64,000 nt of DNA, from NCBI GenBank assembly GCA_027490215.1, contig JAIXYO010000019.1, positions 62,001-126,000 on the forward strand, given 5' to 3'. The notes beneath the pieces were generated by a model. The model searched no databases. It was not told the origin of the DNA and worked only from the letters and a program-made list of their open reading frames with translations. The position numbers were made by a program, and so were the translations under genes. Below are positions 1 to 64,000 of the stretch, one piece after another; the first letter of the stretch is position 1; every line of letters begins with the position of its first letter. This stretch comes from Rubrivivax sp. Lineage in GTDB: Bacteria; Pseudomonadota; Gammaproteobacteria; Burkholderiales; Burkholderiaceae_C.

Positions 1-365
1 CGGTAGGTGGCCGGCTGACGAAGATTCAGCACCAGGCGCGTACGTTCATCGGATTGCGCGATGTTGACCGAACGCAAGTTGCCCTGATTGACATCCACCA
101 CCGGCTTGCCGGTCGCATTGCCCACGCCAGGCAGGTCAATGGCGATACGAGGCGGCGTCTGCACGACGAAGCCCTTCGGCAGCGCTGCCAACGGCTCCGA
201 CAACTCTATGCGAATGACTTCGGATCCTGCTTGCAGCGAACTGTTGATTGACTGGATCGCGCTCTGCGCCAGCGCGGAGAAAGAAGCGCCGCACAACAAC
301 GCCAGCGTCCACAGACGCGCCCGCCATTCAATTCCCATGTTCATTTTGTCCTGCATGGCCTTCAT
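1..365 (-). CDS. pilQ: PilQ, type IV pilus secretin (5' part only)
   Basis: Outer-membrane secretin through which the type IV pilus exits; only about the first 121 residues lie inside the window and the gene continues past the left edge. The frame opens at an ATG whose first four bases overlap the pilP stop (ATGA at 362-365), the coupling seen throughout this operon. A second in-frame ATG lies at 354-356. The N-terminus has a positively charged stretch and a hydrophobic core ending in an Ala-Leu-Ala signal-peptidase site near residue 33. What follows (IRIELSEPLAALPK, then PPRIAIDLPG) reads as an AMIN domain, the peptidoglycan-binding module at the N-terminus of PilQ. The call rests on this domain plus position as last gene of pilMNOPQ. 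Confidence 0.9.
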   Translation of the reverse strand, partial: MKAMQDKMNMGIEWRARLWTLALLCGASFSALAQSAIQSINSSLQAGSEVIRIELSEPLAALPKGFVVQTPPRIAIDLPGVGNATGKPVVDVNQGNLRSVNIAQSDERTRLVLNLRQPATY

Positions 366-904
366 CGAGCGTTCTCCTGGAGTTGGATCGAACTGGTGCG
401 CTCGATCCATTCACCTGATGCGTCCTGCACGATCTCCCGGAGGGACATATCGGTTTCTGTGATCTTGATGATCTTTCCGTAGTTCTGGCCGAGGTAATCG
501 CCCAGCTTGACCTGGTACAACAGCTTGTCAACCTTCAACAGCACGAACGGCTGCTTGCCACGCGTGACGCTGCCGACCATCGTGACGCTGTCCAGCGGAT
601 ACGCTTCCAGCGGCTCAGGACGACGGTTGATCTCCGACTGCAGCAGTGAATTCGGCTGACGCGACTCCTGCTTGATGGCCACCGCAAGCTTTTGGTTGCT
701 GAAGGGCTCCACCACCTCGCCAGCCGTGTAGGGCTGCGGGTCGAATTTCTTCGGCGGCGAGATCGGCTGCACGTTGGGCTTGACTTCCTTGCGCTGCTGC
801 TCAATCCACTGGGCCAGTTCCTGCTGATCACCGCTGCAAGCAGCGAGCAGTGCGGAACAGCAGGCCACGACTGCGCCAACGCGATAAATGCGACTGCCGC
901 TCAT
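362..904 (-). CDS. pilP: PilP, type IV pilus inner-membrane lipoprotein
   Basis: Lipoprotein of 180 residues that links the PilMNO inner-membrane platform to the PilQ secretin. The N-terminus has a short hydrophobic stretch and the lipobox LLAAC, so Cys23 is the predicted lipidated residue. The proline-rich linker around residues 40-60 and the compact C-terminal beta domain (VGSVTRGKQPFVLLKVD, then VKLGDYLGQNYGKI) are characteristic of PilP. It overlaps pilO upstream and pilQ downstream by four bases each, so translation is probably coupled through the operon. Length is normal for the family. Confidence 0.95.
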   Translation of the reverse strand: MSGSRIYRVGAVVACCSALLAACSGDQQELAQWIEQQRKEVKPNVQPISPPKKFDPQPYTAGEVVEPFSNQKLAVAIKQESRQPNSLLQSEINRRPEPLEAYPLDSVTMVGSVTRGKQPFVLLKVDKLLYQVKLGDYLGQNYGKIIKITETDMSLREIVQDASGEWIERTSSIQLQENAR

Positions 905-1611
905 GGGTTGCCACCCGGCTTCTTCGCTGCCTTGTCTTTGCGCATCGAATCAAGTTCACTCGCGTCGAGATAGCGGTAGGTCCGCGCCGTCGCCTCCATG
1001 ACGAGGACATCGCCGCCACCGCGATTGCCTTCGATGGAGATGTCGTGCAGCGTGACGATGCGAGACAGGTTCGACACGTCGGCGGCGAATGCGCCTACAT
1101 CATGGTAGCGCCCGGACACCTTCAAGGCGATTGGCAACTCGGCGTAATAGTCTTTGACCACGCTCTGGCCAGGCCTGAACAACTCGAACTGCAAGCCACG
1201 ACCGAGGCCGGCTTGATTGATGTCGGACAACAACGCGTCCATTTCAGCCTTGCCTGGCAGTTGCTTCTCGAGCTGGGTCACGTACTCCTCAACCTGCAGC
1301 TTCTGCTTGCGCAACTCGCTGAGGTTGACAGCCTGCCCGAGCTTGTTGCGGTAATCGTTCTTGAGCGCCGGCTCTTTGGCGACTTCGGCATCGAGTTGGT
1401 CGTGCGCATCAGAGAGCAGCATGAACCACCCCATAGCGACGACCACGGCAGCGGCGATCAGCCATGCGACCAATTTGGGCAACGCCGGCCATTGGCCCGG
1501 TTGGTTGAGGTTGAGCCCTCGAAACTGAGACGCGGCGTCCTGAAACACCGAGTTCATGTCGGCGCTTCCGGCGGGGATGGTGGCGGGTGCGGAGGTGGCC
1601 ATCGGTGTCAC
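901..1611 (-). CDS. pilO: PilO, type IV pilus inner-membrane alignment protein
   Basis: Bitopic inner-membrane protein of 236 residues that heterodimerises with PilN. It has a short cytoplasmic N-terminus, one transmembrane helix at about residues 47-66, a coiled-coil region at about 70-130 and a C-terminal ferredoxin-like periplasmic domain containing the typical PilO stretch YYAELPIALKVSGRYHDVG. The GTG at 1609-1611 overlaps the pilN stop (GTGA), which favours this start; an in-frame ATG lies nine bases downstream at 1600-1602. Confidence 0.95.
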   Translation of the reverse strand: MTPMATSAPATIPAGSADMNSVFQDAASQFRGLNLNQPGQWPALPKLVAWLIAAAVVVAMGWFMLLSDAHDQLDAEVAKEPALKNDYRNKLGQAVNLSELRKQKLQVEEYVTQLEKQLPGKAEMDALLSDINQAGLGRGLQFELFRPGQSVVKDYYAELPIALKVSGRYHDVGAFAADVSNLSRIVTLHDISIEGNRGGGDVLVMEATARTYRYLDASELDSMRKDKAAKKPGGNP

Positions 1612-2216
1612 CCCTTCTTGGCTGCAGGCGCGACGGGCACCGCGCCGGGTTGTTCCTGGGGTCGCTTCACACTCACCCGGAGCGAGAAGTCGAACAAGCG
1701 CTTTTGCGAACGGTCAGCGGTCTGGACACCGGACACCTTGATCTCAACGAGTTCTGGCTTGACCAGCCATTCCGAGTTGTAGGCGGTGTTACGCAACAAC
1801 TCTGACACCCGCTCATTGGTTTGTGCCACGCCAAGGATGGCGATCACCTGGCCCTTTTGCTTGACCGATGTCAGGTAAACGCCTTCCGGCGTTTGCCGCA
1901 CCAGTTCATTGAGCAGGTGGACGGGCACGTTGCGGTCGATCTGCAGGTCTTCAACGGCCTTTTGCCGGGCCTTGAGCGATTCAATCTCGGCTTTCAACGC
2001 AGCGATGTCCTTGATCTGGATTTCGAGCTTGCCGATCTCGGCGGCCAAGTAGGCATTGCGCTCTCGCTGTGACGAGGTCAACTGGTCGACAACACCGTAC
2101 CAAACCCCCACGGCAAGCAAGCCAAAGGCCGCAGCAGCGCCGATACCGGCAAAGAACGCAATCTTCTTGCGGCGGCGCTTTTCTTCCCGGTGCGGGAGCA
2201 GGTTGATCAGGATCAC
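1608..2216 (-). CDS. pilN: PilN, type IV pilus inner-membrane assembly protein
   Basis: Bitopic membrane protein of 202 residues. The N-terminal motif INLLPHREEKRRRKK matches the conserved cytoplasmic peptide by which PilN docks into PilM. One transmembrane helix follows at about residues 20-43, then a coiled coil and a periplasmic ferredoxin-like domain (VHLLNELVRQTPEGVYLTSV). The GTG start overlaps the pilM stop as GTGA. Together with PilM, PilO and PilP it forms the alignment complex between the cytoplasmic motor and the secretin. Confidence 0.95.
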   Translation of the reverse strand: MILINLLPHREEKRRRKKIAFFAGIGAAAAFGLLAVGVWYGVVDQLTSSQRERNAYLAAEIGKLEIQIKDIAALKAEIESLKARQKAVEDLQIDRNVPVHLLNELVRQTPEGVYLTSVKQKGQVIAILGVAQTNERVSELLRNTAYNSEWLVKPELVEIKVSGVQTADRSQKRLFDFSLRVSVKRPQEQPGAVPVAPAAKKG

Positions 2217-3292
2217 TGCGCAAACCTCCGCATCGCCAGACCACAGGCTGTCAGGTAGGAGGGTGCTTCCCGACGCAACTTGCTTTCTCGCACTGCGCTG
2301 CCCAGCTTCATGTTGTCGAAGGGGTTGACCACCATGGACGCGAAGCCGGTCAGTTCGGTCACCCGGTCCTTCAGGCCCGGCAAGGTGGCCGTGCCACCGG
2401 CCAGCATCACGTAATGCACCTTATGGTGCGGCGTGCTGGTGAAAAAGTACTGCAGGGCACGGCCGATTTCCTGGGACAGGCTGTCGACAAACGGCTCAAG
2501 GATCTGCTGGTCGTAGTCTTCCGGAAGATCTGAGGCCAGTTTCTTCTGCTCTGCCTCTTCGAAGGAAAAACCGTATTGCCGCGAAATCAGCTGCGTCAAC
2601 TGCGCTCCACCGAAAGCCTGATCTCGGTCGTAGAGCATTTCGTCGTCGCGCAGCACCTTCAGGCTGGTGGTGTCGGCCCCGATCTCGAACAGCGCAATCA
2701 ACGCGTCGTGGCCCTCATTGGGCAAGGCACTGACGACCCGGCTCATCGCCAGACGAGAGGCATGCGATTCGATATCGAGCACCACCGGTCGCAGCCCTGC
2801 GGCCTCAGCCAGTCCTTGCCGATCCTGCACGCGGTCCTTGCGCGAGGCAGCGATCAGCACTTCCACGTCGCCAACCGAGGTCGGGCTGGGACCGACCACG
2901 CAAAAATCGAGGCTGACTTCGTCGAGCGAAAAGGGGATGTATTGATTCGCCTCGGATTCAACCTGCAATTCGAGTTCTTCTTCGCGCAGCCCGGCTGGCA
3001 GCATGATTTTCTTGGTAATGACCGACGATTGCGGCATCGCCATCACCACATCCTTGGTCTTGCTGCCGCTTTTGGCAACCACCCTGCGCACAGCGTCGGC
3101 GACTTCGTCGAATTTCTCGATCTGGCCATCGGTGATCCAGCCTTTTTCGAAACTCTCTGCGGCAAACCGTTCCAGTATGTAAGCGCCGGAGTCGTCCTGC
3201 CCCAATTCGACGAGCTTGACGCTGGACGAACTGATATCGAGCCCGATCATCGGGGGGTATTTACGGCCTAACAGGGTGTCTAGAAAGCTCAC
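2213..3292 (-). CDS. pilM: PilM, actin-like type IV pilus assembly ATPase
   Basis: Cytoplasmic protein of 359 residues with an FtsA/actin-like fold that binds the PilN N-terminal peptide and recruits the pilus motor side. The nucleotide-binding signatures are visible: GLDISSSSVKLVEL near the N-terminus, and ALFEIGADTTSLKVL and MLAGGTATLPGL further on. Translation begins at a GTG (3290-3292) preceded by a good Shine-Dalgarno, GGAGGG, eight bases upstream. It is the first gene of pilMNOPQ and is divergent from mrcA. I could not fix a convincing promoter on this strand within the shared 266-base intergenic region. Confidence 0.95.
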   Translation of the reverse strand: MSFLDTLLGRKYPPMIGLDISSSSVKLVELGQDDSGAYILERFAAESFEKGWITDGQIEKFDEVADAVRRVVAKSGSKTKDVVMAMPQSSVITKKIMLPAGLREEELELQVESEANQYIPFSLDEVSLDFCVVGPSPTSVGDVEVLIAASRKDRVQDRQGLAEAAGLRPVVLDIESHASRLAMSRVVSALPNEGHDALIALFEIGADTTSLKVLRDDEMLYDRDQAFGGAQLTQLISRQYGFSFEEAEQKKLASDLPEDYDQQILEPFVDSLSQEIGRALQYFFTSTPHHKVHYVMLAGGTATLPGLKDRVTELTGFASMVVNPFDNMKLGSAVRESKLRREAPSYLTACGLAMRRFAQ

Positions 3293-3527
3293 AGACTTTG
3301 CCCTCCGACGCGCCCGAAACAGCGGTGGAATGTTAAGAAGTTACTTGAATGCTAGCAGTAAAGCCTATGTGCACCCGTAGAAAACAGGTCTCACGAACAC
3401 GCTTCCGTTGTGACTTGCACACGCTGCGGATGCTTGGTTATCGGTGCTTGTGCACATCTCATGAGGAGTTTCTTGGAACTCACCGCGTCCGTTCCGGTTT
3501 GAAAGGGGGGCACTGACCCCTACTTCC

Positions 3528-3533
3528 TATAAT
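3528..3533 (+). promoter_or_regulatory. Perfect -10 hexamer upstream of mrcA
   Basis: A TATAAT hexamer sits 25 bases upstream of the preferred mrcA start. No good -35 is visible at 16-18 bases; TTGAAA occurs at 3499-3504 but the spacer would be 23. The hexamer overlaps an upstream in-frame ATG at 3532, which argues that this ATG is not translated and that the ATG at 3559 is the true start. Confidence 0.45.
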
Positions 3534-3558
3534 GGATTTCAAAAATCAGTGGAGCTCC

Positions 3559-5922
3559 ATGAGCGATTCCAAGCGCGATGGCGGTACCAGCGCATCGCCC
3601 AGTCCGAGATCGCGATCTTGGGCCCGCAGTCTGGTCAAGGCGATGGCCAGCGTCCTGGGACTTATCGCAGCAGGCACGTTGGCAGCGCTGATGCTCGTCG
3701 CGCTCGCGCTGGCGGTGGCTTACCCTAACCTGCCTGAGATTGGTGGGCTTGCCGATTACAGGCCGAAGTTGCCGATGCGCATCTATTCGGCCGATGGCAT
3801 CTTGCTGGGCGAGTTCGGCGAGGAGCGACGCAATTTCGTGCCTGCGGCGCAAATCCCTAAGGTCATGAAGGACGCGGTGCTGGCGATCGAAGACGCCCGT
3901 TTTTACCAGCACAGTGGCGTCGACTATCTGGGCGTGCTGCGCGCCGGTTTGGCCAACTTCGGCGAATCGCGCAGCCAGGGTGCCTCGACCATCACCATGC
4001 AGGTGGCGCGTAATTTCTATCTGTCCACCGAGAAGACTTTCACTCGGAAGATCTACGAGATCCTTCTGGCGCTGAAGATCGAAAGCCTGCTGAGCAAGGA
4101 CCAGATTCTCGAGCTGTACATGAACCAGATATTCCTCGGCCAGCGCGCTTATGGCTTCGCATCGGCCAGCGAGGTCTATTTCGGCAAGCCGCTGAACTCG
4201 CTGTCAATCGCCGAAGCCGCGATGCTGGCGGGATTACCCAAGGCGCCATCGGCCTACAACCCGATCAGCAACCCAAAGCGCGCGACCATCCGTCAGCTTT
4301 ACATCATCGACCGGATGCTCGAGAACGGCTTCATCACCGCCGATCAGCACGACGCGGCACGGATGCAGAAACTGGTCTACCGCGCACCATCTGAAACGCC
4401 AGTGCATGGTGAATACGCAGCGGAGGCGGCCCGTCAACTGGTCTATGCGCAGTACGGAGAGGACGCCTATACGGTGGGGCTGAATGTCTACCTGACGGTC
4501 AAGTCAAGTGACCAGATGGCGGCCTACCGCGCACTTCGACGCGGGATCCTCGACTACGAGCGGCGGCAGTTCTACCGAGGGCCCGAGGCATACATCGACC
4601 TGCCTGCCGACGCGAGGGACGTTGACACCCGCGTGGCCGAAGCATTGACTGATCACCCTGACAACGACGAATTGAAGGCCGGTGTGGTGCTGGAAGTCAG
4701 CCCCAAGAAGCTGGTCGCAGCGCTCCAAAGTGGTGAAAGCATTACCGTGACTGGCGACGGGCTCAAGCCCGTGTCGTCGGGCCTGGGCGAGAAGGCGAAT
4801 CCGAAAACGCAGATTCGCCGCGGTGCAGTGATCCGCTTGACCAAGGCCCAGAATGGCGCCTGGACTGCGACCCAACTGCCCGACGTCGAGGGCGCTTTCG
4901 TCGCGCTCGACCCACGCAGCGGGGCGATTGCCGCCATGATCGGTGGCTTCGACCAGGCCAAGTCCAAGTTCAACCATGTGACACAAGCATGGCGACAGCC
5001 GGGCTCCAGCTTCAAGCCCTTCATCTACTCGGCAGCGCTCGAGAAAGGCTTCTCGCCCTCGACCGTCATCAACGACGCGCCGTTGTTTTTCGACGCCGAC
5101 AGCACGGGCAGCCAGCCGTGGGAACCGAAGAACTACGACGGCACGTTCGAAGGCCCGATGTCGATGCGGCGCGCGCTGGCCAAGTCGAAGAACATGGTGT
5201 CGATCCGCATCCTGCAGGCCATCGGCGCACCGTATGCGCAGGAGTGGGTGACGCGCTTCGGCTTTGAGCCTGACAAGCATCCGGCCTACTTGACGATGGC
5301 GCTGGGCGCAGGCTCCGTCACACCACTACAGATGGCCAGTGCCTACGGCGTGTTCGCCACGGGCGGCTACCGGGTCAACCCATACCTGATCAGCAAGGTG
5401 ACCGACTCACGCGGCCACCTGGTGCATCAGGTCAAACCACCGTTGCTCGACGAATCGATGCGGGTGCTGAACGCGCGCAACGCCTTCATGATGAACAGCT
5501 TGCTGCAGGAAGTCACCCGCTCGGGCACGGCCGCTCGGGCGCAGGCGGTACTCAAGCGGACCGATGTATACGGCAAGACAGGCACCACCAACGACTCACA
5601 CGACGCCTGGTTCTGCGGATACCAGCATGAGCTGGTGGCGGTGGTGTGGATGGGCTATGACAACCCGCGCAAGCTGGGTGACCGTGAAACCGGTGGCGGC
5701 TTGTCGCTACCGATCTGGATCGACTACATGAGCACTGCGCTGAAGGGCCGCCCGGAAAGCGAGCCACTGCCGCCGGAGGGCGTCGTCAACATTGGCGGTG
5801 AGTGGTACTACGAGGAGTATGTGCAGGGCGGCGGCGTGAGCAGTCTGGGCCTCGAAGACAGCACGCCGAAACCACCCGACGCGGAAGAGCGCAAAGGCAT
5901 CCTCGACTTGTTCTCACGCTGA
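3559..5922 (+). CDS. mrcA: Penicillin-binding protein 1A (bifunctional transglycosylase/transpeptidase)
   Basis: Class A penicillin-binding protein of 787 residues that polymerises and crosslinks peptidoglycan at the inner membrane. It has a short cytoplasmic tail, one transmembrane segment at about residues 20-50, and a GT51 transglycosylase domain with the EDARFYQH motif (catalytic Glu about residue 111) and the RSQGASTITMQ motif. An OB-like insert and the transpeptidase domain follow: SSFK with nucleophile Ser483 and Lys486, AKSKN (SxN motif) and KTGTT at 673-677. I chose the ATG at 3559 because GGAG lies just upstream; the ATG at 3532 would add nine residues but overlaps a -10 hexamer. 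Divergent from the pil operon, as is common in proteobacteria. Confidence 0.97.
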   Translation: MSDSKRDGGTSASPSPRSRSWARSLVKAMASVLGLIAAGTLAALMLVALALAVAYPNLPEIGGLADYRPKLPMRIYSADGILLGEFGEERRNFVPAAQIPKVMKDAVLAIEDARFYQHSGVDYLGVLRAGLANFGESRSQGASTITMQVARNFYLSTEKTFTRKIYEILLALKIESLLSKDQILELYMNQIFLGQRAYGFASASEVYFGKPLNSLSIAEAAMLAGLPKAPSAYNPISNPKRATIRQLYIIDRMLENGFITADQHDAARMQKLVYRAPSETPVHGEYAAEAARQLVYAQYGEDAYTVGLNVYLTVKSSDQMAAYRALRRGILDYERRQFYRGPEAYIDLPADARDVDTRVAEALTDHPDNDELKAGVVLEVSPKKLVAALQSGESITVTGDGLKPVSSGLGEKANPKTQIRRGAVIRLTKAQNGAWTATQLPDVEGAFVALDPRSGAIAAMIGGFDQAKSKFNHVTQAWRQPGSSFKPFIYSAALEKGFSPSTVINDAPLFFDADSTGSQPWEPKNYDGTFEGPMSMRRALAKSKNMVSIRILQAIGAPYAQEWVTRFGFEPDKHPAYLTMALGAGSVTPLQMASAYGVFATGGYRVNPYLISKVTDSRGHLVHQVKPPLLDESMRVLNARNAFMMNSLLQEVTRSGTAARAQAVLKRTDVYGKTGTTNDSHDAWFCGYQHELVAVVWMGYDNPRKLGDRETGGGLSLPIWIDYMSTALKGRPESEPLPPEGVVNIGGEWYYEEYVQGGGVSSLGLEDSTPKPPDAEERKGILDLFSR

Positions 5923-5947
5923 CACGACCAGTTGCGCGCTCCTGGGC

Positions 5948-6307
5948 TCAGCCGGCGGTGAATGTCAGTGACTTGCCACCCTGTTCGCTGGCGCATTCCG
6001 ACAGCACGGCATGGAATGCCCCGCCGTTGCGCGTGTCCCTCCATTCGCCGCTCACCTGCTTGAAATGGAAGCCGCCGCGGCGCGCAGCGAGCCACAACTC
6101 CTGCAGCGGCGGCTGGGTGTTGACGACGATCTTGCTGCCACCAGGAAAGCTCAGCTCGAGCATGCCGCCAGTGCGATTCGCATCGATGTCAATCACGTCA
6201 TCCTGCAACCAACCATCGATCGTTGCCTCGATCCTGGCCAACACCGCACCGGCCGCTTCGCGGAACTCGGCGTCAGACAGGAGCGTGTGCGGGGTGACGG
6301 CAGTCAT
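5948..6307 (-). CDS. cyaY: CyaY, bacterial frataxin
   Basis: Iron-binding frataxin homologue of 119 residues that modulates iron-sulfur cluster assembly. Family features are the N-terminal acidic helix (LSDAEFREAAGAVLARIEATIDGW), an acidic edge DDVIDID, and the beta-sheet signature GGMLELSFPGGSKIVVNTQPPLQELW, followed by the GGFHF strand. It is convergent with mrcA, with a 25-base gap, and divergent from lptM-lysA, with only 19 bases between the start codons. The cyaY / small lipoprotein / lysA neighbourhood is conserved in proteobacteria, which supports the call. Confidence 0.95.
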   Translation of the reverse strand: MTAVTPHTLLSDAEFREAAGAVLARIEATIDGWLQDDVIDIDANRTGGMLELSFPGGSKIVVNTQPPLQELWLAARRGGFHFKQVSGEWRDTRNGGAFHAVLSECASEQGGKSLTFTAG

Positions 6308-6326
6308 GGTCAGTAGAATTCAGTCG

Positions 6327-6578
6327 ATGTCGGATCAATTGGAAAGTTTAGTCCCACGGGGATGCAGACCTGTCGCGATGGCCGCGTTGATCACCGTGGG
6401 TTTGCTGCTGACGGGTTGTGGGCAAAAGGGCCCTCTGACCTTGGCCCCCAAAGCGAAGGCGGCACCCACTGCAACAGTTGCCACTCCGCGTCCGTCCGCC
6501 ACGGCTGGCACGTTGTCCGCCATCCCGCCAGCCCCAGCAGCCTCAACGGCACGTCCATGGGGCAGCCCTCCGCGGTGA
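6327..6578 (+). CDS. lptM: LptM-like small lipoprotein (YifL family)
   Basis: Small lipoprotein of 83 residues. The hydrophobic stretch ends in the lipobox LLTGC, with Cys31 the predicted lipidated residue, followed by the family hallmark GQKGPL. The rest is a low-complexity Ala/Pro/Thr tail. In Escherichia coli, LptM stabilises the LptD-LptE lipopolysaccharide translocon at the outer membrane. Start choice is uncertain: an internal ATG at 6378 would give a 66-residue protein closer to the usual length, and neither site has a strong Shine-Dalgarno. The stop lies seven bases before lysA, so the two are very probably cotranscribed. Confidence 0.85.
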   Translation: MSDQLESLVPRGCRPVAMAALITVGLLLTGCGQKGPLTLAPKAKAAPTATVATPRPSATAGTLSAIPPAPAASTARPWGSPPR

Positions 6579-6585
6579 TGCGCTG

Positions 6586-7863
6586 ATGACACTCCCCGGC
6601 TCACCTCACGTTGCCTACCTCGGCGATGTCCTGAAGCTCGAAGACTGCGCCGTCGCCGATCTGGCCGCGCGCTTCGGTACACCGCTCTATGCCTATTCAA
6701 AAAGTGCCATGCACATGGCGCTGTCTGCCTACCAGCGCGCACTCCAGGGCCGCGATCATCTGATCTGCTATGCGGTGAAGGCCAATTCGAATCTGGCAGT
6801 GCTGCAGACTTTTGTTCTCGCCGGATGTGGCTTCGACATCGTCTCGGCGGGCGAGCTGGCCCGCGTGCTGGCCGCAGGCGCCTCACCGTCAAAGGTCGTG
6901 TTCTCCGGCGTCGGCAAGACCCGCGCTGAGATGCAGCAGGCGCTCGATGCCGGCGTGATGTGCTTCAACGTCGAAAGCGAGGCCGAGCTGGAAGCACTGT
7001 CGGCTGTGGCCGTGGAGACTGGCCGCACCGCTCGGATCAGCCTGCGCGTCAATCCTGACGTCGATGCGAAGACGCACCCCTACATCTCGACCGGGCTGAA
7101 GGGCAACAAGTTCGGTATCGCCCACGAGCGCGCAGTCGCGGTTTATGCCCGCGCAGCTGCGCTGCCGGGCCTCGACATCGTCGGCATCGACTGCCACATC
7201 GGCTCGCAGATCACCGAGATCGACCCCTACCTCGATGCGCTGGACCGCATGCTCGACCTGGTCGAAGCGATCGAAGCCACCGGCGTGAAGCTGCACCACC
7301 TTGACCTCGGTGGCGGCCTCGGCATCACCTACACCGACGAGCAACCACCAACGGCGGGCGAGCTGATCGGCGCGCTTCTGCAACGAATCGACGCGCGCGG
7401 TCACGGGCACCGCAAGCTGATGTTCGAGCCGGGCCGCTCACTGGTCGGCAACGCTGGCGTACTGGTGACTGAGGTGCTGTACCTCAAGCCATCGGACGAC
7501 GTGGATGGCAAGCACTTCTGCATCGTCGACGCCGCGATGAACGACATGGCGCGCCCGGCGATGTATGAAGCCTGGATGGGCATCGTGCCCTGCCTCCTGC
7601 GAGATGAACGACCGGTGACGTACGACGTGGTCGGCCCGGTCTGCGAGTCGGGCGACTGGCTGGGTCGCGACCGCGCTCTGGCGGTGCAGGCCGGCGACTA
7701 CCTCGTACTGCTGTCTGCCGGTGCCTACGGCATGAGCATGGCCAGTAACTACAACACTCGCGGCCGCGCCGCCGAGGTGATGGTGTCGGGCGACGAAACC
7801 TGGTTGATCCGCGACCGGGAGGCGCCTGCAGAGCTGTTCCGCGGCGAACACTTGTTGCCGTAG
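6586..7863 (+). CDS. lysA: Diaminopimelate decarboxylase
   Basis: PLP-dependent enzyme of 425 residues that decarboxylates meso-diaminopimelate to lysine, the last step of lysine synthesis. The fold-type III barrel is recognisable: YAVKAN with the Schiff-base Lys at about residue 65, the DIVSAGE and VNPDVDAKTHPYISTG motifs, HIGSQI, the glycine-rich phosphate site LDLGGGLGITY and EPGRSLVGNAG. The active-site Cys of the second subunit is in GPVCESGDW near residue 353. Length and motifs are normal. It follows lptM closely. Confidence 0.97.
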   Translation: MTLPGSPHVAYLGDVLKLEDCAVADLAARFGTPLYAYSKSAMHMALSAYQRALQGRDHLICYAVKANSNLAVLQTFVLAGCGFDIVSAGELARVLAAGASPSKVVFSGVGKTRAEMQQALDAGVMCFNVESEAELEALSAVAVETGRTARISLRVNPDVDAKTHPYISTGLKGNKFGIAHERAVAVYARAAALPGLDIVGIDCHIGSQITEIDPYLDALDRMLDLVEAIEATGVKLHHLDLGGGLGITYTDEQPPTAGELIGALLQRIDARGHGHRKLMFEPGRSLVGNAGVLVTEVLYLKPSDDVDGKHFCIVDAAMNDMARPAMYEAWMGIVPCLLRDERPVTYDVVGPVCESGDWLGRDRALAVQAGDYLVLLSAGAYGMSMASNYNTRGRAAEVMVSGDETWLIRDREAPAELFRGEHLLP

Positions 7864-7998
7864 CACTTGAGTGTCGAGCTGGCCGCTCCTCATCGGTCGG
7901 CCCTCGGGCACCAGACGGAACGGCTCTTCACGAGCCAACTCGGCCGAGGGACGTCTGCGACAGTAGGCGCTCGAAGAGCGGAGTCTGCTGCGACTGAC

Positions 7999-8475
7999 TC
8001 AGATCGTCCAGCGCATCAGCGTCACGATCAGGACCAGAATACCAAGGCCAAGATTTGTCGCAACCCACTTGCGGATCTGCGCAAGTGCCGCAGCACCAGT
8101 GGCCCAATCGGACGCCACCACAGCGCGTTCAAGCCTCTTGAACAAGGCAAAGCGGATGTGCATGAAGATGGCCACCATCGCGACGCCAAGCACCGCCATG
8201 ACCGTCCAGGCCAGCGGCATCTCGAAGCTGCCACCAGCCTGCACCACCTGCTTCGCCGCTCGCCCGAGCATCCACACGCCGCTGACCAGCGCCAGCAATG
8301 AGGCGACGAGTACAGCTTGGAAGAATCGGCCGAGTACATCGCGCATCAGACGCAGCCGCACCGGCAGCTCAAGTTGGGCAACGGCTGGGCGCAGGAAGAA
8401 GTGCGCAAACACCATGCCGCCTATCCACACGATGATGGAGAGCACATGCAGGGTCTTGAGTGTCGTGTAGATCAT
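7999..8475 (-). CDS. CopD-family integral membrane protein
   Basis: Membrane protein of 158 residues with four predicted helices (about 8-28, 50-70, 86-106 and 134-155). The opening LKTLHVLSIIVWIGGMVFAHFFLRP, with its His and Trp-Ile-Gly-Gly signature, is typical of the CopD family, some members of which act in copper homeostasis; small single-domain members are mostly uncharacterised. The ATG at 8473-8475 is preceded by AGGA at good spacing. It ends the minus-strand run terC-exoD-like-copD-like and is convergent with lysA. The 135 bases before lysA hold no feature I can name beyond a weak hairpin near 7921-7935. Confidence 0.8.
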   Translation of the reverse strand: MIYTTLKTLHVLSIIVWIGGMVFAHFFLRPAVAQLELPVRLRLMRDVLGRFFQAVLVASLLALVSGVWMLGRAAKQVVQAGGSFEMPLAWTVMAVLGVAMVAIFMHIRFALFKRLERAVVASDWATGAAALAQIRKWVATNLGLGILVLIVTLMRWTI

Positions 8476-8488
8476 CAAACAGTCCTGT

Positions 8489-9094
8489 TCAAGTTGAAAC
8501 CCAGCGCATCGTCCACTCGCTGCCCCAGATCCAAGCCATCACCACCAAGCCTGAGGTGACAAACAGCGCCAAGCCCGCGGTCGTCAGGCCAAGCAGCACG
8601 GCGACGCCATCGCGAAACACCAGCCCCAATCCAACGAGCATCATCGCCAGTGCAGGCAGTACGTTGCCAAAGGGAATCGGCAGCACGATGATGACGGACA
8701 TCAACCCAACCGCCAAGGCGGTCCATGAGCGTCGGCCCGCCACTGCGAAGTGGCTCAGCCTGGCCCTGGCGTAGCGTCCGGCCAAGGAATAGGTGGACGC
8801 AAGCAAGCACAGCACTCGCTTCGCCCAATGGCTCGACATCTCGAGTTCGGCCACTCGCTGGGGAAGACATGCCCCCGAATGGCCTTGCCACATTGCCGCC
8901 GCCAGCGCAGCCATCCCCAGGCCAAGCACCGTTCCCACGCCCGGCACTGGCAGCAGGCAGGGCGTTGCCATCAGCAGCAGCAAAGCGCCGTGCGCCTCGG
9001 GGCCATGAGCCTGCGCCATGGTCTGCATCGACACCCGCTCGGCAGGCATGGCCGCTGCGGCGTCGCGCAGCCGTTGCACGATGGCCGCGGTCAT
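8489..9094 (-). CDS. ExoD-family membrane protein
   Basis: Membrane protein of 201 residues resembling the ExoD (exopolysaccharide synthesis) family. Family-like features are the N-terminal RVSMQTMAQAHGPEAHGALLLLMATPCLLPVPGVGT, then a soluble loop and four further hydrophobic segments including VLPIPFGNVLPALAMMLVGLGL. In rhizobia ExoD affects exopolysaccharide production and alkaline tolerance, but the biochemical role is unknown. The ATG overlaps the terC stop (ATGA at 9091-9094); a start 39 bases upstream is possible but less likely given the coupling. Confidence 0.8.
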   Translation of the reverse strand: MTAAIVQRLRDAAAAMPAERVSMQTMAQAHGPEAHGALLLLMATPCLLPVPGVGTVLGLGMAALAAAMWQGHSGACLPQRVAELEMSSHWAKRVLCLLASTYSLAGRYARARLSHFAVAGRRSWTALAVGLMSVIIVLPIPFGNVLPALAMMLVGLGLVFRDGVAVLLGLTTAGLALFVTSGLVVMAWIWGSEWTMRWVST

Positions 9095-10083
9095 GTCGGC
9101 GTGGCAGCAGTGGACTGCCCGCGGGTCTTCCACAGCGACACCAGCACACCACCCGCGATGAGCCCGAAGGTCACGCTGAGAGAGATGACCGGTGGGATCT
9201 TGCCGATCACGCCAACCAGGAAGATCTTCGAGCCGATGAACACGAGCACCAGGGCCAGCGCGTACTTCAGATACTTGAAGCGATGGATCATTGCCGCCAG
9301 CGCGAAGTAAAGCGCGCGCAACCCCAAGATGGCGAAGATGTTGCTCGTGTAGACGATGAACGGGTCGGTGGTGATTGCAAAGATGGCCGGCACTGAGTCG
9401 ACCGCAAAAACCAAGTCCACGAACTCGATCAACACCAGGGCCAGGAAAAGCGGGGTGGCAAAGCGCTCGAGCTTGCCGCTCGCTGGATCAGCCTCCTGCA
9501 CCCAGAACGCGTTGCCGCGCAGTCCGTCGGTCACCCGCATGTGTCGCTTCAGGAACTTCAGTAGCGGGTTGTTGGCGATGTCGGGCATGTGGTCGGCAAT
9601 GATCCACATCTTGATCCCCGTAAAGATCAGGAAGGCGCCGAACAGGTAGAGCACCCAGCTGAATTGGCTGACCAGCGTGGCGCCGAGGCCAATCATGATG
9701 GCGCGAAGCACGATCACACCCAGAATGCCCCAGAACAGTACCCGATGCTGGTACTGCCGCGGTATCGCGAAGAAGGTGAAGATCAGCGCGATGACAAAGA
9801 CGTTGTCCATCGACAGCGACTTCTCGATCAGGAAGCCGGTGTAGTAGTCCATGCCGCTTTGGGCGCCCAGGTACCACCAGACCCAGGCACCGAAGATCAG
9901 TGCTGCGCTGATGTACCCGGCCGAGAGCAGAAGGCTCTCACGCACTCCGATCTCCTTGTCGCCCTTATGAAGGACGCCAAGGTCGAAGGCCAGAAGCGCG
10001 ACGACGATGCCGATGAAGGTAAGCCAGATCCAAGCCGGTTTGCCAAGGAAGTCAGCTGCGAAGAAGGGGATCAAGGCGTCCAT
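9091..10083 (-). CDS. TerC/Alx-family integral membrane protein
   Basis: Polytopic inner-membrane protein of 330 residues with eight or nine predicted helices. TerC signatures are clear: acidic residues within membrane segments (LLAFDLGVLHK, SLSMDNVFVIALIF, LVLIEFVDLVFAVDSVPAIFAIT) and the HRFKYLKYALALVLVFIGSKI segment. Family members are linked to manganese export and to tellurite/stress resistance. No Shine-Dalgarno precedes the start, and a 52-aa membrane ORF ends nine bases upstream, so translation may be coupled. The gene is followed by the overlapping exoD-like gene. I looked for a yybP-ykoY manganese riboswitch upstream and could not see one. Confidence 0.93.
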   Translation of the reverse strand: MDALIPFFAADFLGKPAWIWLTFIGIVVALLAFDLGVLHKGDKEIGVRESLLLSAGYISAALIFGAWVWWYLGAQSGMDYYTGFLIEKSLSMDNVFVIALIFTFFAIPRQYQHRVLFWGILGVIVLRAIMIGLGATLVSQFSWVLYLFGAFLIFTGIKMWIIADHMPDIANNPLLKFLKRHMRVTDGLRGNAFWVQEADPASGKLERFATPLFLALVLIEFVDLVFAVDSVPAIFAITTDPFIVYTSNIFAILGLRALYFALAAMIHRFKYLKYALALVLVFIGSKIFLVGVIGKIPPVISLSVTFGLIAGGVLVSLWKTRGQSTAATPT

Positions 10084-10092
10084 TGGCGTTTT

Positions 10093-10251
10093 TCAGATGA
10101 TCGCGGCCACGGCGGTACCAACACTACACAGGCCGCCAACCGCGCCCAGCAGAGCCACGTCACGCTTTTCGTTGCCAAGACGCCAAGCCTGGAAGGTGAC
10201 GGCGAACATCGTGGCAGTCACGACGGCGAGAAGGAGAACAGTGGTGTCCAT
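10093..10251 (-). CDS. Small hydrophobic ORF (52 aa) directly upstream of terC
   Basis: An uninterrupted 52-codon frame, ATG to TGA, encodes a protein with two hydrophobic segments (about residues 4-21 and 34-52) joined by a short charged loop, RLGNEKRD, as in two-helix membrane miniproteins. Its stop is nine bases before the terC start, and terC has no Shine-Dalgarno, so coupling is plausible. The ORF itself has no strong Shine-Dalgarno. No relative is recognised. It could be chance, but the hydrophobic-charged-hydrophobic architecture and position favour a real gene. Confidence 0.5.
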   Translation of the reverse strand: MDTTVLLLAVVTATMFAVTFQAWRLGNEKRDVALLGAVGGLCSVGTAVAAII

Positions 10252-10363
10252 GCGTTTTGTTGTTGCGGAGAAGGTGGTGGATCTTCGGCCGCTTCGGGTT
10301 TCGTATGAATCAGCGCCAGCGTGAGCGTGGGTGCGTATTTCCCGAAGCTCTCGGCTGATCCGG

Positions 10364-10780
10364 TCAGCCGGAGACTGCCGGGCCTCCGGAGGAAACGGCC
10401 GGCGTGGTCGAACGTCGGCGCAACACAGCGATCATTCCGCTCAGCACAACGCCCAGAACGATGAGCATTGCGCTACCGACAGCCCAGACCACCCAGACCG
10501 CCACTGAAAGTCCACCCACCAACGCGGGGGCCCATTCCAACACCGCTTCGACAACAGGCATGAAGGCCGAGAGCATTGAAGCAAGCGCGAGTGAGAACTC
10601 GTCCGGTACCCAGGGCGCAAGCCAATCCGGGACGTGCAAGACCTCGATCGCCCCCGAAGATCCCGCCAGGGCGCCTGCGCTCGAGAGCGTCCATGCTGTG
10701 ATCGTGTGGAACGCCCAGGCTGCGAGCGACCAAAGCGAGATAAGGATGAACACTGCAAACCAGCCAAGTGCGTAGAACAT
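10364..10780 (-). CDS. Uncharacterised membrane protein
   Basis: Protein of 138 residues with an N-terminal hydrophobic helix (about 2-24), a central amphipathic region with VPDWLAPWVPDEFSLALASML, and two C-terminal hydrophobic segments (about 82-118), ending in a basic/Ser-Thr tail. The ATG at 10778-10780 is preceded by AGAGGAAA at good spacing, which fixes the start; the open frame extends 40 codons further upstream without support. It lies between the NhaR-like regulator (divergent) and the terC run (same strand) and may be the first gene of that transcript. I do not recognise a family. Confidence 0.65.
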   Translation of the reverse strand: MFYALGWFAVFILISLWSLAAWAFHTITAWTLSSAGALAGSSGAIEVLHVPDWLAPWVPDEFSLALASMLSAFMPVVEAVLEWAPALVGGLSVAVWVVWAVGSAMLIVLGVVLSGMIAVLRRRSTTPAVSSGGPAVSG

Positions 10781-10854
10781 GATCGTTTCCTCTTTGTTGA
10801 GCGGCGGCAGCAGATAGTCTTCAGCGATTCGAGAGCCGAAAAAACCAGTAGTAG

Positions 10855-10872
10855 TCAGACTTAGACTTCTGA
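10855..10872. promoter_or_regulatory. Inverted repeat in the divergent nhaR-like promoter region
   Basis: TCAGA and TCTGA form a 5-bp inverted repeat separated by eight bases, 21 bases before the regulator start codon and 75 bases before the divergent membrane gene. LysR-type regulators commonly bind imperfect dyads (T-N11-A) in the divergent region beside their own gene, so this is a reasonable operator candidate. It is short and could be chance. Confidence 0.35.
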
Positions 10873-10892
10873 TTTCCCGATGTGAGATCAGC

Positions 10893-11774
10893 ATGCTCAA
10901 CTATCGCCATCTCTACTACTTCTGGGTCGTCACCAAGGAAGGCGGCTTCGCCCGCGCGGCCGAGCGGCTGGACATGGCGGTGCAGACCATCAGTGCGCAG
11001 GTCCGTGAACTTGAGAAGGCGCTGGGGCACCAGTTGCTTAAGCCGGCCGGCCGCGGCGTCGCAATGACCGAGGCGGGCCAGGCCGCCTTTGCCCGGGCTG
11101 AGGAGATCTTTCAGCTGGGGCAGCTCATTCCGGAGGATGTTCGCGAGGCCGCCAGTGGCAAGGTCGCACGCTTGGCTGTTGGACTGTGCGACGGAATCTC
11201 GAAGCTGGCGGCTCATGCGTTGCTGTCGCCGGTCTTGGCGACGCCAACGCTGCGGCTGCTCTGCCATGAGGGCGAGTTCGAGCAATTGCTGGCTGAACTG
11301 GCGCTGCACCATCTGGATCTGGTGTTGGCGGGTCAATCTGCGCCCCACAACCCGAATCTGCGCTTGACGAGTGAACGGCTGGTCGAGTCACCCGTCGACT
11401 GGTACGGGCCCTCGGCCCTGGTGCACAAGGCCGCAGTGGCTGGGTTTCCGCAATCGCTGGCAAGACTGCCTGTGCTGCTTCCAACGGGGCACTCGGCGCT
11501 TCGACCCCGTCTGGACCGCTGGTTCGATTCGCAGGGACTGCGGCCGCACATCGTCGGAGAGTTCGAGGACAGCGCCTTGCTCGCCGTATTTGCCGCCCGA
11601 GGCCTCGGCGTGTTTCCGGTCAGCCGGTTTGGGGCTGCGGACGTGGCGCTGATGAGAGGCCTACGGCTTTTGGGTCCTTGCGAAGGTGTGCTGGAAGAGA
11701 TCCACGCCATCCGCTCGCGCCGCGGGCAGCATCATCCACTGGTGCTGCAAGTGATGGCTGCGGCTCGCTCCTGA
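10893..11774 (+). CDS. nhaR: LysR-type transcriptional regulator, NhaR-like
   Basis: Regulator of 293 residues with an N-terminal winged helix-turn-helix (residues 1-62: NYRHLYYFWVVTKEGGFARAAERL, then VQTISAQVRELEKALG) and a periplasmic-binding-like effector domain. The NYxHLYYFW opening, the RWFDSQGLRPHIVGEFEDSALL segment and EEIHAI near the C-terminus resemble E. coli NhaR, which responds to sodium and alkaline pH. The symbol is by this resemblance; no nhaA antiporter gene is nearby. It is divergent from the minus-strand membrane genes and convergent with the TerB-like gene downstream, so its likely target is the terC-side transcript, its own gene, or both. Confidence 0.8.
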   Translation: MLNYRHLYYFWVVTKEGGFARAAERLDMAVQTISAQVRELEKALGHQLLKPAGRGVAMTEAGQAAFARAEEIFQLGQLIPEDVREAASGKVARLAVGLCDGISKLAAHALLSPVLATPTLRLLCHEGEFEQLLAELALHHLDLVLAGQSAPHNPNLRLTSERLVESPVDWYGPSALVHKAAVAGFPQSLARLPVLLPTGHSALRPRLDRWFDSQGLRPHIVGEFEDSALLAVFAARGLGVFPVSRFGAADVALMRGLRLLGPCEGVLEEIHAIRSRRGQHHPLVLQVMAAARS

Positions 11775-11794
11775 ACACGCTCGCGCGGATTCGG

Positions 11795-12229
11795 TCAGGT
11801 GGCGCGGTGGCGTGCCGACGTCGGGAGGCTCGACTCCTCACCATCGAACAGCTGCCAATGTCGCCGGGCGGCCTCCAGGACGATGGCTTCGCCGTCGGCA
11901 AGGTGGCCGTCTGCACGCGCGGCGGCCAAGGACAGACGCAAGACAGTCCTCTGAAGAGCAGGATCCGAGATTTCGGCCATCAATGACGCCAAGGCGGCGT
12001 CATCGACGTTGCTCATGAGAGAGCCTGTTTCGTACCCACCCAGCAGCAGCTCTTCGCACAGCGTGTGAACGATGTGCGGCAGCAGACGGGGCTCCAGACC
12101 GAGCTCGCGCTCGGCACCCAGTTGATTGAGGATGTCGAACTCGGAACTGCACACATGACCGTCGGAAATGAGAACCAGCGCGACGATGCGTGCAGCGGCT
12201 TCGGGGCTGTTGTGGGGGTAACTTCGCAT
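11795..12229 (-). CDS. TerB-like protein, copy A
   Basis: Helical protein of 144 residues. It opens with RSYPHNSPEAAARIVALVLI and contains DGHLADGEAIVLEAARRHW near residues 113-131, the duplicated acidic helix pattern of TerB (tellurite-resistance B) domains. It is clearly paralogous to the protein at 17411-17827: both begin M-R-S/T-Y-P-x-N-S-P and share similar acidic sites. The ATG at 12227-12229 is preceded by AAGGAA; upstream codons in this frame lack a start with support. It lies 58 bases downstream of an HPF-like gene on the same strand. TerB-like domains are proposed to bind metal ions at the membrane; the role here is unknown. Confidence 0.75.
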   Translation of the reverse strand: MRSYPHNSPEAAARIVALVLISDGHVCSSEFDILNQLGAERELGLEPRLLPHIVHTLCEELLLGGYETGSLMSNVDDAALASLMAEISDPALQRTVLRLSLAAARADGHLADGEAIVLEAARRHWQLFDGEESSLPTSARHRAT

Positions 12230-12287
12230 GGAAGAGTTCCTTTGGTGTTGGTGTCGTGATTGAGGGCAAGGACAGATGGACGAGTCG

Positions 12288-12722
12288 CTACCTCTTGGGG
12301 GCATGGAGGGTGGCCGCGAGCGAGCGCTCATCGAACCGAAAGCGGCGCGGCGTTTCGGCAACCGCGACAGAGCTCCTTATCCTCGCGCGGACAGGCATCA
12401 GCGCCATGGATTGATGCTTCGCCGTCGTTGCACGGTGGAGTTGCAAAGCGACCCGCTGCCGTATACGGGATGCCACTTCCTCGACCGAGTCTTGCCACGA
12501 ACGGGAAGTGGCGCTGATGGCCACAGGCCCGCTACCGCGTACGAGGATCTCGACACTGCAGCGTTTGTCGACGCCGCCTGCAGGCCCATTGATGTCGTCT
12601 AGCCTGACCTTGATGCGTGCCACCAGCCCCTGCAGGCGGCCAAGCGCTCTGTGAAACCTGTCCGTCGTGCGCTGCTGCCAACGCAGGCCTTCAAGGTCGT
12701 TGGAGCGGAAGTGAAGCTTCAC
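12288..12722 (-). CDS. HPF/RaiA-like ribosome hibernation protein, copy A
   Basis: Protein of 144 residues. The N-terminal 100 residues resemble the sigma-54 modulation/ribosomal S30AE family (HPF, RaiA), which binds idle ribosomes at the 30S decoding site: a short beta strand KLHFRSND, a basic helix, then VRLDDINGPAGGVDKRCSVEI. The C-terminal tail of about 45 residues is basic and unlike long-form HPF. I chose the GTG at 12720-12722 because the protein then aligns end to start with the paralogue at 16006 and AAGG lies upstream; the open frame continues 52 codons further. It is followed by the TerB-like copy A gene. Confidence 0.7.
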   Translation of the reverse strand: MKLHFRSNDLEGLRWQQRTTDRFHRALGRLQGLVARIKVRLDDINGPAGGVDKRCSVEILVRGSGPVAISATSRSWQDSVEEVASRIRQRVALQLHRATTAKHQSMALMPVRARIRSSVAVAETPRRFRFDERSLAATLHAPKR

Positions 12723-12822
12723 GATTAAGCCCTTGCGAAGTTGCGAGAGCTCGACTTTGTTGCCAATGCAGACTCGGAGAAAGCAGATGCGCAGTGAGTC
12801 ATCGTTCGGAAAACACGAAGCT

Positions 12823-12838
12823 GTCAAATTTGCGTCAA
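12823..12838 (-). promoter_or_regulatory. Direct repeat TTGAC-N6-TTGAC upstream of HPF copy A
   Basis: On the minus strand two TTGAC units are spaced 11 bases start to start, about one helical turn, 100 bases before the HPF-like start. Such 11-bp direct repeats are the usual target geometry of OmpR/PhoB-family response regulators. One unit extends to TTGACA, a consensus -35, but no good -10 follows at 17 bases. The surrounding 210-base gap between 12723 and 12932 holds nothing else I can support. Confidence 0.3.
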
Positions 12839-12932
12839 CTCTGGCCGGCGTACGGTGCGGCCAGACGAGGGCCGGCACCGTTCCTTGACTGGCACTGCCG
12901 CACGATCAGAAGCGATGCGGCTGCGCCCGGCC

Positions 12933-13106
12933 TTAGCTTCCGCCGAACGTCTGACCCCATCGCACCAGGCTCACAGAGTCGGGTTCCACCATGCGGGTGC
13001 GTGACGACACGGCAGTGCCGGCCTGAACCGCACACACCCACTTTCGCGGCGCCAACCCGAGCACCGCCAGGGTGTAGCTGACGTAGATCTGCTGCAGGAA
13101 ATTCAT
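12933..13106 (-). CDS. Small ORF (57 aa) coupled to the lipid kinase gene
   Basis: A 57-codon frame whose ATG overlaps the stop of the lipid kinase gene by four bases (ATGA at 13103-13106). It starts MNFLQQIYVSYTLAVLGLAP, a weakly hydrophobic helix, and then has no recognisable motif. The ATGA overlap is the main evidence. It could be a genuine coupled peptide, a shortened remnant of a larger downstream gene, or chance. Confidence 0.4.
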   Translation of the reverse strand: MNFLQQIYVSYTLAVLGLAPRKWVCAVQAGTAVSSRTRMVEPDSVSLVRWGQTFGGS

Positions 13107-14119
13107 GCCGCAGCCTCTGACGCGTTGGGCATGCCCACTGCGCCAATGGCTTGGAGGAGATACAAGGGCTTGTCCAGCACACGAATATCGATGGGCGCGC
13201 GCATGTGTGCTACCTCACCGTCGAACGCCACCACGATCTCTCTGCGACCAGGAGCGAGCGTCGGCTGAACCACCATGTGCTGGAACTCGAATCCCTCCAC
13301 GCCGGCGGCTTCACCCAGCCTGCCCATCGCTCCGTGCAGCATCAGGCCGATCATCGACAACGTTCCGATGGGCTGCAACATCAACGCGGCCATGTTGCCA
13401 TGGCCGGGCGTGCCTGCCAGCGTGTCCTCTGGCTCCGCGCCGAACTGCTGCAACTGCAGCCGGTTATTGCCCACAAAGAGCGTCAAGGTCTGCACGTCGC
13501 GAACCGTGCCGCCCATCTCGATGTGCAGTCGCAACCGGCGCTGTGCGCGCAGTAGCGTCGCACAGGCTGCCACGAATGCCACCCAGCGACTCCGGCCGAA
13601 GCGGGCTTTGTAGGCCTCGCGGTCCTGCAGGAGTTCGGGGTAGACGCCCAGGCTGGCGTTAACCAGAAACACCCGGTTGTTGATGGCTGCCACCTGCACT
13701 GGCATCGGGCGCGCATCCAGCAACAGCCGCGCCGCAGCGGCCGGTTCGGCCGGGATGCCGTGCGTCCTGGCAAAGTAGTTGAAGGTACCGTAAGGAATGA
13801 CACCCATCGCGCAGCCCAGGTCGTGCGCGGCCTGCGCCACCGTGTTGAGGGTGCCGTCGCCTCCGACGGCGACAACAGCCGTGCGGATGGCGACGGCCTT
13901 TGTCGCAGCCTGGTGCGACACGCAGGCCAACTCGGCAGGGCTGCAGAACAGCAAGTCTCCTCGGCGTCCGCCCGCCCGCAGCGCGGCTTCGATGACTTCT
14001 CGCTTTGCCTCCGCGTCGCTGCTGCCTGCTGCCGCATTGACGACGAACTGGAGCGGTGACGCAACGTCGATTTCGGGGAAAGCGACTGAGAAATCCAGTT
14101 GATCAGCATTCGCGGTCAT
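13103..14119 (-). CDS. Diacylglycerol kinase-family lipid kinase
   Basis: Protein of 338 residues of the DagK/YegS/BmrU lipid-kinase family, which phosphorylates diacylglycerol or related lipids using ATP at the inner face of the membrane. The diagnostic motifs are NAAAGS near residue 28, the nucleotide site VVAVGGDGTLNTVAQA near residue 83, PYGTFNYFARTHGIP near 109, and the C-terminal GEVAHMRAPIDIRVL. Length is normal. It sits between YqhA upstream and a small coupled ORF and the HPF/TerB genes downstream on the same strand. The lipid substrate cannot be told from the sequence. Confidence 0.88.
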   Translation of the reverse strand: MTANADQLDFSVAFPEIDVASPLQFVVNAAAGSSDAEAKREVIEAALRAGGRRGDLLFCSPAELACVSHQAATKAVAIRTAVVAVGGDGTLNTVAQAAHDLGCAMGVIPYGTFNYFARTHGIPAEPAAAARLLLDARPMPVQVAAINNRVFLVNASLGVYPELLQDREAYKARFGRSRWVAFVAACATLLRAQRRLRLHIEMGGTVRDVQTLTLFVGNNRLQLQQFGAEPEDTLAGTPGHGNMAALMLQPIGTLSMIGLMLHGAMGRLGEAAGVEGFEFQHMVVQPTLAPGRREIVVAFDGEVAHMRAPIDIRVLDKPLYLLQAIGAVGMPNASEAAA

Positions 14120-14133
14120 GGCCCTGGGCGCCT

Positions 14134-14652
14134 TTATGCCTTCTCCCGCGTCAACCGCTCTGCAAAGGAAATCCCGATGGCAGAAAGCACGAAAGTGAAG
14201 TGAATGACAGCCACCATCGTCACTACCTGTATGTTTTCCAAAGTCAGGTCGCCACTCAAGTAAGTCTTCAATGCATGAACGCCTGAGATGGAGATGATGG
14301 CGAATGCGAGCTTTAACTTGAGGTTGTAGGTATTGACGTGGTCCAGCCAGTCCGGCTTCTTCATCTCCTTGCTGTCAAAGTGTCCGGTGGTGACGAAGAG
14401 CGATACACCCGCCAGCGCCACAACCCAAACCAACTGCGCCACCATCGTCATGTCCACCAGCTCAAGCACCTTGATGATCAGGTCAATCTTTTCGAGCTCG
14501 CCAAACAGCAATGTGCTCATCAGCTTGTAGGTTTCCAGCAGGAACTTTCCCAGGATGCCGAAAATGATGGTGACCAGACCCACATAGAAGAACAGCATGG
14601 TGAATCGCATGCCGTAGAGCAGCGACCCAACGCCTGACAGTAGTTTTTCCAT
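14134..14652 (-). CDS. YqhA family (UPF0114) membrane protein
   Basis: Integral membrane protein of 172 residues with four predicted helices (about 15-38, 70-90, 113-132 and 140-162). It matches the UPF0114/YqhA pattern: the N-terminal FYVGLV helix, LELVDMTMVAQLVWVVALAG, the soluble loop with PDWLDHVNTYNLKLKLAFAIISISGVHALKTYL, and a final HFTFVLSAIGISF helix. Function of the family is unknown. It precedes the lipid kinase gene by 14 bases and is likely its operon partner. A TTGACG at about -35 distance is present upstream, but the -10 is poor. Confidence 0.9.
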   Translation of the reverse strand: MEKLLSGVGSLLYGMRFTMLFFYVGLVTIIFGILGKFLLETYKLMSTLLFGELEKIDLIIKVLELVDMTMVAQLVWVVALAGVSLFVTTGHFDSKEMKKPDWLDHVNTYNLKLKLAFAIISISGVHALKTYLSGDLTLENIQVVTMVAVIHFTFVLSAIGISFAERLTREKA

Positions 14653-14712
14653 TCTTGATTGCCCTTAAGCAGAGTAGAGGGTGACGTCAAACAGTTATTG
14701 AGATGCAAGACA

Positions 14713-15801
14713 TCAATCGTGGCGCAGCAAGTCACCGAAGACGGTGTGCTCGCCCTCCTTGCGATCTGCGCCGGGTGCGTCGTACAGGACGAGCCACTTG
14801 GCTTTGCCACCCGACAACGTCGGCGGCAGGTCGCAGATGGCCTCGGCTCGGTTGGTGCCATGTCCGTGGGGCAGTGGCACAGACTCGGTCAGCGCCGACT
14901 CGAAGCGCACAGGCTCGCGATTGGCGGCCAGCAAGTGCCGGGCGGCAGGCCACTTGAAGACGCGAATGTCACCGTTGAGCACCATGGTCGGGCCGGCCAG
15001 GATGTAGAGGTCGTCGCCTGAGAAGTGCAGGTCCCGCACGCCCAGGCCGTCGAGTTGCAGGAAATGCTTGCGGATCAGCGTGCCGCTGTCGTCCAGGGCC
15101 ACCAGGTGCAGCTGGTCACCGCGGGCCTCTACAGCGATTTCGAGCAGCGCCGACCAGCCGCGCAGCACCGGTCCACGCAGCCCGAGCAGCAGCCGGTGGC
15201 CGTCGACGGCCAGGCCCTCGATGTCGAAGCCGTTGTCCTTGCCAGGGATCGCCATGTAGGGACCGAAGTGAGGGTCATCGGCCAGCGCGCGGGTGAGCAG
15301 GTTGGTTTTCGCGTCCCCCTTCAGGCGGAGCGCACGCCTTCCATCCTGCGCCTGTCGTACCAGACACGGCTCGCCCTTGGCGTCGAGCTCGAAGGGCAGG
15401 CGGGCCAGCAGGCGCCGGTTGCCGTCCAGCGCCACCTTTGCGAGCCGCTTGGCGTTGTCGGCGTGGTCCCGGTCCGGTTTGGCGTTCTTGCGCTTCAGGC
15501 CATGCGAGCCAACCACCCAGAGGAAACCATCGGCGACGGCCATGCCTTCCAGGTCGGCCTCTTCGCCGGCTTCGCCGGGCAGATCGAGCAGATCGGCCAG
15601 CGGGAAGTCACGCACCTCGCCGAAGCGCACTGCCTCTCGCCCCACGGGGTCGAGCAGGCGAAGGCGGTCCAGGCCGCAGGCTTCGTCGCCCGCCACCCAG
15701 AGCCACTCGCCGGTGAAGGCCGCACCGGACAGATTGGATTGAACCAGGGAGCCAGGAGCGAACTCCAGACGGACGGCATTGGCGGTTCGAGCATTGGGCA
15801 T
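14713..15801 (-). CDS. DUF3616 domain protein
   Basis: Protein of 362 residues without a signal peptide. Repeated beta-propeller-like segments are visible (GEWLWVAGDEACGLDRL, DLEGMAVADGFLWVVGSHGLKR, FDIEGLAVDGHRLLLGLRGPVLRGWSALLEI, VRDLHFSGDDLYILAGPT), a pattern typical of DUF3616, whose function is unknown. The start at 15799-15801 follows GGAGAAA at good spacing; the frame stays open upstream but has no supported start. It is divergent from the HPF-like copy B gene and precedes yqhA on the same strand by about 60 bases. Confidence 0.85.
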   Translation of the reverse strand: MPNARTANAVRLEFAPGSLVQSNLSGAAFTGEWLWVAGDEACGLDRLRLLDPVGREAVRFGEVRDFPLADLLDLPGEAGEEADLEGMAVADGFLWVVGSHGLKRKNAKPDRDHADNAKRLAKVALDGNRRLLARLPFELDAKGEPCLVRQAQDGRRALRLKGDAKTNLLTRALADDPHFGPYMAIPGKDNGFDIEGLAVDGHRLLLGLRGPVLRGWSALLEIAVEARGDQLHLVALDDSGTLIRKHFLQLDGLGVRDLHFSGDDLYILAGPTMVLNGDIRVFKWPAARHLLAANREPVRFESALTESVPLPHGHGTNRAEAICDLPPTLSGGKAKWLVLYDAPGADRKEGEHTVFGDLLRHD

Positions 15802-16005
15802 AGGGTGTTTCTCCAGAGGGTGACGTGCCAAGCAGGCTCGCGTGCTGCAACGCGTGCCGGCCGGAGCCGCCAAACCCCGAAGTTTGCGGCCGCAGCTTCG
15901 ACCGATGTTCAGTTTTATCCGATTCTTGTGTTCTTGAAAGACTGCTTTTCCAGAGCCGCCAAGCACCACACATTCCGTCTGTCCCTCAACCGATGGAGAT
16001 CCGTG

Positions 16006-16347
16006 ATGCAAGTGCTCTTCAACTCTCGCCATTCGCAAGCCGCTGACATGCGCGACCTGACCGAACGTCGCGTGCGCTTCGTGCTGCGACGCCTTGGCTG
16101 GCTGGTGCCACGCGCCGAGGTGCAGCTGTCGGACGTGAACGGACCGCGTGGCGGCATCGACAAGCACTGCCAAGTGGAACTCAGGACTGACGGCGCAGGG
16201 TCCGTGGTTGTCACCTCGGTGGCGAAGGACTGGCGCACTGCGCTGGATCAGGCGCTGGCTCGCGCCGCACGGTTACTGATGCGGCTCTGGCGCCGCAGCA
16301 ATGACGCCCGCCGCCTGCGTCAGCGCTTCATCAGTCACGAACGCTGA
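16006..16347 (+). CDS. HPF/RaiA-like ribosome hibernation protein, copy B
   Basis: Protein of 113 residues of the S30AE type: a short N-terminal beta strand MQVLFNSRH, a helix, VQLSDVNGPRGGIDKHCQVELRTDG, then a C-terminal helix rich in Ala and Arg. Length and single domain fit short-form HPF. GGAG lies seven bases before the ATG. It is paralogous to copy A at 12288-12722 (shared D-x-NGPxGGxDKxCxVE core) and starts a plus-strand run with the BI-1 family, zinc-ribbon and TerB-like copy B genes. Confidence 0.8.
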   Translation: MQVLFNSRHSQAADMRDLTERRVRFVLRRLGWLVPRAEVQLSDVNGPRGGIDKHCQVELRTDGAGSVVVTSVAKDWRTALDQALARAARLLMRLWRRSNDARRLRQRFISHER

Positions 16348-16374
16348 ACTCGAACGAACCCAGGAATCGACACC

Positions 16375-17091
16375 ATGAACTCCATGACGCCAATCCCCTT
16401 GACCGCTCGCCCGGAAACCACGCTTTCAGCGCCGAGCGGCGCGGGCCACACGACACCCACGGATGCAGCCGGTACGAGTAGGGTGCTGCGCAACGCCTAT
16501 GCCTTGCTCTCGATGACGCTGCTGTTCAGCGCGGCCATCGCTGCTGCCAGCGTAGCGTTCCAGTTGCCAGCGCCGGGCATCCTGCTGACCCTGGGCGGCT
16601 ACTTCGGCCTGCTCTTCGCCGTCTACAGATTCAAGAACAGCGGCTGGGCCTTGCCGGCGGTGTTTGCGCTGACGGGCTTCATGGGCTACTCGCTGGGACC
16701 GGTGCTGGCCAAGTCGCTGGCACTGCCCGGTGGTGCACAGGTCGTGGCCCTGGCCTTGGCGGCCACGGGCGCCACCTTCCTGGCTTTGTCGGCCTGGGTT
16801 TTGACCACCCGTCGCGACTTCAGCTTCATGGGCGGCTTCCTGTTCGCAGGCATGGTCATCGCGCTGATTGCTGGCCTGGGCGCGATGTTCTTCCAGATAC
16901 CAGCCCTGTCCCTGGCGCTGGCCGCGATGGTCGCGCTGCTGTCAGCGGGGCTGATCCTCTTCGAGACCAGCCGGATCGTCACCGGTGGTGAAACCAACTA
17001 TGTGCTGGCCACCGTGGGTCTGTACGTCTCGATCTTCAACCTGTTCACGAGCCTGCTCAGCCTGTTCGGCTTCGGTAGCGCAGACGAATGA
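16375..17091 (+). CDS. Bax inhibitor-1/YccA family membrane protein
   Basis: Integral membrane protein of 238 residues with a polar N-terminal 35 residues and seven predicted helices. It fits the BI-1 family (YccA, YbhL): the RNAYALLSMTLLFSAAIAAAS first helix, the ALPAVFALTGFMGYSLGPVLA segment and the C-terminal LFETSRIVTGGETNYVLATVGLYVSIFNLF with conserved acidic residues. E. coli YccA interacts with the FtsH protease, and some BI-1 proteins leak calcium in a pH-dependent way. It lies 27 bases after the HPF-like gene, and its stop overlaps an ATG in the following zinc-ribbon frame. Confidence 0.93.
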   Translation: MNSMTPIPLTARPETTLSAPSGAGHTTPTDAAGTSRVLRNAYALLSMTLLFSAAIAAASVAFQLPAPGILLTLGGYFGLLFAVYRFKNSGWALPAVFALTGFMGYSLGPVLAKSLALPGGAQVVALALAATGATFLALSAWVLTTRRDFSFMGGFLFAGMVIALIAGLGAMFFQIPALSLALAAMVALLSAGLILFETSRIVTGGETNYVLATVGLYVSIFNLFTSLLSLFGFGSADE

Positions 17092-17111
17092 ACTACCAAC
17101 CGGAGCACACC

Positions 17112-17378
17112 ATGAAATGCCCCACCTGTACCGACACCGCGCTCGTGATGAGCGACCGCCAAGGCGTCGAGATCGACTATTGCCCGCAATGCCGTGGCGT
17201 CTGGCTGGACCGTGGTGAACTCGACAAGCTGATCGAGCGTTCGGCGGCAATGACGCCAGCCCCGGTCGCTAGCGCGTCAGCACGTTCACAGCCGCAATTC
17301 GTGGACTCTGACTACGAACACGGGCGAAGCACGCAGGGCCGATACAAGAAGTCCTGGCTGAGCAATATCTTCGACTGA
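17112..17378 (+). CDS. Zinc-ribbon protein (TFIIB-type, COG3809-like)
   Basis: Small cytoplasmic protein of 88 residues with a two-CxxC zinc ribbon: CPTC near the start and CPQC about residue 25, followed by the signature RGVWLDRGELDKLIERS. This is the zf-TFIIB arrangement found in many small bacterial proteins of unknown role. I chose the ATG at 17112 because CCGGAG lies at good spacing; an upstream in-frame ATG at 17088 overlaps the BI-1 gene stop and may couple translation. It lies between the BI-1 and TerB-like copy B genes. Confidence 0.85.
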   Translation: MKCPTCTDTALVMSDRQGVEIDYCPQCRGVWLDRGELDKLIERSAAMTPAPVASASARSQPQFVDSDYEHGRSTQGRYKKSWLSNIFD

Positions 17379-17410
17379 CCCCTTACCGAAAACCCCTGGC
17401 GGAGAACACC

Positions 17411-17827
17411 ATGCGCACCTATCCCGCGAACAGCCCACAAGCAGCCGCCCGCATCGTCGCGCTGACGGTGTTGGCAGATGGCGATATTGGAGAAATGGAG
17501 ATCGACTGGCTCGACCGCCTGTCCGTGCATCAGCAGTTGGGCCTGGCGCGGCAAGAGTTGCACGAGATACTGGATACCTTCTGCGAGGACCTGCTTTCAA
17601 GCGACCAATTGAAATGGGCCGACGTCTGTCCGGTGGACGAACGCACGCTGGCAGATCTGATGGGCGAGATACAAGACCCCGCGCTGCGGCTGAAGTTACT
17701 GCGCTTGTGCGTCGAGCTTGCCGAAGCCGACGCACATGTCGCCGAAGGCGAATCGATCGTGCTGACCGCCGCTGTCGAGCACTGGGGGCTGCACTACGAG
17801 ATGGTTCGACCCTCACTCCGAGTCTGA
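17411..17827 (+). CDS. TerB-like protein, copy B
   Basis: Helical protein of 138 residues, paralogue of the protein at 11795-12229. It begins MRTYPANSPQAAARIVALTV and has the paired acidic helices LADGDIGEMEIDWLDRL and EADAHVAEGESIVLTAAVEHW, where the Asp/Glu positions match TerB metal sites. It ends the plus-strand run that starts with HPF copy B. About 100 bases of unremarkable sequence separate it from the convergent ABC transporter gene. Confidence 0.78.
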   Translation: MRTYPANSPQAAARIVALTVLADGDIGEMEIDWLDRLSVHQQLGLARQELHEILDTFCEDLLSSDQLKWADVCPVDERTLADLMGEIQDPALRLKLLRLCVELAEADAHVAEGESIVLTAAVEHWGLHYEMVRPSLRV

Positions 17828-17927
17828 GAGCATGCGTTCGAGGCGCAGTGAGGCCGACATCGCCCAAGGCCGGCAGCTGATGTGACTGCGGCTGCAAACC
17901 CGCAGAGCGACCCAGTCGGCGCCTGGC

Positions 17928-18938
17928 TCAAGGCAAGCGCCCTTCCTCTGCTGCATGACAGGCCACCTGCACGCCGCCGATCGCTTGCAGCGCTGGCCTT
18001 TCGACGCGGCAGCGCTCGTTCGCGTACGGGCAGCGCGGGTGGAAGCTGCATCCGGTGGGCGGCTCCAGCGGGTTCGGCAGGTCGCCCTGCACCGGCTGCC
18101 GCACGCGGCCGCTCATCGCGACATCGGGGATCGAATCGAGCAGCATCCGGGTGTAGGGATGGGCTGGGCGAGAGAACAGCGTGCGGCGGTCGGCCAGTTC
18201 GACGATGCGACCCAGCACCATCACGCCAACCTGATCGGCCACATGGCGCACCACCGCGAGGTTGTGCGAGATGAAGAGGTAGGTCAGGCCGTGGCGCTGC
18301 TGGATCTCCTGCATCAGGTTGAGCACCTGCGCCTGCACCGACACATCGAGCGCCGAAGTCGGCTCGTCGCAAACCAGACACTCCGGGTTCGATGCCAGCG
18401 CGCGCGCGATCGAGATGCGCTGCCGCTGCCCGCCGGAGAACTGGTGCGGCAGCTTGTCGGCATCGTTGGTAGACAGGCCGACCGAGGCCAGCAGTTCTGC
18501 AACCCGCTCGCACAGCGCCGCGCGGCCCGACAGCAGACCATGCTCGACCAGCGGCTCGGCGACGATGTCAGCCACGGTCCAGCGTGGGTTCAGGCTCGCA
18601 TACGGATCCTGGAAGATCATCTGTAGACGCCTGCGCAGCGCGCCGGCCTGGCCTGAGGCGAAGGTCTGCGTCATGTCGATGCCGTCGAGGCGCACCTCGC
18701 CCGAGGTGGGCGTGTGCAAGCCGACGAGCAGGCGCGCCACCGTGCTCTTGCCGCAGCCCGATTCGCCGACCAGGCCCAGCGTCTGCCCCCGCTGGATGGC
18801 AAAACTGACGCCATCGACCGCGTGGACAAACTGGGGCACGCGACGCTCGATCACCCGAGCCAGCCACGGTGCCGACACATCGAAGGTCTTGCTGAGTTCG
18901 CGCACCTCGACCAGCGGCGAGGTCATGAGCGGCGTCAC
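17928..18938 (-). CDS. ABC transporter ATP-binding protein, OppF/DppF type
   Basis: ATPase subunit of 336 residues of a dipeptide/oligopeptide-type importer. Walker [11 protein letters not shown], signature [15 protein letters not shown], Walker [16 protein letters not shown] and the C-terminal oligopeptide-transporter domain with its Cys cluster ([17 protein letters not shown]) are all present. I used the GTG at 18936-18938, which overlaps the upstream ATPase stop (GTGA) and follows GGGGGAG; an ATG lies twelve bases downstream at 18924-18926. It is the last gene of the importer operon. Confidence 0.92.
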
Positions 18939-19909
18939 CGCGGCTCCCCCGCGTCGTGCAACCAGCACGCGGCGCGGCTCGCGCCAACGGGCATCAGCTC
19001 GGGCCGCTCGCTGCGGCAGCGCGCCCAGGCCTGCGGGCAGCGCAGGTGGAACGCACACCCCTCGGGAATCTCACCGAGGCGTGGCATCGCGCCGTCGATC
19101 TGCAGCAGCCGTTCGCGCTCGCCGCTCATCGACGGGATCGCGCCCATCAGCCCGATGGCGTACGGATGTGCAGGGGAGTGAATCACATCGCGCACCGGCC
19201 CGATCTCGACGATGCGACCGGCGTACATCACCGCCACGCGGTCGCAGGCCTCGGCGATCACGCCCATGTCGTGCGTGACCAGCATCACCGCCATGCCGCG
19301 GTCACGGCACAGCTGCTTCAGCAGCGCGATCACCTGCGCCTGCACCGACACATCGAGCGCGGTCGTCGGCTCGTCGGCAATCAGCAGGCGCGGCCCGGCG
19401 GCGAGCGCCAGCGCGATGACCACCCTCTGCCGCATGCCACCCGAAAACTGGTGCGGGTACTGCGCCAGCCGCTGCGCTGCGCCGCTGATGCCGGTCTCTT
19501 CAAGCAGGCTCACCGCGCGAGCCACCGCTTCGGACTCGCTCAACGGCAGATGGGTGCGGATCGTCTCGACCAGCTGCTGGCCGATCGTCAGCAACGGGTT
19601 CAGCGCCGTCATCGGGTCCTGGAAGATGCTGCCGATCTGCCGGCCGCGCAGGCGGCGCATCGCATCGCCCGCCAGGGTGTCGATGCGCTGGCCGTCATAC
19701 ACGATGCTGCCACCGCTGATGCGGCCAGGTGGTTGCAGCAAGCCGATGATCGCCGCGCCGGTCAGCGACTTGCCCGCACCGGATTCGCCGACGATGCCCA
19801 GCACCTCACCCGGCGCGATACCGAACGACACCTCGGACAACGCACGCAGGCTGCCATGCCGCGTGGTGAACTCGACGCAGAGCTGATCGACTTCGAGCAA
19901 GGGCTGCAT
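18935..19909 (-). CDS. ABC transporter ATP-binding protein, OppD/DppD type
   Basis: ATPase subunit of 324 residues. Walker [11 protein letters not shown], signature [15 protein letters not shown], Walker [15 protein letters not shown], and the C-terminal Cys motif [17 protein letters not shown] typical of peptide importers, are visible. The third Walker A position before Lys is Gly, and Ser follows, so the site is intact. The gene begins two bases after the permease stop and is coupled to the second ATPase downstream. It should pair with it in an asymmetric dimer. Confidence 0.93.
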
Positions 19910-19910
19910 G

Positions 19911-20840
19911 TCAGCGGAGATTAGGGTTCAACGCATCCCGCAGCCAGTCACCCAGCAGGTTCACGCTGAGAGCGATCAGCACCAGCATCGCGCCTGGGAA
20001 CACCGTGATCCACCACTCGCCCGAGAACAGGAAATCGTTGCCGACGCGGATCAGCGTTCCCAGTGAGGGCGAGGTCGGCGGCACACCAACGCCGAGAAAG
20101 GACAAGGTCGCCTCGATCAGGATGGCCGTGGCCACCTGCAAGGTCGCCAGCACCATCACTGGCCCCATCACGTTAGGCAGCACATGGCGTCGCATGATGC
20201 GCAGCGGCGCCACGCCGATGACACGGGCAGCCTGCACGTATTCCTTCTGCCGCTCGACCATCGCGCTGCCGCGCACGGTGCGGGCATAGGGCACCCAGCC
20301 GGTCAACGAAATCGCGAGTATCAGCACCGCATAAGCCAGCGCGTCGTGCGACTGCGGAAACAGCGCGCGGCCGATGCCATCGATCAGCAACGCGACCAGG
20401 ATCGCCGGGAACGACAGCATCACATCGCACACCCGCATCAGAAAGCCGTCGGTCTTGCCGCCCACATAGCCCGACAGCAGACCGAGCGCGACACCCACCA
20501 CCATCGACACAAGCACCGACGCGAACCCCACCAACAAGGAAATTCGCGCGCCATACATCAGCGCTGACAGGATGTCGCGGCCCTGGTCGTCGGTGCCCAG
20601 CAGGTAGGTGGCACGCCCCTCGGGCAACCAGGCCGGCGGCAGCCGCGAATCGGCCAGCTCCAGCGTGGCGAGGTCGAACGGGTGATGCGGCGCCAGCACG
20701 TTCGCAAAGGTCGCGCTGATGATGCAGATGAGCGCGATGGCTGCGGCCACCATCGCTGTCGGCGAACGGGTGAAGCTGTGCCACAGGTCGCCCGCAAAGA
20801 ATCGGCGCATCACGCCCGGTGCTGAGGCGGCCTGGCTCAC
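19911..20840 (-). CDS. ABC transporter permease, OppC/DppC type
   Basis: Inner-membrane permease of 309 residues with an N-terminal helix (about 33-52) and five C-terminal helices. The substrate-importer loop that contacts the ATPase is visible as EYVQAARVIGVAPLRIMRRHVLPNVMGP (about residues 188-215). DDQGRDILSALMYGARISL and GLLSGYVGGKTDGFLMRVCDVMLSFP are also typical of DppC/OppC. Translation begins at GTG seven bases after the binding-protein stop. It pairs with the permease at 22445-23428. Confidence 0.93.
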   Translation of the reverse strand: MSQAASAPGVMRRFFAGDLWHSFTRSPTAMVAAAIALICIISATFANVLAPHHPFDLATLELADSRLPPAWLPEGRATYLLGTDDQGRDILSALMYGARISLLVGFASVLVSMVVGVALGLLSGYVGGKTDGFLMRVCDVMLSFPAILVALLIDGIGRALFPQSHDALAYAVLILAISLTGWVPYARTVRGSAMVERQKEYVQAARVIGVAPLRIMRRHVLPNVMGPVMVLATLQVATAILIEATLSFLGVGVPPTSPSLGTLIRVGNDFLFSGEWWITVFPGAMLVLIALSVNLLGDWLRDALNPNLR

Positions 20841-20847
20841 GGCGCGC

Positions 20848-22455
20848 TCACTTCACCACCACCCACTTGAACGGCATCATGTTGTCGGGGGGCTGCACCA
20901 GGTCGATGTTCTTCTTCAGGCCCCAGGCGAGCGCCTGCTGGTGCAGAGGAATGTGGCCGATGTCTTTCGCATGCAGCTCCAGCGCCTCGCGGATCAGCGC
21001 GTTGCGCCGCGCCGGGTCGGTCTCGCTTTGCACCGCGGCGGTCAGCACATCGACACGGGCGTTGCTGTACGAGCCCAGGTTGGTCTGGCCCTGCCCCTGC
21101 TCGTTTGGCGTGGCGAGCAGGGCGCTCAGTACATCGTGGGCGTCGTAGGTGCCAGGCGTCCAGCCGAGCAGGTAGAAGCTGGTCTGCCGGCGCAATATCT
21201 TCGGGAAGTAGGTGACCTTGGCTTCGGCCTGCAGCTGGATGCGCACACCGATGCGTGCCAGGTTCGCCGCCACCGCCTGGCAGATCTTGGCGTCATTCAC
21301 ATAGCGATCGTTCGGGCAGTTCATGCCCACTTCGAAGCCTGATGGATAGCCCGCCTCGGCCAGCAGGCGCTTCGCTGCGGCGGGGTCGAAGGGCAAGCGA
21401 CGGTCCAGGTCAGCGGGATAGCCATTGACGCCCGGGCCCAGCATCAAGGCGGCGGGCGTGGCCGCTCCGCGCATCACCCGGGTGCGGATCGCCTCGATGT
21501 CGATCGCCTGGTAGACCGCTTGCCGCACGCGGCGGTCCTTGAACGGATTCTTGCCCTTCACGTCGGAATGCAGCAGCTCGTCGCGCTGCTGGTCCATGCC
21601 GAGAAAGATCGTCCGCAGCTCGGGGCCTTGCAGAACCTTCAGCGCGGGGTTGGCCTTCAGTCGCGCGATGTCCTGCAGCGGCACCGGCTCCATCAGATCG
21701 ATTTCGCCACTGAGCAGTGCCGCCACCCGCGTGGCGTCGTTGCCGATCGGGGTGAACACCACCTCGGTCACGTTGGTGGGAAGCGGCGCCCAGTAACCGG
21801 CAAAGCGGGTGAGCACGGTGCGCGTGCCGGGCTGTCGCTCCTTCAGCTGAAACGGGCCGGTGCCATTGGTCTTGAAGCTGGCCGCGTTCTCGATGCCCTT
21901 GCGGCGATCGACCGGCCGCGTCGCCTGGTTCGCCTCGCACCAGGCGCGGCTCATGATGTAGACGTTCGAGATCACGTCGGGGAGGATCGGGAACGGCGCG
22001 GTCGTCTCGATCTCGATCGCGTCGTCGCCGCCCCTGCCGGCAACACCACCCGCCACCGCACGCACCGCCTTGATCGAAGCCGTGTAGCTGCGCATGTCCG
22101 AGCCCTCACCCGCCGCACGCTGGAAGCTGAACACCACATCGGCAGCGCTCAGTGGCGTGCCGTCGTGGAAGCGCACGCCACGCCGCAACTCGAAGCGCCA
22201 GACCGTCGGCGAGGTGGCCGACCATCGGGTCGCAAGCGCAGGCGTCAGCGCGAGCTTCTGATCACGGCCGACCAGTGGCTCGTAGACGTTGCCGAGCAGC
22301 GACAGTTGCAGTGCTTCGTTCAGCGCGTGCGGATCCATCGCCTGGGCATCGCCCTGGTTGGCCACACGCAGCGTGACCGCCTGCGCTGAACCGGCCAGCC
22401 ATGCCGCCAGCGTGACCGCCATCGCCGCAGCCACGCGCCACAGATCAAACCGCAT
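20848..22455 (-). CDS. ABC transporter periplasmic substrate-binding protein (SBP family 5)
   Basis: Exported solute-binding protein of 535 residues. A signal peptide is evident (RVAAAMAVTLAAWLAGSAQA, cleavage near residue 26). Family 5 (DppA/OppA-like) features follow: MDPHALNEALQLSLLGNVYEPLV, the LRRGVRFHDGTPLSAADVVFSF signature, and DRRVRQAVYQAIDIEAI. The ligand may be a peptide, opine or other small organic compound and cannot be told from the sequence. The 5' end overlaps the permease gene by 11 bases. Confidence 0.93.
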   Translation of the reverse strand: MRFDLWRVAAAMAVTLAAWLAGSAQAVTLRVANQGDAQAMDPHALNEALQLSLLGNVYEPLVGRDQKLALTPALATRWSATSPTVWRFELRRGVRFHDGTPLSAADVVFSFQRAAGEGSDMRSYTASIKAVRAVAGGVAGRGGDDAIEIETTAPFPILPDVISNVYIMSRAWCEANQATRPVDRRKGIENAASFKTNGTGPFQLKERQPGTRTVLTRFAGYWAPLPTNVTEVVFTPIGNDATRVAALLSGEIDLMEPVPLQDIARLKANPALKVLQGPELRTIFLGMDQQRDELLHSDVKGKNPFKDRRVRQAVYQAIDIEAIRTRVMRGAATPAALMLGPGVNGYPADLDRRLPFDPAAAKRLLAEAGYPSGFEVGMNCPNDRYVNDAKICQAVAANLARIGVRIQLQAEAKVTYFPKILRRQTSFYLLGWTPGTYDAHDVLSALLATPNEQGQGQTNLGSYSNARVDVLTAAVQSETDPARRNALIREALELHAKDIGHIPLHQQALAWGLKKNIDLVQPPDNMMPFKWVVVK

Positions 22456-23428
22456 CGGCCGTCCTTTCGATGCGCAGTCGCGGATCGACAGCGAAGTAAA
22501 GCAAGTCGACCGCCAGGTTGATGACGACGAAGATCAGCGCGATCAGGCACAGGTAGGCCGCCATCACCGGGATGTCGGCGAACTGCACCGCCTGGATGAA
22601 CAGCAGCCCCATGCCGGGCCACTGGAACACCGTCTCGGTGATGATGGCAAACGCAATCAGCGAGCCGAGTTGCAAGCCGGTGATGGTGATGACAGGCACG
22701 AGCGTGTTCTTCAGTGCGTGGCTGAAATGAATCGCCCGGTTCGTCAGCCCGCGGGCGCGCGCGAAGCGGATGTAGTCGGTGCGCAGTACGTCGATCATCT
22801 CGGCGCGCACCAGCCGCATGATCAGCGTCAACTGGAAGACCGCCAGCGTCACCGCAGGCAGGATGAGATGCCGCCAGCCGTCGGCTGTCAGCAGTCCGGT
22901 GCTCCACACGCCAAGCTGCACCACTTCGCCGCGGCCGAAGCTCGGCAGCCAGTTCAGCGACACCGAGAACACACCGATCAAGGCGATGCCGATCAGGAAG
23001 GTGGGCAGCGACACACCGATCAGTGACACGGCCATCAGCAGTTGCGCGTCCCAGTGGCCGCGTCGCAGCGCGGCATACACGCCCAGCGGGATGCCGAGCA
23101 CGAGCGCCAGCATGGCGGCGATCAGCGACAGCTCGAGCGTGGCCGGCAGCCGCTCGGCAATCAGCGCCGACACCTGGCGGCCCTGGCGCAGGCTGAGTCC
23201 GAATTCACCCTGAACTGCGTTGCCAACAAATCCGAAAAACTGCGCAGCCACGCTGCGATCGAGGCCCAGGTCACGGCGCAACTGCTCGCGCTGCTGCGGC
23301 GTGGCGTCTTGCCCGAGCAGGTTGGTCACCGGGTCGCCGACGAACTGGAACAGCGCGAAGGAAACCAGCGCCACCGTGAGCATCACCAGCACCGCCTGCG
23401 CGAGGCGCCGAACCACAAAGACCCACAT
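22445..23428 (-). CDS. ABC transporter permease, OppB/DppB type
   Basis: Inner-membrane permease of 327 residues. The N-terminus RRLAQAVLVMLTVALVSFALFQFVGDPV is typical of DppB, as are QFFGFVGNAVQGEFGLSLRQGRQV and the ATPase-contact loop DYIRFARARGLTNRAIHFSHALKNTLVPV. Six helices are predicted. It is the first gene of the five-gene importer and begins 18 bases after the stop of the DUF3047-like lipoprotein gene, so it is probably in the same transcript as that gene and the porin upstream. Confidence 0.93.
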   Translation of the reverse strand: MWVFVVRRLAQAVLVMLTVALVSFALFQFVGDPVTNLLGQDATPQQREQLRRDLGLDRSVAAQFFGFVGNAVQGEFGLSLRQGRQVSALIAERLPATLELSLIAAMLALVLGIPLGVYAALRRGHWDAQLLMAVSLIGVSLPTFLIGIALIGVFSVSLNWLPSFGRGEVVQLGVWSTGLLTADGWRHLILPAVTLAVFQLTLIMRLVRAEMIDVLRTDYIRFARARGLTNRAIHFSHALKNTLVPVITITGLQLGSLIAFAIITETVFQWPGMGLLFIQAVQFADIPVMAAYLCLIALIFVVINLAVDLLYFAVDPRLRIERTADAV

Positions 23429-23446
23429 GGAACGCTTGCTGCTCGC

Positions 23447-24175
23447 CTACTGCGGCTGACCGTTCGCCCCGACCAAGCGAACCTCGCCGTAGTAGGCCCG
23501 CGTCGTGCTGCGGGTGTTGTCGCTGTCGGTCATCAAGGCAATCGAGATCAAGGCGCCAGGCTCTTCGGCGAAGGCTCGTTTGTAGTCGCTGGCAATGTCA
23601 CGCTCATGCAATCGCCAGATCGCCTTCTGCGTGGGCCCTGAGTCGACAACAATCTTGCGGATTCGGTCGGTGCGGCTGGCGATGATCACCGATTCGAGCG
23701 GCGCGCGGTTGTCCCATACGTACATCAGCGTCGCATACGGCGGCTCCTCGCCCATCACGGCTTCGAGCAGATCTGACAGCAGACGGTTCTTGTACGAGAG
23801 CTTGTTGCGGTCACCATCGAAAGCCAGCACCACACGGACCGGCGCGTCCTCGGCCTCGCTGCGGCTCAGATCGGCGCTGGTCATCAGCTCCGGCACCATC
23901 CATGAAAACGACAGGCGCCCGAGCTCGCCCGGGGCAACCTGCACCCGCCGGCGGTACAGGCTGACGGCGCTCTCGGCATCGGCCTGGATGACCGGGCGGC
24001 CATCGATCACCTGGGGCGTGTAGCGCGTCGGCCGCTTGGTCGGCAAGGGTGTGACTTCCCAATCGGCCGCGCTGACCTGATCGCTGACGCTCGGCTGCAA
24101 CTCGGCAGTGGAGCGGCAAGCCGCGAGCGCCAGCGTCGCCAGCGCAAAGGCGGTGAGCCACCACCAGCGGCGCAC
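23447..24175 (-). CDS. Lipoprotein with DUF3047-like domain
   Basis: Lipoprotein of about 242 residues. The N-terminus is two Arg, WWW, a hydrophobic stretch and the lipobox ALAAC. The rest resembles DUF3047: SFSWMVPELM, VRVVLAFDGDRNKLSYKNRLLSDLLEAVMGEEPPYATLMYVWDNRA, RIRKIVVDSG and YYGEVRLV. I used the GTG at 24173-24175 because the signal sequence then begins at the Arg residues; a TTG at 24221-24223 would overlap the porin stop by 29 bases and add 16 residues. It lies between the porin and the importer genes on the same strand. Function is unknown. Confidence 0.65.
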   Translation of the reverse strand: MRRWWWLTAFALATLALAACRSTAELQPSVSDQVSAADWEVTPLPTKRPTRYTPQVIDGRPVIQADAESAVSLYRRRVQVAPGELGRLSFSWMVPELMTSADLSRSEAEDAPVRVVLAFDGDRNKLSYKNRLLSDLLEAVMGEEPPYATLMYVWDNRAPLESVIIASRTDRIRKIVVDSGPTQKAIWRLHERDIASDYKRAFAEEPGALISIALMTDSDNTRSTTRAYYGEVRLVGANGQPQ

Positions 24176-24194
24176 GATGCGCAGACGAGCCAGG

Positions 24195-25457
24195 TCAGAA
24201 TCGATGACGAACTCCAAGGGCAAGACTGGTCGAATCGGCCCCGGCGCGGGCGGTCACTCCCCCCAGATAGCCCCCGCCACCGGGCGCGGCCTGACCCAGC
24301 CCGGTGTTGTTGAAGTGGGTGACCACCGCGCTCACGTCGGTGCGCTTGGACAGCGCGTAAGTGCAGGCCACACCGTAGGACGCCACGTCGGCATTCGCCG
24401 CGCGCAAGTCGTTGTACTTGTTGTAGGCCGTGTAGAAGGTGGCCGCCCCGGCGCGGTGTCGGTAGCCCAGGTGCCACAAGGCCGCGTCCTGTCGGACCGA
24501 ATCGGTGTACGCCTCCTGGATCAGGCTCGCCAGAGTGGGGCCCACCAGGTTTGTGATCTGCGCAGCAATGCCCGACACAGCCGACGGGTGCCGGTCGCGA
24601 ATTGACGCTGCGGATGCATGAAGGCGCCCCGGGCCCACCGTCAGGTAGGCGCCCACCACGGTGCTGGTCAGCGAACGCTGTCCGTTTTCGTTGTCGCGCT
24701 GGTTGTAGGCCACGCCCAGGCCGAAGGTCTCGTTGCGGTACATCGCCATGCCACCGATGAAGCGGCCGGTGTCGACCGCCTTCTCACCGAAACCCACCAT
24801 CAGCGACGCGGTGATCGTGTCGGTTTGCACCCGATAGGCCAGCGCATTGGACACCCGGATATCGACGGCATAGGGCACGGCGGCAATCTGGCCCGAAGCC
24901 AGCGACGACTGCGCATTCAATGCATCGAAGGTACCCACCAACTCATAGCCCGGCGTGTACATGCGGCCGGCCAGCACCGCCCCCACCGGCGTCACCAGGC
25001 CGACAAAGATCTGCCTGTCAAAAAAGGCAGGGCCGTCGCTGCGCACATTGATGCCCACCTGCGTGCCGAGGGCATCGGAAACCCGGTTCAGCACCGGCTG
25101 CAAGGCGCTTTGCTGCACTGTCGGCAGCGAGGGCAGGAGGTAGCGCGCGTAGGTGGCCCGGTCGGGCAGTTGATTGCGCGAAGGTGGCCGGTTGCTGATG
25201 CCACCGGTATCGACCTCGAGCCGGTTCTCCATCGTGAAGATAGCGCGGTAGCCATCGCCGAGGTCTTCCTGCCCCCGCAAACCAATGCGTGAGCCCTCCA
25301 TCACGCCGCTGACCAGTTGGGTGACGCTGCCACCCTTCAGTCCGCTGACCCGGGTCACCCCCGCATCAACGATGCCGTACAGCTCCACCTTGCTTTGCGC
25401 CACGCTCACCGTCGTGGCTGCGGTCAGACAGGTCATTACCAGCAAGCGGCTTGTCAT
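24195..25457 (-). CDS. Gram-negative porin (OmpC-like, Burkholderia type), copy 1
   Basis: Outer-membrane trimeric porin of 420 residues. A signal peptide is seen up to VSVAQ (about residue 20), then the family start SKVELYGIVDAGVTRV. Repeated amphipathic strands and the SRIGLRGQEDLGDGYRAIFTMENRLE segment are typical. The final residue is Phe (LGVRHRF), as required for BAM insertion. It is preceded by a strong terminator for the upstream porin, so it needs its own promoter in 25458-25538 or depends on readthrough. It runs into the DUF3047-like lipoprotein and ABC importer. Confidence 0.93.
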   Translation of the reverse strand: MTSRLLVMTCLTAATTVSVAQSKVELYGIVDAGVTRVSGLKGGSVTQLVSGVMEGSRIGLRGQEDLGDGYRAIFTMENRLEVDTGGISNRPPSRNQLPDRATYARYLLPSLPTVQQSALQPVLNRVSDALGTQVGINVRSDGPAFFDRQIFVGLVTPVGAVLAGRMYTPGYELVGTFDALNAQSSLASGQIAAVPYAVDIRVSNALAYRVQTDTITASLMVGFGEKAVDTGRFIGGMAMYRNETFGLGVAYNQRDNENGQRSLTSTVVGAYLTVGPGRLHASAASIRDRHPSAVSGIAAQITNLVGPTLASLIQEAYTDSVRQDAALWHLGYRHRAGAATFYTAYNKYNDLRAANADVASYGVACTYALSKRTDVSAVVTHFNNTGLGQAAPGGGGYLGGVTARAGADSTSLALGVRHRF

Positions 25458-25538
25458 GGGGCACTTGTGTCGATGGGGGAAATCGGCCTCAGTGTGTCAT
25501 TCGAATTGCCCGCAGGAAATCCGCGTTTCGACCGATCC

Positions 25539-25567
25539 AAAAAAGAAGCCGCCCGAAGGCGGCTTCT
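25539..25567 (-). terminator. Rho-independent terminator of porin copy 2
   Basis: A perfect 10-bp stem (AGAAGCCGCC / GGCGGCTTCT, 25544-25567) with a CGAA loop on the plus strand (TTCG on the minus strand) is followed on the minus strand by six T residues. It lies 32 bases after the porin stop at 25600 and should separate that abundant transcript from the next porin. Confidence 0.93.
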
Positions 25568-25599
25568 GCACAACAGTGATATCGCCGTTTGGCGATGGA

Positions 25600-26793
25600 T
25601 CAGAAGTTGTGACCGACGCCAATAGCGAATTGGGTCTTGCCAGTGAAGTAACTGCTGTCGTCGCCGCCGCGTGCGTTGGCCGTGGCGTAAACCGAGGTGC
25701 GCTTCGACACGGCGTACTGCAGCGAAACGCCGTACTTGTGTTGGTCAAATGAGGACGTGCCAGCAGGCGTAGGCGCAAGGTTAGAAGCGTTCGTGAACTT
25801 CTTGTCGATCTTCGAGCCGGTGTACTGCGCCCTGAAGGTGAAGGCGTTCATTGGCACTGCCACGCCGATGTTCCAGGCTTCCACATCGACGCCCTTACGG
25901 AAGGCGGTCGCGGCTGCGGTGCCGAGGGCACCTGGGGCGACGGTTGTCTGGAGGCCGTAATCGCTGGTGTCCTGATAAGCCGCGGCAACCTTCGCGAAGC
26001 CGAAGTCGTAGCTGCCGCCGACGGTGATCACGTTGTTGTAGTCATTGCTGCCGCCAAGAGCACCACCGCTCAGGTCTTCGTAAATCACGTTGAGCGCCAG
26101 TGGGCCGCCTGTGTACACAACAGCGAAGCCACGATAGTTTGCCGTCCTGGTGTTACTAGCGTTAGCTCCAGTGACTACAGTTTGCTCGCGTTCACCCAGA
26201 CCAACAATGGCGCTGGCCTGAATGCCAGCGAAGGAAGGCGTCGTGTAACGGATGCCGTTGTTGATGCGCGTGCCGACGTTCTGGAACAACGGACGGGTAT
26301 TCCTGCCGGCGCTGTCCTGAAGTGTTTCGGTGACGGTGAGGCTGTTTTCACCAGTGATGTCGTTGATCTTGACGTTGTTTTCGCGCGACAGGGTTTCCTG
26401 ACGACCCAGGCGAATCTCACCCAGAGTCTTGTGGGACAGGCCCAGATATGCGCCGCGGGTGAAGAACGAAGAACTGCTGCCAACCACGCCGGTGTCCGGC
26501 GTAACGCCAGCTTCAAGCTGGAAGAAGGCCTTCAGGCCATTGCCCAGATCTTCGGTGCCTTTGAAGCCGATGCGCGACGAGCCGTATCCATTGGTGCCGC
26601 CGTCGTTGAGTTTGGTGGTGGCCTTGCCACCCTGGCCCGAGGCGATGGCGACTCCATTGGATGTAGCTCTCTTGCCTGGGTCTTGAATGGCCACGTTCTG
26701 GTCCACGCGGCCGTACAAGGTGACCGACGATTGGGCTGAAGCGATGCTGGTGAAGGTGCCGAGGACTGCCAAGGCAACGAGTGTCTTTTTCAT
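25600..26793 (-). CDS. Gram-negative porin (OmpC-like, Burkholderia type), copy 2
   Basis: Outer-membrane porin of 397 residues. Signal peptide MKKTLVALAVLGTFTSIASAQ, then SSVTLYGRVDQNVAIQ. SRIGFKGTEDLGNGLKAFFQLE, QYAVSKRTSVYATANARGG and the C-terminal Phe (VGHNF) are textbook for the family. GGAG lies about eleven bases before the ATG. Its own strong terminator and its 5' palindrome suggest a monocistronic, highly expressed message. The second porin downstream on the same strand is clearly divergent from it. Confidence 0.95.
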   Translation of the reverse strand: MKKTLVALAVLGTFTSIASAQSSVTLYGRVDQNVAIQDPGKRATSNGVAIASGQGGKATTKLNDGGTNGYGSSRIGFKGTEDLGNGLKAFFQLEAGVTPDTGVVGSSSSFFTRGAYLGLSHKTLGEIRLGRQETLSRENNVKINDITGENSLTVTETLQDSAGRNTRPLFQNVGTRINNGIRYTTPSFAGIQASAIVGLGEREQTVVTGANASNTRTANYRGFAVVYTGGPLALNVIYEDLSGGALGGSNDYNNVITVGGSYDFGFAKVAAAYQDTSDYGLQTTVAPGALGTAAATAFRKGVDVEAWNIGVAVPMNAFTFRAQYTGSKIDKKFTNASNLAPTPAGTSSFDQHKYGVSLQYAVSKRTSVYATANARGGDDSSYFTGKTQFAIGVGHNF

Positions 26794-27154
26794 GTTCTAT
26801 ATGCTCCGAAACTGAATGTTGAAAACTTCGCGATGACATGAACGCGAGTCGATCGGTTGATCGATGGCACGCATCAAGTGAGTGCATCGCCCGAAGGCTA
26901 TTCCATCCACACACACGTCACACGATCAATAAGCTAACGCACTGCGGAAAAACCCACTTTTAGTTGCGCCCTCGCAACACCCGGTGGGACGCTGAGCATG
27001 ACTGAGCGGAAGGACGGGCAGAGCGGCGTCGCCAAGCGCGATCACACCGCCATCAGCGAGCCCGCGTGCTTCAAGCCCGCCCAGTCCTTACACTGTGTTC
27101 GATTCTGATGACTGTTCCAAGACAGTTGTTTCTCTGGCGCAACAAGGAGCCCCC
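26794..27154. promoter_or_regulatory. Divergent intergenic region, porin copy 2 / coq7
   Basis: These 361 bases hold no gene. A perfect inverted repeat, TCGATC-GGTT-GATCGA at 26849-26864, lies in the presumed porin leader. A second hairpin, GTTGCG-CCCT-CGCAAC, is at 26963-26978, nested within CCCAC/GTGGG. On the coq7 side TACACT at about 27088 could be a -10 but has no good -35. I see no other structure. Confidence 0.5.
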
Positions 27155-27790
27155 ATGAACGACGCCTTCATCGCCGCCGCAGACCACGCCCTGCGTACCT
27201 TGTCCGGCGGACTGAGTGCGGGCCGACCGACGCCCGAACCTGGCTCCGCCAGCGGTCATTTGGGGCAGGCGGACTTGTCTGCGGCCGAGAAAGCGCTGTC
27301 TGGGGCATTGATGCGCGTCAACCACGTGGGTGAGGTCTGCGCACAAGCGCTTTACCAGGGGCAGGCACTCGCAGCAACCGACCGCGTGATGCAACAGCGT
27401 TTTCAGGCCGCGGCGCGCGATGAGACCGACCACCTGGCGTGGACTCAGCAACGCCTCGACGAACTGGGCGCCCGCGCCAGCCTGCTGAACCCCCTGTGGT
27501 ACGCCGGCTCGTTCGCGATCGGTTGGCTGGCTGGGCGCGCGGGTGACGCGATCAGTCTGGGTTTCGTGGTGGAAACCGAGCGCCAGGTGGAACAGCACCT
27601 CGACGAGCATCTGGAGCGTCTGCCCGCTGGCGACCAGCGGTCCCGCGCGATCGTGCACCAGATGAAGGCAGATGAGGCGCGTCACGCGAACGATGCACTA
27701 CAAGCGGGCGCCACCCCTCTGCCCGCGCCGGTACGCTGGGGGATGCGTGCGGTGGCCAAGGTGATGACCACCACCGCGCATCACATCTGA
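27155..27790 (+). CDS. coq7: Coq7, 2-nonaprenyl-3-methyl-6-methoxy-1,4-benzoquinol hydroxylase
   Basis: Membrane-associated di-iron hydroxylase of 211 residues that carries out the penultimate step of ubiquinone synthesis. The four-helix di-iron ligands are visible: the first Glu in [17 protein letters not shown], the Glu in [12 protein letters not shown] and [30 protein letters not shown] is the family's membrane-interacting segment. I chose the ATG at 27155, which follows AAGGAG at good spacing; an ATG 60 bases upstream in frame is unsupported. It is monocistronic as far as can be seen and convergent with the OsmC-family gene. Confidence 0.96.
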
Positions 27791-27796
27791 ACGAAC

Positions 27797-28219
27797 TCAG
27801 GCCGGCACGATCTCGAAGCTGGTGGTGATGTTGGCGGTCTTGGCCAGCATGATGGTGGCCGAACAGTATTTGTCATGTGACATCGCGATGGCGCGTTCGA
27901 CAGCAGCGGTCGGCAAGTCGCGACCTGTCAGCAGAAAGTGCAGGTGGATCTTGGTGAACACCTTCGGATCCACCTCGGCGCGCTCGGACGTCACCTTGAC
28001 CTGGCAACCGCTGACTGCGTGGCGACCACGCTTGAGGATCAACACCACGTCGTAGGCCGTGCAGCCCGCGGTGCCCGCGAGCACCGTCTCCATCGGCCGC
28101 GGCGCGAGGTTGCGCCCGCCGCCTTCGACCGCGCCATCCATAGTCAGCAAATGACCGCTGCCGGTCTCGGCCACGAACCCCATGCCCATCGCAGGCACCC
28201 AGTTGACTGTGCATTCCAT
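27797..28219 (-). CDS. OsmC family protein (YhfA-like)
   Basis: Protein of 140 residues of the OsmC/Ohr superfamily, many of whose members reduce organic hydroperoxides. Both conserved cysteines are present, in AGCTAYDVV and in DKYCSATIML; PMETVLAG and KIHLHFLLTG complete the fold signature. The ATG at 28217-28219 is the natural family start (MECTVNW). It is convergent with coq7 (six-base gap) and divergent from the presumed small RNA and ilvA. The substrate is unknown. Confidence 0.92.
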   Translation of the reverse strand: MECTVNWVPAMGMGFVAETGSGHLLTMDGAVEGGGRNLAPRPMETVLAGTAGCTAYDVVLILKRGRHAVSGCQVKVTSERAEVDPKVFTKIHLHFLLTGRDLPTAAVERAIAMSHDKYCSATIMLAKTANITTSFEIVPA

Positions 28220-28260
28220 ATTCGACCTTTTTGAGCCAGAACACCCGGACCCTCCGGACT

Positions 28261-28278
28261 TATATTGCGGTGCAGCAA
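28261..28278 (+). promoter_or_regulatory. Candidate promoter/operator of the small transcript upstream of ilvA
   Basis: TATATT at 28261-28266 resembles a -10; 17 bases upstream is AGAACA, which matches only the last half of a -35. A palindrome, TTGC-GGTGCA-GCAA at 28265-28278, overlaps the end of the -10 and the expected start site. Similar TTGC/GCAA motifs are recalled from phasin promoters bound by the PHB-responsive repressor PhaR in Burkholderiales, but that link is inference. Confidence 0.35.
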
Positions 28279-28392
28279 AAACAGCGCTACATTGCATTCA
28301 TTGTCGCGGAACATTTCTTGCAGTAGCTGAGTTGTCTCCTCCACCGCCCTCCGGTGGATTCAGCCCAAGGCAGCGATGCCTTGGGCTTTTTT
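28272..28392 (+). ncRNA. Candidate small RNA or ilvA leader/attenuator
   Basis: A short transcript of about 120 nt is suggested by a -10-like box at 28261 and a perfect intrinsic terminator ending at 28392. It would contain a 6-bp hairpin (CCACCG-N5-CGGTGG, 28341-28357) before the terminator. No gene upstream on the plus strand could use this terminator: coq7 ends 570 bases earlier and osmC is antisense. It may be a free-standing sRNA or an attenuator 75 bases before ilvA. An 18-codon frame from GTG 28270 to TAG contains two Ile, one Val and one Leu, too few for a convincing attenuator peptide. Confidence 0.45.
28362..28392 (+). terminator. Rho-independent terminator upstream of ilvA
   Basis: A perfect 11-bp stem (AGCCCAAGGCA / TGCCTTGGGCT) with a GCGA loop is followed by five T residues on the plus strand. 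On the minus strand there is no T-run, so it acts on plus-strand transcription. Confidence 0.9.
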
Positions 28393-28466
28393 ATGTACGC
28401 GTGCACCACATGATCCGCTCCCGTTGGCCGATGGCGCCGCGGGCGTACCCGCTCCCGGAGATCCCC

Positions 28467-30050
<1,584 letters not shown>

Positions 30051-30062
30051 GCTGCTGAGACC

Positions 30063-31112
30063 ATGACCAACAGCTACCACAACCTGATTTCGCCGACCGG
30101 CAATGCGGAACTGGAGCTCGCCTTGCGCGAAAAGTTGCTGCTGCGCAGCGAGACCACCGGAGAGCTGGGCGAACTGGAACCACTGGCAGTGCGACTGGGC
30201 TTGATCCAGAACACGCTGAAGCCCCGTTTCAGCGCCCCACAGGTCGTCGTCTTCGCGGCCGACCACGGCATTGCTGTCGACGGCATCGGCGTGGGCGATC
30301 GCCATTCGACCGCACAGGTGGTGCACTCGCTGCTGACCTCGCAGATGCCGCTGTCGGTGTTCGCACGCATCCAGGGACTGGAGTTGTCGGTGGTCGATGC
30401 GGGCGTTGCCGAAACGCTGCCGCGGCACGGGCGTCTGCTGTCGCGCAAGATCGCGCACGGCACACGCAATTCGCGCGTCACGGCCGCGATGTCTCTTGAA
30501 CAGGCGCATGCGGCCATCCGCGCCGGCATGGAAATCGGTGATTCGCTGCCAGGCAATGCGGTGGTGTGCGCCGGGGTCGGCGTCGGCTCGGCGCAGGCTT
30601 CGGCACTGGTGCTGTCGCGGCTGGCCAATGTGCCGGTGCGCGACTTCGTGTTGTCGGGCTCATCGACGAAGCCGGCTGATCTGGCCACGATGATGGTGGT
30701 GCTGCAAGGCTCACAAGGCCGGCACAAGGACGTGGTCGATCCGATTGAGGTACTGGCGGCCTTCGGTGGTTTCGAGATTGCCATGATGGTCGGCCTGATG
30801 ATGGTGGCAGCGGGCAAGCGGCACCTGATCATGGTCGATGGTCTGGCAGCCTGCGCGGCATTGGTCGTGGGCTCGCACATCTCGCCAACGGTGGTCGATT
30901 ACTGCGTGTTCTGCCGCAGCAATGACCACCGCGGACTGGACCGCGCATTGGGCCTGTTCCAGGCGTCGGCGATGCTGGAATTGGGCATGGACAGCACCGA
31001 TGGCACCGGTGCCACACTGGCTTGGCCGCTGATCCGCAGCGCAGCCGCCTTGCTCACCGAACTCGCCGAGGGCGAAGATCCGGGTCCGAGCCAGCCAGGT
31101 GCAATGAACTGA
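30063..31112 (+). CDS. cobT: CobT-like nicotinate-nucleotide:dimethylbenzimidazole phosphoribosyltransferase
   Basis: Protein of 349 residues of the CobT family, which activates the lower base of cobalamin. Recognisable blocks are PQVVVFAADHGIAVDGIG, NAVVCAGVGVGSAQASA, LAAFGGFEIAMMVGLMMVAA and HISPTVVDYCVF. The residue corresponding to the catalytic Glu of E. coli CobT (Glu317, in a GEGTGA-type motif) reads as Asp313 in STDGTGAT. No other cobalamin gene is in the window. It starts 12 bases after ilvA. It could be a true CobT with a conservative change or a paralogue using another base. Confidence 0.8.
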   Translation: MTNSYHNLISPTGNAELELALREKLLLRSETTGELGELEPLAVRLGLIQNTLKPRFSAPQVVVFAADHGIAVDGIGVGDRHSTAQVVHSLLTSQMPLSVFARIQGLELSVVDAGVAETLPRHGRLLSRKIAHGTRNSRVTAAMSLEQAHAAIRAGMEIGDSLPGNAVVCAGVGVGSAQASALVLSRLANVPVRDFVLSGSSTKPADLATMMVVLQGSQGRHKDVVDPIEVLAAFGGFEIAMMVGLMMVAAGKRHLIMVDGLAACAALVVGSHISPTVVDYCVFCRSNDHRGLDRALGLFQASAMLELGMDSTDGTGATLAWPLIRSAAALLTELAEGEDPGPSQPGAMN

Positions 31113-31136
31113 CCGCCTGAGACGCGCTCTGCCAGT

Positions 31137-31709
31137 TCAGCGCCGCAACTGGCCTGCCGCGGGGGGCGCGAAGTTGCTGACCGGATCCCGCTCTGGCACG
31201 TCCGGTGCGGCAGGAGGCGCAAACTGCGGGATGGTGAACCCGCCCTGAGGCAAGGCACCCGTTGCGGCAGAGGTGAGCGGCGGAAGCTCCAATACGAACG
31301 CAGTGCCTGCGTCGTTGCTGTTGCGCGACGAAGCCACCGTGGCGGTGCGCAGGCTAACCTCGCGCAGTAGCAGGTCGCCATCGATCGCTGCGCCGACCCG
31401 GTAGACACGTGGCGGATTCCCATCCACCGAGATCAGCGCCAAGCCCTCTTCGCTGGGTTGCCGGGGCGCGACGACGCCGGTCAAGCGGAAGCGGCTGCTG
31501 ATCTGAGGAGCGGCCTCGACAGACACCTGCTCGGCTTGTGGCGCGGCACCGAGCATCCTCGACACATCGGCGTTCGCCGGGTTATCAGGGTCCATTGCCA
31601 CGACCAGTGCCGTTGAGCCAGCCGGCTTGGCCAGCAGGCGGGCACCCCAGAACACGCAGGTTCCGGCGACCAGCGCCCAAACGAGGAATGCGACCGAACG
31701 GGACAACAT
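31137..31709 (-). CDS. gspC: GspC, type II secretion inner-membrane protein (short)
   Basis: Bitopic protein of 190 residues. A transmembrane helix at about 6-24 (VAFLVWALVAGTCVFWGARLL) is followed by a single homology-region domain, FRLTGVVAPRQPSEEGLALISVDGNPPRVYRVGAAIDGDLLLREVSLRTATV, typical of GspC/XcpP, then a Pro/Ala-rich tail. The PDZ or coiled-coil domain of longer GspC proteins is absent. It is divergent from the gspG-to-F operon, with 58 bases between start codons. GspC links the inner-membrane platform to the secretin GspD. Confidence 0.85.
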   Translation of the reverse strand: MLSRSVAFLVWALVAGTCVFWGARLLAKPAGSTALVVAMDPDNPANADVSRMLGAAPQAEQVSVEAAPQISSRFRLTGVVAPRQPSEEGLALISVDGNPPRVYRVGAAIDGDLLLREVSLRTATVASSRNSNDAGTAFVLELPPLTSAATGALPQGGFTIPQFAPPAAPDVPERDPVSNFAPPAAGQLRR

Positions 31710-31767
31710 GCCACGATTATCATGCTCCGCGACAGCCGCGCATTCAGGCCGCGGCCAGGATGGCGAC

Positions 31768-32247
31768 ATGTCAAAGACTGGTTTGGTGCCTCGCTCAAAC
31801 GCTCCTTCGGGGCTCACGGCGTGGCGAGTTCGCAAAGACCGCACCCGCGGCTTCACCCTGATCGAGCTGATGGTGGTGTTGGTCATCATCGGTGTGCTGG
31901 CCGCGCTGATCGTGCCGAACGTGCTCAACCGTGCCGACGACGCACGAGTCACAGCGGCCCGCACCGACGTGAACAATCTCATCCAGGCGCTGAAGCTCTA
32001 CAAGCTGGACAACCAGCGATTCCCCACTGCTGAGCAAGGTCTGAAGGCGCTGGTGGCCAAGCCCACCGCCGGCACCATCCCACCGAACTGGAAGCCCTAT
32101 CTGGACAAGCTGCCAAACGACCCTTGGGGCCGGCCCTACCAGTTCGCCAATCCCGGCGTGAAGGGCGAGATCGACGTCTACAGCCTGGGCGCCGACGGCG
32201 TGGTCGGCGGTGAAGGCAACGACGCTGACGTCGGCTCCTGGCAGTGA
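31768..32247 (+). CDS. gspG: GspG, major pseudopilin
   Basis: Major pseudopilin of 159 residues. The prepilin-peptidase site is G-FTLIEL (TRGFTLIELMVVLVIIGVLAALIVPNV), with an unusually long leader of about 28 residues. The C-terminal calcium-binding loop region (DPWGRPYQFANPGVKGEIDVYSLGADG) is typical. The ATG at 31768 gives a leader beginning MSKTGLV. It is the first gene of the plus-strand gsp operon, and GspG polymers form the pseudopilus. Confidence 0.95.
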   Translation: MSKTGLVPRSNAPSGLTAWRVRKDRTRGFTLIELMVVLVIIGVLAALIVPNVLNRADDARVTAARTDVNNLIQALKLYKLDNQRFPTAEQGLKALVAKPTAGTIPPNWKPYLDKLPNDPWGRPYQFANPGVKGEIDVYSLGADGVVGGEGNDADVGSWQ

Positions 32248-32251
32248 GCCA

Positions 32252-32761
32252 ATGACGCCAGCAAGCCCCGCAGGCCGACCGTCGTGCCGGCGCTGTGGGG
32301 GCTTCACGCTGATCGAGTTGTTGGTGGTGGTGGCGATGATCGCGTTGGCCTCGGCGGTCGTGAGCCTGGCCTTGCGCGATCCGTCGGACACGCTGCTGGA
32401 GAAAGAGGGCGCGCGACTGGCTGCGCTGTTCGAATCAGCCCGTGCCGAAGCGCGGGCGTCGGGTCTGGCAGTGCACTGGCTGCCCAGATCGATCACCACT
32501 GACCGTCCGGCGGCGGGCATGGCCTCGGCCGACTTCACCTTCGTCGGCCTGCCGGCATCGGCTGGCCTGCCGCGGCGCTGGCTCACCGAAGGCGTCACTG
32601 CCAGCGTCATCGGTGCGCCCGATGTCGTGCTCGGTCCTGAACCACTGATCGGTGCGCAGCGCATCACGCTGCGTCTGGACGACAGCCGGCTGACGCTGTC
32701 CACCGACGGCCTGGGGCCCTTCGTCGTTTCCAGCGATGAACTCCCATCGGGGCCGCGTTGA
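32252..32761 (+). CDS. gspH: GspH, minor pseudopilin
   Basis: Minor pseudopilin of 169 residues. The prepilin site is in CGGFTLIELLVVVAMIALASAVVSLAL; the rest is the GspH beta-rich domain (ALFESARAEARASGLAVHWLP, ITLRLDDSRLTLSTDGLGP). It starts four bases after gspG ends. The leader contains a CRRC sequence, also seen in the gspI leader, which could be coincidence. Confidence 0.85.
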   Translation: MTPASPAGRPSCRRCGGFTLIELLVVVAMIALASAVVSLALRDPSDTLLEKEGARLAALFESARAEARASGLAVHWLPRSITTDRPAAGMASADFTFVGLPASAGLPRRWLTEGVTASVIGAPDVVLGPEPLIGAQRITLRLDDSRLTLSTDGLGPFVVSSDELPSGPR

Positions 32762-33174
32762 AGTCTTGCCGCGCCACACGCGCCCACCGCGTCGAACGTC
32801 GTCACGATTGCCGGCGCTGCGAACTCGCTGGCTTCACGCTGATCGAGGTGCTGGTCGCGTTGGTCATCGTCGCGGTGACACTTGGCGCCGGCATCAAGGC
32901 GGCCGGCGCCTTGATGAACAACGCACAGCGTCTGGCCGAGATCAGCGAGGCGCAATGGTGCGCTGACAACCAGCTGACCGGCTTGAAGCTGGCAAAGGTG
33001 TTTCCCGACGTCGGTGAATCCAGCTTCAGCTGCGAGCAGCTCGGCCATGCCTACGCCGGCACCTTGAAAGTAGCGCCCACGCCGAACCCGAATTTCCGGC
33101 GAGTCGAGGCGCAAATGGCCAATGGCGCTGGCGAACCGCTGCTGACCTTGTCGGCCATCCTGCCAAACCAATGA
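32758..33174 (+). CDS. gspI: GspI, minor pseudopilin
   Basis: Minor pseudopilin of 138 residues with the site LAGFTLIEVLVALVIVAVTLGAGIKAAG and the GspI domain (AQWCADNQLTGLKLAKVFPDVGESSFSC). The likely start is a TTG overlapping the gspH stop as TTGA (32758-32761), the same coupling style as its neighbours. The two Cys residues near 67 and 90 may form a disulphide, as seen in related GspI. GspI, J, K and H cap the pseudopilus tip. Confidence 0.85.
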   Translation: MKSCRATRAHRVERRHDCRRCELAGFTLIEVLVALVIVAVTLGAGIKAAGALMNNAQRLAEISEAQWCADNQLTGLKLAKVFPDVGESSFSCEQLGHAYAGTLKVAPTPNPNFRRVEAQMANGAGEPLLTLSAILPNQ

Positions 33175-33875
33175 CCATGGAACGGGGCACCAGAACCCAT
33201 GGGACCGATCGCGGCTTCACGCTGGTCGAGGTGCTGGTGGCGCTGGGGATCATGGCGACGCTGGCGGTGATGGGCTGGCAGGGCATCGACGGTATCGTGC
33301 GCACCCGCGACGCCAGCCAGACACGGCTGGACCACACCCTGCGTCTGGGCACGGTGCTGGCGCAGTGGGAGCAGGACTTGGCCTCGCTGCAGGAAACCGA
33401 TGCGGTGCCTGCGCTCAGCTACGACGGCAAGACCTTGCGGCTGACGCGCCGCACCGACGACGGCGTGCAACTGGTCGCCTGGGCGCTGACGCCCACCACC
33501 GGTTCGGCCAATGCAGAGAGTGGTCCGCTGCAATGGACACGCTGGGCAGGGCCATCGGTGAACGGCAGCACCGGGTTGCAGGACAGCTGGCTGCGCAGCC
33601 AGTTGCTGCAGGGCAATGACCCCGCGCTGCTGCGCGCGCTTAACGGGGTGTCGCGGGTGCAGCTGTACTGCTATCGCGGCAACGCCTGGAGCAATTGCCA
33701 GTCGAGCGGCAATGTGGTGGCCGCCGCGCCTCCCGCTGGCGGCGCGAGCGGCGTCCCCCCGGCGGTGCGCACCGTGCTGCCCTCAGGCCTGCGTCTGGTG
33801 CTGACCTTCACCCCCAGCAGCGGCCGCGACGGCATGCTGACGCGCGACGTCGCCTTCGGGCCGCAGCCGCTGTGA
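33171..33875 (+). CDS. gspJ: GspJ, minor pseudopilin
   Basis: Minor pseudopilin of 234 residues. Prepilin site in DRGFTLVEVLVALGIMATLAVMGWQG; then DASQTRLDHTLRLGTVLAQWEQDLASLQE and the WTRWAGPS region are typical GspJ. A Pro/Ala/Gly-rich insert lies near residues 182-200. The ATG overlaps the gspI stop, and the stop overlaps the gspK start. Confidence 0.9.
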   Translation: MTMERGTRTHGTDRGFTLVEVLVALGIMATLAVMGWQGIDGIVRTRDASQTRLDHTLRLGTVLAQWEQDLASLQETDAVPALSYDGKTLRLTRRTDDGVQLVAWALTPTTGSANAESGPLQWTRWAGPSVNGSTGLQDSWLRSQLLQGNDPALLRALNGVSRVQLYCYRGNAWSNCQSSGNVVAAAPPAGGASGVPPAVRTVLPSGLRLVLTFTPSSGRDGMLTRDVAFGPQPL

Positions 33876-34828
33876 GTTCGCTCGGAAGACGTCGTCATCA
33901 GTGCGGCGCCGCGTTGCTGACGGCCATGCTGATCGTCGTGCTGGTCAGCACCCTGGCATCGGCGATGGTCTGGCAGCAGTGGCGTGCGGTGCAAGTCGAA
34001 AGTGCCGAGCGGGCGCGCACCCAGTCGGCCTGGATCCTGTCCGGCGCGCTCGACTGGGCTCGGCTGATCCTGCGCGAGGACGCCAAGTCCGGTGGCGCAA
34101 CCACACTCAGCGAGCCCTGGGCCACGCCACTGGCCGAAGCACGTCTGTCAAGCTTTCTCGCCGCCGACAAGAACAACACGGACGACGGGCCCGAAGCCTT
34201 CCTCTCGGGTCAGATCACCGACGCACAGGCGCGCTACAACCTGCGAAATCTGGTCGGCGATGACAGCAAGGTGGTACCGGCGGAACTCGCGGCAGCCCGA
34301 CGCCTGTTCGAGTCGATCGGCGTGGCCCCGGACCTCGCCGACCGACTGGCCGGCGGACTGCGCGATGCGCTCATGCGGCCCGGTGTCGAAGGCCGTTCTG
34401 CGACGCCGCCGCTGCTGCCACGCAGCGTGTCCCAACTGAGCTGGCTGGGGGTGGACCGCGACAGCCTGCGCCGGATCACGCCCTTCGTCGTGATCCTGCC
34501 CGTGCGCACCCCGATCAACCTGAACACGGCCTCGCGGGAGGTCATCGCCGCCAGCGTCGACGGGATGGACCTCAGCGCTGCCGGGCGCCTGGTGCAAAGT
34601 CGTCAGCGCACGCCGTTCAAGGCGATTTCGGAAGCGCAGAGCCTGATCCCGTCGAGCCTGGCGCTCGAGGCCTCGCGGGTCGACGTGAAGTCAAGCTTCT
34701 TCGAAGTGCGCGGCCGCATTCGGCTCGGCGACCGGGTGCTCGAGGAGCTATCGCTGCTCGAACGGCGCGGGCTCGAGGTGCTGCCCCTGCAACGCCAGCG
34801 GGTCAACCTGCAAGATGCGCCGGGATGA
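33872..34828 (+). CDS. gspK: GspK, minor pseudopilin
   Basis: Largest minor pseudopilin, 318 residues. GspK lacks the FTLIE Glu; here the N-terminus is CGAALLTAMLIVVLVSTLASAMVWQQW, followed by the metal-binding/helical domain (SGQITDAQARYNLRNLV) and a SAM-like segment with VRTPINLNTASREVIAASVDGMD. The start is a GTG overlapping the gspJ stop (GTGA at 33872-33875). It is followed by a 147-base gap, the only long gap among gspG to gspN. Confidence 0.9.
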   Translation: MSSLGRRRHQCGAALLTAMLIVVLVSTLASAMVWQQWRAVQVESAERARTQSAWILSGALDWARLILREDAKSGGATTLSEPWATPLAEARLSSFLAADKNNTDDGPEAFLSGQITDAQARYNLRNLVGDDSKVVPAELAAARRLFESIGVAPDLADRLAGGLRDALMRPGVEGRSATPPLLPRSVSQLSWLGVDRDSLRRITPFVVILPVRTPINLNTASREVIAASVDGMDLSAAGRLVQSRQRTPFKAISEAQSLIPSSLALEASRVDVKSSFFEVRGRIRLGDRVLEELSLLERRGLEVLPLQRQRVNLQDAPG

Positions 34829-34975
34829 AGGGCCATTTCGCGGCGGTCAAGGGCCTGTCCTCGGCTACAACGGTGAAAGGCTCGGGCTCGCCTCGGCGCG
34901 GGCGACCCATTCAGGTCTCGCCCTGACCCCCGACTAAACTCGACGCCTGCCCGCACGGGCGGCTGCCATTGCTTC

Positions 34976-36250
34976 ATGCCCATACTCGTCATCTCACTGT
35001 CGCCGCGTTCCCGCCTGCGCAGCCGCCATGCCAGTGTGGCTGCGCCCGGCACATCGGCGGCAGATGTCGAGTTCGATTACCACCTGAGCAACGACGGCTT
35101 CACGCTCGTCAACCAGGGTCGCTGTGCGGCGCCGCTGCTGCCCAAGGCAGACAGCGTGATCGCAGTGGTCAGCGAAGGCGACGTCGCCTGGCACCGCATC
35201 ACCTTGCCGAAAGCCCCGTCGGCACGGCTGCGCGCCGCGCTCACCGGTGTGCTTGAAGAGGCCTTGCTCGACGATGCCGAGGCCACGCACCTGGCGCTTG
35301 CGCCGGGTGCGGTTGCCGGTCAAACGACGTGGGTTGCAGCGGTCAACCGCGGCTGGTTGCGCGGCGAGTTGGCCGCCCTGGAGCGCCATCGCGTGTTCGT
35401 CGACCGCGTGGTTCCATCTGCCTGGCCCGACGCGCCCGCGAGGGGTCATTTCAGCGAGGAGGGCAGCGGAACCACGATGGATGTCAGCGGCAACGCCCGT
35501 CAGGATGTGGCGCTGACCTGGTCACATGCCGAAGGCGTCGCGATGCTGCGCTTGCAAGGCGGTCTGGCGCGTGCGCTGTTGCCTGCCGAGCTGCCCCTCG
35601 ATGCCCGCTGGACGGCGACGGCCGAAGTGGCGACCTTCGCAGAGCGCTGGCTCGGCGCTCCGGTGACGGTCGTGTCAAGCGCCGAACGCGCATTGCAGGC
35701 CACGCGTACCTTGTGGAATCTTCGTCAGTTCGATCTGGCTGCACGCCACCGCGGCACCCGCGCCGCACGCGATGCCTGGCGTCGCTGGCTGAGCCCGGGA
35801 TGGCGGCCGGTGCGCTATGGACTGCTGGCCTTGCTGGCGGTGCAGGTGCTTGGCCTGAATGTCTGGGCCTGGCACCAGCGTTCGGAACTGAATTCGCAAA
35901 AGCAGGCGATGGTCATGCTGCTGCAGACCACCTTCCCGCAGGTCAGCGCGGTACTGGATGCCCCACTTCAGATGCAGCGCGAGGTGGATGTCCTGCGCGC
36001 TGGGGCGGGTCGCCCGTCGGCCACCGATTTCGAACCGATGCTGCTCGCTGCAGCGGCTGCCTGGCCCGACGGTCAGCCACCAGTGGACAACCTGCGCTAC
36101 GAATCGGGCCGGCTCACGCTGGCAGCCACTGGCTGGGGCGATGCCGAGATCGCACAGTTCCGCAGCCAGCTGCAGCCAGCGGGATGGCAGGTCGAAGCCA
36201 GCGAGGGCCGCATCAGCCTGAGCCGCGCGGCCACGGGAACGACACCATGA
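34976..36250 (+). CDS. gspL: GspL, type II secretion inner-membrane platform protein
   Basis: Protein of 424 residues. The N-terminal cytoplasmic actin-like domain binds the ATPase GspE; a transmembrane helix is at about 277-297 (VRYGLLALLAVQVLGLNVWAW), then a periplasmic ferredoxin-like domain. ALLPAELPLDARW and HQRSELNSQKQAMVMLLQTTFPQVSAVLDAPLQM are characteristic. The upstream gap 34829-34975 has TAAACT near 34934 that could be a weak -10, but no clear -35. The stop overlaps gspM. Confidence 0.88.
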   Translation: MPILVISLSPRSRLRSRHASVAAPGTSAADVEFDYHLSNDGFTLVNQGRCAAPLLPKADSVIAVVSEGDVAWHRITLPKAPSARLRAALTGVLEEALLDDAEATHLALAPGAVAGQTTWVAAVNRGWLRGELAALERHRVFVDRVVPSAWPDAPARGHFSEEGSGTTMDVSGNARQDVALTWSHAEGVAMLRLQGGLARALLPAELPLDARWTATAEVATFAERWLGAPVTVVSSAERALQATRTLWNLRQFDLAARHRGTRAARDAWRRWLSPGWRPVRYGLLALLAVQVLGLNVWAWHQRSELNSQKQAMVMLLQTTFPQVSAVLDAPLQMQREVDVLRAGAGRPSATDFEPMLLAAAAAWPDGQPPVDNLRYESGRLTLAATGWGDAEIAQFRSQLQPAGWQVEASEGRISLSRAATGTTP

Positions 36251-36798
36251 GTCGCCCTGCAAGCAACCCAGCCCCCTCAGCGAATGGCCGCAGCAGTCGC
36301 CTGATGCCTGCCGCATGGATCGCTCCGCGCGATGCGCTGCAGGCTCGCTGGCGCACGCTGGCAGCGCGTGAGCGGACCGGGCTGATAGCCGCTGCGGTGC
36401 TCCTTGGCGTTTTTCTTCTTTGGAGCATGGCCGTCCAGCCGGCTTGGCGCACGCTGCGCGAGGCGCCGGGCCGCATCGACCAGCAGGGCGCCCAGCTTCA
36501 GGCTTTGCAACGGATGGCGGCCGAGGCGACGGAATTGCGCGCGATTGCACCGATCTCGAGCGCCCAGTCCAGCGTGGCACTCCAAGGAGCCACGGCCCGA
36601 TTGGCCGGTCGCGCGACCCTGCAGTTGCAAGGTGATCGCGCCACCGTGTCTGTCAACGGCCTGTCCGGTGACGAATTGCGCGACTGGCTGGCCGAGGTGC
36701 GCAGTGCCGCACGCGCACGCGCCACCGAGGTGCAGCTCACGCGCGGTGCGCAGGGCTACGCCGGCACGCTGGTGTTGAGCCTGGGCGGCAGCCGATGA
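36247..36798 (+). CDS. gspM: GspM, type II secretion inner-membrane protein
   Basis: Bitopic protein of 183 residues with a transmembrane helix at about 51-70 (TGLIAAAVLLGVFLLWSMAV) preceded by RWRTLAARERTG, then a short coiled coil and a ferredoxin-like domain (RATLQLQGDRATVSVNGLSGDELRDWLAEV). This is the GspM arrangement; it partners GspL. The ATG overlaps the gspL stop as ATGA, and gspN starts inside its stop codon. Confidence 0.88.
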   Translation: MSRPASNPAPSANGRSSRLMPAAWIAPRDALQARWRTLAARERTGLIAAAVLLGVFLLWSMAVQPAWRTLREAPGRIDQQGAQLQALQRMAAEATELRAIAPISSAQSSVALQGATARLAGRATLQLQGDRATVSVNGLSGDELRDWLAEVRSAARARATEVQLTRGAQGYAGTLVLSLGGSR

Positions 36799-37751
36799 AA
36801 CGCTTTTCGGCGAGTCGGCTGGGTCTGCCGGTGCCGCGGGCAGGCAATCGTCGTGCGCCATTTCAGAACAGTATGGTCACCTCGCGCTGGGCCGAATCAA
36901 CCTATGCCGAGGCAGCCTGGGGCCGCGCCCGCGGTGGTGGTGTTCGTTGGGCTTGGGCTGGCGCCATCAGTGGCACGCTGGTCGCGCTGATCTGCTTCGC
37001 GCCAGCCAGTTGGCTGGCCGAGGGGATCTCCGCGGCGACCGCGCAGCGGCTGTTGCTGTCTGATGCGCGTGGCAGTGTCTGGTCTGGCAGTGCGGTGCTG
37101 GTGCTGACCGGTGGGCCAGGCAGCCGCGACGCGGCCGCCCTGCCGGGACGGTTGACCTGGACGGTACGTCCGCGCGGCCTGGCGCTGGAGACTGTTCTCA
37201 CACAGACCTGCTGTCTGCACGGCGACGTGACCATCGTCTGGGCTCCGGGCCTCAGCGGCTACAGCCTGACGCTGAAACCACCCGCTGGCTGGGTCGGTCA
37301 GTGGCCCAGCGCCTGGTTGGCAGGTCTGGGCACACCCTGGAACACCTTGCGCCTTGGCGGCACCACACAACTGCTGTCGTCCGGCCTGACGATCGAGTCA
37401 GTGCAGGGCCGCTGGCGGCTGACGGGCGGTCTGGATATCGAGTTGCTGCATGCCTCGTCCCGGTTGTCCACGCTGGAGACACTCGGCAGCTATCGGCTCT
37501 CGGTCCAGGGCGGGCCGCCGGAGGTACAGCGCAACGGTACCCGCAGTGACATACCAGCAGGCGAAGCGACGATCACGCTGTCCACGATGGAGGGGGCCTT
37601 GCTGCTCAGTGGCAACGGCACCTGGGGAATGGCCGGGCTGCGCTTTCAGGGCGAGGCCAGCGCGGTCGACCCCGACGACGCTGCGCTCGGCAACCTGCTG
37701 AACATCATCGGACGGCGCGACGGCGCGCGGTCCGTCATTTCGATCGGATAG
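36795..37751 (+). CDS. gspN: GspN, type II secretion system protein N
   Basis: Protein of 318 residues with an N-terminal transmembrane helix at about 54-72 and a beta-rich periplasmic domain (RLLLSDARGSVWSGSAVLVL, LPGRLTWTVRPRG, LRLGGTTQLLSSGLTIESVQGRWRLTGGLDIELL). This is the GspN family, present in only part of type II systems; its role is not well defined. The ATG overlaps the gspM stop. A methionine at residue 28 could be an alternative start, but overlap favours the first. Confidence 0.85.
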   Translation: MKRFSASRLGLPVPRAGNRRAPFQNSMVTSRWAESTYAEAAWGRARGGGVRWAWAGAISGTLVALICFAPASWLAEGISAATAQRLLLSDARGSVWSGSAVLVLTGGPGSRDAAALPGRLTWTVRPRGLALETVLTQTCCLHGDVTIVWAPGLSGYSLTLKPPAGWVGQWPSAWLAGLGTPWNTLRLGGTTQLLSSGLTIESVQGRWRLTGGLDIELLHASSRLSTLETLGSYRLSVQGGPPEVQRNGTRSDIPAGEATITLSTMEGALLLSGNGTWGMAGLRFQGEASAVDPDDAALGNLLNIIGRRDGARSVISIG

Positions 37752-37753
37752 CC

Positions 37754-39991
37754 ATGAATCCTCGTGCCCCTACCTTGCTGCCGCGCTGCTGGCGCCGACT
37801 CACGTCGCGCGTCGGGACCGGCGCAGTGTGCATGCCATTGACGCTGTCGCTGCTGACGTCGCCGCTGGCGGCACTTCCATCGGCAGCACGCGCGCAGGCC
37901 GCAGCGCCTGAATCCGTGGCCAGCCGCTTCCGAGGCGAGCCGGTGACGCTGAACTTTGTCAACGCCGACATCGAGGCGGTGTCACGGGCCATGGCAGCCA
38001 TCCTGCGCCAGCAGTTCGTCGTCGACCCGCGCGTCAAGGGCACGATGACGCTGTACAGCGAGAAGGCGCTGGCGCCCCACGAGGCCTACCTGAATTACCT
38101 GGCCGCGCTGCGCGGACAGGGCTACACCGTCGTTGAAGTGGGCGGCCTGTTCAAGGTGGTGCCCGAAGCCGACGCCAAGCTGCAGTCGGGCACGGTGTCG
38201 GTGGGCGACGTCAACCGCCGCGGCGATCAGGTGCTGACGCAGATCTATCGGCTGACCCATGAGAACGCCAACAACCTGGTGCCGGTGCTGCGCCCGCTGA
38301 TCAGCCCCAACAACACCATCAACGCGAACCCCGGCAACAACACGCTGGTCATCACCGATTACGCCGACAACCTGCAGCGCATCGGCAAGATCATCGCGGC
38401 CATGGACACGCCCACCACGGGCGATGTCGAGGTCATCACCTTGAAGCACGCGGTGGCCAGCGACATCGCGGCGCTGGTGCAGCGGCTGACAGATTCAGCC
38501 GGCGGTACGGCCCCCGGCACCCCAGGAGCCACCGGCGCATCGGTGCTGGTCGATCCACGCAGCAATTCGCTGCTGGTGCGCGCGCCGAACCCGGCGCGGT
38601 TGGCAGCCGTTCGCGCATTGGTCGACAAGCTCGATCAGCCGGTTCAGGGCGGCAACGCGGCTGGCAACATCTGGGTGGTCTACCTGAAGAATGCCGATGC
38701 AACGAAGCTGGCCACCGTGCTGCGCGCGGCCTACAGCGGCAGTGGCGCCACCGGTGGCAACAACGGCGCGAGCCCGTCGTCAGGCGGCACACCGTCGACG
38801 CAAAGTCTGGTCAACGCCCTCAGCGGCCAGGGCGGCTCCACCCAGGCCACCGCACCGGTGACACCGTCGGCGGGTCCATCGACAGGTGGCTTCGTGCAGG
38901 CCGACCCAGCCACCAATTCGCTGATCATCACGGCGCCAGAGCCGATGTACCGCCAGTTGCGCGCGATGATCGATCAGCTCGATGCGCGGCGCGCGCAGGT
39001 GTTCATCGAGACCATGATCGTCGAGGTCACCGGCGACGACTCGGCCGACTTCGGCTTCCAGTGGCAGGCGCTGGGCAACGTCAACGGCCGCTACATCGGG
39101 GGCATTGGGACCAACTTCGGCGATGGCAGCACCAACATCCTGACCAATGCCGCAGCGAGCACCGTGACCGGCGCACTGGCCGGCCTTGGCCCGGGATTCA
39201 ACATCGGCGTGGTGCGCCAGATCGGCAACAACTACGGCCTGTCCGCGATCGCGCGGGCACTGCAATCGCGCGCCGACACCAACATCGTCTCGACGCCAAA
39301 CCTGGTCACGCTGGACAACGAAGAAGCGAAGATCATCGTCGGCAGCAATGTGCCCTTCATCACCGGCCAGTACACCAACACCGGCAGCGGTAGCTCGACG
39401 GTCAGCCCGTTTCAGACCATCGAGCGCAAGGACGTGGGTATCACACTGCGCATCCGCCCGCAGATCGGCGAGAACGGCACAGTCCGGATGACGCTGTTCC
39501 AGGAGTCCTCGAGCCTGGCTTTGGGCACGGCACCTGGCACGTCGAGCGCTGGCCCGACGACCAACAAGCGCTCGATCGAATCGACCGTGGTGGTCGATGA
39601 CGGGCAGATCATCGTGCTTGGCGGCCTGATCGAGGACACCTTCACGGTGGACAAGTCGCAGGTACCGATCCTCGGCGACATCCCCTACCTGGGCGCGCTG
39701 TTCCGCAGCGAGTCGCGCTCCAAGAAGCGCACCAACCAGATGGTGTTCCTGCGGCCGGTGGTGATGCGCGATGCCACGGCGTCGAACAGCCTGTCGATCG
39801 ACCGCTACGAACTGCTGCGCGGCGAGCAGAAGGACGTGCGGATCCCCTCCAACCCGCTGCTGCCGCTCAATGGCGTGCCGGTGGTTCCGCCCTTGAAGAC
39901 CGTGGAGGACACCGCCCAGCCGATCTCGCCACCATCGACCCGCCCACCGCCCACCGGCCCGGCATCGAACGTGCCGGCCGGCAGCAACTGA
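37754..39991 (+). CDS. gspD: GspD, type II secretion secretin
   Basis: Outer-membrane secretin of 745 residues. Signal peptide to about residue 38; N0 domain (VTLNFVNADIEAVSRAMAAILRQQFVVDPRVKGTM), three N1-N3 repeats with NTLVITD and NSLLVRAPNP, a Gly/Ser-rich N3 loop at about 330-365, then the secretin core (QVFIETMIVEVTGDDSADFGFQW, TPNLVTLDNEEAKIIVGSNVPF, VVVDDGQIIVLGGLIED). The C-terminal tail is Pro-rich. It lies between gspN and gspE, so secretin and ATPase sit together. Confidence 0.96.
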   Translation: MNPRAPTLLPRCWRRLTSRVGTGAVCMPLTLSLLTSPLAALPSAARAQAAAPESVASRFRGEPVTLNFVNADIEAVSRAMAAILRQQFVVDPRVKGTMTLYSEKALAPHEAYLNYLAALRGQGYTVVEVGGLFKVVPEADAKLQSGTVSVGDVNRRGDQVLTQIYRLTHENANNLVPVLRPLISPNNTINANPGNNTLVITDYADNLQRIGKIIAAMDTPTTGDVEVITLKHAVASDIAALVQRLTDSAGGTAPGTPGATGASVLVDPRSNSLLVRAPNPARLAAVRALVDKLDQPVQGGNAAGNIWVVYLKNADATKLATVLRAAYSGSGATGGNNGASPSSGGTPSTQSLVNALSGQGGSTQATAPVTPSAGPSTGGFVQADPATNSLIITAPEPMYRQLRAMIDQLDARRAQVFIETMIVEVTGDDSADFGFQWQALGNVNGRYIGGIGTNFGDGSTNILTNAAASTVTGALAGLGPGFNIGVVRQIGNNYGLSAIARALQSRADTNIVSTPNLVTLDNEEAKIIVGSNVPFITGQYTNTGSGSSTVSPFQTIERKDVGITLRIRPQIGENGTVRMTLFQESSSLALGTAPGTSSAGPTTNKRSIESTVVVDDGQIIVLGGLIEDTFTVDKSQVPILGDIPYLGALFRSESRSKKRTNQMVFLRPVVMRDATASNSLSIDRYELLRGEQKDVRIPSNPLLPLNGVPVVPPLKTVEDTAQPISPPSTRPPPTGPASNVPAGSN

Positions 39992-40009
39992 GGCGGGGCG
40001 CGACACGCC

Positions 40010-41431
40010 ATGGCCAGCCGTCACCCCCTGCCCTACGCCTACGCGCGAGCGCACACCGTGCTGCTCGAAGACGAGGGCGATCGCCTGGTGCTGTGGGCGC
40101 CTGAAACGGTGTCGTTGTCGGCGCTGGCCGAGGTGCTGCGGCTTTACGACGTCGACGCGCTGGAACGCGAAGCTGCAAGCACGCTGGCCAACCGCATCGC
40201 GGTCGCTTATGCCGGCAGCGAATCGAGCGCTGCAACCGTGATCGGCGAGGTCGAAAGTGCGGTGGACCTGAGCCGGATGATGCAGGAACTGCCGGCCATC
40301 GAAGACCTGCTTGAAGCCTCGAACGACGCGCCGATCATCCGCATGCTGAACGCCTTGCTGACGCAGGCCGCGAAGGACGGCGCCAGCGACATCCACATCG
40401 AACCCTACGAACGCTCGAGCTCGGTGCGCTTTCGCGTCGACGGCACGCTGCGCGAGGTGGTGCAGCCCAACAAGGCGCTGCATGCGGCGCTGATCTCGCG
40501 GCTGAAGATCATGGCCGAGCTCGACATCTCCGAGAAGCGCCTGCCGCAGGATGGACGCATCTCATTGCGCATCGGCGGCCGTGCGGTCGATGTGCGCGTC
40601 AGCACGCTGCCGTCGTCGCACGGCGAACGTGCGGTACTGCGCCTGCTCGACAAGGGCGAATCGAAGTTCACGCTCGAAGGCCTGGGGATGAGCGGCGATG
40701 TACTGACCAGCTTCGACCGATTGGTGCAGCAGCCTCACGGCATCGTGCTGGTCACCGGGCCCACCGGCTCGGGAAAGACGACCACGCTGTATGCCTCGCT
40801 CGGCCGTGTGGACACCTCGACGACCAATGTGCTGACGGTGGAAGACCCGGTGGAGTACGAGCTCGGCGGCATCGGCCAGACGCAGGTCAACCCGAAGATC
40901 GACCTGACGTTCGCGAAGGCGCTGCGCGCCATCCTGCGGCAGGACCCGGACGTGATCATGATCGGCGAGATCCGCGATTACGAAACCGCACAGATCGCGA
41001 TCCAGGCCTCGCTGACCGGCCACCTGGTGCTGGCCACGCTGCACACCAACGACGCGCCGAGCGCGGTCACGCGGCTGACAGACATGGGTGTCGAGCCCTT
41101 CCTTCTCAGCTCCAGCCTGCTGGGCGTGCTGGCCCAGCGGCTGGTGCGCAAGCTGTGTGTGCACTGCAAGAAGGCCGATGCGCAGGGGCGCTATCACCCC
41201 GTCGGCTGCGCCGAATGCGGCCAGACGGGCTACAAGGGCCGCACTGGTGTTTACGAAATGATGGTCGCCGACGACAAGGTGCGCTCGCTGATCCACAGCC
41301 GCGCCGCCGAATCGCAGCTTTTTGTCGCGGCTGAAGAGGCCGGCCTGCGCTCGATGCGCGAGGACGGCGAGCGGCTGGTCGCTGAAGGCATCACCTCGCC
41401 CGAGGAAGTGATGCGCGTGACAAGGGAATGA
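40010..41431 (+). CDS. gspE: GspE, type II secretion ATPase
   Basis: Hexameric motor ATPase of 473 residues. Walker [16 protein letters not shown], Asp box, Walker [16 protein letters not shown] and His box ([18 protein letters not shown]) are present. The zinc-binding element is short: CVHC, about 14 residues, CAEC (about 381-401), against roughly 30 or more between the CxxC pairs in most GspE proteins. The cytoplasmic N-terminal domain for GspL binding is also compact. It is followed by a 198-base interval holding a degenerate repeat before gspF. Confidence 0.95.
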
Positions 41432-41619
41432 GCCCCCCAGTCGCTTCGCTGCCACCTTGCAGGCCGCGTTGGGCCGGCGGCCCAACTCCTCACCAGGCAC
41501 AAACCGTCCACTGGACCGTTTCTGTCCGGGCTCGGCCCCCAAGAGGCGCCAACCTGGTGGCCGGGGAACCCGTCCACGGTTGTTGCTTGATAAGCGCCTC
41601 GCTGCGCTTGCTGATCGGT
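41430..41619. repeat. Degenerate intergenic repeat, copy A (gspE-gspF gap)
   Basis: Begins GAGCCCCCCAGTCGCTTCGCT within the gspE stop region and ends CTTGCTGATCGGT just before gspF. The same start and end motifs occur in copy B at 42844-42955. Copy A is longer because of about 80 extra bases near its start. Elements beginning CCCCCAGTCGCT are common intergenic repeats in Burkholderiales genomes; function is unknown. Confidence 0.65.
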
Positions 41620-41629
41620 GCCAGCACGT

Positions 41630-42844
41630 ATGCCTGCTTATAAATTCGAGGCGCTGACCGCTGGGGGCAAATCGACCACTGGCATCGTCGAAGCCGACAA
41701 CGCGCGTGCTGCGCGCGCGCAGTTGCGGGCGCAGGCGCTGGTGCCGCTGGAGGTGACGCAGGTCGCCTCAGCCGGCACTTCGGGCCAGGGGCTGCGCTTC
41801 ACGACGCGGGTGTTCTCGACGACCGGGCTGGCGGTGTGGACGCGCCAGCTGGCGGGTCTGGTCGGCAGCGGTCTGCCGCTCGAACGCGCGCTCACCGCAC
41901 TGAGCGACGAAGCCGAAGACCCGCGCCAGCGGGAGCTGGTAGCCCACCTGCGCTCGGAGGTGAATGCCGGTTCGCCGTTCGCCCGTGCGCTTGGCAGCGC
42001 CGAGCGGGAGTTCGACGATGTCTACCGTGGCGTCGTTGCCGCCGGCGAGCAAAGCGGTGCGCTCGGACAGGTGCTGGAGCGGCTGGCCGATGACCTCGAA
42101 GAGCGCCAGGCGCTGAAGGCCAAGCTGATTGGCGCGACGTTGTACCCGGCCATCGTGTCGGTGATCGCGCTGGTGATCGTGATCTTCCTTGTCACCTATG
42201 TGGTGCCGCAGGTGGCGTCGGTGTTCACCAGTTCGAAGCGCGCGCTGCCCGCGCTGACCGTTGCGATGCTGGCCACCAGCAGCTTTTTGCGCAGCTACGG
42301 CTGGCTGCTGTTGCTGGCGATCGGCGCAGGGGTCGGTACGCTGCTGCTGATGCTGCGCAACCCGATGTTCCGCGAGCGCTTCGACGCCGCTTGGCTGAAC
42401 CTGCCATTGATCGGCCGGCTCGCGCGTGGCTACAACGCCGCGCGTTTCGCCGGCACGCTGGCGATGCTGGCCGGCGCCGGCGTGCCGATCCTGAAGGCCC
42501 TGCAAGCGGCGGCCGAGACGCTGTCGAACCAGGCGATGCGCAGCGATGCGCTCGACGCCCTGGTGCGTGTACGCGAAGGCGCGCCACTGGCCGCGGCACT
42601 CGCCGGCAAGAAGCGCTTTCCGGGCCTGCTGGCGATGTTCGCGCGCCTTGGCGAACAGACCGGCCAGTTGCCCGAGATGCTCGACCGTGCCGCCAAGCAG
42701 TTGGCGACCGAGGTGCAGCGCCGCGCGCTGCAGATGGCGACCATCCTGGAGCCGCTGTTGATCGTCGCGATGGGCGGCGTGGTGATGCTGATCGTGCTGG
42801 CCGTCTTGCTCCCCATCATTCAACTCAATACCTGGGTGAAATAG
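41630..42844 (+). CDS. gspF: GspF, type II secretion inner-membrane platform protein
   Basis: Polytopic protein of 404 residues. It starts PAYKFEALTAGGKSTTGIVEADNARAARAQLRAQAL, the usual GspF N-terminus, then has two GspF domains with helices at about 170-192, 222-244 and 376-398. LAGLVGSGLPLERALTALSDEAED and LAMLAGAGVPILKALQAAAETL are the repeated family motifs. The ATG at 41630 matches the family start; an ATG 12 bases upstream is in frame but unlikely. Flanked on both sides by copies of an intergenic repeat. Confidence 0.95.
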   Translation: MPAYKFEALTAGGKSTTGIVEADNARAARAQLRAQALVPLEVTQVASAGTSGQGLRFTTRVFSTTGLAVWTRQLAGLVGSGLPLERALTALSDEAEDPRQRELVAHLRSEVNAGSPFARALGSAEREFDDVYRGVVAAGEQSGALGQVLERLADDLEERQALKAKLIGATLYPAIVSVIALVIVIFLVTYVVPQVASVFTSSKRALPALTVAMLATSSFLRSYGWLLLLAIGAGVGTLLLMLRNPMFRERFDAAWLNLPLIGRLARGYNAARFAGTLAMLAGAGVPILKALQAAAETLSNQAMRSDALDALVRVREGAPLAAALAGKKRFPGLLAMFARLGEQTGQLPEMLDRAAKQLATEVQRRALQMATILEPLLIVAMGGVVMLIVLAVLLPIIQLNTWVK

Positions 42845-42955
42845 AGCCCCCCAGTCGCTGCGCTCCTGCCCCCGAGGGTCGCCGCCTTGCGGCCCGGCAA
42901 AGCCGGTTCCGCGGGCGTGGCTTGATGGACGCGTCGCTTCGCTTGCGTGATGGGT
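42844..42955. repeat. Degenerate intergenic repeat, copy B (after gspF)
   Basis: Starts GAGCCCCCCAGTCGCTGCGCT at the gspF stop and ends GCTTGCGTGATGGGT. Alignable with copy A over the opening 21 bases and over the last 85 or so (shared CCCCC-A/G-AG, CTTGAT, TCGCT-x-CGCTTGC). The sequence from 42956 to 43070, before the AAA+ gene, holds nothing else recognised. Confidence 0.65.
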
Positions 42956-43070
42956 CTGATGGCATGCAGTGTGCATGGCGTTTGACGTGTCAATGCGGTG
43001 CTTCTCCGAGGCATGGCGCTGGCGCCATGTGGTTGAATGATCCCAGCGAGGTTCACTTTTCGGAGGTTCG

Positions 43071-44072
43071 ATGTCTGCTTCCCATGAACTGGTCAAGGTG
43101 TCGGGCACTGGCGGCGGTATCCCAATCGCGCGTATGCGCAGCGTCTACCGCGTGGACGACGTGGGCCGAAAACTCGACAAGCTTCCCCACAAGGAACACG
43201 AAAACCTGCGTTCGACTTACGAACGCATGATCGAACTCGGACCGGAGCGTTTCCAGGTCAAGCCGTCCGGGCTGCCGGTCATGGATCATCTGTACGACGA
43301 CCTGCCGAACTTCTATCAGGTGCTCGATGACGTGAAGCGCCAACTTGCGCTGTGCGAAGACAGCCGCGATGCGCTCGAGATCACGCCCCTGCTGCTGCTC
43401 GGCCCACCGGGCATCGGCAAGACGCATTTCGCCCGCGAGCTGTCGCATTTGCTGGGCACCGGCATGGGCTTCATCTCGATGAGCTCAATGACCGCAGGCT
43501 GGGTGCTGTCAGGCGCGTCCAGCCAATGGAAAGGCGCTCGGCCCGGCAAGGTCTTCGAGACCCTGGTTGATGGCCAGTACGCCAACCCGGTGATGGTGGT
43601 CGACGAGATCGACAAGTCAGGCGGCGAGCATGCCTACGACCCACTGGGAGCGCTGTACAGCCTGCTGGAGCACGACACCGCCGGCAACTTCATAGACGAG
43701 TTCGCCGAGGTGCCGATCGACGCCAGCCAGGTCATCTGGGTGGCCACCGCGAACGATGCGCGCGGCATCCCCGACCCGATCCTGAACCGGATGAATGTCT
43801 ACGAGGTGCAGGCACCGGACCGCGACGCCGCGCGGCGCATTGCCACCAAACTGTATGCCTCGATTCGCTCCAGCCACGACTGGGGCAGCCGCTTCGAGGA
43901 ACAACCGAGCGCCGACGTACTCGACCGCATGAGCGAACTGGCCCCGCGCGAGATGCGACGTGCCTGGATGACGGCTTTCGGCAATGCCAAGCTCGATCGC
44001 CGCTCGCAGGTCTCGACGTCCGACCTGCCGGATGCACAACAGAGGCGCACGATGATGGGTTTCGTGCACTGA
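43071..44072 (+). CDS. AAA+ ATPase, Lon-like, without protease domain
   Basis: Protein of 333 residues. A Lon-type AAA+ module is clear: Walker A GPPGIGKTHF at about 111-120, Walker B VMVVDEIDK at about 175-183, sensor-1 IWVATANDARGIPDPILNRMNVYEV with the Arg finger, and a helical lid ending SELAPREMRRAWMTAFGNA. There is no Ser-Lys protease domain or Lon N-terminal substrate domain. A preceding 85-residue region includes IELGPERFQVKPSG. GGAGG lies close upstream. Function is unknown; remodelling or unfolding of protein partners is the usual role of such modules. Confidence 0.85.
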   Translation: MSASHELVKVSGTGGGIPIARMRSVYRVDDVGRKLDKLPHKEHENLRSTYERMIELGPERFQVKPSGLPVMDHLYDDLPNFYQVLDDVKRQLALCEDSRDALEITPLLLLGPPGIGKTHFARELSHLLGTGMGFISMSSMTAGWVLSGASSQWKGARPGKVFETLVDGQYANPVMVVDEIDKSGGEHAYDPLGALYSLLEHDTAGNFIDEFAEVPIDASQVIWVATANDARGIPDPILNRMNVYEVQAPDRDAARRIATKLYASIRSSHDWGSRFEEQPSADVLDRMSELAPREMRRAWMTAFGNAKLDRRSQVSTSDLPDAQQRRTMMGFVH

Positions 44073-44086
44073 TATAGGCCGGGACT

Positions 44087-44114
44087 GGCGCGTCTGGGGA
44101 GACCCAGCCGCGCC
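44087..44114 (+). other. Strong hairpin in the gap before the 5'-nucleotidase gene
   Basis: GGCGCG-T-CTGGG-GAGA-CCCAG-C-CGCGCC forms an 11-bp stem with one mismatch and a GAGA tetraloop. No T-run follows. It could act as a weak terminator or stabilise the AAA+ message 3' end. Confidence 0.5.
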
Positions 44115-44128
44115 GTATCATCTTTCGC

Positions 44129-45052
44129 ATGCCTGTCTCCCTCGCCGGCCAACTGGTGGTTGCGATCTCATCACGCGCCTTGTTCGATTTCGAGGAAGAG
44201 AACGAGGTGTTCGAGGCCAGCGACGACCGAGCCTACATGCGGCTGCAGCTTGATCGTTTGGACGTGACAGCCAAGCCAGGCGTTGCCTTCTCTCTGGTCA
44301 ACAAGCTGCTGGCGTTCAACCACGCCACGTCAGCAGACGCCACCGACTCATCCCCCACGCAGCGCGTCGAAGTGGTGATCCTGTCGCGCAATGATCCGGT
44401 GTCTGGCATGCGGGTGTTCCGATCGGCCAAGCAACACGGCCTGCCGATCCAGCGCGGCGTATTCACCCGGGGTCATCCGCCCTGGCGCTACCTGCAACCA
44501 CTGAACGCGAACCTGTTTCTGTCGACCAACGAGGCCGATGTGCGCTCCGCCCTCGAAGCGGGCGTGCCAGCCGCCCGTGTGTACCCTCACTCGGCGCGCG
44601 CTTCGGCGGCACATCCGAACGAGGTGCGCATTGCCTTCGACGGCGATGCGGTGTTGTTCTCCGATGAGGCCGAACAGGTGTTCCAGCGTGCCGGTTTAAG
44701 CGCGTTCCAGGAACACGAGCGTGACCGCGCCGAAAAACCCTTGGCAGCGGGCCCATTCAAGCCCCTGCTCGAAGCACTGCAAAGGCTGCAACACGCGGCC
44801 ACGCCAGCGATGAGCATCCGCACCGCGCTAGTGACTGCGCGCAGCGCGCCGGCCCACGAGCGCGCGATCCGCACGCTGATGGACTGGGACATCGAGATTG
44901 ACGAGGCGATGTTCCTCGGCGGACTGGCCAAAGGCGAGTTCCTGCGCGAGTTCGAGCCCGACTTCTTCTTCGACGACCAGACCGGCCACATCGAAAACGC
45001 GGCACCGCATGTTCCTGCCGGACTGGTCGCCTCCGGCGTGCTGAACCGCTGA
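44129..45052 (+). CDS. 5'-nucleotidase (PF06189 family)
   Basis: Protein of 307 residues resembling cytosolic 5'-nucleotidase family PF06189, a HAD-related fold that dephosphorylates nucleoside monophosphates. Visible blocks are VVAISSRALFDFEEEN, VEVVILSRNDPVSGMRVFRSAKQHGLPIQRGVFTRGHPPWRYLQPLNANLFLSTNEADV, the aspartate site VRIAFDGDAVLFSDEAE and HIENAAPHVPAG near the C-terminus. It lies 56 bases after the AAA+ gene, with a hairpin between, and is convergent with tyrS. Confidence 0.85.
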   Translation: MPVSLAGQLVVAISSRALFDFEEENEVFEASDDRAYMRLQLDRLDVTAKPGVAFSLVNKLLAFNHATSADATDSSPTQRVEVVILSRNDPVSGMRVFRSAKQHGLPIQRGVFTRGHPPWRYLQPLNANLFLSTNEADVRSALEAGVPAARVYPHSARASAAHPNEVRIAFDGDAVLFSDEAEQVFQRAGLSAFQEHERDRAEKPLAAGPFKPLLEALQRLQHAATPAMSIRTALVTARSAPAHERAIRTLMDWDIEIDEAMFLGGLAKGEFLREFEPDFFFDDQTGHIENAAPHVPAGLVASGVLNR

Positions 45053-45065
45053 CGCTGTCAGCTGC

Positions 45066-46322
45066 TCAGCTCAGGGTCACACGCGCGAATTTGCGCTTGC
45101 CCACCTGCAGAACATAAGTCCCGGCGCCGAGCTTCAGGCCACGGTCGCTGACGACGTCACCATCCACCTTGACGCCGCCGCCGTCGACCAGCCGAAGCGC
45201 TTCACTGCTCGACGACGCCAACGCAGCCTCGCGCAGCAAGGCCCCGATCCCCAGCGGTGCGCCAGTAATCGCCAGCTCGGGGATGACATCCGGCACACCA
45301 CCGCGTGCGCGCAAGTTGAAATCGTTCTCCGCCGCATCGGCCGCCGCGGCGCTGTGGAACCGGGCGGTGATCTCCTTGGCCAGCATCACCTTGGCATCCT
45401 TCGGATTGCGCCCAGCCTCGACCTCGGCTTTCAGCGCGGCAATCTCCTCCTCGGAGCGGAAGCTCAGCAACGTGAAGTAGCGCCACATCAGTGTGTCGCT
45501 GATCGACAGCAGCTTGGCGAACATCTCGTTGGGCGCTTCGCTGATGCCGATGAAGTTGCCCTTGCTTTTGGACATCTTCTCGACGCCATCAAGGCCTTCG
45601 AGCAGCGGCATCGTCAGGATGCACTGAGGCTCCTGACCGTACTCGCTTTGCAGTGCACGACCGACCAGCAAGTTGAACTTCTGGTCGGTGCCGCCGAGCT
45701 CGAGGTCGCTCTTCAAGGCGACCGAGTCATAGCCCTGCATCAGCGGGTACAGGAACTCATGCACGCTGATCGGCGTGCCAGCCTTGTAGCGCTTGGTGAA
45801 ATCGTCGCGCTCCATCATCCTCGCCACGGTGTAGCGCGAGGCCAGTTGAATCAAGCCGCGCGCGCCCAGCGGATCGCTCCATTCCGAGTTGTAGCGGACC
45901 TCAGTCTTCCCGGCGTCGAGCACCAGGGTGGCCTGCTGGAAGTAGGTCTTCGCGTTGTCTTCGATCTGCTCGCGGGTCAGCGGCGGTCGGGTGGCGTTGC
46001 GGCCTGACGGGTCGCCGATCGTCGACGTGAAATCGCCGATCAGGAAGATCACTGTGTGGCCCAGATCCTGCAGTTGTCTGAGCTTGTTCAACACCACCGT
46101 GTGACCAAGATGAATGTCAGGAGCAGTCGGGTCGAGTCCGAGCTTGATGCGCAAGGGTGTGCCCGTGGCCTCGGCGCGTGCCAGCTTGTTCAGCCAATCG
46201 GCCTGTGGGAGCAGTTCATCGCAACCTCTTTGCGTGGCACGGAAAGCCGCCAGGACACGTTCTGTCACAGGAAATGTGCTCAAGCCGGGCGTCTTCGGGT
46301 CGATGTGGTCAAGTGGCGACAT
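45066..46322 (-). CDS. tyrS: Tyrosyl-tRNA synthetase
   Basis: Class I aminoacyl-tRNA synthetase of 418 residues. The HIGH-like motif is [11 protein letters not shown] and the KMSKS motif is intact ([14 protein letters not shown]). The tyrosine-binding region [37 protein letters not shown] and a C-terminal S4 RNA-binding domain ([18 protein letters not shown]) are present. It resembles the TyrZ/long-S4 type. Divergent from the M23 peptidase gene. Confidence 0.97.
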
Positions 46323-46371
46323 GTCGGGAAACTACGTAATAAAAGACGGGGCAATTGGCGCATTCAACCTA

Positions 46372-46400
46372 TCGAAATCGGCCGAACCCGTCGGTATACT
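46372..46400 (+). promoter_or_regulatory. Sigma-70-like promoter for the M23 peptidase gene
   Basis: TCGAAA (46372-46377, four of six -35 positions) and TATACT (46395-46400, five of six -10 positions) are separated by exactly 17 bases. It lies 163 bases upstream of the peptidase start, implying a long leader of about 155 bases. Confidence 0.5.
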
Positions 46401-46562
46401 GCTGTCTCGTTTTGGGGCATCGGCAAGCGCAGGGATCTCGAGTCAGGCTGCCGCTCTCACCTGTTTGAACCGTTCCACAGTTTACGGGACTGGTTTACAC
46501 AGCCGCATTAATCTGGTTTGCGTCACGCAAGTCTTCACTCCGAGCGATGCGCTCCCTGAACT

Positions 46563-47954
46563 TTGACTTCACCTGACTTGATTGATCGCATGGCTGCCCG
46601 TCTGGGCCAGCATGCTGCCGGCCTGGTGCGTCGGCATCCCCGTCGGTTCTACGCTGCCATCCTGCTGAGCTGTGCAGGCTTCGGTGTCACAGCGTTCGGT
46701 GTGGCGCCCCTCGCATCGATCGACACACAGACTCAACAGCTCATCACAGAATCAGTCGCCCCTGCGGACTTGCAAGCGCAGGTTTCGTCGCTGGCCCAGC
46801 AAGAGTTGTCCCTGCTTCGAAACGAGACAACGCGACCTGGCGATACGGTGGACAGCCTGCTGCGCCGACTCGGCGTTGCTGACGCTGAAGCGGCCGCCTT
46901 CCTGCGCCGCGACAAGCTTGCGAGAGAGCTTCTGTCGGGTCGCAGTGGCAAGATGGTGCAGGTGCGCGCGGACGCATCGGGCCAGATGGATGAGTTGGTC
47001 GCGCGCTACCCGGCCCGCAGCGCTGCGCAATTCACCACGCATTTCACCCGGTTGCGCATCACGCGCGCCGGTAACCAGTTCGATGTCCGCATCGAGACAG
47101 CGCCGCTGGCCGCCATGTCGAAGATGGGCAGCGGCGTGGTGGTCAATTCCCTCTTCAATGCGACCGATGAAGCTGGCCTGCCAGACTCCATCGCTACTCA
47201 ACTGGCTGAGGTTTTCGCGACTGAAATCAACTTCCATCGGGACCTGCGCCGCGGTGACACTTTCTCGGTGATTTATGAAACGCTGACCGCGGATGGCGAG
47301 CCGATCACCTGGAACGAATCTGCCGGTCGGGTGCTCGCGGCGGAGTTTGTCAACAAGGGTGAATCGCATTCGGCGATCTGGTTTGAAAGCACGCAAGCGG
47401 GTCAGCGCGGTGCTTATTTCGACCCGAGTGGCCGCAGCAAGCAGCGCTCTTTCCTGGCCAGCCCGATGGAGTTTTCGCGTGTGACTTCGGGCTTTGCGAT
47501 GCGCTTTCACCCGATCCTGCAAAACTGGCGCAAGCACGCCGGTATCGACTACGGCGCGCCCACTGGTACGCCGGTTCGCGTCGTCAGCGACGGCATCGTG
47601 GAGTTCGCCGGCTGGCAGAACGGGTATGGAAATGTTGTCGTGGTCAAGCACGCAGGCGATCGCAGCACGCTTTATGCGCACCTGAGCCGCCTCGATGTGC
47701 GCAAGGGACAAGCGGTGGAGCAAGGCATGCGCATTGGCGCCGTCGGCATGACGGGCTGGGCCACAGGGCCGCACTTGCATTTTGAATTCAAGGTGGGCGG
47801 TGTTCAGCGCGATCCGTCGGTGATCGCGAGCTTGGCCAACACCGTCGCGCTTGCGCCCGCATCGCGCGAGCAATTTGCGCAACTCGCGCAATCGGCAAAG
47901 ACCCAATTGGACGTCGCGCGAAGTACGAACCCGGCGAACGCAGTATTCGAGTGA
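46563..47954 (+). CDS. M23-family murein DD-endopeptidase (MepM-like)
   Basis: Protein of 463 residues with an N-terminal membrane anchor or signal (about 22-44, RFYAAILLSCAGFGVTAFGVAPLA), a LysM-like/OapA-like central region (RPGDTVDSLLRRLGVADAEAAAFL) and a C-terminal LytM metallopeptidase with intact zinc motifs HAGIDYG, HLSRLDV and HLHFEF. Such enzymes cleave crosslinks in peptidoglycan. Translation is drawn from TTG 46563; an ATG at 46590 in frame would be nine residues shorter, and neither has a good Shine-Dalgarno. Confidence 0.93.
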   Translation: MTSPDLIDRMAARLGQHAAGLVRRHPRRFYAAILLSCAGFGVTAFGVAPLASIDTQTQQLITESVAPADLQAQVSSLAQQELSLLRNETTRPGDTVDSLLRRLGVADAEAAAFLRRDKLARELLSGRSGKMVQVRADASGQMDELVARYPARSAAQFTTHFTRLRITRAGNQFDVRIETAPLAAMSKMGSGVVVNSLFNATDEAGLPDSIATQLAEVFATEINFHRDLRRGDTFSVIYETLTADGEPITWNESAGRVLAAEFVNKGESHSAIWFESTQAGQRGAYFDPSGRSKQRSFLASPMEFSRVTSGFAMRFHPILQNWRKHAGIDYGAPTGTPVRVVSDGIVEFAGWQNGYGNVVVVKHAGDRSTLYAHLSRLDVRKGQAVEQGMRIGAVGMTGWATGPHLHFEFKVGGVQRDPSVIASLANTVALAPASREQFAQLAQSAKTQLDVARSTNPANAVFE

Positions 47955-47989
47955 GTTCAACATCGACCTGTTTCCTTTCAAGACAGCCG

Positions 47990-48013
47990 AGGCCCGCACC
48001 AGCGGGCCTTTTT
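47990..48013 (+). terminator. Rho-independent terminator after the M23 peptidase gene
   Basis: Perfect 8-bp stem AGGCCCGC / GCGGGCCT with an ACCA loop, followed by TTTT, 36 bases beyond the peptidase stop and 18 bases before the anmK start. The anmK gene must therefore have readthrough or its own promoter. Confidence 0.85.
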
Positions 48014-48030
48014 CTTTGGCGGAGAGCGGA

Positions 48031-49161
48031 ATGGTGAATCGACTCTTCATCGGACTGATGTCCGGCACCTCACTCGACGGCGTCGATGGGGTGCTGGTGG
48101 CGTTCAGCGATACGCCACCGCTTGAAGTGCGGGCCCACATCCACCGGGCGTTCCCAACCGAGTTCGCGGCCGAGTTGCTCGCGCTGAACACGGCCGGCAA
48201 CAATGAACTTCACCGCGCCGCACTGGCGGGCAACGCGGTGTCGCAGGCCTACGCGGAGGTGGTGCGATCCCTGCTCGAAATCGCCAAGGTGACGCCGTCC
48301 GAAGTGGTCGCGATCGGAGCCCACGGTCAAACCGTCAGGCACTGCCCTGGCGCGTTCGACGGCATCGGTTACACGGTGCAACTTTGCAATGGTGCGCTGC
48401 TGGCCGAGTTGACCGGCATTGATGTGATCGCAGATTTCAGGTCGCGCGATGTGGCGGCCGGTGGTCAGGGCGCACCGCTTGTGCCCGCCTTTCACCGCGC
48501 GGCCTTCGGTCGCAACAACGACAGCATGGCCGTGTTGAACATTGGCGGGATGAGCAACCTGTCGGTCCTGGGTACAGACGGCAGAACGTTCGGCTTTGAT
48601 TGCGGCCCTGGCAACGTGCTGATGGACCACTGGTGCGCGCTCCATCGCGGCGAGCCGTACGACCGAGATGGGGCTTGGGCGGCAGCGGGCTCCGTCCAGG
48701 AAACGCTGCTCGGTGTGATGCAAAACGAGGCTTACTTCTCAATGCCTCCACCCAAGAGCACCGGCCGTGATCTGTTCAACGCGGTTTGGCTGAGCCAGTG
48801 CCTGGACCGAACTGGAGCCATGGGACTGGCACTTGATGCAGTCGATGTGCAGACCACACTGACCGAATTGACCGCATGGTGCTGCCAGCAATCGATTGCT
48901 CAATACACGCCCGCGGCGAGCCGACTACTGGTCTGCGGCGGTGGCGCCTACAACGTTGAACTGATGCGCCGCTTGGCGCAGCGTCTTCCGCAGATGAAGA
49001 TTGAGCCCACAGAAGCGCTCGGGCTGGCTGCCGATCAGGTCGAAGCCGTCGCCTTCGCCTGGCTGGCGAGCGCTTGGGTCGACCGCCACGCGGGCAACCT
49101 GCCCACCGTCACCGGGGCTCGAGGTCCGCGTATCCTTGGTGCGCTGTACCCGGCAGGCTGA
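48031..49161 (+). CDS. anmK: Anhydro-N-acetylmuramic acid kinase
   Basis: Kinase of 376 residues that opens and phosphorylates 1,6-anhydroMurNAc to MurNAc-6-phosphate in cell-wall recycling. The N-terminal GLMSGTSLDGVDGVLVAF, the AIGAHGQTVRHCP and QLCNGALLAELTGIDVIADFRSRDVAAGGQGAPLVPAFH blocks and LNIGGMSNLSVL, FDCGPGNVLMDHW are diagnostic. GGAGAGCGGA sits before the ATG. Gene order M23 peptidase-anmK-erpA links peptidoglycan cutting to recycling. Confidence 0.96.
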   Translation: MVNRLFIGLMSGTSLDGVDGVLVAFSDTPPLEVRAHIHRAFPTEFAAELLALNTAGNNELHRAALAGNAVSQAYAEVVRSLLEIAKVTPSEVVAIGAHGQTVRHCPGAFDGIGYTVQLCNGALLAELTGIDVIADFRSRDVAAGGQGAPLVPAFHRAAFGRNNDSMAVLNIGGMSNLSVLGTDGRTFGFDCGPGNVLMDHWCALHRGEPYDRDGAWAAAGSVQETLLGVMQNEAYFSMPPPKSTGRDLFNAVWLSQCLDRTGAMGLALDAVDVQTTLTELTAWCCQQSIAQYTPAASRLLVCGGGAYNVELMRRLAQRLPQMKIEPTEALGLAADQVEAVAFAWLASAWVDRHAGNLPTVTGARGPRILGALYPAG

Positions 49162-49167
49162 GTAACG

Positions 49168-49548
49168 TCAGACCGAGAAACTGGAGCCGCAGCCGCAGGT
49201 GGTCGTCGCGTTGGGGTTCTTGATGACGAATTGCGCACCCTGCAAATCGTCCTTGTAGTCGATCTCAGCGCCCATCAGGTACTGCAGGCTCATCGCGTCG
49301 ATCAACAGGGTGACCCCGTTCTTGTCCATGCGGGTGTCGTCTTCGTTCAGCACCTCGTCAAAGGTGAATCCGTACTGGAAACCCGAGCATCCACCACCCT
49401 GGACGAACACTCGCAACTTGAGGTCAGGGTTACCTTCTTCATCGACGAGTTCCTTGACCTTTGAAGCAGCGCTGTCGGTGAAGACCAACGGAGGCGGTGG
49501 TTCGTCCTGTGTTGCGGTGAGGTGGTTGTGTTCTGCGGCAGCGTTCAT
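49168..49548 (-). CDS. erpA: ErpA, iron-sulfur cluster insertion protein
   Basis: A-type iron-sulfur carrier of 126 residues that delivers clusters to apoproteins. The three conserved cysteines are visible, in [11 protein letters not shown] and the C-terminal [40 protein letters not shown] is the canonical start of the domain. It is convergent with anmK (six-base gap) and follows rpsI on the same strand after a strong terminator. Confidence 0.96.
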
Positions 49549-49606
49549 GGGTGCTCCTGAAAATCTTGGGCATCGAAGGTGGATTATGAACCGTGTACCC
49601 AGAACG

Positions 49607-49632
49607 AAAAAGGTCGCCGTTCGGCGACCTTT
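49607..49632 (-). terminator. Rho-independent terminator after rpsI
   Basis: On the minus strand a 10-bp stem, AAAGGTCGCC / GGCGACCTTT, with a four-base loop is followed by further T residues. It lies 21 bases after the rpsI stop and separates the ribosomal operon from erpA. Confidence 0.88.
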
Positions 49633-49653
49633 CGCTGCGTGTGCGATACCGGA

Positions 49654-50046
49654 TCAGCGCTTGCTGAACTGCTTGCGACGACGCGCGCCATGGAAGCCGA
49701 CCTTCTTGCGTTCGACCTCGCGGGCATCGCGGGTGACAAAACCGGCACGACTGAGTTCGGGCTTCAACGCTGCGTCGTAATCGATCAGCGCGCGGGTGAT
49801 GCCGTGACGCACTGCGCCGGCTTGGCCAGATTCGCCGCCGCCATGGACGTTGACCTTGACGTCGAAAGCTGCGTCGTTGGCGGTGAGCATCAAAGGCTGC
49901 TTGACGATCATGATCGAGGTCTGGCGGCCGAAGTACTCATCGACGGTCTTGCCGTTGACGAGGATCTGGCCGGTGCCCTTCTTCATGAAGACGCGAGCGA
50001 CGGACGACTTGCGACGGCCTGTACCGTAATTCCAATTACCAATCAT
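49654..50046 (-). CDS. rpsI: Ribosomal protein S9
   Basis: 30S protein of 130 residues. It begins [20 protein letters not shown] and ends with the very basic [15 protein letters not shown] tail that reaches toward the P-site t[27 protein letters not shown] is the family core. A second ATG three bases upstream (50047-50049) is also possible; the chosen start gives the usual length. It lies ten bases after rplM. Confidence 0.98.
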
Positions 50047-50056
50047 CACATGCCCC

Positions 50057-50485
50057 TTAGATTTCCAGCGCCTTGGGCTGCTGTGCGGTGTGCGGGTGCG
50101 TGGCGCCGGCGTACACCTTCAGTTTCTTGACCATGGCGTAACCCAATGGACCCTTGGGGAGCATGCCCTTAACAGCCTTCTCGAGCGCACGGCCCGGATG
50201 CTTGGCTTGCATGTCCTTGAACTTCGTCGCGATGATGCCGCCGGGGTAGCCGGTGTGCCGGTAGTACACCTTGTCATTGGCCTTGTTGCCAGTGACGCGA
50301 AGCTTGTCTGCGTTGACGATGACGATGAAGTCGCCGGTATCGACGTGAGGCGTGTAAATGGCCTTGTGCTTCCCGCGCAAACGGAGGGCGACTTCACTGG
50401 CCACCCTGCCGAGGACCTTGTCGGTCGCGTCGATCACAAACCACTCATGCGTCACTTCGGCCGGTTTGGCGCTGAAGGTTTTCAT
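50057..50485 (-). CDS. rplM: Ribosomal protein L13
   Basis: 50S protein of 142 residues, the standard length. [54 protein letters not shown] and [20 protein letters not shown] are diagnostic. It is the first gene of rplM-rpsI with a leader of about 155 bases and a palindrome over the candidate promoter. Confidence 0.98.
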
Positions 50486-50853
50486 GGTTATTCCTGTACG
50501 AGAAAATTGCCTTGGACATCAACGGACGAAATGCCCGCCGTCCTGAGCTAGCGTTGGAACTGCTTCTGGAATGGCAGCCTCTTCGGAAACTCATTGCGCC
50601 AGACCCGGCCGCACCACCTGATGGCATGAAAAATCAGGTTAGCCTGCGATCATATCAGACGCAGGCAAGCTCGGGTAAGCCAGATCAGACGCGCTGGGCG
50701 GCGAGCGCTTCTAACGATCGGTGCCATGAGATTCGGAAGATACATCTTTGGTCTGCGACGGCGATAGCATCGGACGATCGGCGAGGCCTCGGCCCGCCAG
50801 GCCATCTTTCAACGCTGGATTCCTGCCTTGTGAACGCTGCCCCTGCCCTTTCA
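50486..50853. promoter_or_regulatory. Intergenic region between rplM and the DUF2726-like gene
   Basis: These 368 bases hold no gene I trust. On the rplM side is an extended -10 and palindrome near 50650, leaving an rplM leader of about 150 bases that could carry L13 control. On the plus strand I could not identify a promoter or Shine-Dalgarno for the downstream gene. Confidence 0.5.
50642..50666 (-). promoter_or_regulatory. Palindrome over the rplM-rpsI promoter -10
   Basis: A perfect inverted repeat, GCCTGCG-N11-CGCAGGC. On the minus strand the spacer contains TG-A-TATGAT, an extended -10 element (TATGAT at 50649-50654). The position makes this a candidate operator. An obvious -35 is lacking, as is usual with extended -10 promoters. 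Confidence 0.5.
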
Positions 50854-51684
50854 ATGTTGATTGCCGCGTTGCTGGTAGGCGCGGCCCTGGGCGGGCTGGC
50901 GGTCTGGAGATGGGCGCCACCGCGCAGGCGCCTGTCGCCGCTGCCGACGGAATGGACACTGGCTGCGCGGCGCGTGCTCAATGCAAACGAGCGGCGCGTC
51001 TACAACCAGCTCCGACTGGCATTCCCCAGTCACATCGTGCTACCCAAGCTGCCGCTGGTGCGCTTGTGCCAGCCGGCTACGCCCGACCAGGTGAAGTTCT
51101 GGTTCGAGTTGATCGGGGCGGCCCATGTGACGTTTGCCGTGTGCAACCCGAATGGCCACGTGGTCCTGGTGATCGACCTGGACAGCACACGCAACCACTC
51201 GCGTCGCAGCACCCGAATCAAGGAATCCGTGCTGGCAGCGTGCGGCATCCATCGGCTTCACTGTGCTGCAGATGACTTGCCCTCCATCGAGGACTTGCGC
51301 TCGCTGCTAAAGGACATCAGCGCGCGCAAACCCACTGCGGCATCCCTCAGTGAGCCCGTCAGTGACGCATTCGGTGAGGCCGTGATCTCACCCGTGCCGT
51401 CGCTTCCAGCAGCGCCAGTGATTGCAGTAGTCGACCGAATGGCCGCCCCCCACCCGTCCGATCCTCCCGCGGCGCGGCACGACCAGAGCGTCTTCCTAGA
51501 CTCCTTCTTCACCAGCGATGAGCGGTCAGCGTCAGCACCTGACAGCGAGTCACCGCCCGATCTGCCCGAGTGGCCGCCCGTTGCACCTTCGAGCAACCAG
51601 ACCAAGGGCGCTGCCGTATCCGACGAGGCGGCTGACGACGCCCGATGGAGACGGGCCCCCGTCCGCCTTGCCAGTGGACGTTGA
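50854..51684 (+). CDS. DUF2726-like membrane-anchored protein
   Basis: Protein of about 276 residues with an N-terminal transmembrane helix (residues 1-19), then a compact domain at about 32-165 with LNANERRVYNQLRLAFPSHIVLPKLPLVRLCQ, VTFAVCNPNGHVVLVIDLDSTRNHSRRSTRIKESVLAACGIHRLHC and DLPSIEDLRSLL, a DUF2726-like pattern reminiscent of nuclease/DNA-associated folds. The last 110 residues are Pro/Ser/Asp-rich and disordered. An upstream GTG at 50830 would add eight residues. Divergent from rplM. Confidence 0.7.
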   Translation: MLIAALLVGAALGGLAVWRWAPPRRRLSPLPTEWTLAARRVLNANERRVYNQLRLAFPSHIVLPKLPLVRLCQPATPDQVKFWFELIGAAHVTFAVCNPNGHVVLVIDLDSTRNHSRRSTRIKESVLAACGIHRLHCAADDLPSIEDLRSLLKDISARKPTAASLSEPVSDAFGEAVISPVPSLPAAPVIAVVDRMAAPHPSDPPAARHDQSVFLDSFFTSDERSASAPDSESPPDLPEWPPVAPSSNQTKGAAVSDEAADDARWRRAPVRLASGR

Positions 51685-51705
51685 TCGATCGCATACGATC
51701 GTTGG

Positions 51706-52743
51706 GTGCCTGAAGTCCCTCCCGTTGTCGCCGTTTCACCCACCCCGTTCTCCGGACTGACGCCCGAGCTGATGCTCGATGCGCTAGACGGCGTCGGTCT
51801 GCGCAGCGATGGTCGATTTCTGCAACTCAATTCCTACGAAAACCGCGTTTTCCAGGTGTTCCTGATCGACGGTACGGCGGTGGTGACCAAGTTCTATCGG
51901 CCCGAACGCTGGAGCGACGCGCAGATCCTCGAAGAGCACGCGTTCTCGGCCGAACTGGCCGCCGAGGAGATTCCAGTAGCGGCGCCGTTGATCCTGGCGG
52001 CCGAACCCGATTCACCGCTGCAGGTCACGCTGAGCGGTGCGCCGCCCACGCTGGGCACCGTGACGATCCCAGAAGGCGCCTACCGTTTCGCGGTGAGCCA
52101 GCGCAAGGCCGGCCGCGCGCCGGAACTCGAGCAGCCGGCGACGCTGGAGTGGATTGGCCGGTTCATCGGCCGCATGCATGCGGTCGGCGCGCGCAAGCCC
52201 TTTGCGCATCGTCGCAGCCTGACGGTGGCCGAGTTCGGCTGGGACTGCCGCGACTGGCTGCTTGCGCACGGCAACATCCCGTCGGAGGTGGAGCCCGAAT
52301 GGCACGACGCCGTCAACGCGGCGCTGACCGAGGTGCAGCGCGCGTTCGACCGCATCGGCGATCTGAACCCGATCCGCCTGCACGGCGATTGCCATGTCGG
52401 CAACGTGCTGTGGACGGACGCGGGCCCACACTTCGTCGACCTGGACGATTGCCTGATGGGCCCGGCCATCCAGGACCTGTGGATGCTGCTGCCTGGGGAC
52501 GAAGCCGCCGCCAAGCCGCAACTGCGCTCACTGCTTACCGGCTACGAGCAGTTCATGGACTTCGACGATCGCCAACTCGCCTTGATCGAGCCCTTGCGCA
52601 CGCTGCGCATCGTGCACCAGAGCGCCTGGCTGGCCAAGCGCTGGCGCGACCCGGCTTTCCCGCCCAGCTTTCCGTGGTTCGGCACCAGCGGCTACTGGCA
52701 GCAACTGGCGCAACAGCTCAGACAGCAAGTCGCGGCGCCCTGA
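51706..52743 (+). CDS. srkA: SrkA/RdoA-type stress response kinase (YihE family)
   Basis: Protein kinase of 345 residues with a choline-kinase-like (APH) fold. Motifs are QLNSYENRVFQVFLIDG, VVTKFYRPERWSD with the ATP-binding Lys, the catalytic loop RLHGDCHVGNVLW and the metal motif FVDLDDCLMGPAIQDLWML. E. coli SrkA protects against stress-induced death by counteracting MazF. The start used is a GTG at 51706, 21 bases after the upstream stop; no strong Shine-Dalgarno is present. Confidence 0.93.
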   Translation: MPEVPPVVAVSPTPFSGLTPELMLDALDGVGLRSDGRFLQLNSYENRVFQVFLIDGTAVVTKFYRPERWSDAQILEEHAFSAELAAEEIPVAAPLILAAEPDSPLQVTLSGAPPTLGTVTIPEGAYRFAVSQRKAGRAPELEQPATLEWIGRFIGRMHAVGARKPFAHRRSLTVAEFGWDCRDWLLAHGNIPSEVEPEWHDAVNAALTEVQRAFDRIGDLNPIRLHGDCHVGNVLWTDAGPHFVDLDDCLMGPAIQDLWMLLPGDEAAAKPQLRSLLTGYEQFMDFDDRQLALIEPLRTLRIVHQSAWLAKRWRDPAFPPSFPWFGTSGYWQQLAQQLRQQVAAP

Positions 52744-52752
52744 GGGCCTGCA

Positions 52753-54639
52753 TCAAGCCGGCGTCAAGAGCCGGTTGACGCGCTTGACGTAGCCAGCAGG
52801 GTCTTCGAGCTGGCCGCCCTCAGCCAGGACGGCCTGATCGAACAGGATCTGCGCCAAGTCGTCGAAATGCGGACTCTGCTCCAGCGAGCTGACCAGCGTG
52901 TGCTGGACGTTGATCTCCAGCGTGGGCAACGATGACGGCAAGCCAGTCTGCCCCGATTGCTTCAGAAGCCTCGCCAGGTGGCCGCTCATGTCGCCGTCCT
53001 CCACCACCAGGCAGGCTGGCGAATCCACCAGGCGCGTGGTGACCCGCACATCCTTCGCACGGTCTTTCAACGAAGACTTCAGGCGCTCGAGCACGGGTTT
53101 GAAGGCATCGGCGGCCTGCTCGGCCTGGCGCTTTTCTTCCTCGTCCTGCAGCGCGCCCAGATCGACCACGCCCTTGGCCACGCTTTGCAGCGGCTTGCCT
53201 TCCACCTCGTGCAGGTGGCTCAGCATCCACTCGTCGACACGGTCGGTCAGCAGCAGCACCTCGACGCCCTTCTTGCGGTAGATCTCCAGCTGCGGGCTGC
53301 CCTTGGCCGCGGCGAGGCTGTCGGCGGTCACGTAATAGACAGACTCCTGGCCTTCCTTCATTCGACCCAGGTAATCGGCGAACGACACGTCCTCATCGGC
53401 GTGCGTCGACGCGAAGCGAAGCAGCTTCGACAGCCGCTCGACGTTCGCGTGATCCTCACCGACGCCTTCCTTCAGCAGCGGGCCGAAGTCGCGCCAGAAG
53501 GTCTTGTACTTGGTTCGCTCGGCCTCGTCCTCGCTGTTTGCCAGTGCCTCGAGCATGCTGATCACACGCTTGGTCGAGCCCTCACGGATCGCTCGCACGT
53601 CGCGGCTTTCCTGCAGCAGTTCGCGGCTCACGTTCAGCGGCAGGTCAGCGCTGTCGATGACGCCCTTCACGAAGCGCAGGTAAACCGGCATCAGCGCCTC
53701 GGCGTCGTCCATGATGAAGACACGCTTGACGTAGAGCTTCACGCCGCCTCGCTTGTCGCGGTTCCACAAATCGAACGGCGCCTTGGCCGGGATGTACAGC
53801 AATTGCGTGTAGTCGCTGCGGCCCTCGACTCTGTTGTGGGTGTATGCCAGCGGCGCCTCTGTGTCGTAGCTGATCTGCTTGTAGAACTCGCTGTACTGTT
53901 CTTCGGTGATGTCGCTCTTGCTGCGCGTCCACAGTGCGGCGGCCTTGTTCACCGGCACCCATTCGTCGCGCGTGACCTGCTTGGCAGCCTCGGCGTCCCA
54001 CTCCTCCTTGCGCATCAGGATCGGCAGCGACACGTGGTCGGAGTACTTGCTGATGATCGACTTCAGCTTCCAGCCGCTGAGGAACTCGTCCTCGCCGTCG
54101 CGCAGGTGCAGGATCACATCGGTGCCACGCTCGGTGCGCTCGATGGTCTCGATCTCGAAGTCGCCGGTGCCTTCGGAGCTCCAGCGCACGCCCTCGCCCG
54201 GCTCGGTGCCGGCGCGACGCGATTCGACCGTGATGCGGTCGGCCACGATGAAGCCGCTGTAGAAGCCAACCCCGAACTGGCCGATCAGCTGCGCGTCCTT
54301 CTTCTGGTCGCCATCGAGCTTGGCCATGAATTCACGGGTGCCGCTCTTGGCAATCGTGCCCAGGTTGGCCACCGCCTCATCGGCGCTCAGGCCGATGCCG
54401 TTGTCACGGATGGTCAGCGTCTTCGCCTCGGCATCGAAGCTGATGCGCACTTCGAGGTTCGGCGCGTCCTCGTACAACTCAGGTCGGTTCAGCGCCTCGA
54501 AACGCAGCTTGTCGCAGGCGTCGGACGCATTGGAAATCAGCTCACGCAGGAAGATTTCCTTGTTGGAGTACAGCGAGTGGGTGACGAGGTGCAGGATCTG
54601 CTTGACTTCGGCCTGGAACGAAAGGGTCTGTTTGGTCAT
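52753..54639 (-). CDS. htpG: HtpG, Hsp90-family chaperone
   Basis: Cytosolic Hsp90 of 628 residues. The GHKL ATPase domain has [43 protein letters not shown] and [15 protein letters not shown]; the middle domain has [41 protein letters not shown], and a C-terminal dimerisation domain follows. Length is normal. Convergent with srkA after nine bases and divergent from the RHH regulator; no sigma-32 promoter could be identified in the 242-base region upstream. Confidence 0.98.
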
Positions 54640-54696
54640 GGTCGCTGAGGTGAGTGTTCTCGCAAGACATAGCAGATGGGGTTTGGCGCCTGAGCT

Positions 54697-54843
54697 TCAA
54701 GGGCCGACCAGATGCCTGGTGAACAGCAGGCCATGCCTCACCGCAGCGCCCATCAGCAGGCACGGCATCGCGTACAGATGGAAGCTCAACCGTGCGCGGG
54801 TGGCAGGTGTGAGCGCAGTGGCTGCCTTGCGAACAACAGCCAT
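54697..54843 (-). CDS. Candidate 48-aa ORF between htpG and the RHH gene
   Basis: A 48-codon frame with a basic N-terminal half (VVRKAATALTPATRARLSFHLY) and a hydrophobic segment (AMPCLLMGAAVRHGLLF). It is on the htpG strand, 57 bases upstream of htpG. No Shine-Dalgarno is clear and no relative is recognised. It may be chance. Confidence 0.25.
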   Translation of the reverse strand: MAVVRKAATALTPATRARLSFHLYAMPCLLMGAAVRHGLLFTRHLVGP

Positions 54844-54881
54844 CCCAATGGATGGTTCTTGGATGGGGCTAGACTCCACTC

Positions 54882-55370
54882 ATGAATGCAACCGTCGCTG
54901 CCGGCACACCATCCTCGCGCTCGAAGCCCGGGGTGAGCAAGTCCGACACCAAGGCTCCCAAGAAGCCCGGCCGCGCGGCCAAATCCATCGATTCGGAAAA
55001 GATCACCATCAACCTCGGCCATGTGGATCTGGGGCAGATCGATCTGCTGGTCAGCGAGGGTTTCTATGGCAACCGAACCGATTTCATACGCACGGCCATC
55101 CGAAACCTGCTGACGCAGCACAGCGACGCGCTGAAGCAAGTGGTGGCCCGCAAGATGCTCGTGCTGGGCCTGCAACACATCTGCCGCCAGGACCTTCTGG
55201 CCTTGCAGCAATCGGGGCAGAAACTCACCCTGCGGGTGGTTGGCCTGGCATCGATCGCGCACGACGTGACGCCAGAACTGGCACTCGACACGATCGAGTC
55301 TCTGGAGGTGATGGGCGCGCTGCATGCCAGTGCCGAAGTGAAACAGGCGCTGGCGGAGCGGCTGAAATGA
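54882..55370 (+). CDS. Ribbon-helix-helix (CopG-like) transcriptional regulator
   Basis: Protein of 162 residues. After a disordered Lys/Pro-rich N-terminus there is an RHH DNA-binding domain at about 40-78: KITINLGHVDLGQIDLLVSEGFYGNRTDFIRTAIRNLLTQH, in which the strand and two helices are clear. The C-terminal 80 residues are of unknown type and could be a sensor or oligomerisation region. It precedes the PHB-depolymerase-family esterase by 67 bases on the same strand, so it may regulate that run. Confidence 0.85.
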   Translation: MNATVAAGTPSSRSKPGVSKSDTKAPKKPGRAAKSIDSEKITINLGHVDLGQIDLLVSEGFYGNRTDFIRTAIRNLLTQHSDALKQVVARKMLVLGLQHICRQDLLALQQSGQKLTLRVVGLASIAHDVTPELALDTIESLEVMGALHASAEVKQALAERLK

Positions 55371-55437
55371 CTTCACCCTGGCGGATCACCCGCTTTGTCC
55401 TCCTTGAACGGCCCACCCTGTCGCCACGAAAGCCAGC

Positions 55438-56604
55438 ATGTCCGAAACCCTTCAGCGCTGGATGAGAGAAGTCACGCGGCTGACCCGCGCAGGCCGCCTT
55501 GCCGAGGCCGCGCAGTTGATCCAGCAGACACTGGGGCACCGTCCTGCACCGCTGCCGACGACCTCTGCAGAGCGGGCAACGCCGGAAGTGATCGACGGTT
55601 GCGTGACGGACGTTGACAACACCGGCGTCACCGCCGCCCCCTTCGCGCGCACGCCGGCACGTGAAGGAGGCTCGACACTTGCCGGCCAGCACGGCGAGGC
55701 TGGACTGATCCGCAGCTACTTGCTGTACCTGCCACCGATGGCGCCAGCTGGCTCGTCCGACACCCCGATTCCTCTGATCGTGATGCTGCACGGTTGCACT
55801 CAGGACCCGGCCGACTTTGCGCTCGGCACGGGCATGAACACGCTGGCGCGCGAGCAGGGTTTTGCGGTGCTGTATCCCGCGCAGGCACAGGACGCCAACC
55901 CGCAGCGGTGCTGGAACTGGTTCGAACACAGCCATCAGCAGCGCGGACATGGTGAAGCGGCGCTGTTGGCCGGCATGACGCGAGCCGTGATTGCCGAGCA
56001 CGGTCTCGATGCCCGCAGGGTCTATGTCGCAGGGCTGTCGGCCGGTGGTGCAATGGCCGCCATCCTCGGCCAGGCCTATCCCGACCTGTACGCGGCAGTC
56101 GGCATCCACTCCGGACTGGCCAGCGGAGCGGCGAGCGATCTGATGTCGGCTCTGTCGGCGATGAAGAACGGACCGAAGACACCGATCTCAGCACCCAGCA
56201 CGGTGCATCGCGGTGAGCCTGGTGACGCAGCCATCGGCACGGCCGGCGCGACAGCACCGCTACCGACCATCGTTTTCCACGGCGATACCGACGAGATCGT
56301 TCACCCCGGCAACGGTGCCCAGGTCATTGCGGCGGCCCTTGGCGGAGCACAGCACGGCGGTCCAGGCGCAGCCGGGGCAGCAAGTGTCGAGCAGGGCGTG
56401 TCTGCACAGGGCCGGCCCTACACGCGCACGGTGTACGCCAGTGCGAAAGGCGCCGGCACCCAGGCGGAACTCTGGGTCGTGCACGGAGGCGGGCACGCCT
56501 GGTCGGGTGGCAGTGCGCAGGGCTCGTACACCGATCCCAGCGGACCCGATGCCACGCGCGAGATGTGGCGCTTCTTCAACAATCACCCCCACTTGACGTC
56601 ATGA
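55438..56604 (+). CDS. PHB-depolymerase-family esterase (alpha/beta hydrolase)
   Basis: Protein of 388 residues of the PHB depolymerase/LpqC family. The N-terminus is a helical segment WMREVTRLTRAGRLAEAAQLIQQTL with no signal peptide. The hydrolase follows: PLIVMLHGCTQDPADFALGTGMN, NWFEHSHQQRGHGE, the lipase box GLSAGGAM with Ser201, an Asp candidate in FHGDTDEIVHPGNG and a His candidate in VHGGGHAWSGG. Family members act on polyhydroxyalkanoate or other esters. The stop overlaps the next gene (ATGA). Confidence 0.88.
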   Translation: MSETLQRWMREVTRLTRAGRLAEAAQLIQQTLGHRPAPLPTTSAERATPEVIDGCVTDVDNTGVTAAPFARTPAREGGSTLAGQHGEAGLIRSYLLYLPPMAPAGSSDTPIPLIVMLHGCTQDPADFALGTGMNTLAREQGFAVLYPAQAQDANPQRCWNWFEHSHQQRGHGEAALLAGMTRAVIAEHGLDARRVYVAGLSAGGAMAAILGQAYPDLYAAVGIHSGLASGAASDLMSALSAMKNGPKTPISAPSTVHRGEPGDAAIGTAGATAPLPTIVFHGDTDEIVHPGNGAQVIAAALGGAQHGGPGAAGAASVEQGVSAQGRPYTRTVYASAKGAGTQAELWVVHGGGHAWSGGSAQGSYTDPSGPDATREMWRFFNNHPHLTS

Positions 56605-57344
56605 AGATACGCAGCGTGTTGGCCATCGTCTGCAGCACACGGAACGCCTGGCTGGCGTTGTTGCTGAGCTTTTGCTTGGTGGCGGCGATGCAAGCGCAAC
56701 CGACCGAGCGTTACCGCTCTGCAACGCCCAGCGCCGACGGGATCGGCAAGGTTTACCACGGACGCGAAATCGCGCAGATGATGGGATTTGACGGCGCGGC
56801 GTGGCTGGAGCGCACCGAGCGGCAGAAGGAGGAACGCGCCGACCTGCTGATGGCCGAACTGGCGTTGAAGCCCGGCATGAATGTGGCCGACGTCGGGGCC
56901 GGAACCGGCTATTACTCGCGGCGCCTGGCCTTGCAGGTCGGTCCCGAAGGCAAGGTCTTTGCAATCGAAGTGCAGCCCCAGATGCTGCAGGTGCTCGAGA
57001 CGACCGCAAAACGCCCTGGCTACGGCAACATCGTTCCGGTGCTGGGTGCCGAGGATGACGTGAAGCTGCCTGAAGCATCGATCGATCTGGCGATCATGGT
57101 CGACGTCTATCACGAGCTGGCGTATCCGCACGAGGTGCTGACCAGCATCGTGCGCGCGGTGCGGCCCGGCGGACGCGTGGTGTTCGTCGAGTACCGGGGC
57201 GAAGACTTCAGCGTTCCGATCAAGACCTTGCACAAGATGACGGAGCAGCAGATCCGGTTGGAAGCTGCGGGTCAGTCGCTGGTCTGGGAGCGCACATCGC
57301 GCAAGCTGCCTTGGCAGCATGTGGTGGTGTTCAAGCGGCCATGA
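56601..57344 (+). CDS. Exported class I SAM-dependent methyltransferase-like protein
   Basis: Protein of 247 residues. An N-terminal signal-like segment, WLALLLSFCLVAAMQAQ (about 18-34), is followed by a class I methyltransferase domain: motif I NVADVGAGTGYYSRRLALQVGPEGKVFAIEV, and DLAIMVDVYHELAYPHEVLTSIVRAVRPGGRVVFVEYRGED. The SAM-binding glycines are intact. A methyltransferase outside the cytoplasm would lack SAM, so the signal may be a membrane anchor or the protein may be repurposed. The ATG overlaps the esterase stop. Confidence 0.85.
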   Translation: MKIRSVLAIVCSTRNAWLALLLSFCLVAAMQAQPTERYRSATPSADGIGKVYHGREIAQMMGFDGAAWLERTERQKEERADLLMAELALKPGMNVADVGAGTGYYSRRLALQVGPEGKVFAIEVQPQMLQVLETTAKRPGYGNIVPVLGAEDDVKLPEASIDLAIMVDVYHELAYPHEVLTSIVRAVRPGGRVVFVEYRGEDFSVPIKTLHKMTEQQIRLEAAGQSLVWERTSRKLPWQHVVVFKRP

Positions 57345-57387
57345 AGGCGGTCTGGCCACACGCGGCAGCGCTTCGCTGAGCCCATCG

Positions 57388-58314
57388 ATGTCTGACCTAT
57401 CCAGCGCTCCCGCACTGCCCCCGGCCTTGTCCGGTGAGCGCATCGAGATCGACAGTACAGCCGGTCGACTGTCCTTCTATGCTGCTGGCCGCGCCGAAGG
57501 CGCGAGTGCCGGCACCGACAGAACGCCACTGCTGCTGCTGCACAGCATCAACGCCTCGGCTTCGGCCTACGAGGTCCGGCCGCTGTTCGAGCACTACCGA
57601 CAACAGCGCCCGGTCTACGCCCCCGACCTGCCAGGCTTCGGCTTCTCCGAGCGCAGCGATCGCCCCTACCTTCCGCGCCTGATGACCGATGCAGTCCATG
57701 CCATGGTCACCGAGATACAGCGCCTGCATGGTGATGCACCGATCGACATCGTCGGCGTGTCGCTGTCCTGCGAGTACGCCGCGCGCGCGGCGCAGGAAGC
57801 ACCCCAATGCTTTCGCAGCGTCGGGCTGGTCAGCCCGACTGGTTTCAATCGAGGGGCACCGTTCATGGGTGCGCCAGGGAGTACCCGTGGAATGGCTTGG
57901 CTGCGACAAGTCTTTTTCAACCCGCGCTGGAGTGACGGGCTCTACCGCTGGCTGACGAAGCGCTCGGTGATCCGCTACTTTCTGAAAAAGACCTGGGGCA
58001 GCGCCGGGATCGATGAGGGAATGCTCGACTACGACGTTCTGACGACACGCCAGCCTGGCGCAAAGTTTGCCCCCTACTGGTTCGTCAGCGCCTACCTGTT
58101 CAGCGCCGACATCACCCGTGTTTATCAGTCACTGGCCGTTCCGGTGTGGATGGTCCACGGCGTGCGCGGCGACTTCATCGACTACCGCCACAAGGCCGCG
58201 TATGCGGACTTGCCGAACTGGACCTTCACTGTGATGTCGACCGGTGCCCTGCCCTACTTCGAACGGTGCGAAGAGTTCGTCGCTGCGTATGACGCGTTTC
58301 TGACCCAGCAATGA
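57388..58314 (+). CDS. Alpha/beta hydrolase fold protein
   Basis: Protein of 308 residues with an alpha/beta hydrolase fold: PLLLLHSINASASAYEVRPLFEHY (oxyanion region), PVYAPDLPGFGFSERSDRPYLPRLM, the nucleophile elbow DIVGVSLSCEYAARAA (Ser125, with Ser instead of the last Gly), and Asp in VHGVRGDFIDYR. At the usual His position the sequence reads STGALPYFE, with Ala287 where GxxHLPxxE would have His. It starts 43 bases after the methyltransferase stop and overlaps the EamA gene by four bases. Confidence 0.85.
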   Translation: MSDLSSAPALPPALSGERIEIDSTAGRLSFYAAGRAEGASAGTDRTPLLLLHSINASASAYEVRPLFEHYRQQRPVYAPDLPGFGFSERSDRPYLPRLMTDAVHAMVTEIQRLHGDAPIDIVGVSLSCEYAARAAQEAPQCFRSVGLVSPTGFNRGAPFMGAPGSTRGMAWLRQVFFNPRWSDGLYRWLTKRSVIRYFLKKTWGSAGIDEGMLDYDVLTTRQPGAKFAPYWFVSAYLFSADITRVYQSLAVPVWMVHGVRGDFIDYRHKAAYADLPNWTFTVMSTGALPYFERCEEFVAAYDAFLTQQ

Positions 58315-59231
58315 ACCCCGGGCTGTCACGAGGAGACCTGCTCGCTGCGCTCACCGTCGTGATCATCTGGGGGCTGAATTTTGTCGTGATGAAGGTGGCG
58401 TTGACGGCGGTCAGCCCGATGATGCTCGGCGCCTTGCGCTTCGCGATGGCCTCGCTACCGCTGCTGTGGATCGTTTCGCGGCCTCGCGCCTCCTGGCGCT
58501 TCATCGTGAGCTACGGACTTCTTCAAGGACTCGGTCAATTCGGTCTTCTGTTCACCGCACTTCATTTCGGTATGCCTTCGGGACTGGCCTCGACCGTGCT
58601 GCAAGCACAGGTGCTTTTCACCGTGCTGCTCGCTGTTCCGGTTCTCGGCGAACGAACCCGTATGCACCATGGCGTCGGGCTGTTGATGGCCGCCGCAGGT
58701 CTCGCGCTGATTGCTGCAAGCCATGGCAGCGGACCGCGCGACATGACCCTTTTGGGTTTCGTGCTGACCTTGGCTGCTGCCTTGTCCTGGGCTGGTTCGA
58801 ATCTGCTGGTGCGCCTGATGGGACGCAGTGCGACGCCAGTCGATCCGCTTCATTTCATCGTCTGGAGCAGCGCCGTCTCGGTGCTGCCGTTCCTGGCGAT
58901 AGCAGCGGCGCTGGACGGCGTGGATGCGAGCTGGCGGTCGTTGGCCTCCATGGGCGCACGCGAATGGGGTGCTGTCGGGTACCTGTCGCTGCTCGCGACA
59001 CTGGTCGGGTACTCCTTGTGGATGCGCCTGCTGCAGCGTCATCCTGCCGGTCGCATAGCGCCGTTCTCGCTGCTGGTGCCAGTGGTCGGCCTATGGGCCG
59101 GTTCGTTCTTCCTCTCGGAGCGTCTGACCCACGCGCAGTGGGCTGGCGTGGCGTGCGTGCTGGCCGGGCTTCTCGTCAACCAGTTCGGCAGCGCTTTCGG
59201 GCCCGCACCGCTCTCTGGTCGTGAGGCGTAA
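58311..59231 (+). CDS. EamA/DMT-family transporter
   Basis: Inner-membrane protein of 306 residues with ten predicted helices and two EamA repeats (VVIIWGLNFVVMKVALTAVSP; LTLAAALSWAGSNLLVRLMG). IAPFSLLVPVVGLWAGSFFLSERLTHAQWAGVACVLAGLLVN is the usual C-terminal pattern. RhtA/YddG-like members export amino acids or metabolites; the substrate here is unknown. The ATG overlaps the hydrolase stop (ATGA at 58311-58314). Convergent with cphA; the 151-base gap shows no clear terminator. Confidence 0.9.
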   Translation: MNPGLSRGDLLAALTVVIIWGLNFVVMKVALTAVSPMMLGALRFAMASLPLLWIVSRPRASWRFIVSYGLLQGLGQFGLLFTALHFGMPSGLASTVLQAQVLFTVLLAVPVLGERTRMHHGVGLLMAAAGLALIAASHGSGPRDMTLLGFVLTLAAALSWAGSNLLVRLMGRSATPVDPLHFIVWSSAVSVLPFLAIAAALDGVDASWRSLASMGAREWGAVGYLSLLATLVGYSLWMRLLQRHPAGRIAPFSLLVPVVGLWAGSFFLSERLTHAQWAGVACVLAGLLVNQFGSAFGPAPLSGREA

Positions 59232-59382
59232 GGGCATGCTCGCCGATGACCGATCCACTCTTGCGCCTTGGCTTAGTACGAGGCGATACGGCTGACCACC
59301 CCTGCCGCGATGTAGCCATCGCCCCCCATCAGCGGGCGACCCTGGTTCGAGGGTATCGCCGCTTCGCAGTGGTCCGGCAGTG

Positions 59383-61950
59383 TCAGGTGGCGGCGACTCT
59401 TTTCGACAAGTGGGCCAACGCCTCATCGACCTGATCGACCAGCACCAGACACAGATCGCCCGGCTCCAGGCGGTCGAGTGCTTGATCGATGGCGACGAAT
59501 TCACCCCGAAAGTCCTCGACGCGCCGTGTGCGCTTCGCACCTTCCAGACCTTCCCGCAACAGACGGATCACCTCGCCATCGGCTCGCCCGCGCTGGCAGG
59601 CATCCTGGTAAAGCAGCACGTCGTCGAAGGCGTTGCCGAGAATCTGCGTCTGCTCGCGGATGTCCTCGTCTCGGCGGTCACCCGCACCGCTGATCACCAC
59701 CGAGCGGCGCTGTGCCGGCAGTGCCTCCACAGCCGAGACCAGTGCGCGCATGGCGTCAGGGTTGTGGCCGTAATCGGCGATGACGGTGGCACCGCGAAAG
59801 CTCATGACGTTGAAACGGCCGGGGACGTTGTCGGCGTCACCCGAGAAGCTGGCCAGTCCGCGCCGCACCGCGTCCCAGGACAGCCCGGCTCCCCAGGCGG
59901 CGGCCATCGCGGCCATCACGTTCTCGACCTGGAAGCGGATCGCGCCGTTGCGCGTCAGCGGCACGTCGCGCAATGCGACACGCTCGCGCCAAGCGCCTTG
60001 CGATGCGACCAGCCACTCGCCTTCGACACAGACGGTACGGTGTCCCTGTGCACGGTGCGTGACCATGACCGGGTGCTGGCGATCGGCAGCGAAGAAGATG
60101 ACCTCACCCGGGCAGTTGGCGGCCATCGCCACCACGTTGGGGTCGGTCGCGTTGAGCACGGCATAGCCGGTCGGCGCCACGTTCTGCACGATCACGCGCT
60201 TGAGCACCGCGAGGTCTTCGACGGTGGTGATGTAGTTCAGGCCAAGGTGGTCGCCACTGCCGATGTTGGTGACCACCGCGACCTGACAGCGGTCGAAGCC
60301 CAGCCCTTCGCGCAGCACGCCGCCACGCGCGGTCTCGAACACTGCGGCATCCACATCGGGGTGCATCAGCACATTGCGAGCACTCTTCGGACCGCTGCAA
60401 TCGCCGCTGTCGATCTGCCGGCCTTCGACATACACGCCATCGGTATTGGTCATGCCAACCCGCAGACCGCTTGTTGAGAAGAGGTGCGCGATCAGCCTGA
60501 CTGTTGTCGTCTTGCCGTTCGTGCCAGTCACTGCCACCACCGGAATCCGGCCGTCCTCACCGTGCGCATACAGGTTGGCGACCATTGCCTCGCCGACCGG
60601 TCGCCCCTTGCCGTACGACGGCGCCAAGTGCATGCGCAGGCCAGGGGCTGCATTGACCTCGACCACACCGCCGCCTTGCTCTTCCAGCGGGCGGAGCACA
60701 CTCTCGCACACCACGTCGACTCCGCAGATGTGCAGCCCGACCGTCTGCGCAGCGGTCACCGCACGAGCCGCCAGTTCCGGGTGGACGCTGTCGGTGACGT
60801 CTGTCGCCGTTCCACCGGTGCTCAGGTTGGCGTTGTTTCGCAGCACAACGCGACGGCCCTTGGCGGGCACCGATTCGGGCGTCAGACCCTGTTCGCCCAG
60901 CCGCGCCACCGCGATGTCATCGAAGCGAATCTTTGTCAGCGAGGTCGAATGCCCGTCGCTGCGCTTCGGGTCGGCGTTGACCCGATCGACCAGTTGCCGC
61001 ACGGTGTGTTCGCCATCACCCAGAACCTGTGGCGGATCACGCCGTGCAGCGGCCACCATGCGGTCACCGACGACCAGCAGACGGTAATCACTGCCTGGCA
61101 GGAAACGCTCGACCATCACCTCGCCGATGTCGGCGGCCACGCGATAGGCGATCTCGAGGTGCTCGCGGTTCACGATGTTGACGGTGACGCCCTTGCCCTG
61201 GTTGCCGTCCTGCGGCTTGACGACCACGGGCAGGCCGATTTCCAGCGCCACAGCCCAGGCCTCTTCGATACTCGACACGGGCCGGCCGTACGGCACCGGC
61301 ACGCCCGCAGCGAGCAGCAGTTTCTTGGTCAGGTCCTTGTCCTGCGCGATGGATTCGGCCACCGCGCTGGTGGCATCGACCTCGGCGGCCTGGATCCGGC
61401 GCTGCCGCGAGCCCCAGCCAAACTGCACCAGACTGCCTTGCGTCAGCCGTCGCCAGGGGATGCCGCGCGCGGCGGCAGCATCGACGATGGCGCCGGTGCT
61501 GGGGCCCAGACGCACGTCTTCATGGGTGGCCCGCAACTCCTTGATGGCCGCATCGACATCAAACGGCCGGTTGTGCACCGCCGCCTTGACCAGTGCCTGT
61601 GCCATTTCGAACGCCTGTCGCCCGACCGCCTCTTCGCTGTATTCGACGACCACCTGGTAGATGCCGGGGTCGACGGTGGCCGAGGTGCGACTGAACGTCA
61701 CCGGGCAGCCGGTTTGCGCCTGCAGGGCCAGCGCGGCAGACTCAAGTACATGTGCCAGCGACTTGGGCTGCTGCTGGCTGGCCGCATGCAAGGCGCCAAT
61801 GGCCGGGAACAGCGCACGTACGCGGGTCTCGAACCCGGCAATGTTTTCGAGCACGCACTCGGGTGCGGTGCAGGAAACCACCGCTTCAATGGCGGTGTGG
61901 CGCGTCCAGAGATTGGGTCCGCGCAGAGCACGAACGCGAGTGACTTTCAT
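59383..61950 (-). CDS. cphA: Cyanophycin synthetase (CphA)
   Basis: Enzyme of 855 residues that makes cyanophycin, a poly-Asp backbone with Arg side chains. The ATP-grasp half has GLPVVVKPQDGNQGKGVTVNI and FLPGSDYRLLVVGDRMVAAARR; the Mur-ligase half has an intact P-loop GTNGKTTTVR with Lys480. DVVCESVLRPLEEQGGGVVEVNAAPGLRMHLAPSYGKGRPVG joins the halves. It follows the second synthetase after 44 bases on the same strand, so they are likely cotranscribed. Confidence 0.96.
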   Translation of the reverse strand: MKVTRVRALRGPNLWTRHTAIEAVVSCTAPECVLENIAGFETRVRALFPAIGALHAASQQQPKSLAHVLESAALALQAQTGCPVTFSRTSATVDPGIYQVVVEYSEEAVGRQAFEMAQALVKAAVHNRPFDVDAAIKELRATHEDVRLGPSTGAIVDAAAARGIPWRRLTQGSLVQFGWGSRQRRIQAAEVDATSAVAESIAQDKDLTKKLLLAAGVPVPYGRPVSSIEEAWAVALEIGLPVVVKPQDGNQGKGVTVNIVNREHLEIAYRVAADIGEVMVERFLPGSDYRLLVVGDRMVAAARRDPPQVLGDGEHTVRQLVDRVNADPKRSDGHSTSLTKIRFDDIAVARLGEQGLTPESVPAKGRRVVLRNNANLSTGGTATDVTDSVHPELAARAVTAAQTVGLHICGVDVVCESVLRPLEEQGGGVVEVNAAPGLRMHLAPSYGKGRPVGEAMVANLYAHGEDGRIPVVAVTGTNGKTTTVRLIAHLFSTSGLRVGMTNTDGVYVEGRQIDSGDCSGPKSARNVLMHPDVDAAVFETARGGVLREGLGFDRCQVAVVTNIGSGDHLGLNYITTVEDLAVLKRVIVQNVAPTGYAVLNATDPNVVAMAANCPGEVIFFAADRQHPVMVTHRAQGHRTVCVEGEWLVASQGAWRERVALRDVPLTRNGAIRFQVENVMAAMAAAWGAGLSWDAVRRGLASFSGDADNVPGRFNVMSFRGATVIADYGHNPDAMRALVSAVEALPAQRRSVVISGAGDRRDEDIREQTQILGNAFDDVLLYQDACQRGRADGEVIRLLREGLEGAKRTRRVEDFRGEFVAIDQALDRLEPGDLCLVLVDQVDEALAHLSKRVAAT

Positions 61951-61994
61951 CGAAAGCGCTTTCTGCCCAACGCATCGGTCAGGCGCAAACTACA

Positions 61995-64000
61995 TCAAAC
62001 CGAAGCCAACAGCGGCTCCGTCGGGGTGCCGACCGGCCCAGCAGCCGACGAATTCGGCGACGCATCGGCCGTGGTTTGAACTGCCGCAATCACGCCGGTG
62101 GTGACTGCCACTGGAAAAGTCTCGATCCCTGCAGCCATCAGTTCGTGAGAAATGCCCAGTGCCCAGGCACTGGCGATCGAAGCCAGCAGGACTTCAGCCG
62201 GATCGGCAACGGGCTTCACGGCGTGTGGCGGCACAGCGAACCGGCGGCTGGCATGGTCGACATTCGCACACACCGTTTCGGCGGATCCTGTCGCCAGCAC
62301 GGCCCAGCCGTCGCGCAGGAAGACGCCTCGACCACCTGTGGCGCGGTGCGCCACCAGTGCTTCATTTCCACCGTCACGGGCATAGAAGATCACCTCGCCG
62401 TCGCAGAGCGAAGCCATGTCGGCAATGCGGGGGTCAGCGGCATTGAGCACCCCGACACCGCTGGCAGTGACAACATCGACCTGCGTTCGAAGCACCTTGA
62501 CCAACTGGTCAGAGCCATAGACATCGTGGGTGGCCAGCACGGCCGCATCGTGCGGCGGCAGCGCGAGGTCGGTGACCACGCCGACATGGCAGCGGTCGTA
62601 CGCCAGCCCATCATTCAACACCGACGGAGCACCGTTCTCGATCACGACGGCATCGACACTGCGGTTCATCAACAGTCGGTGGCCGGCCTCCCAACGCGCG
62701 CCATCACTTCGGTCGATCTGTCGGCTGCCCAGGAACAGCCCGTCGCGGCAGGCCAGCCCGACGCGGCGACCGCTCAGGTGCAGCAACCAGGCCACCAGCC
62801 TGGCCATCGTGTGCGTACCAACCGAGCCCGCAATGCCGACGATGTCGATGCGCCCACTCTTGCCTTCGCTGTCCTCCTCCGGGAACAGGTGATCGACGAT
62901 GGCGCGCCCGACCGGGCGCGGCATGCCTTCTGCGGGCTTCAGGTGCATCAGCAGACCTGGCCCGGCATTGACTTCCACCACGGCGCCACCTTGCACGTGC
63001 AATGGCTTCGAGATGTCTTCAGCCACGACATCGATGCCTGCGATGTCAAGCCCGACCACGCGAGCGGCAAGCGCCACCTGATGCGCCACTTCGGGATGGA
63101 CTTCGTCGGTGCAATCGATCGAGACATTGCCATTGCGCTGGATCAGCACACGGCGACCGGCAGCAGGCACATCGCTTGGCGTCAGGCCCTGGCGCTGCAG
63201 ATCGAGCATCACGGCCCCGTCGGTGGCGAGGTCGATCGGGCTGAGCGGGTGGTCTTCGGTCATGCCACGCCGTGGATCGGAGTTGATCTGGGTGTCGATC
63301 AGCTGGCTGACGCTGGAGCAGCCGTCGCCTGTGACGCAGGCCGACTCCCCGCGTGCCGCGGCAACGAGCTTGCCACCCACCACCAGCAGGCGGTGCTCAT
63401 GGCCGCGGATGTAGCGCTCGACGATGACATCGCTGCCCTCAGGTTCGGCCACCGCGTAGGCAGCCTCGACATCTTCCTGGGTCGTCAGGTCGAGCGTGAC
63501 GCCGCGGCCGTGGTTGCCGTCGGTGGGCTTGACCACGACCGGCAGGCCAATTGCCTGCGCGGCCTCCCAGGCAGCGGCGGCACTGGACACGACCTCGCCC
63601 TCGGGGACCGGCACGCCGCATGACTTCAACAGCGTCTTGGTCAGATCCTTGTCACTGGCGATGCCTTCAGCGATCGCGCTGGTGTCCTCGGTCTCCGCCG
63701 TCCAGATGCGGCGCTGCCGCGCACCATGGCCCAGTTGCACCAGATTGCCGGCATTCAGCCGGATGTGCGGAATGCCGCGTTCGGTCGCGGCCGCGACGAT
63801 GCTGGCCGTGCTGGGGCCGAAATAGCAGTCGTCGATCTTCTCGCGAACTTGCTCGACGGCGGCGCTCAGATCGAAGGACACGTCGTTGATCGTGGACATC
63901 ACCAAGCGATGACCGGCAGTCAGCGCCGCACGGGCCACATGCTCATCACGGGCACGAAACACCATGCGATAGACACCGCGCTGCGAGGTGCTGCGGGTCT
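61995..64000 (-). CDS. Cyanophycin synthetase-like protein CphA', 5' end beyond the window
   Basis: At least 668 residues visible; the frame continues through the right edge (TRSTSQRGVYRMVFRARDEH in place), so the N-terminus is missing. The ATP-grasp half is intact (GLPVVVKPTDGNHGRGVTLDL, RYIRGHEHRLLVVGGKLVAAARG). In the Mur-ligase half the P-loop is degenerate: GIAGSVGTHTMARL replaces GTNGKTTT, with no Lys. The C-terminal domain is shorter than in the adjacent CphA. It is the upstream gene of the pair. Confidence 0.9.
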   Translation of the reverse strand, partial: TRSTSQRGVYRMVFRARDEHVARAALTAGHRLVMSTINDVSFDLSAAVEQVREKIDDCYFGPSTASIVAAATERGIPHIRLNAGNLVQLGHGARQRRIWTAETEDTSAIAEGIASDKDLTKTLLKSCGVPVPEGEVVSSAAAAWEAAQAIGLPVVVKPTDGNHGRGVTLDLTTQEDVEAAYAVAEPEGSDVIVERYIRGHEHRLLVVGGKLVAAARGESACVTGDGCSSVSQLIDTQINSDPRRGMTEDHPLSPIDLATDGAVMLDLQRQGLTPSDVPAAGRRVLIQRNGNVSIDCTDEVHPEVAHQVALAARVVGLDIAGIDVVAEDISKPLHVQGGAVVEVNAGPGLLMHLKPAEGMPRPVGRAIVDHLFPEEDSEGKSGRIDIVGIAGSVGTHTMARLVAWLLHLSGRRVGLACRDGLFLGSRQIDRSDGARWEAGHRLLMNRSVDAVVIENGAPSVLNDGLAYDRCHVGVVTDLALPPHDAAVLATHDVYGSDQLVKVLRTQVDVVTASGVGVLNAADPRIADMASLCDGEVIFYARDGGNEALVAHRATGGRGVFLRDGWAVLATGSAETVCANVDHASRRFAVPPHAVKPVADPAEVLLASIASAWALGISHELMAAGIETFPVAVTTGVIAAVQTTADASPNSSAAGPVGTPTEPLLASV

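Follow-up and report, generated by a model that had tools for sequence, protein, structure and literature searches.

Among the described systems close to the locus analysed here is the NhaR regulon of Escherichia coli (nhaA, osmC, pgaA and also rmf/rsd). In the passages available from PMC10003395, rmf and rsd are among the E. coli genes whose promoters NhaR binds, and loss of NhaR leads to an increase in RMF and in 100S ribosomes; the NhaR matrices in the available text of PMC6307784 are TcgtaAaAAac and TCgaAAAAatCtA, with the T-N11-A form. In the portion available from PMC4222967, yccA is described as unaffected by YdeO. Other comparable systems are the HPF/RaiA (pY) proteins (PF02482), the ter tellurite/stress operons, in which TerB and TerC are found, and TerC of the Alx type. 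In E. coli, Alx-type TerC is under alkali and Mn2+ control. No paper in the open-licence literature was found to bring TerB together with 'hibernation promoting factor', or to bring together any three of TerB, HPF, Bax inhibitor and TerC, nor was an NhaR-HPF unit found described there, subscription papers lying outside this coverage.

The window (the whole stretch of 64,000 nucleotides of Rubrivivax sp. that was analysed) contains a region that is probably (at a rough probability of 0.7) an NhaR-type (LysR family) cation/alkali regulon including an accessory ribosome-hibernation factor. As far as the available parts of PMC10003395 and PMC6307784 go, it resembles the E. coli NhaR regulon by an NhaR-like LysR protein, by predicted T-N11-A sites with a similar core and by the link to a hibernation gene. 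It differs in that the hibernation gene is here an HPF near the regulator gene, in that the candidate targets include BI-1, TerB and TerC, and in that activation is predicted, not repression. The effect of E. coli NhaR on RMF, as given in the available part of PMC10003395, has the opposite sign to the activation predicted here and counts against this reading. NhaA was not found in the host genome (E<=1e-10), which is one of 85 out of 100 family genomes with no NhaA match.

Gene content of the locus

The initial annotation had reported two HPF-TerB gene sets in opposite orientation, and both are present: HPF_A and TerB_A on the minus strand (12722-11795), and HPF_B, BI-1, zinc ribbon and TerB_B on the plus strand (16006-17827). 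Indeed, the first set comprises an accessory HPF-like gene, HPF_A (12288..12722; 144 aa, GTG start), and a TerB-like gene, TerB_A (11795..12229; 144 aa). The second comprises (i) an accessory HPF-like gene, HPF_B (16006..16347; 113 aa), (ii) a BI-1/YccA family membrane protein (16375..17091), scoring 143 bits in Pfam (PF01027, cut-off 34.1) and 220.4 bits against the YccA equivalog, under its cut-off of 353, (iii) a Zn_ribbon_TFIIB protein (17088..17378; 96 aa; Pfam 72.9 bits, cut-off 22), and (iv) a TerB-like gene, TerB_B (17411..17827; 138 aa). Between the two sets, the minus strand encodes a DUF3616 protein (14713..15801; Pfam 401.6 bits) head-to-head with HPF_B, a YqhA/UPF0114 membrane protein (14134..14652; Pfam 87.6 bits, cut-off 23.1), a lipid kinase (DAGK_cat; 13103..14119; Pfam 64.8 bits, cut-off 23.6) and a calcineurin-like phosphoesterase remnant (12933..13106; 57 aa versus 265-277 aa in relatives). 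The remnant matches a phosphoesterase profile and gave no match in the Pfam scan; Pfam Metallophos was seen in locus L009.

This degraded phosphoesterase (near 13106-12933) was absent from the initial finding, as were a LysR gene (10893-11774) and a TerC gene (10083-9091). The LysR regulator (10893..11774, plus strand) has NhaR as its best NCBIfam model (NF008284), with 176.1 bits against 75.6 for the next-best model, and lies under the NhaR equivalog cut-off of 219; judged from its sequence, it is NhaR-like and not NhaR by the curated cut-off. The NhaR model was also matched by 18 of 18 sampled LysR proteins (best E 1.9e-82), the full model ranking covering the window protein and the other sampled proteins being compared with the NhaR model. 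A PDB search with the LysR profile returned nothing at E<=1e-20. A second, more distant LysR relative (36% identity) is encoded elsewhere in the host genome. Beside the LysR gene, a small ORF (10364..10780, minus strand, ATG start), hydrophobic by eye and with no match in the Pfam scan, recurs among relatives. The TerC gene (9091..10083, minus strand) encodes a protein of the Alx subfamily (TIGR03718, 409.8 bits, above the cut-off of 246.4). In contrast to E. coli Alx-type TerC, a LysR-type site is predicted here, and an Rfam scan of positions 8000-19000 (E<=1) found no riboswitch ahead of TerC. TerB-like and TerC proteins recur together across loci, as in the ter operons; the locus differs from these by its Alx-type TerC, by another regulator type and by the lack of a TerD-type match in a scan of 15 ORFs lying at 8.0-17.8 kb of the window.

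Family assignments of the HPF-like and TerB-like proteins

The two HPF copies (39% identity over 54 aa, E 7e-16) and the two TerB copies (48% over 127 aa, E 6e-38) are paralogues, as the initial annotation had proposed. The family names that it gave stand on weaker ground than it suggested, Pfam scores being at or below the cut-offs; the modelled folds of HPF_B and TerB_B support them, strongly for HPF and less so for TerB. HPF_B scores 23.6 bits with PF02482, just under the gathering cut-off of 23.7, and the Pfam scan found no match for HPF_A; TerB_A (16.2 bits) and TerB_B (23.7 bits) are both below the PF05099 gathering cut-off of 24.4. The HPF_B model (pLDDT 85) has ribosome-bound HPF/pY as its best fold matches (5mmj, 7m4z and 6h4n; probability 1.00, query TM 0.73-0.78), which strongly supports a predicted beta-alpha-beta-beta-beta-alpha fold like theirs. 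Of these, 7m4z, the 70S-bound HPF of Acinetobacter baumannii, is also the best PDB sequence relative (43.3 bits) and has the NG..GG..D..C loop in common with the window HPF type. Unlike HPF/RaiA, the window copies are accessory and are tied to an NhaR-like gene; a stronger HPF (90.6 bits), presumed to be the housekeeping copy, is encoded elsewhere in the host genome. The TerB_B model (pLDDT 83) finds TerB COG3793 and PG1108 as best fold matches, the first (2ou3) with probability 1.00 but a weak E of 0.035 and a query TM of 0.46; it supports a possible TerB all-helical fold less than the HPF_B model supports the HPF fold. The openings and cores noted initially are indeed common to the paralogues, but they are family-wide signatures (NGPxxGxDKxC in 77/91 HPF rows, R-x-Y-P-x-N-S-P in 56/80 TerB rows).

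Linkage and history of the HPF and TerB genes

Among 200 family genomes (E<=1e-6), 38 encode TerB, 49 encode HPF and 30 encode both. HPF and TerB lie at most 10 kb apart in 24 of these 30 and follow each other co-directionally (HPF then TerB, within 1.3 kb) in 16, and direct adjacency is also found in other families (loci L102, L103, L104, L105 and L140); the adjacency check proposed with the initial annotation thus finds a recurring linkage, and the nearness exceeds chance. Each gene is also common without the other: HPF is absent from 8 of the 38 TerB genomes, and TerB from 19 of the 49 HPF genomes.

In the TerB tree, built without two short TerB fragments, TerB_A and TerB_B fall into separate clades (24 rows, SH-aLRT 96; 20 rows, SH-aLRT 99). 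TerB stands behind an HPF in 14/20 rows of the TerB_B clade and in 2/24 rows of the TerB_A clade, namely in the window and in locus L011, which are also the only places in this survey where an HPF_A like that of the window was seen. Among the matches listed, none outside the window exceeds 43% identity to HPF_A, and its dN/dS against L011 is 0.19 over the first 95 codons and 0.37 over 131 codons. As a rarely found additional copy, HPF_A stands ahead of TerB_A and has a predicted operator to itself.

This distribution weighs on the initial proposal that HPF and TerB form a functional pair, duplicated as a unit and then inverted. The reality of both paralogue pairs and the recurring HPF-TerB adjacency, in 16 of the 30 genomes with both genes and in five loci of other families, speak for it; the scarcity of HPF_A beside TerB_A and the frequent occurrence of either gene alone speak so clearly against it that we regard it as very improbable. 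Since HPF_A orthologues are missing beside most TerB_A genes, duplication of the pair as a unit is refuted as far as the survey reaches, trees and distribution disagreeing with it. HPF_A might instead be a late copy of the HPF_B of the island that landed before TerB_A together with its promoter, a doubtful but conceivable origin. Indeed, an AU test does not reject a group of HPF_A with 23 island HPF_B rows (p 0.269), and the HPF_A operator has the layout of the HPF_B operator and the same 51-nt distance; the letters of the two operators differ, however, and in the best tree HPF_A joins HPF genes from other genomes, its branch being 1.37 changes per column long, with weak support (90/51) and long branches meeting.

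The common thread of the HPF/TerB loci appears to be a regulator and its predicted operator, not a duplicated pair. An NhaR-like LysR gene stands head-to-head with HPF in 50/91 HPF rows, including 17/18 order-level and 13/20 class-level rows; it is not head-to-head in 23/43 family rows and in 10/10 rows of the window's own island kind. The HPF subfamily outside the window's clade is thus often head-to-head with an NhaR-like LysR gene, beyond the order too. These contexts cover the stronger matches: 43 of 54 HPF places in the family (10 weak places and L081, where LysR is head-to-head with HPF and TerC lies behind, stand outside the count), 17 of 49 in the order plus L140, whose HPF was found through its TerB, and 20 of 37 in the class, two of the 37 being the window's own and a strong one at the end of a contig (85.7 bits) standing outside the count. 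Scoring stopped at 16 candidates per genome and missed the HPF of L140; the HPF profile counts are therefore lower bounds. Among 16 class-level loci of at least 90 bits, 13 have the NhaR-like LysR head-to-head (two cut by a contig end), 12 have BI-1 and none carries TerB, which is therefore optional; several class loci are short contigs.

Predicted operator and proposed regulon

A 46-bp composite operator PWM was learned from 46 NhaR|HPF promoters, the window being left out. On the 64-kb window its three best matches score 21.5, 21.3 and 12.1 bits, the fourth 2.6. These are predicted NhaR-type operators (i) of HPF_A-TerB_A (12774..12819, minus strand), 51 nt ahead of the HPF_A start and composed of TTCG-N7-CGAA, 16 nt, ATCTGCTTT, (ii) of the HPF_B operon (15909..15954, plus strand), 51 nt ahead of the HPF_B start, and (iii) in the gap separating the LysR gene from the TerC-side ORF (10836..10881, minus strand), the weakest of the three, which the best of 300 column-permuted PWMs exceeds on the window (13.3). 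A PWM from other families (27 loci) recovers the same top three (9.4, 6.9 and 5.0; fourth -4.8), with the HPF_B operator first and the LysR/TerC-side site third. The own-family PWM (19 loci) recovers the HPF_A and HPF_B sites and places the LysR/TerC-side site outside the top six at promoter background and fourth at window background. Low scores (4.8, 7.6 and 1.7) were obtained for three of the 46 promoters used in training.

Predicted -10 boxes lie at 12754..12759 (CAAAGT, minus strand, columns 61-66 of the extended alignment) for HPF_A and at 15969..15974 (CACATT, plus strand, extended alignment) for HPF_B. Over 97 sites, A occupies column 62 in 92% and T column 66 in 96%, and the box is at a single offset in 86/97 sites of at least 18 bits. 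Over 117 loci (1.39 Mb), 129 sites reach 12 bits, a threshold fixed after the window's 12.1 match was known, against a mean of 2.8 in five permuted scans; 43 of the 129 are training sites, and the counts are not independent because the loci are related. They precede 79 HPF, 19 TerB, 7 small ORF, 4 TerC, 3 BI-1 and 1 zinc-ribbon genes, and none of these in 16 cases. In loci in which HPF_B was not found, the site stands ahead of the next gene, i.e. TerB_B (L015, L018), BI-1 (L012) or zinc ribbon (L017). In several relatives that lack HPF_A, sites upstream of TerB_A do not reach the threshold (e.g. -2.5, 4.7, 5.0, 11.4 and 11.9), and no operator site was found at the presumed housekeeping HPF locus or at a third HPF locus (PWM best -3.1 and -10.1).

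The region could also be a general stress/metal-resistance island grown by transfer, in which HPF-TerB nearness reflects hitch-hiking without joint control. The presence of lipid kinase, YqhA, DUF3616 and phosphoesterase genes varies strongly among loci, and one plasmid copy occurs in Ideonella; a common operator with fixed -10 spacing nevertheless precedes HPF, TerB, BI-1 and TerC (for HPF, in the order and beyond), so joint control is favoured and hitch-hiking appears unlikely. A mobile-element origin was also considered: plasmid relatives are few (TerB_B in 4 records, HPF_B in 1, TerB_A in 3), so that, in the collection searched, the locus is not a widespread plasmid module. It is likewise improbable that a different LysR protein, or a sigma factor, is what acts at the operator and that the adjacent NhaR-like gene is incidental. 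The operator is predicted from sequence and the genome holds a second NhaR-like LysR, which would accommodate such an assignment; the motif was learned, however, between LysR and HPF genes at 46 loci, and TTCG-N7-CGAA has the LysR T-N11-A form, near the published NhaR matrix in a comparison made by eye, without a score.

We infer, for the NhaR-type regulon, that the LysR regulator (10893-11774) would bind the composite site TTCG-N7-CGAA, 16 nt, A-T-C-T-G-C-TTTT half-site, the latter overlapping the -35 element of a promoter of sigma-70 type, and would activate three putative transcription units: HPF_A-TerB_A, HPF_B-BI-1-zinc ribbon-TerB_B and the TerC(Alx)-side unit. Accessory HPF, which could bind and park ribosomes, would be produced under Na+/alkaline stress or a related cation stress, and TerC, BI-1 and TerB may handle metal, Ca2+/proton and envelope homeostasis. 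The chances seem evenly balanced for a cation/alkali-triggered regulon that silences translation. In it, a single conserved operator-promoter would couple an NhaR-type sensor directly to a distinct subfamily of accessory HPF, frequently accompanied by BI-1 and, within the order, joined by TerB and Alx-TerC. Ion stress would then park ribosomes directly, without recourse to the usual stationary-phase route; this wiring would reach across the order and other families of the class beyond.

If so, ribosome hibernation would be tied to ion/pH stress via a dedicated neighbouring regulator gene. TerB and BI-1, families whose roles in bacteria are unclear, would gain a shared regulatory context, which would come with a concrete, testable operator that could be used for finding further members of the regulon.

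Identity and linkage of the HPF and TerB genes

The placement given in the initial annotation was confirmed for HPF_A (12288..12722, minus strand), TerB_A (11795..12229, minus strand), HPF_B (16006..16347, plus strand) and TerB_B (17411..17827, plus strand), and alignment showed that HPF_A/HPF_B and TerB_A/TerB_B are true paralogue pairs. HPF_B scores 23.6 bits in Pfam against a cut-off of 23.7, no Pfam match was found for HPF_A, and TerB_A (16.2 bits) and TerB_B (23.7 bits) are both below the TerB cut-off of 24.4. The structure model of HPF_B (pLDDT 85) matches the fold of ribosome-bound pY/HPF chains with a probability of 1.00; that of TerB_B (pLDDT 83) has TerB COG3793 and PG1108 as top fold matches, with an E-value of only 0.035. 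The opening and core shared by the paralogues are present as described but are family signatures: NGPxxGxDKxC was found in 77/91 HPF rows, which are the stronger matches of each survey and not all of them, and R-x-Y-P-x-N-S-P in 56/80 TerB rows. Elsewhere, the genome encodes a third HPF-like gene and an HPF that scores higher (90.6 bits) and is presumably the housekeeping copy.

A search for HPF-TerB adjacency across 200 family genomes bore out a linkage above chance. TerB is present in 38 genomes, the HPF_B family in 49 and both in 30; among these 30, HPF and TerB are at most 10 kb apart in 24 and apart in six, while a co-directional HPF then TerB arrangement occurs within 1.3 kb in 16 and within 250 nt in seven. 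The chance expectation of such nearness is about 0.004 per 4.5-Mb genome.

The proposal that the HPF/TerB pair was duplicated as a unit is not borne out by the TerB tree and the distribution of HPF_A, and it was rejected: HPF precedes TerB in only 2/24 rows of the TerB_A group versus 14/20 of the TerB_B group. These groups (24 rows, SH-aLRT 96, and 20 rows, SH-aLRT 99, respectively) come from a quick tree of 127 columns in which 41/77 inner branches are open. A single relative of HPF_A's own kind was seen, in locus L011 (81% identity over 94 columns); no other HPF_A match listed from the 200 family genomes exceeds 43% identity. Judged from these TerB groups and this distribution, TerB_A and TerB_B represent two separate paralogous lineages, with HPF_A as a rarely added gene. 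Purifying selection seems to act on HPF_A, judging from one sequence pair (dN/dS 0.19 over the first 95 codons, 0.37 over 131), and an AU test did not reject the grouping of HPF_A with HPF_B (p 0.269). At the place of HPF_A, between phosphoesterase and TerB_A, loci L008 and L012 carry a similar small ORF of about 60 residues; the L008 copy has no Pfam match.

Gene neighbourhood of the HPF subfamily

Gene order was compared in 57 loci, 40 more and 20 class-level loci. An NhaR-like LysR gene stands head-to-head with HPF in 50/91 HPF rows (family 20/43, order 17/18, class 13/20), and in 0/10 rows from the nine loci found via TerB_B or its plasmid relative, which are mostly islands of the window type. 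Among class rows of at least 90 bits, LysR is head-to-head in 13/16, two of these 13 having the LysR gene cut by the contig end, BI-1 lies downstream of HPF in 12/16, and TerB is found in none of the 16. Loci of the window's clade have HPF and LysR separated by a block made up of the lipid kinase, YqhA, DUF3616 and phosphoesterase genes, and LysR (10893..11774, plus strand) lies at the other end, adjoining TerC (9091..10083, minus strand), which belongs to the Alx subfamily in all four cases scanned.

Several further features were observed. A remnant of a calcineurin-like phosphoesterase lies at 12933-13106 (minus strand), and a phosphoesterase match follows the lipid kinase in 13/15 other loci with a lipid-kinase match. 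BI-1 is shortened, broken or mostly lost in L007, L010, L011 and L019, with the neighbours kept. Two more gene families recur, one (L077, L084, L085, L090, L094) being a Na+-dependent bicarbonate transporter according to the one member tested (L094), the other (L008, L009, L011, L096) a Na/Ca exchanger according to L096. At 28333-28394 (plus strand), the window matches Rfam RF02278, a Betaproteobacteria toxic small RNA (55.9 bits versus a gathering score of 50).

A predicted operator and its promoter layout

An EM search of 46 NhaR|HPF intergenic regions, the window excluded, yielded a 46-bp composite motif. Its best two matches in the 64-kb window are predicted operators before HPF_A (12774-12819, minus strand, 21.5 bits) and HPF_B (15909-15954, plus strand, 21.3 bits), each 51 nt from the gene start. 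The third (10836-10881, minus strand, 12.1 bits), between the LysR gene and the small ORF beside TerC (10364..10780, minus strand), does not by itself exceed the maximum of 13.3 reached by 300 column-permuted matrices (average 2.8); the fourth scores 2.6 bits. A matrix from 27 other-family loci likewise places this third site among its three best; with a same-family matrix (19 loci), it ranks fourth at window background and is outside the six best at promoter background.

Across 117 loci (1.39 Mb), 129 sites of at least 12 bits, a threshold chosen after the window scan, were found, against 2.8 on average over five scans with permuted matrices; 43 of the 129 are motif training sites, and the counts overstate separate events because related loci are not independent. 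In 113/129 cases, the site is at most 400 nt upstream of HPF, TerB, the small ORF, TerC, BI-1 or the zinc ribbon; eight are near no scored gene, six face a LysR gene only and two are placed otherwise. Where HPF_B was not detected (L015, L018, L012, L017), the site precedes the next gene instead, and TerB_A genes without HPF_A often have a related sequence about 288 nt upstream, mostly scoring below 12. When scanned, the loci around the third HPF and the presumed housekeeping copy contained no such operator. In 86/97 sites, a TANNNT-like -10 box comes after the site at a single offset (A 92%, T 96%), the window's two HPF sites having CAAAGT and CACATT there. A site followed by a -10 box at set spacing is the layout expected for LysR-type activation.

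The NhaR-like regulator and the proposed regulon

Among NCBIfam models, NhaR gives the highest score for the LysR protein of the window (176 bits, below the curated cut-off of 219; next model 75.6), and 18/18 sampled LysR proteins match the NhaR model. NhaA was not found in this genome and was found in 15/100 family genomes; the NhaR-like proteins therefore probably serve targets other than NhaA. A second, distant NhaR-like LysR gene (36% identity) is encoded in the same genome (L163, C39 10651-11349), and its 3.7-kb locus, when scanned, lacked the operator. The published E. coli NhaR matrices are TcgtaAaAAac and TCgaAAAAatCtA, with T-N11-A (PMC6307784), and sites such as TTCGTAAAAACCGAA in L110 resemble them by eye. 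In E. coli, NhaR binds the promoters of rmf and rsd, and deleting NhaR leads to more RMF and 100S ribosomes (PMC10003395); a link between NhaR and hibernation is therefore already known in E. coli, although with a sign opposite to the activation predicted here.

Gene content, neighbourhood, operator motif, promoter spacing and the HPF_B fold are established computationally, and describe a LysR-type divergent unit with predicted control of a hibernation factor. The NhaR-like protein would activate three units upon Na+, alkaline or related cation stress; HPF_A and HPF_B would park ribosomes, the Alx-type TerC and BI-1 (16375..17091) could act on metal and Ca2+/proton balance, and TerB may be an accessory, perhaps metal-binding, protein. 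The HPF-TerB pairing noticed in the initial annotation is real but was partly misread, common regulation replacing duplication: it would reflect shared control within one regulon, the two genes often belonging to a single presumed operon, and it is this regulation, more than any duplication, that gives the finding its interest.
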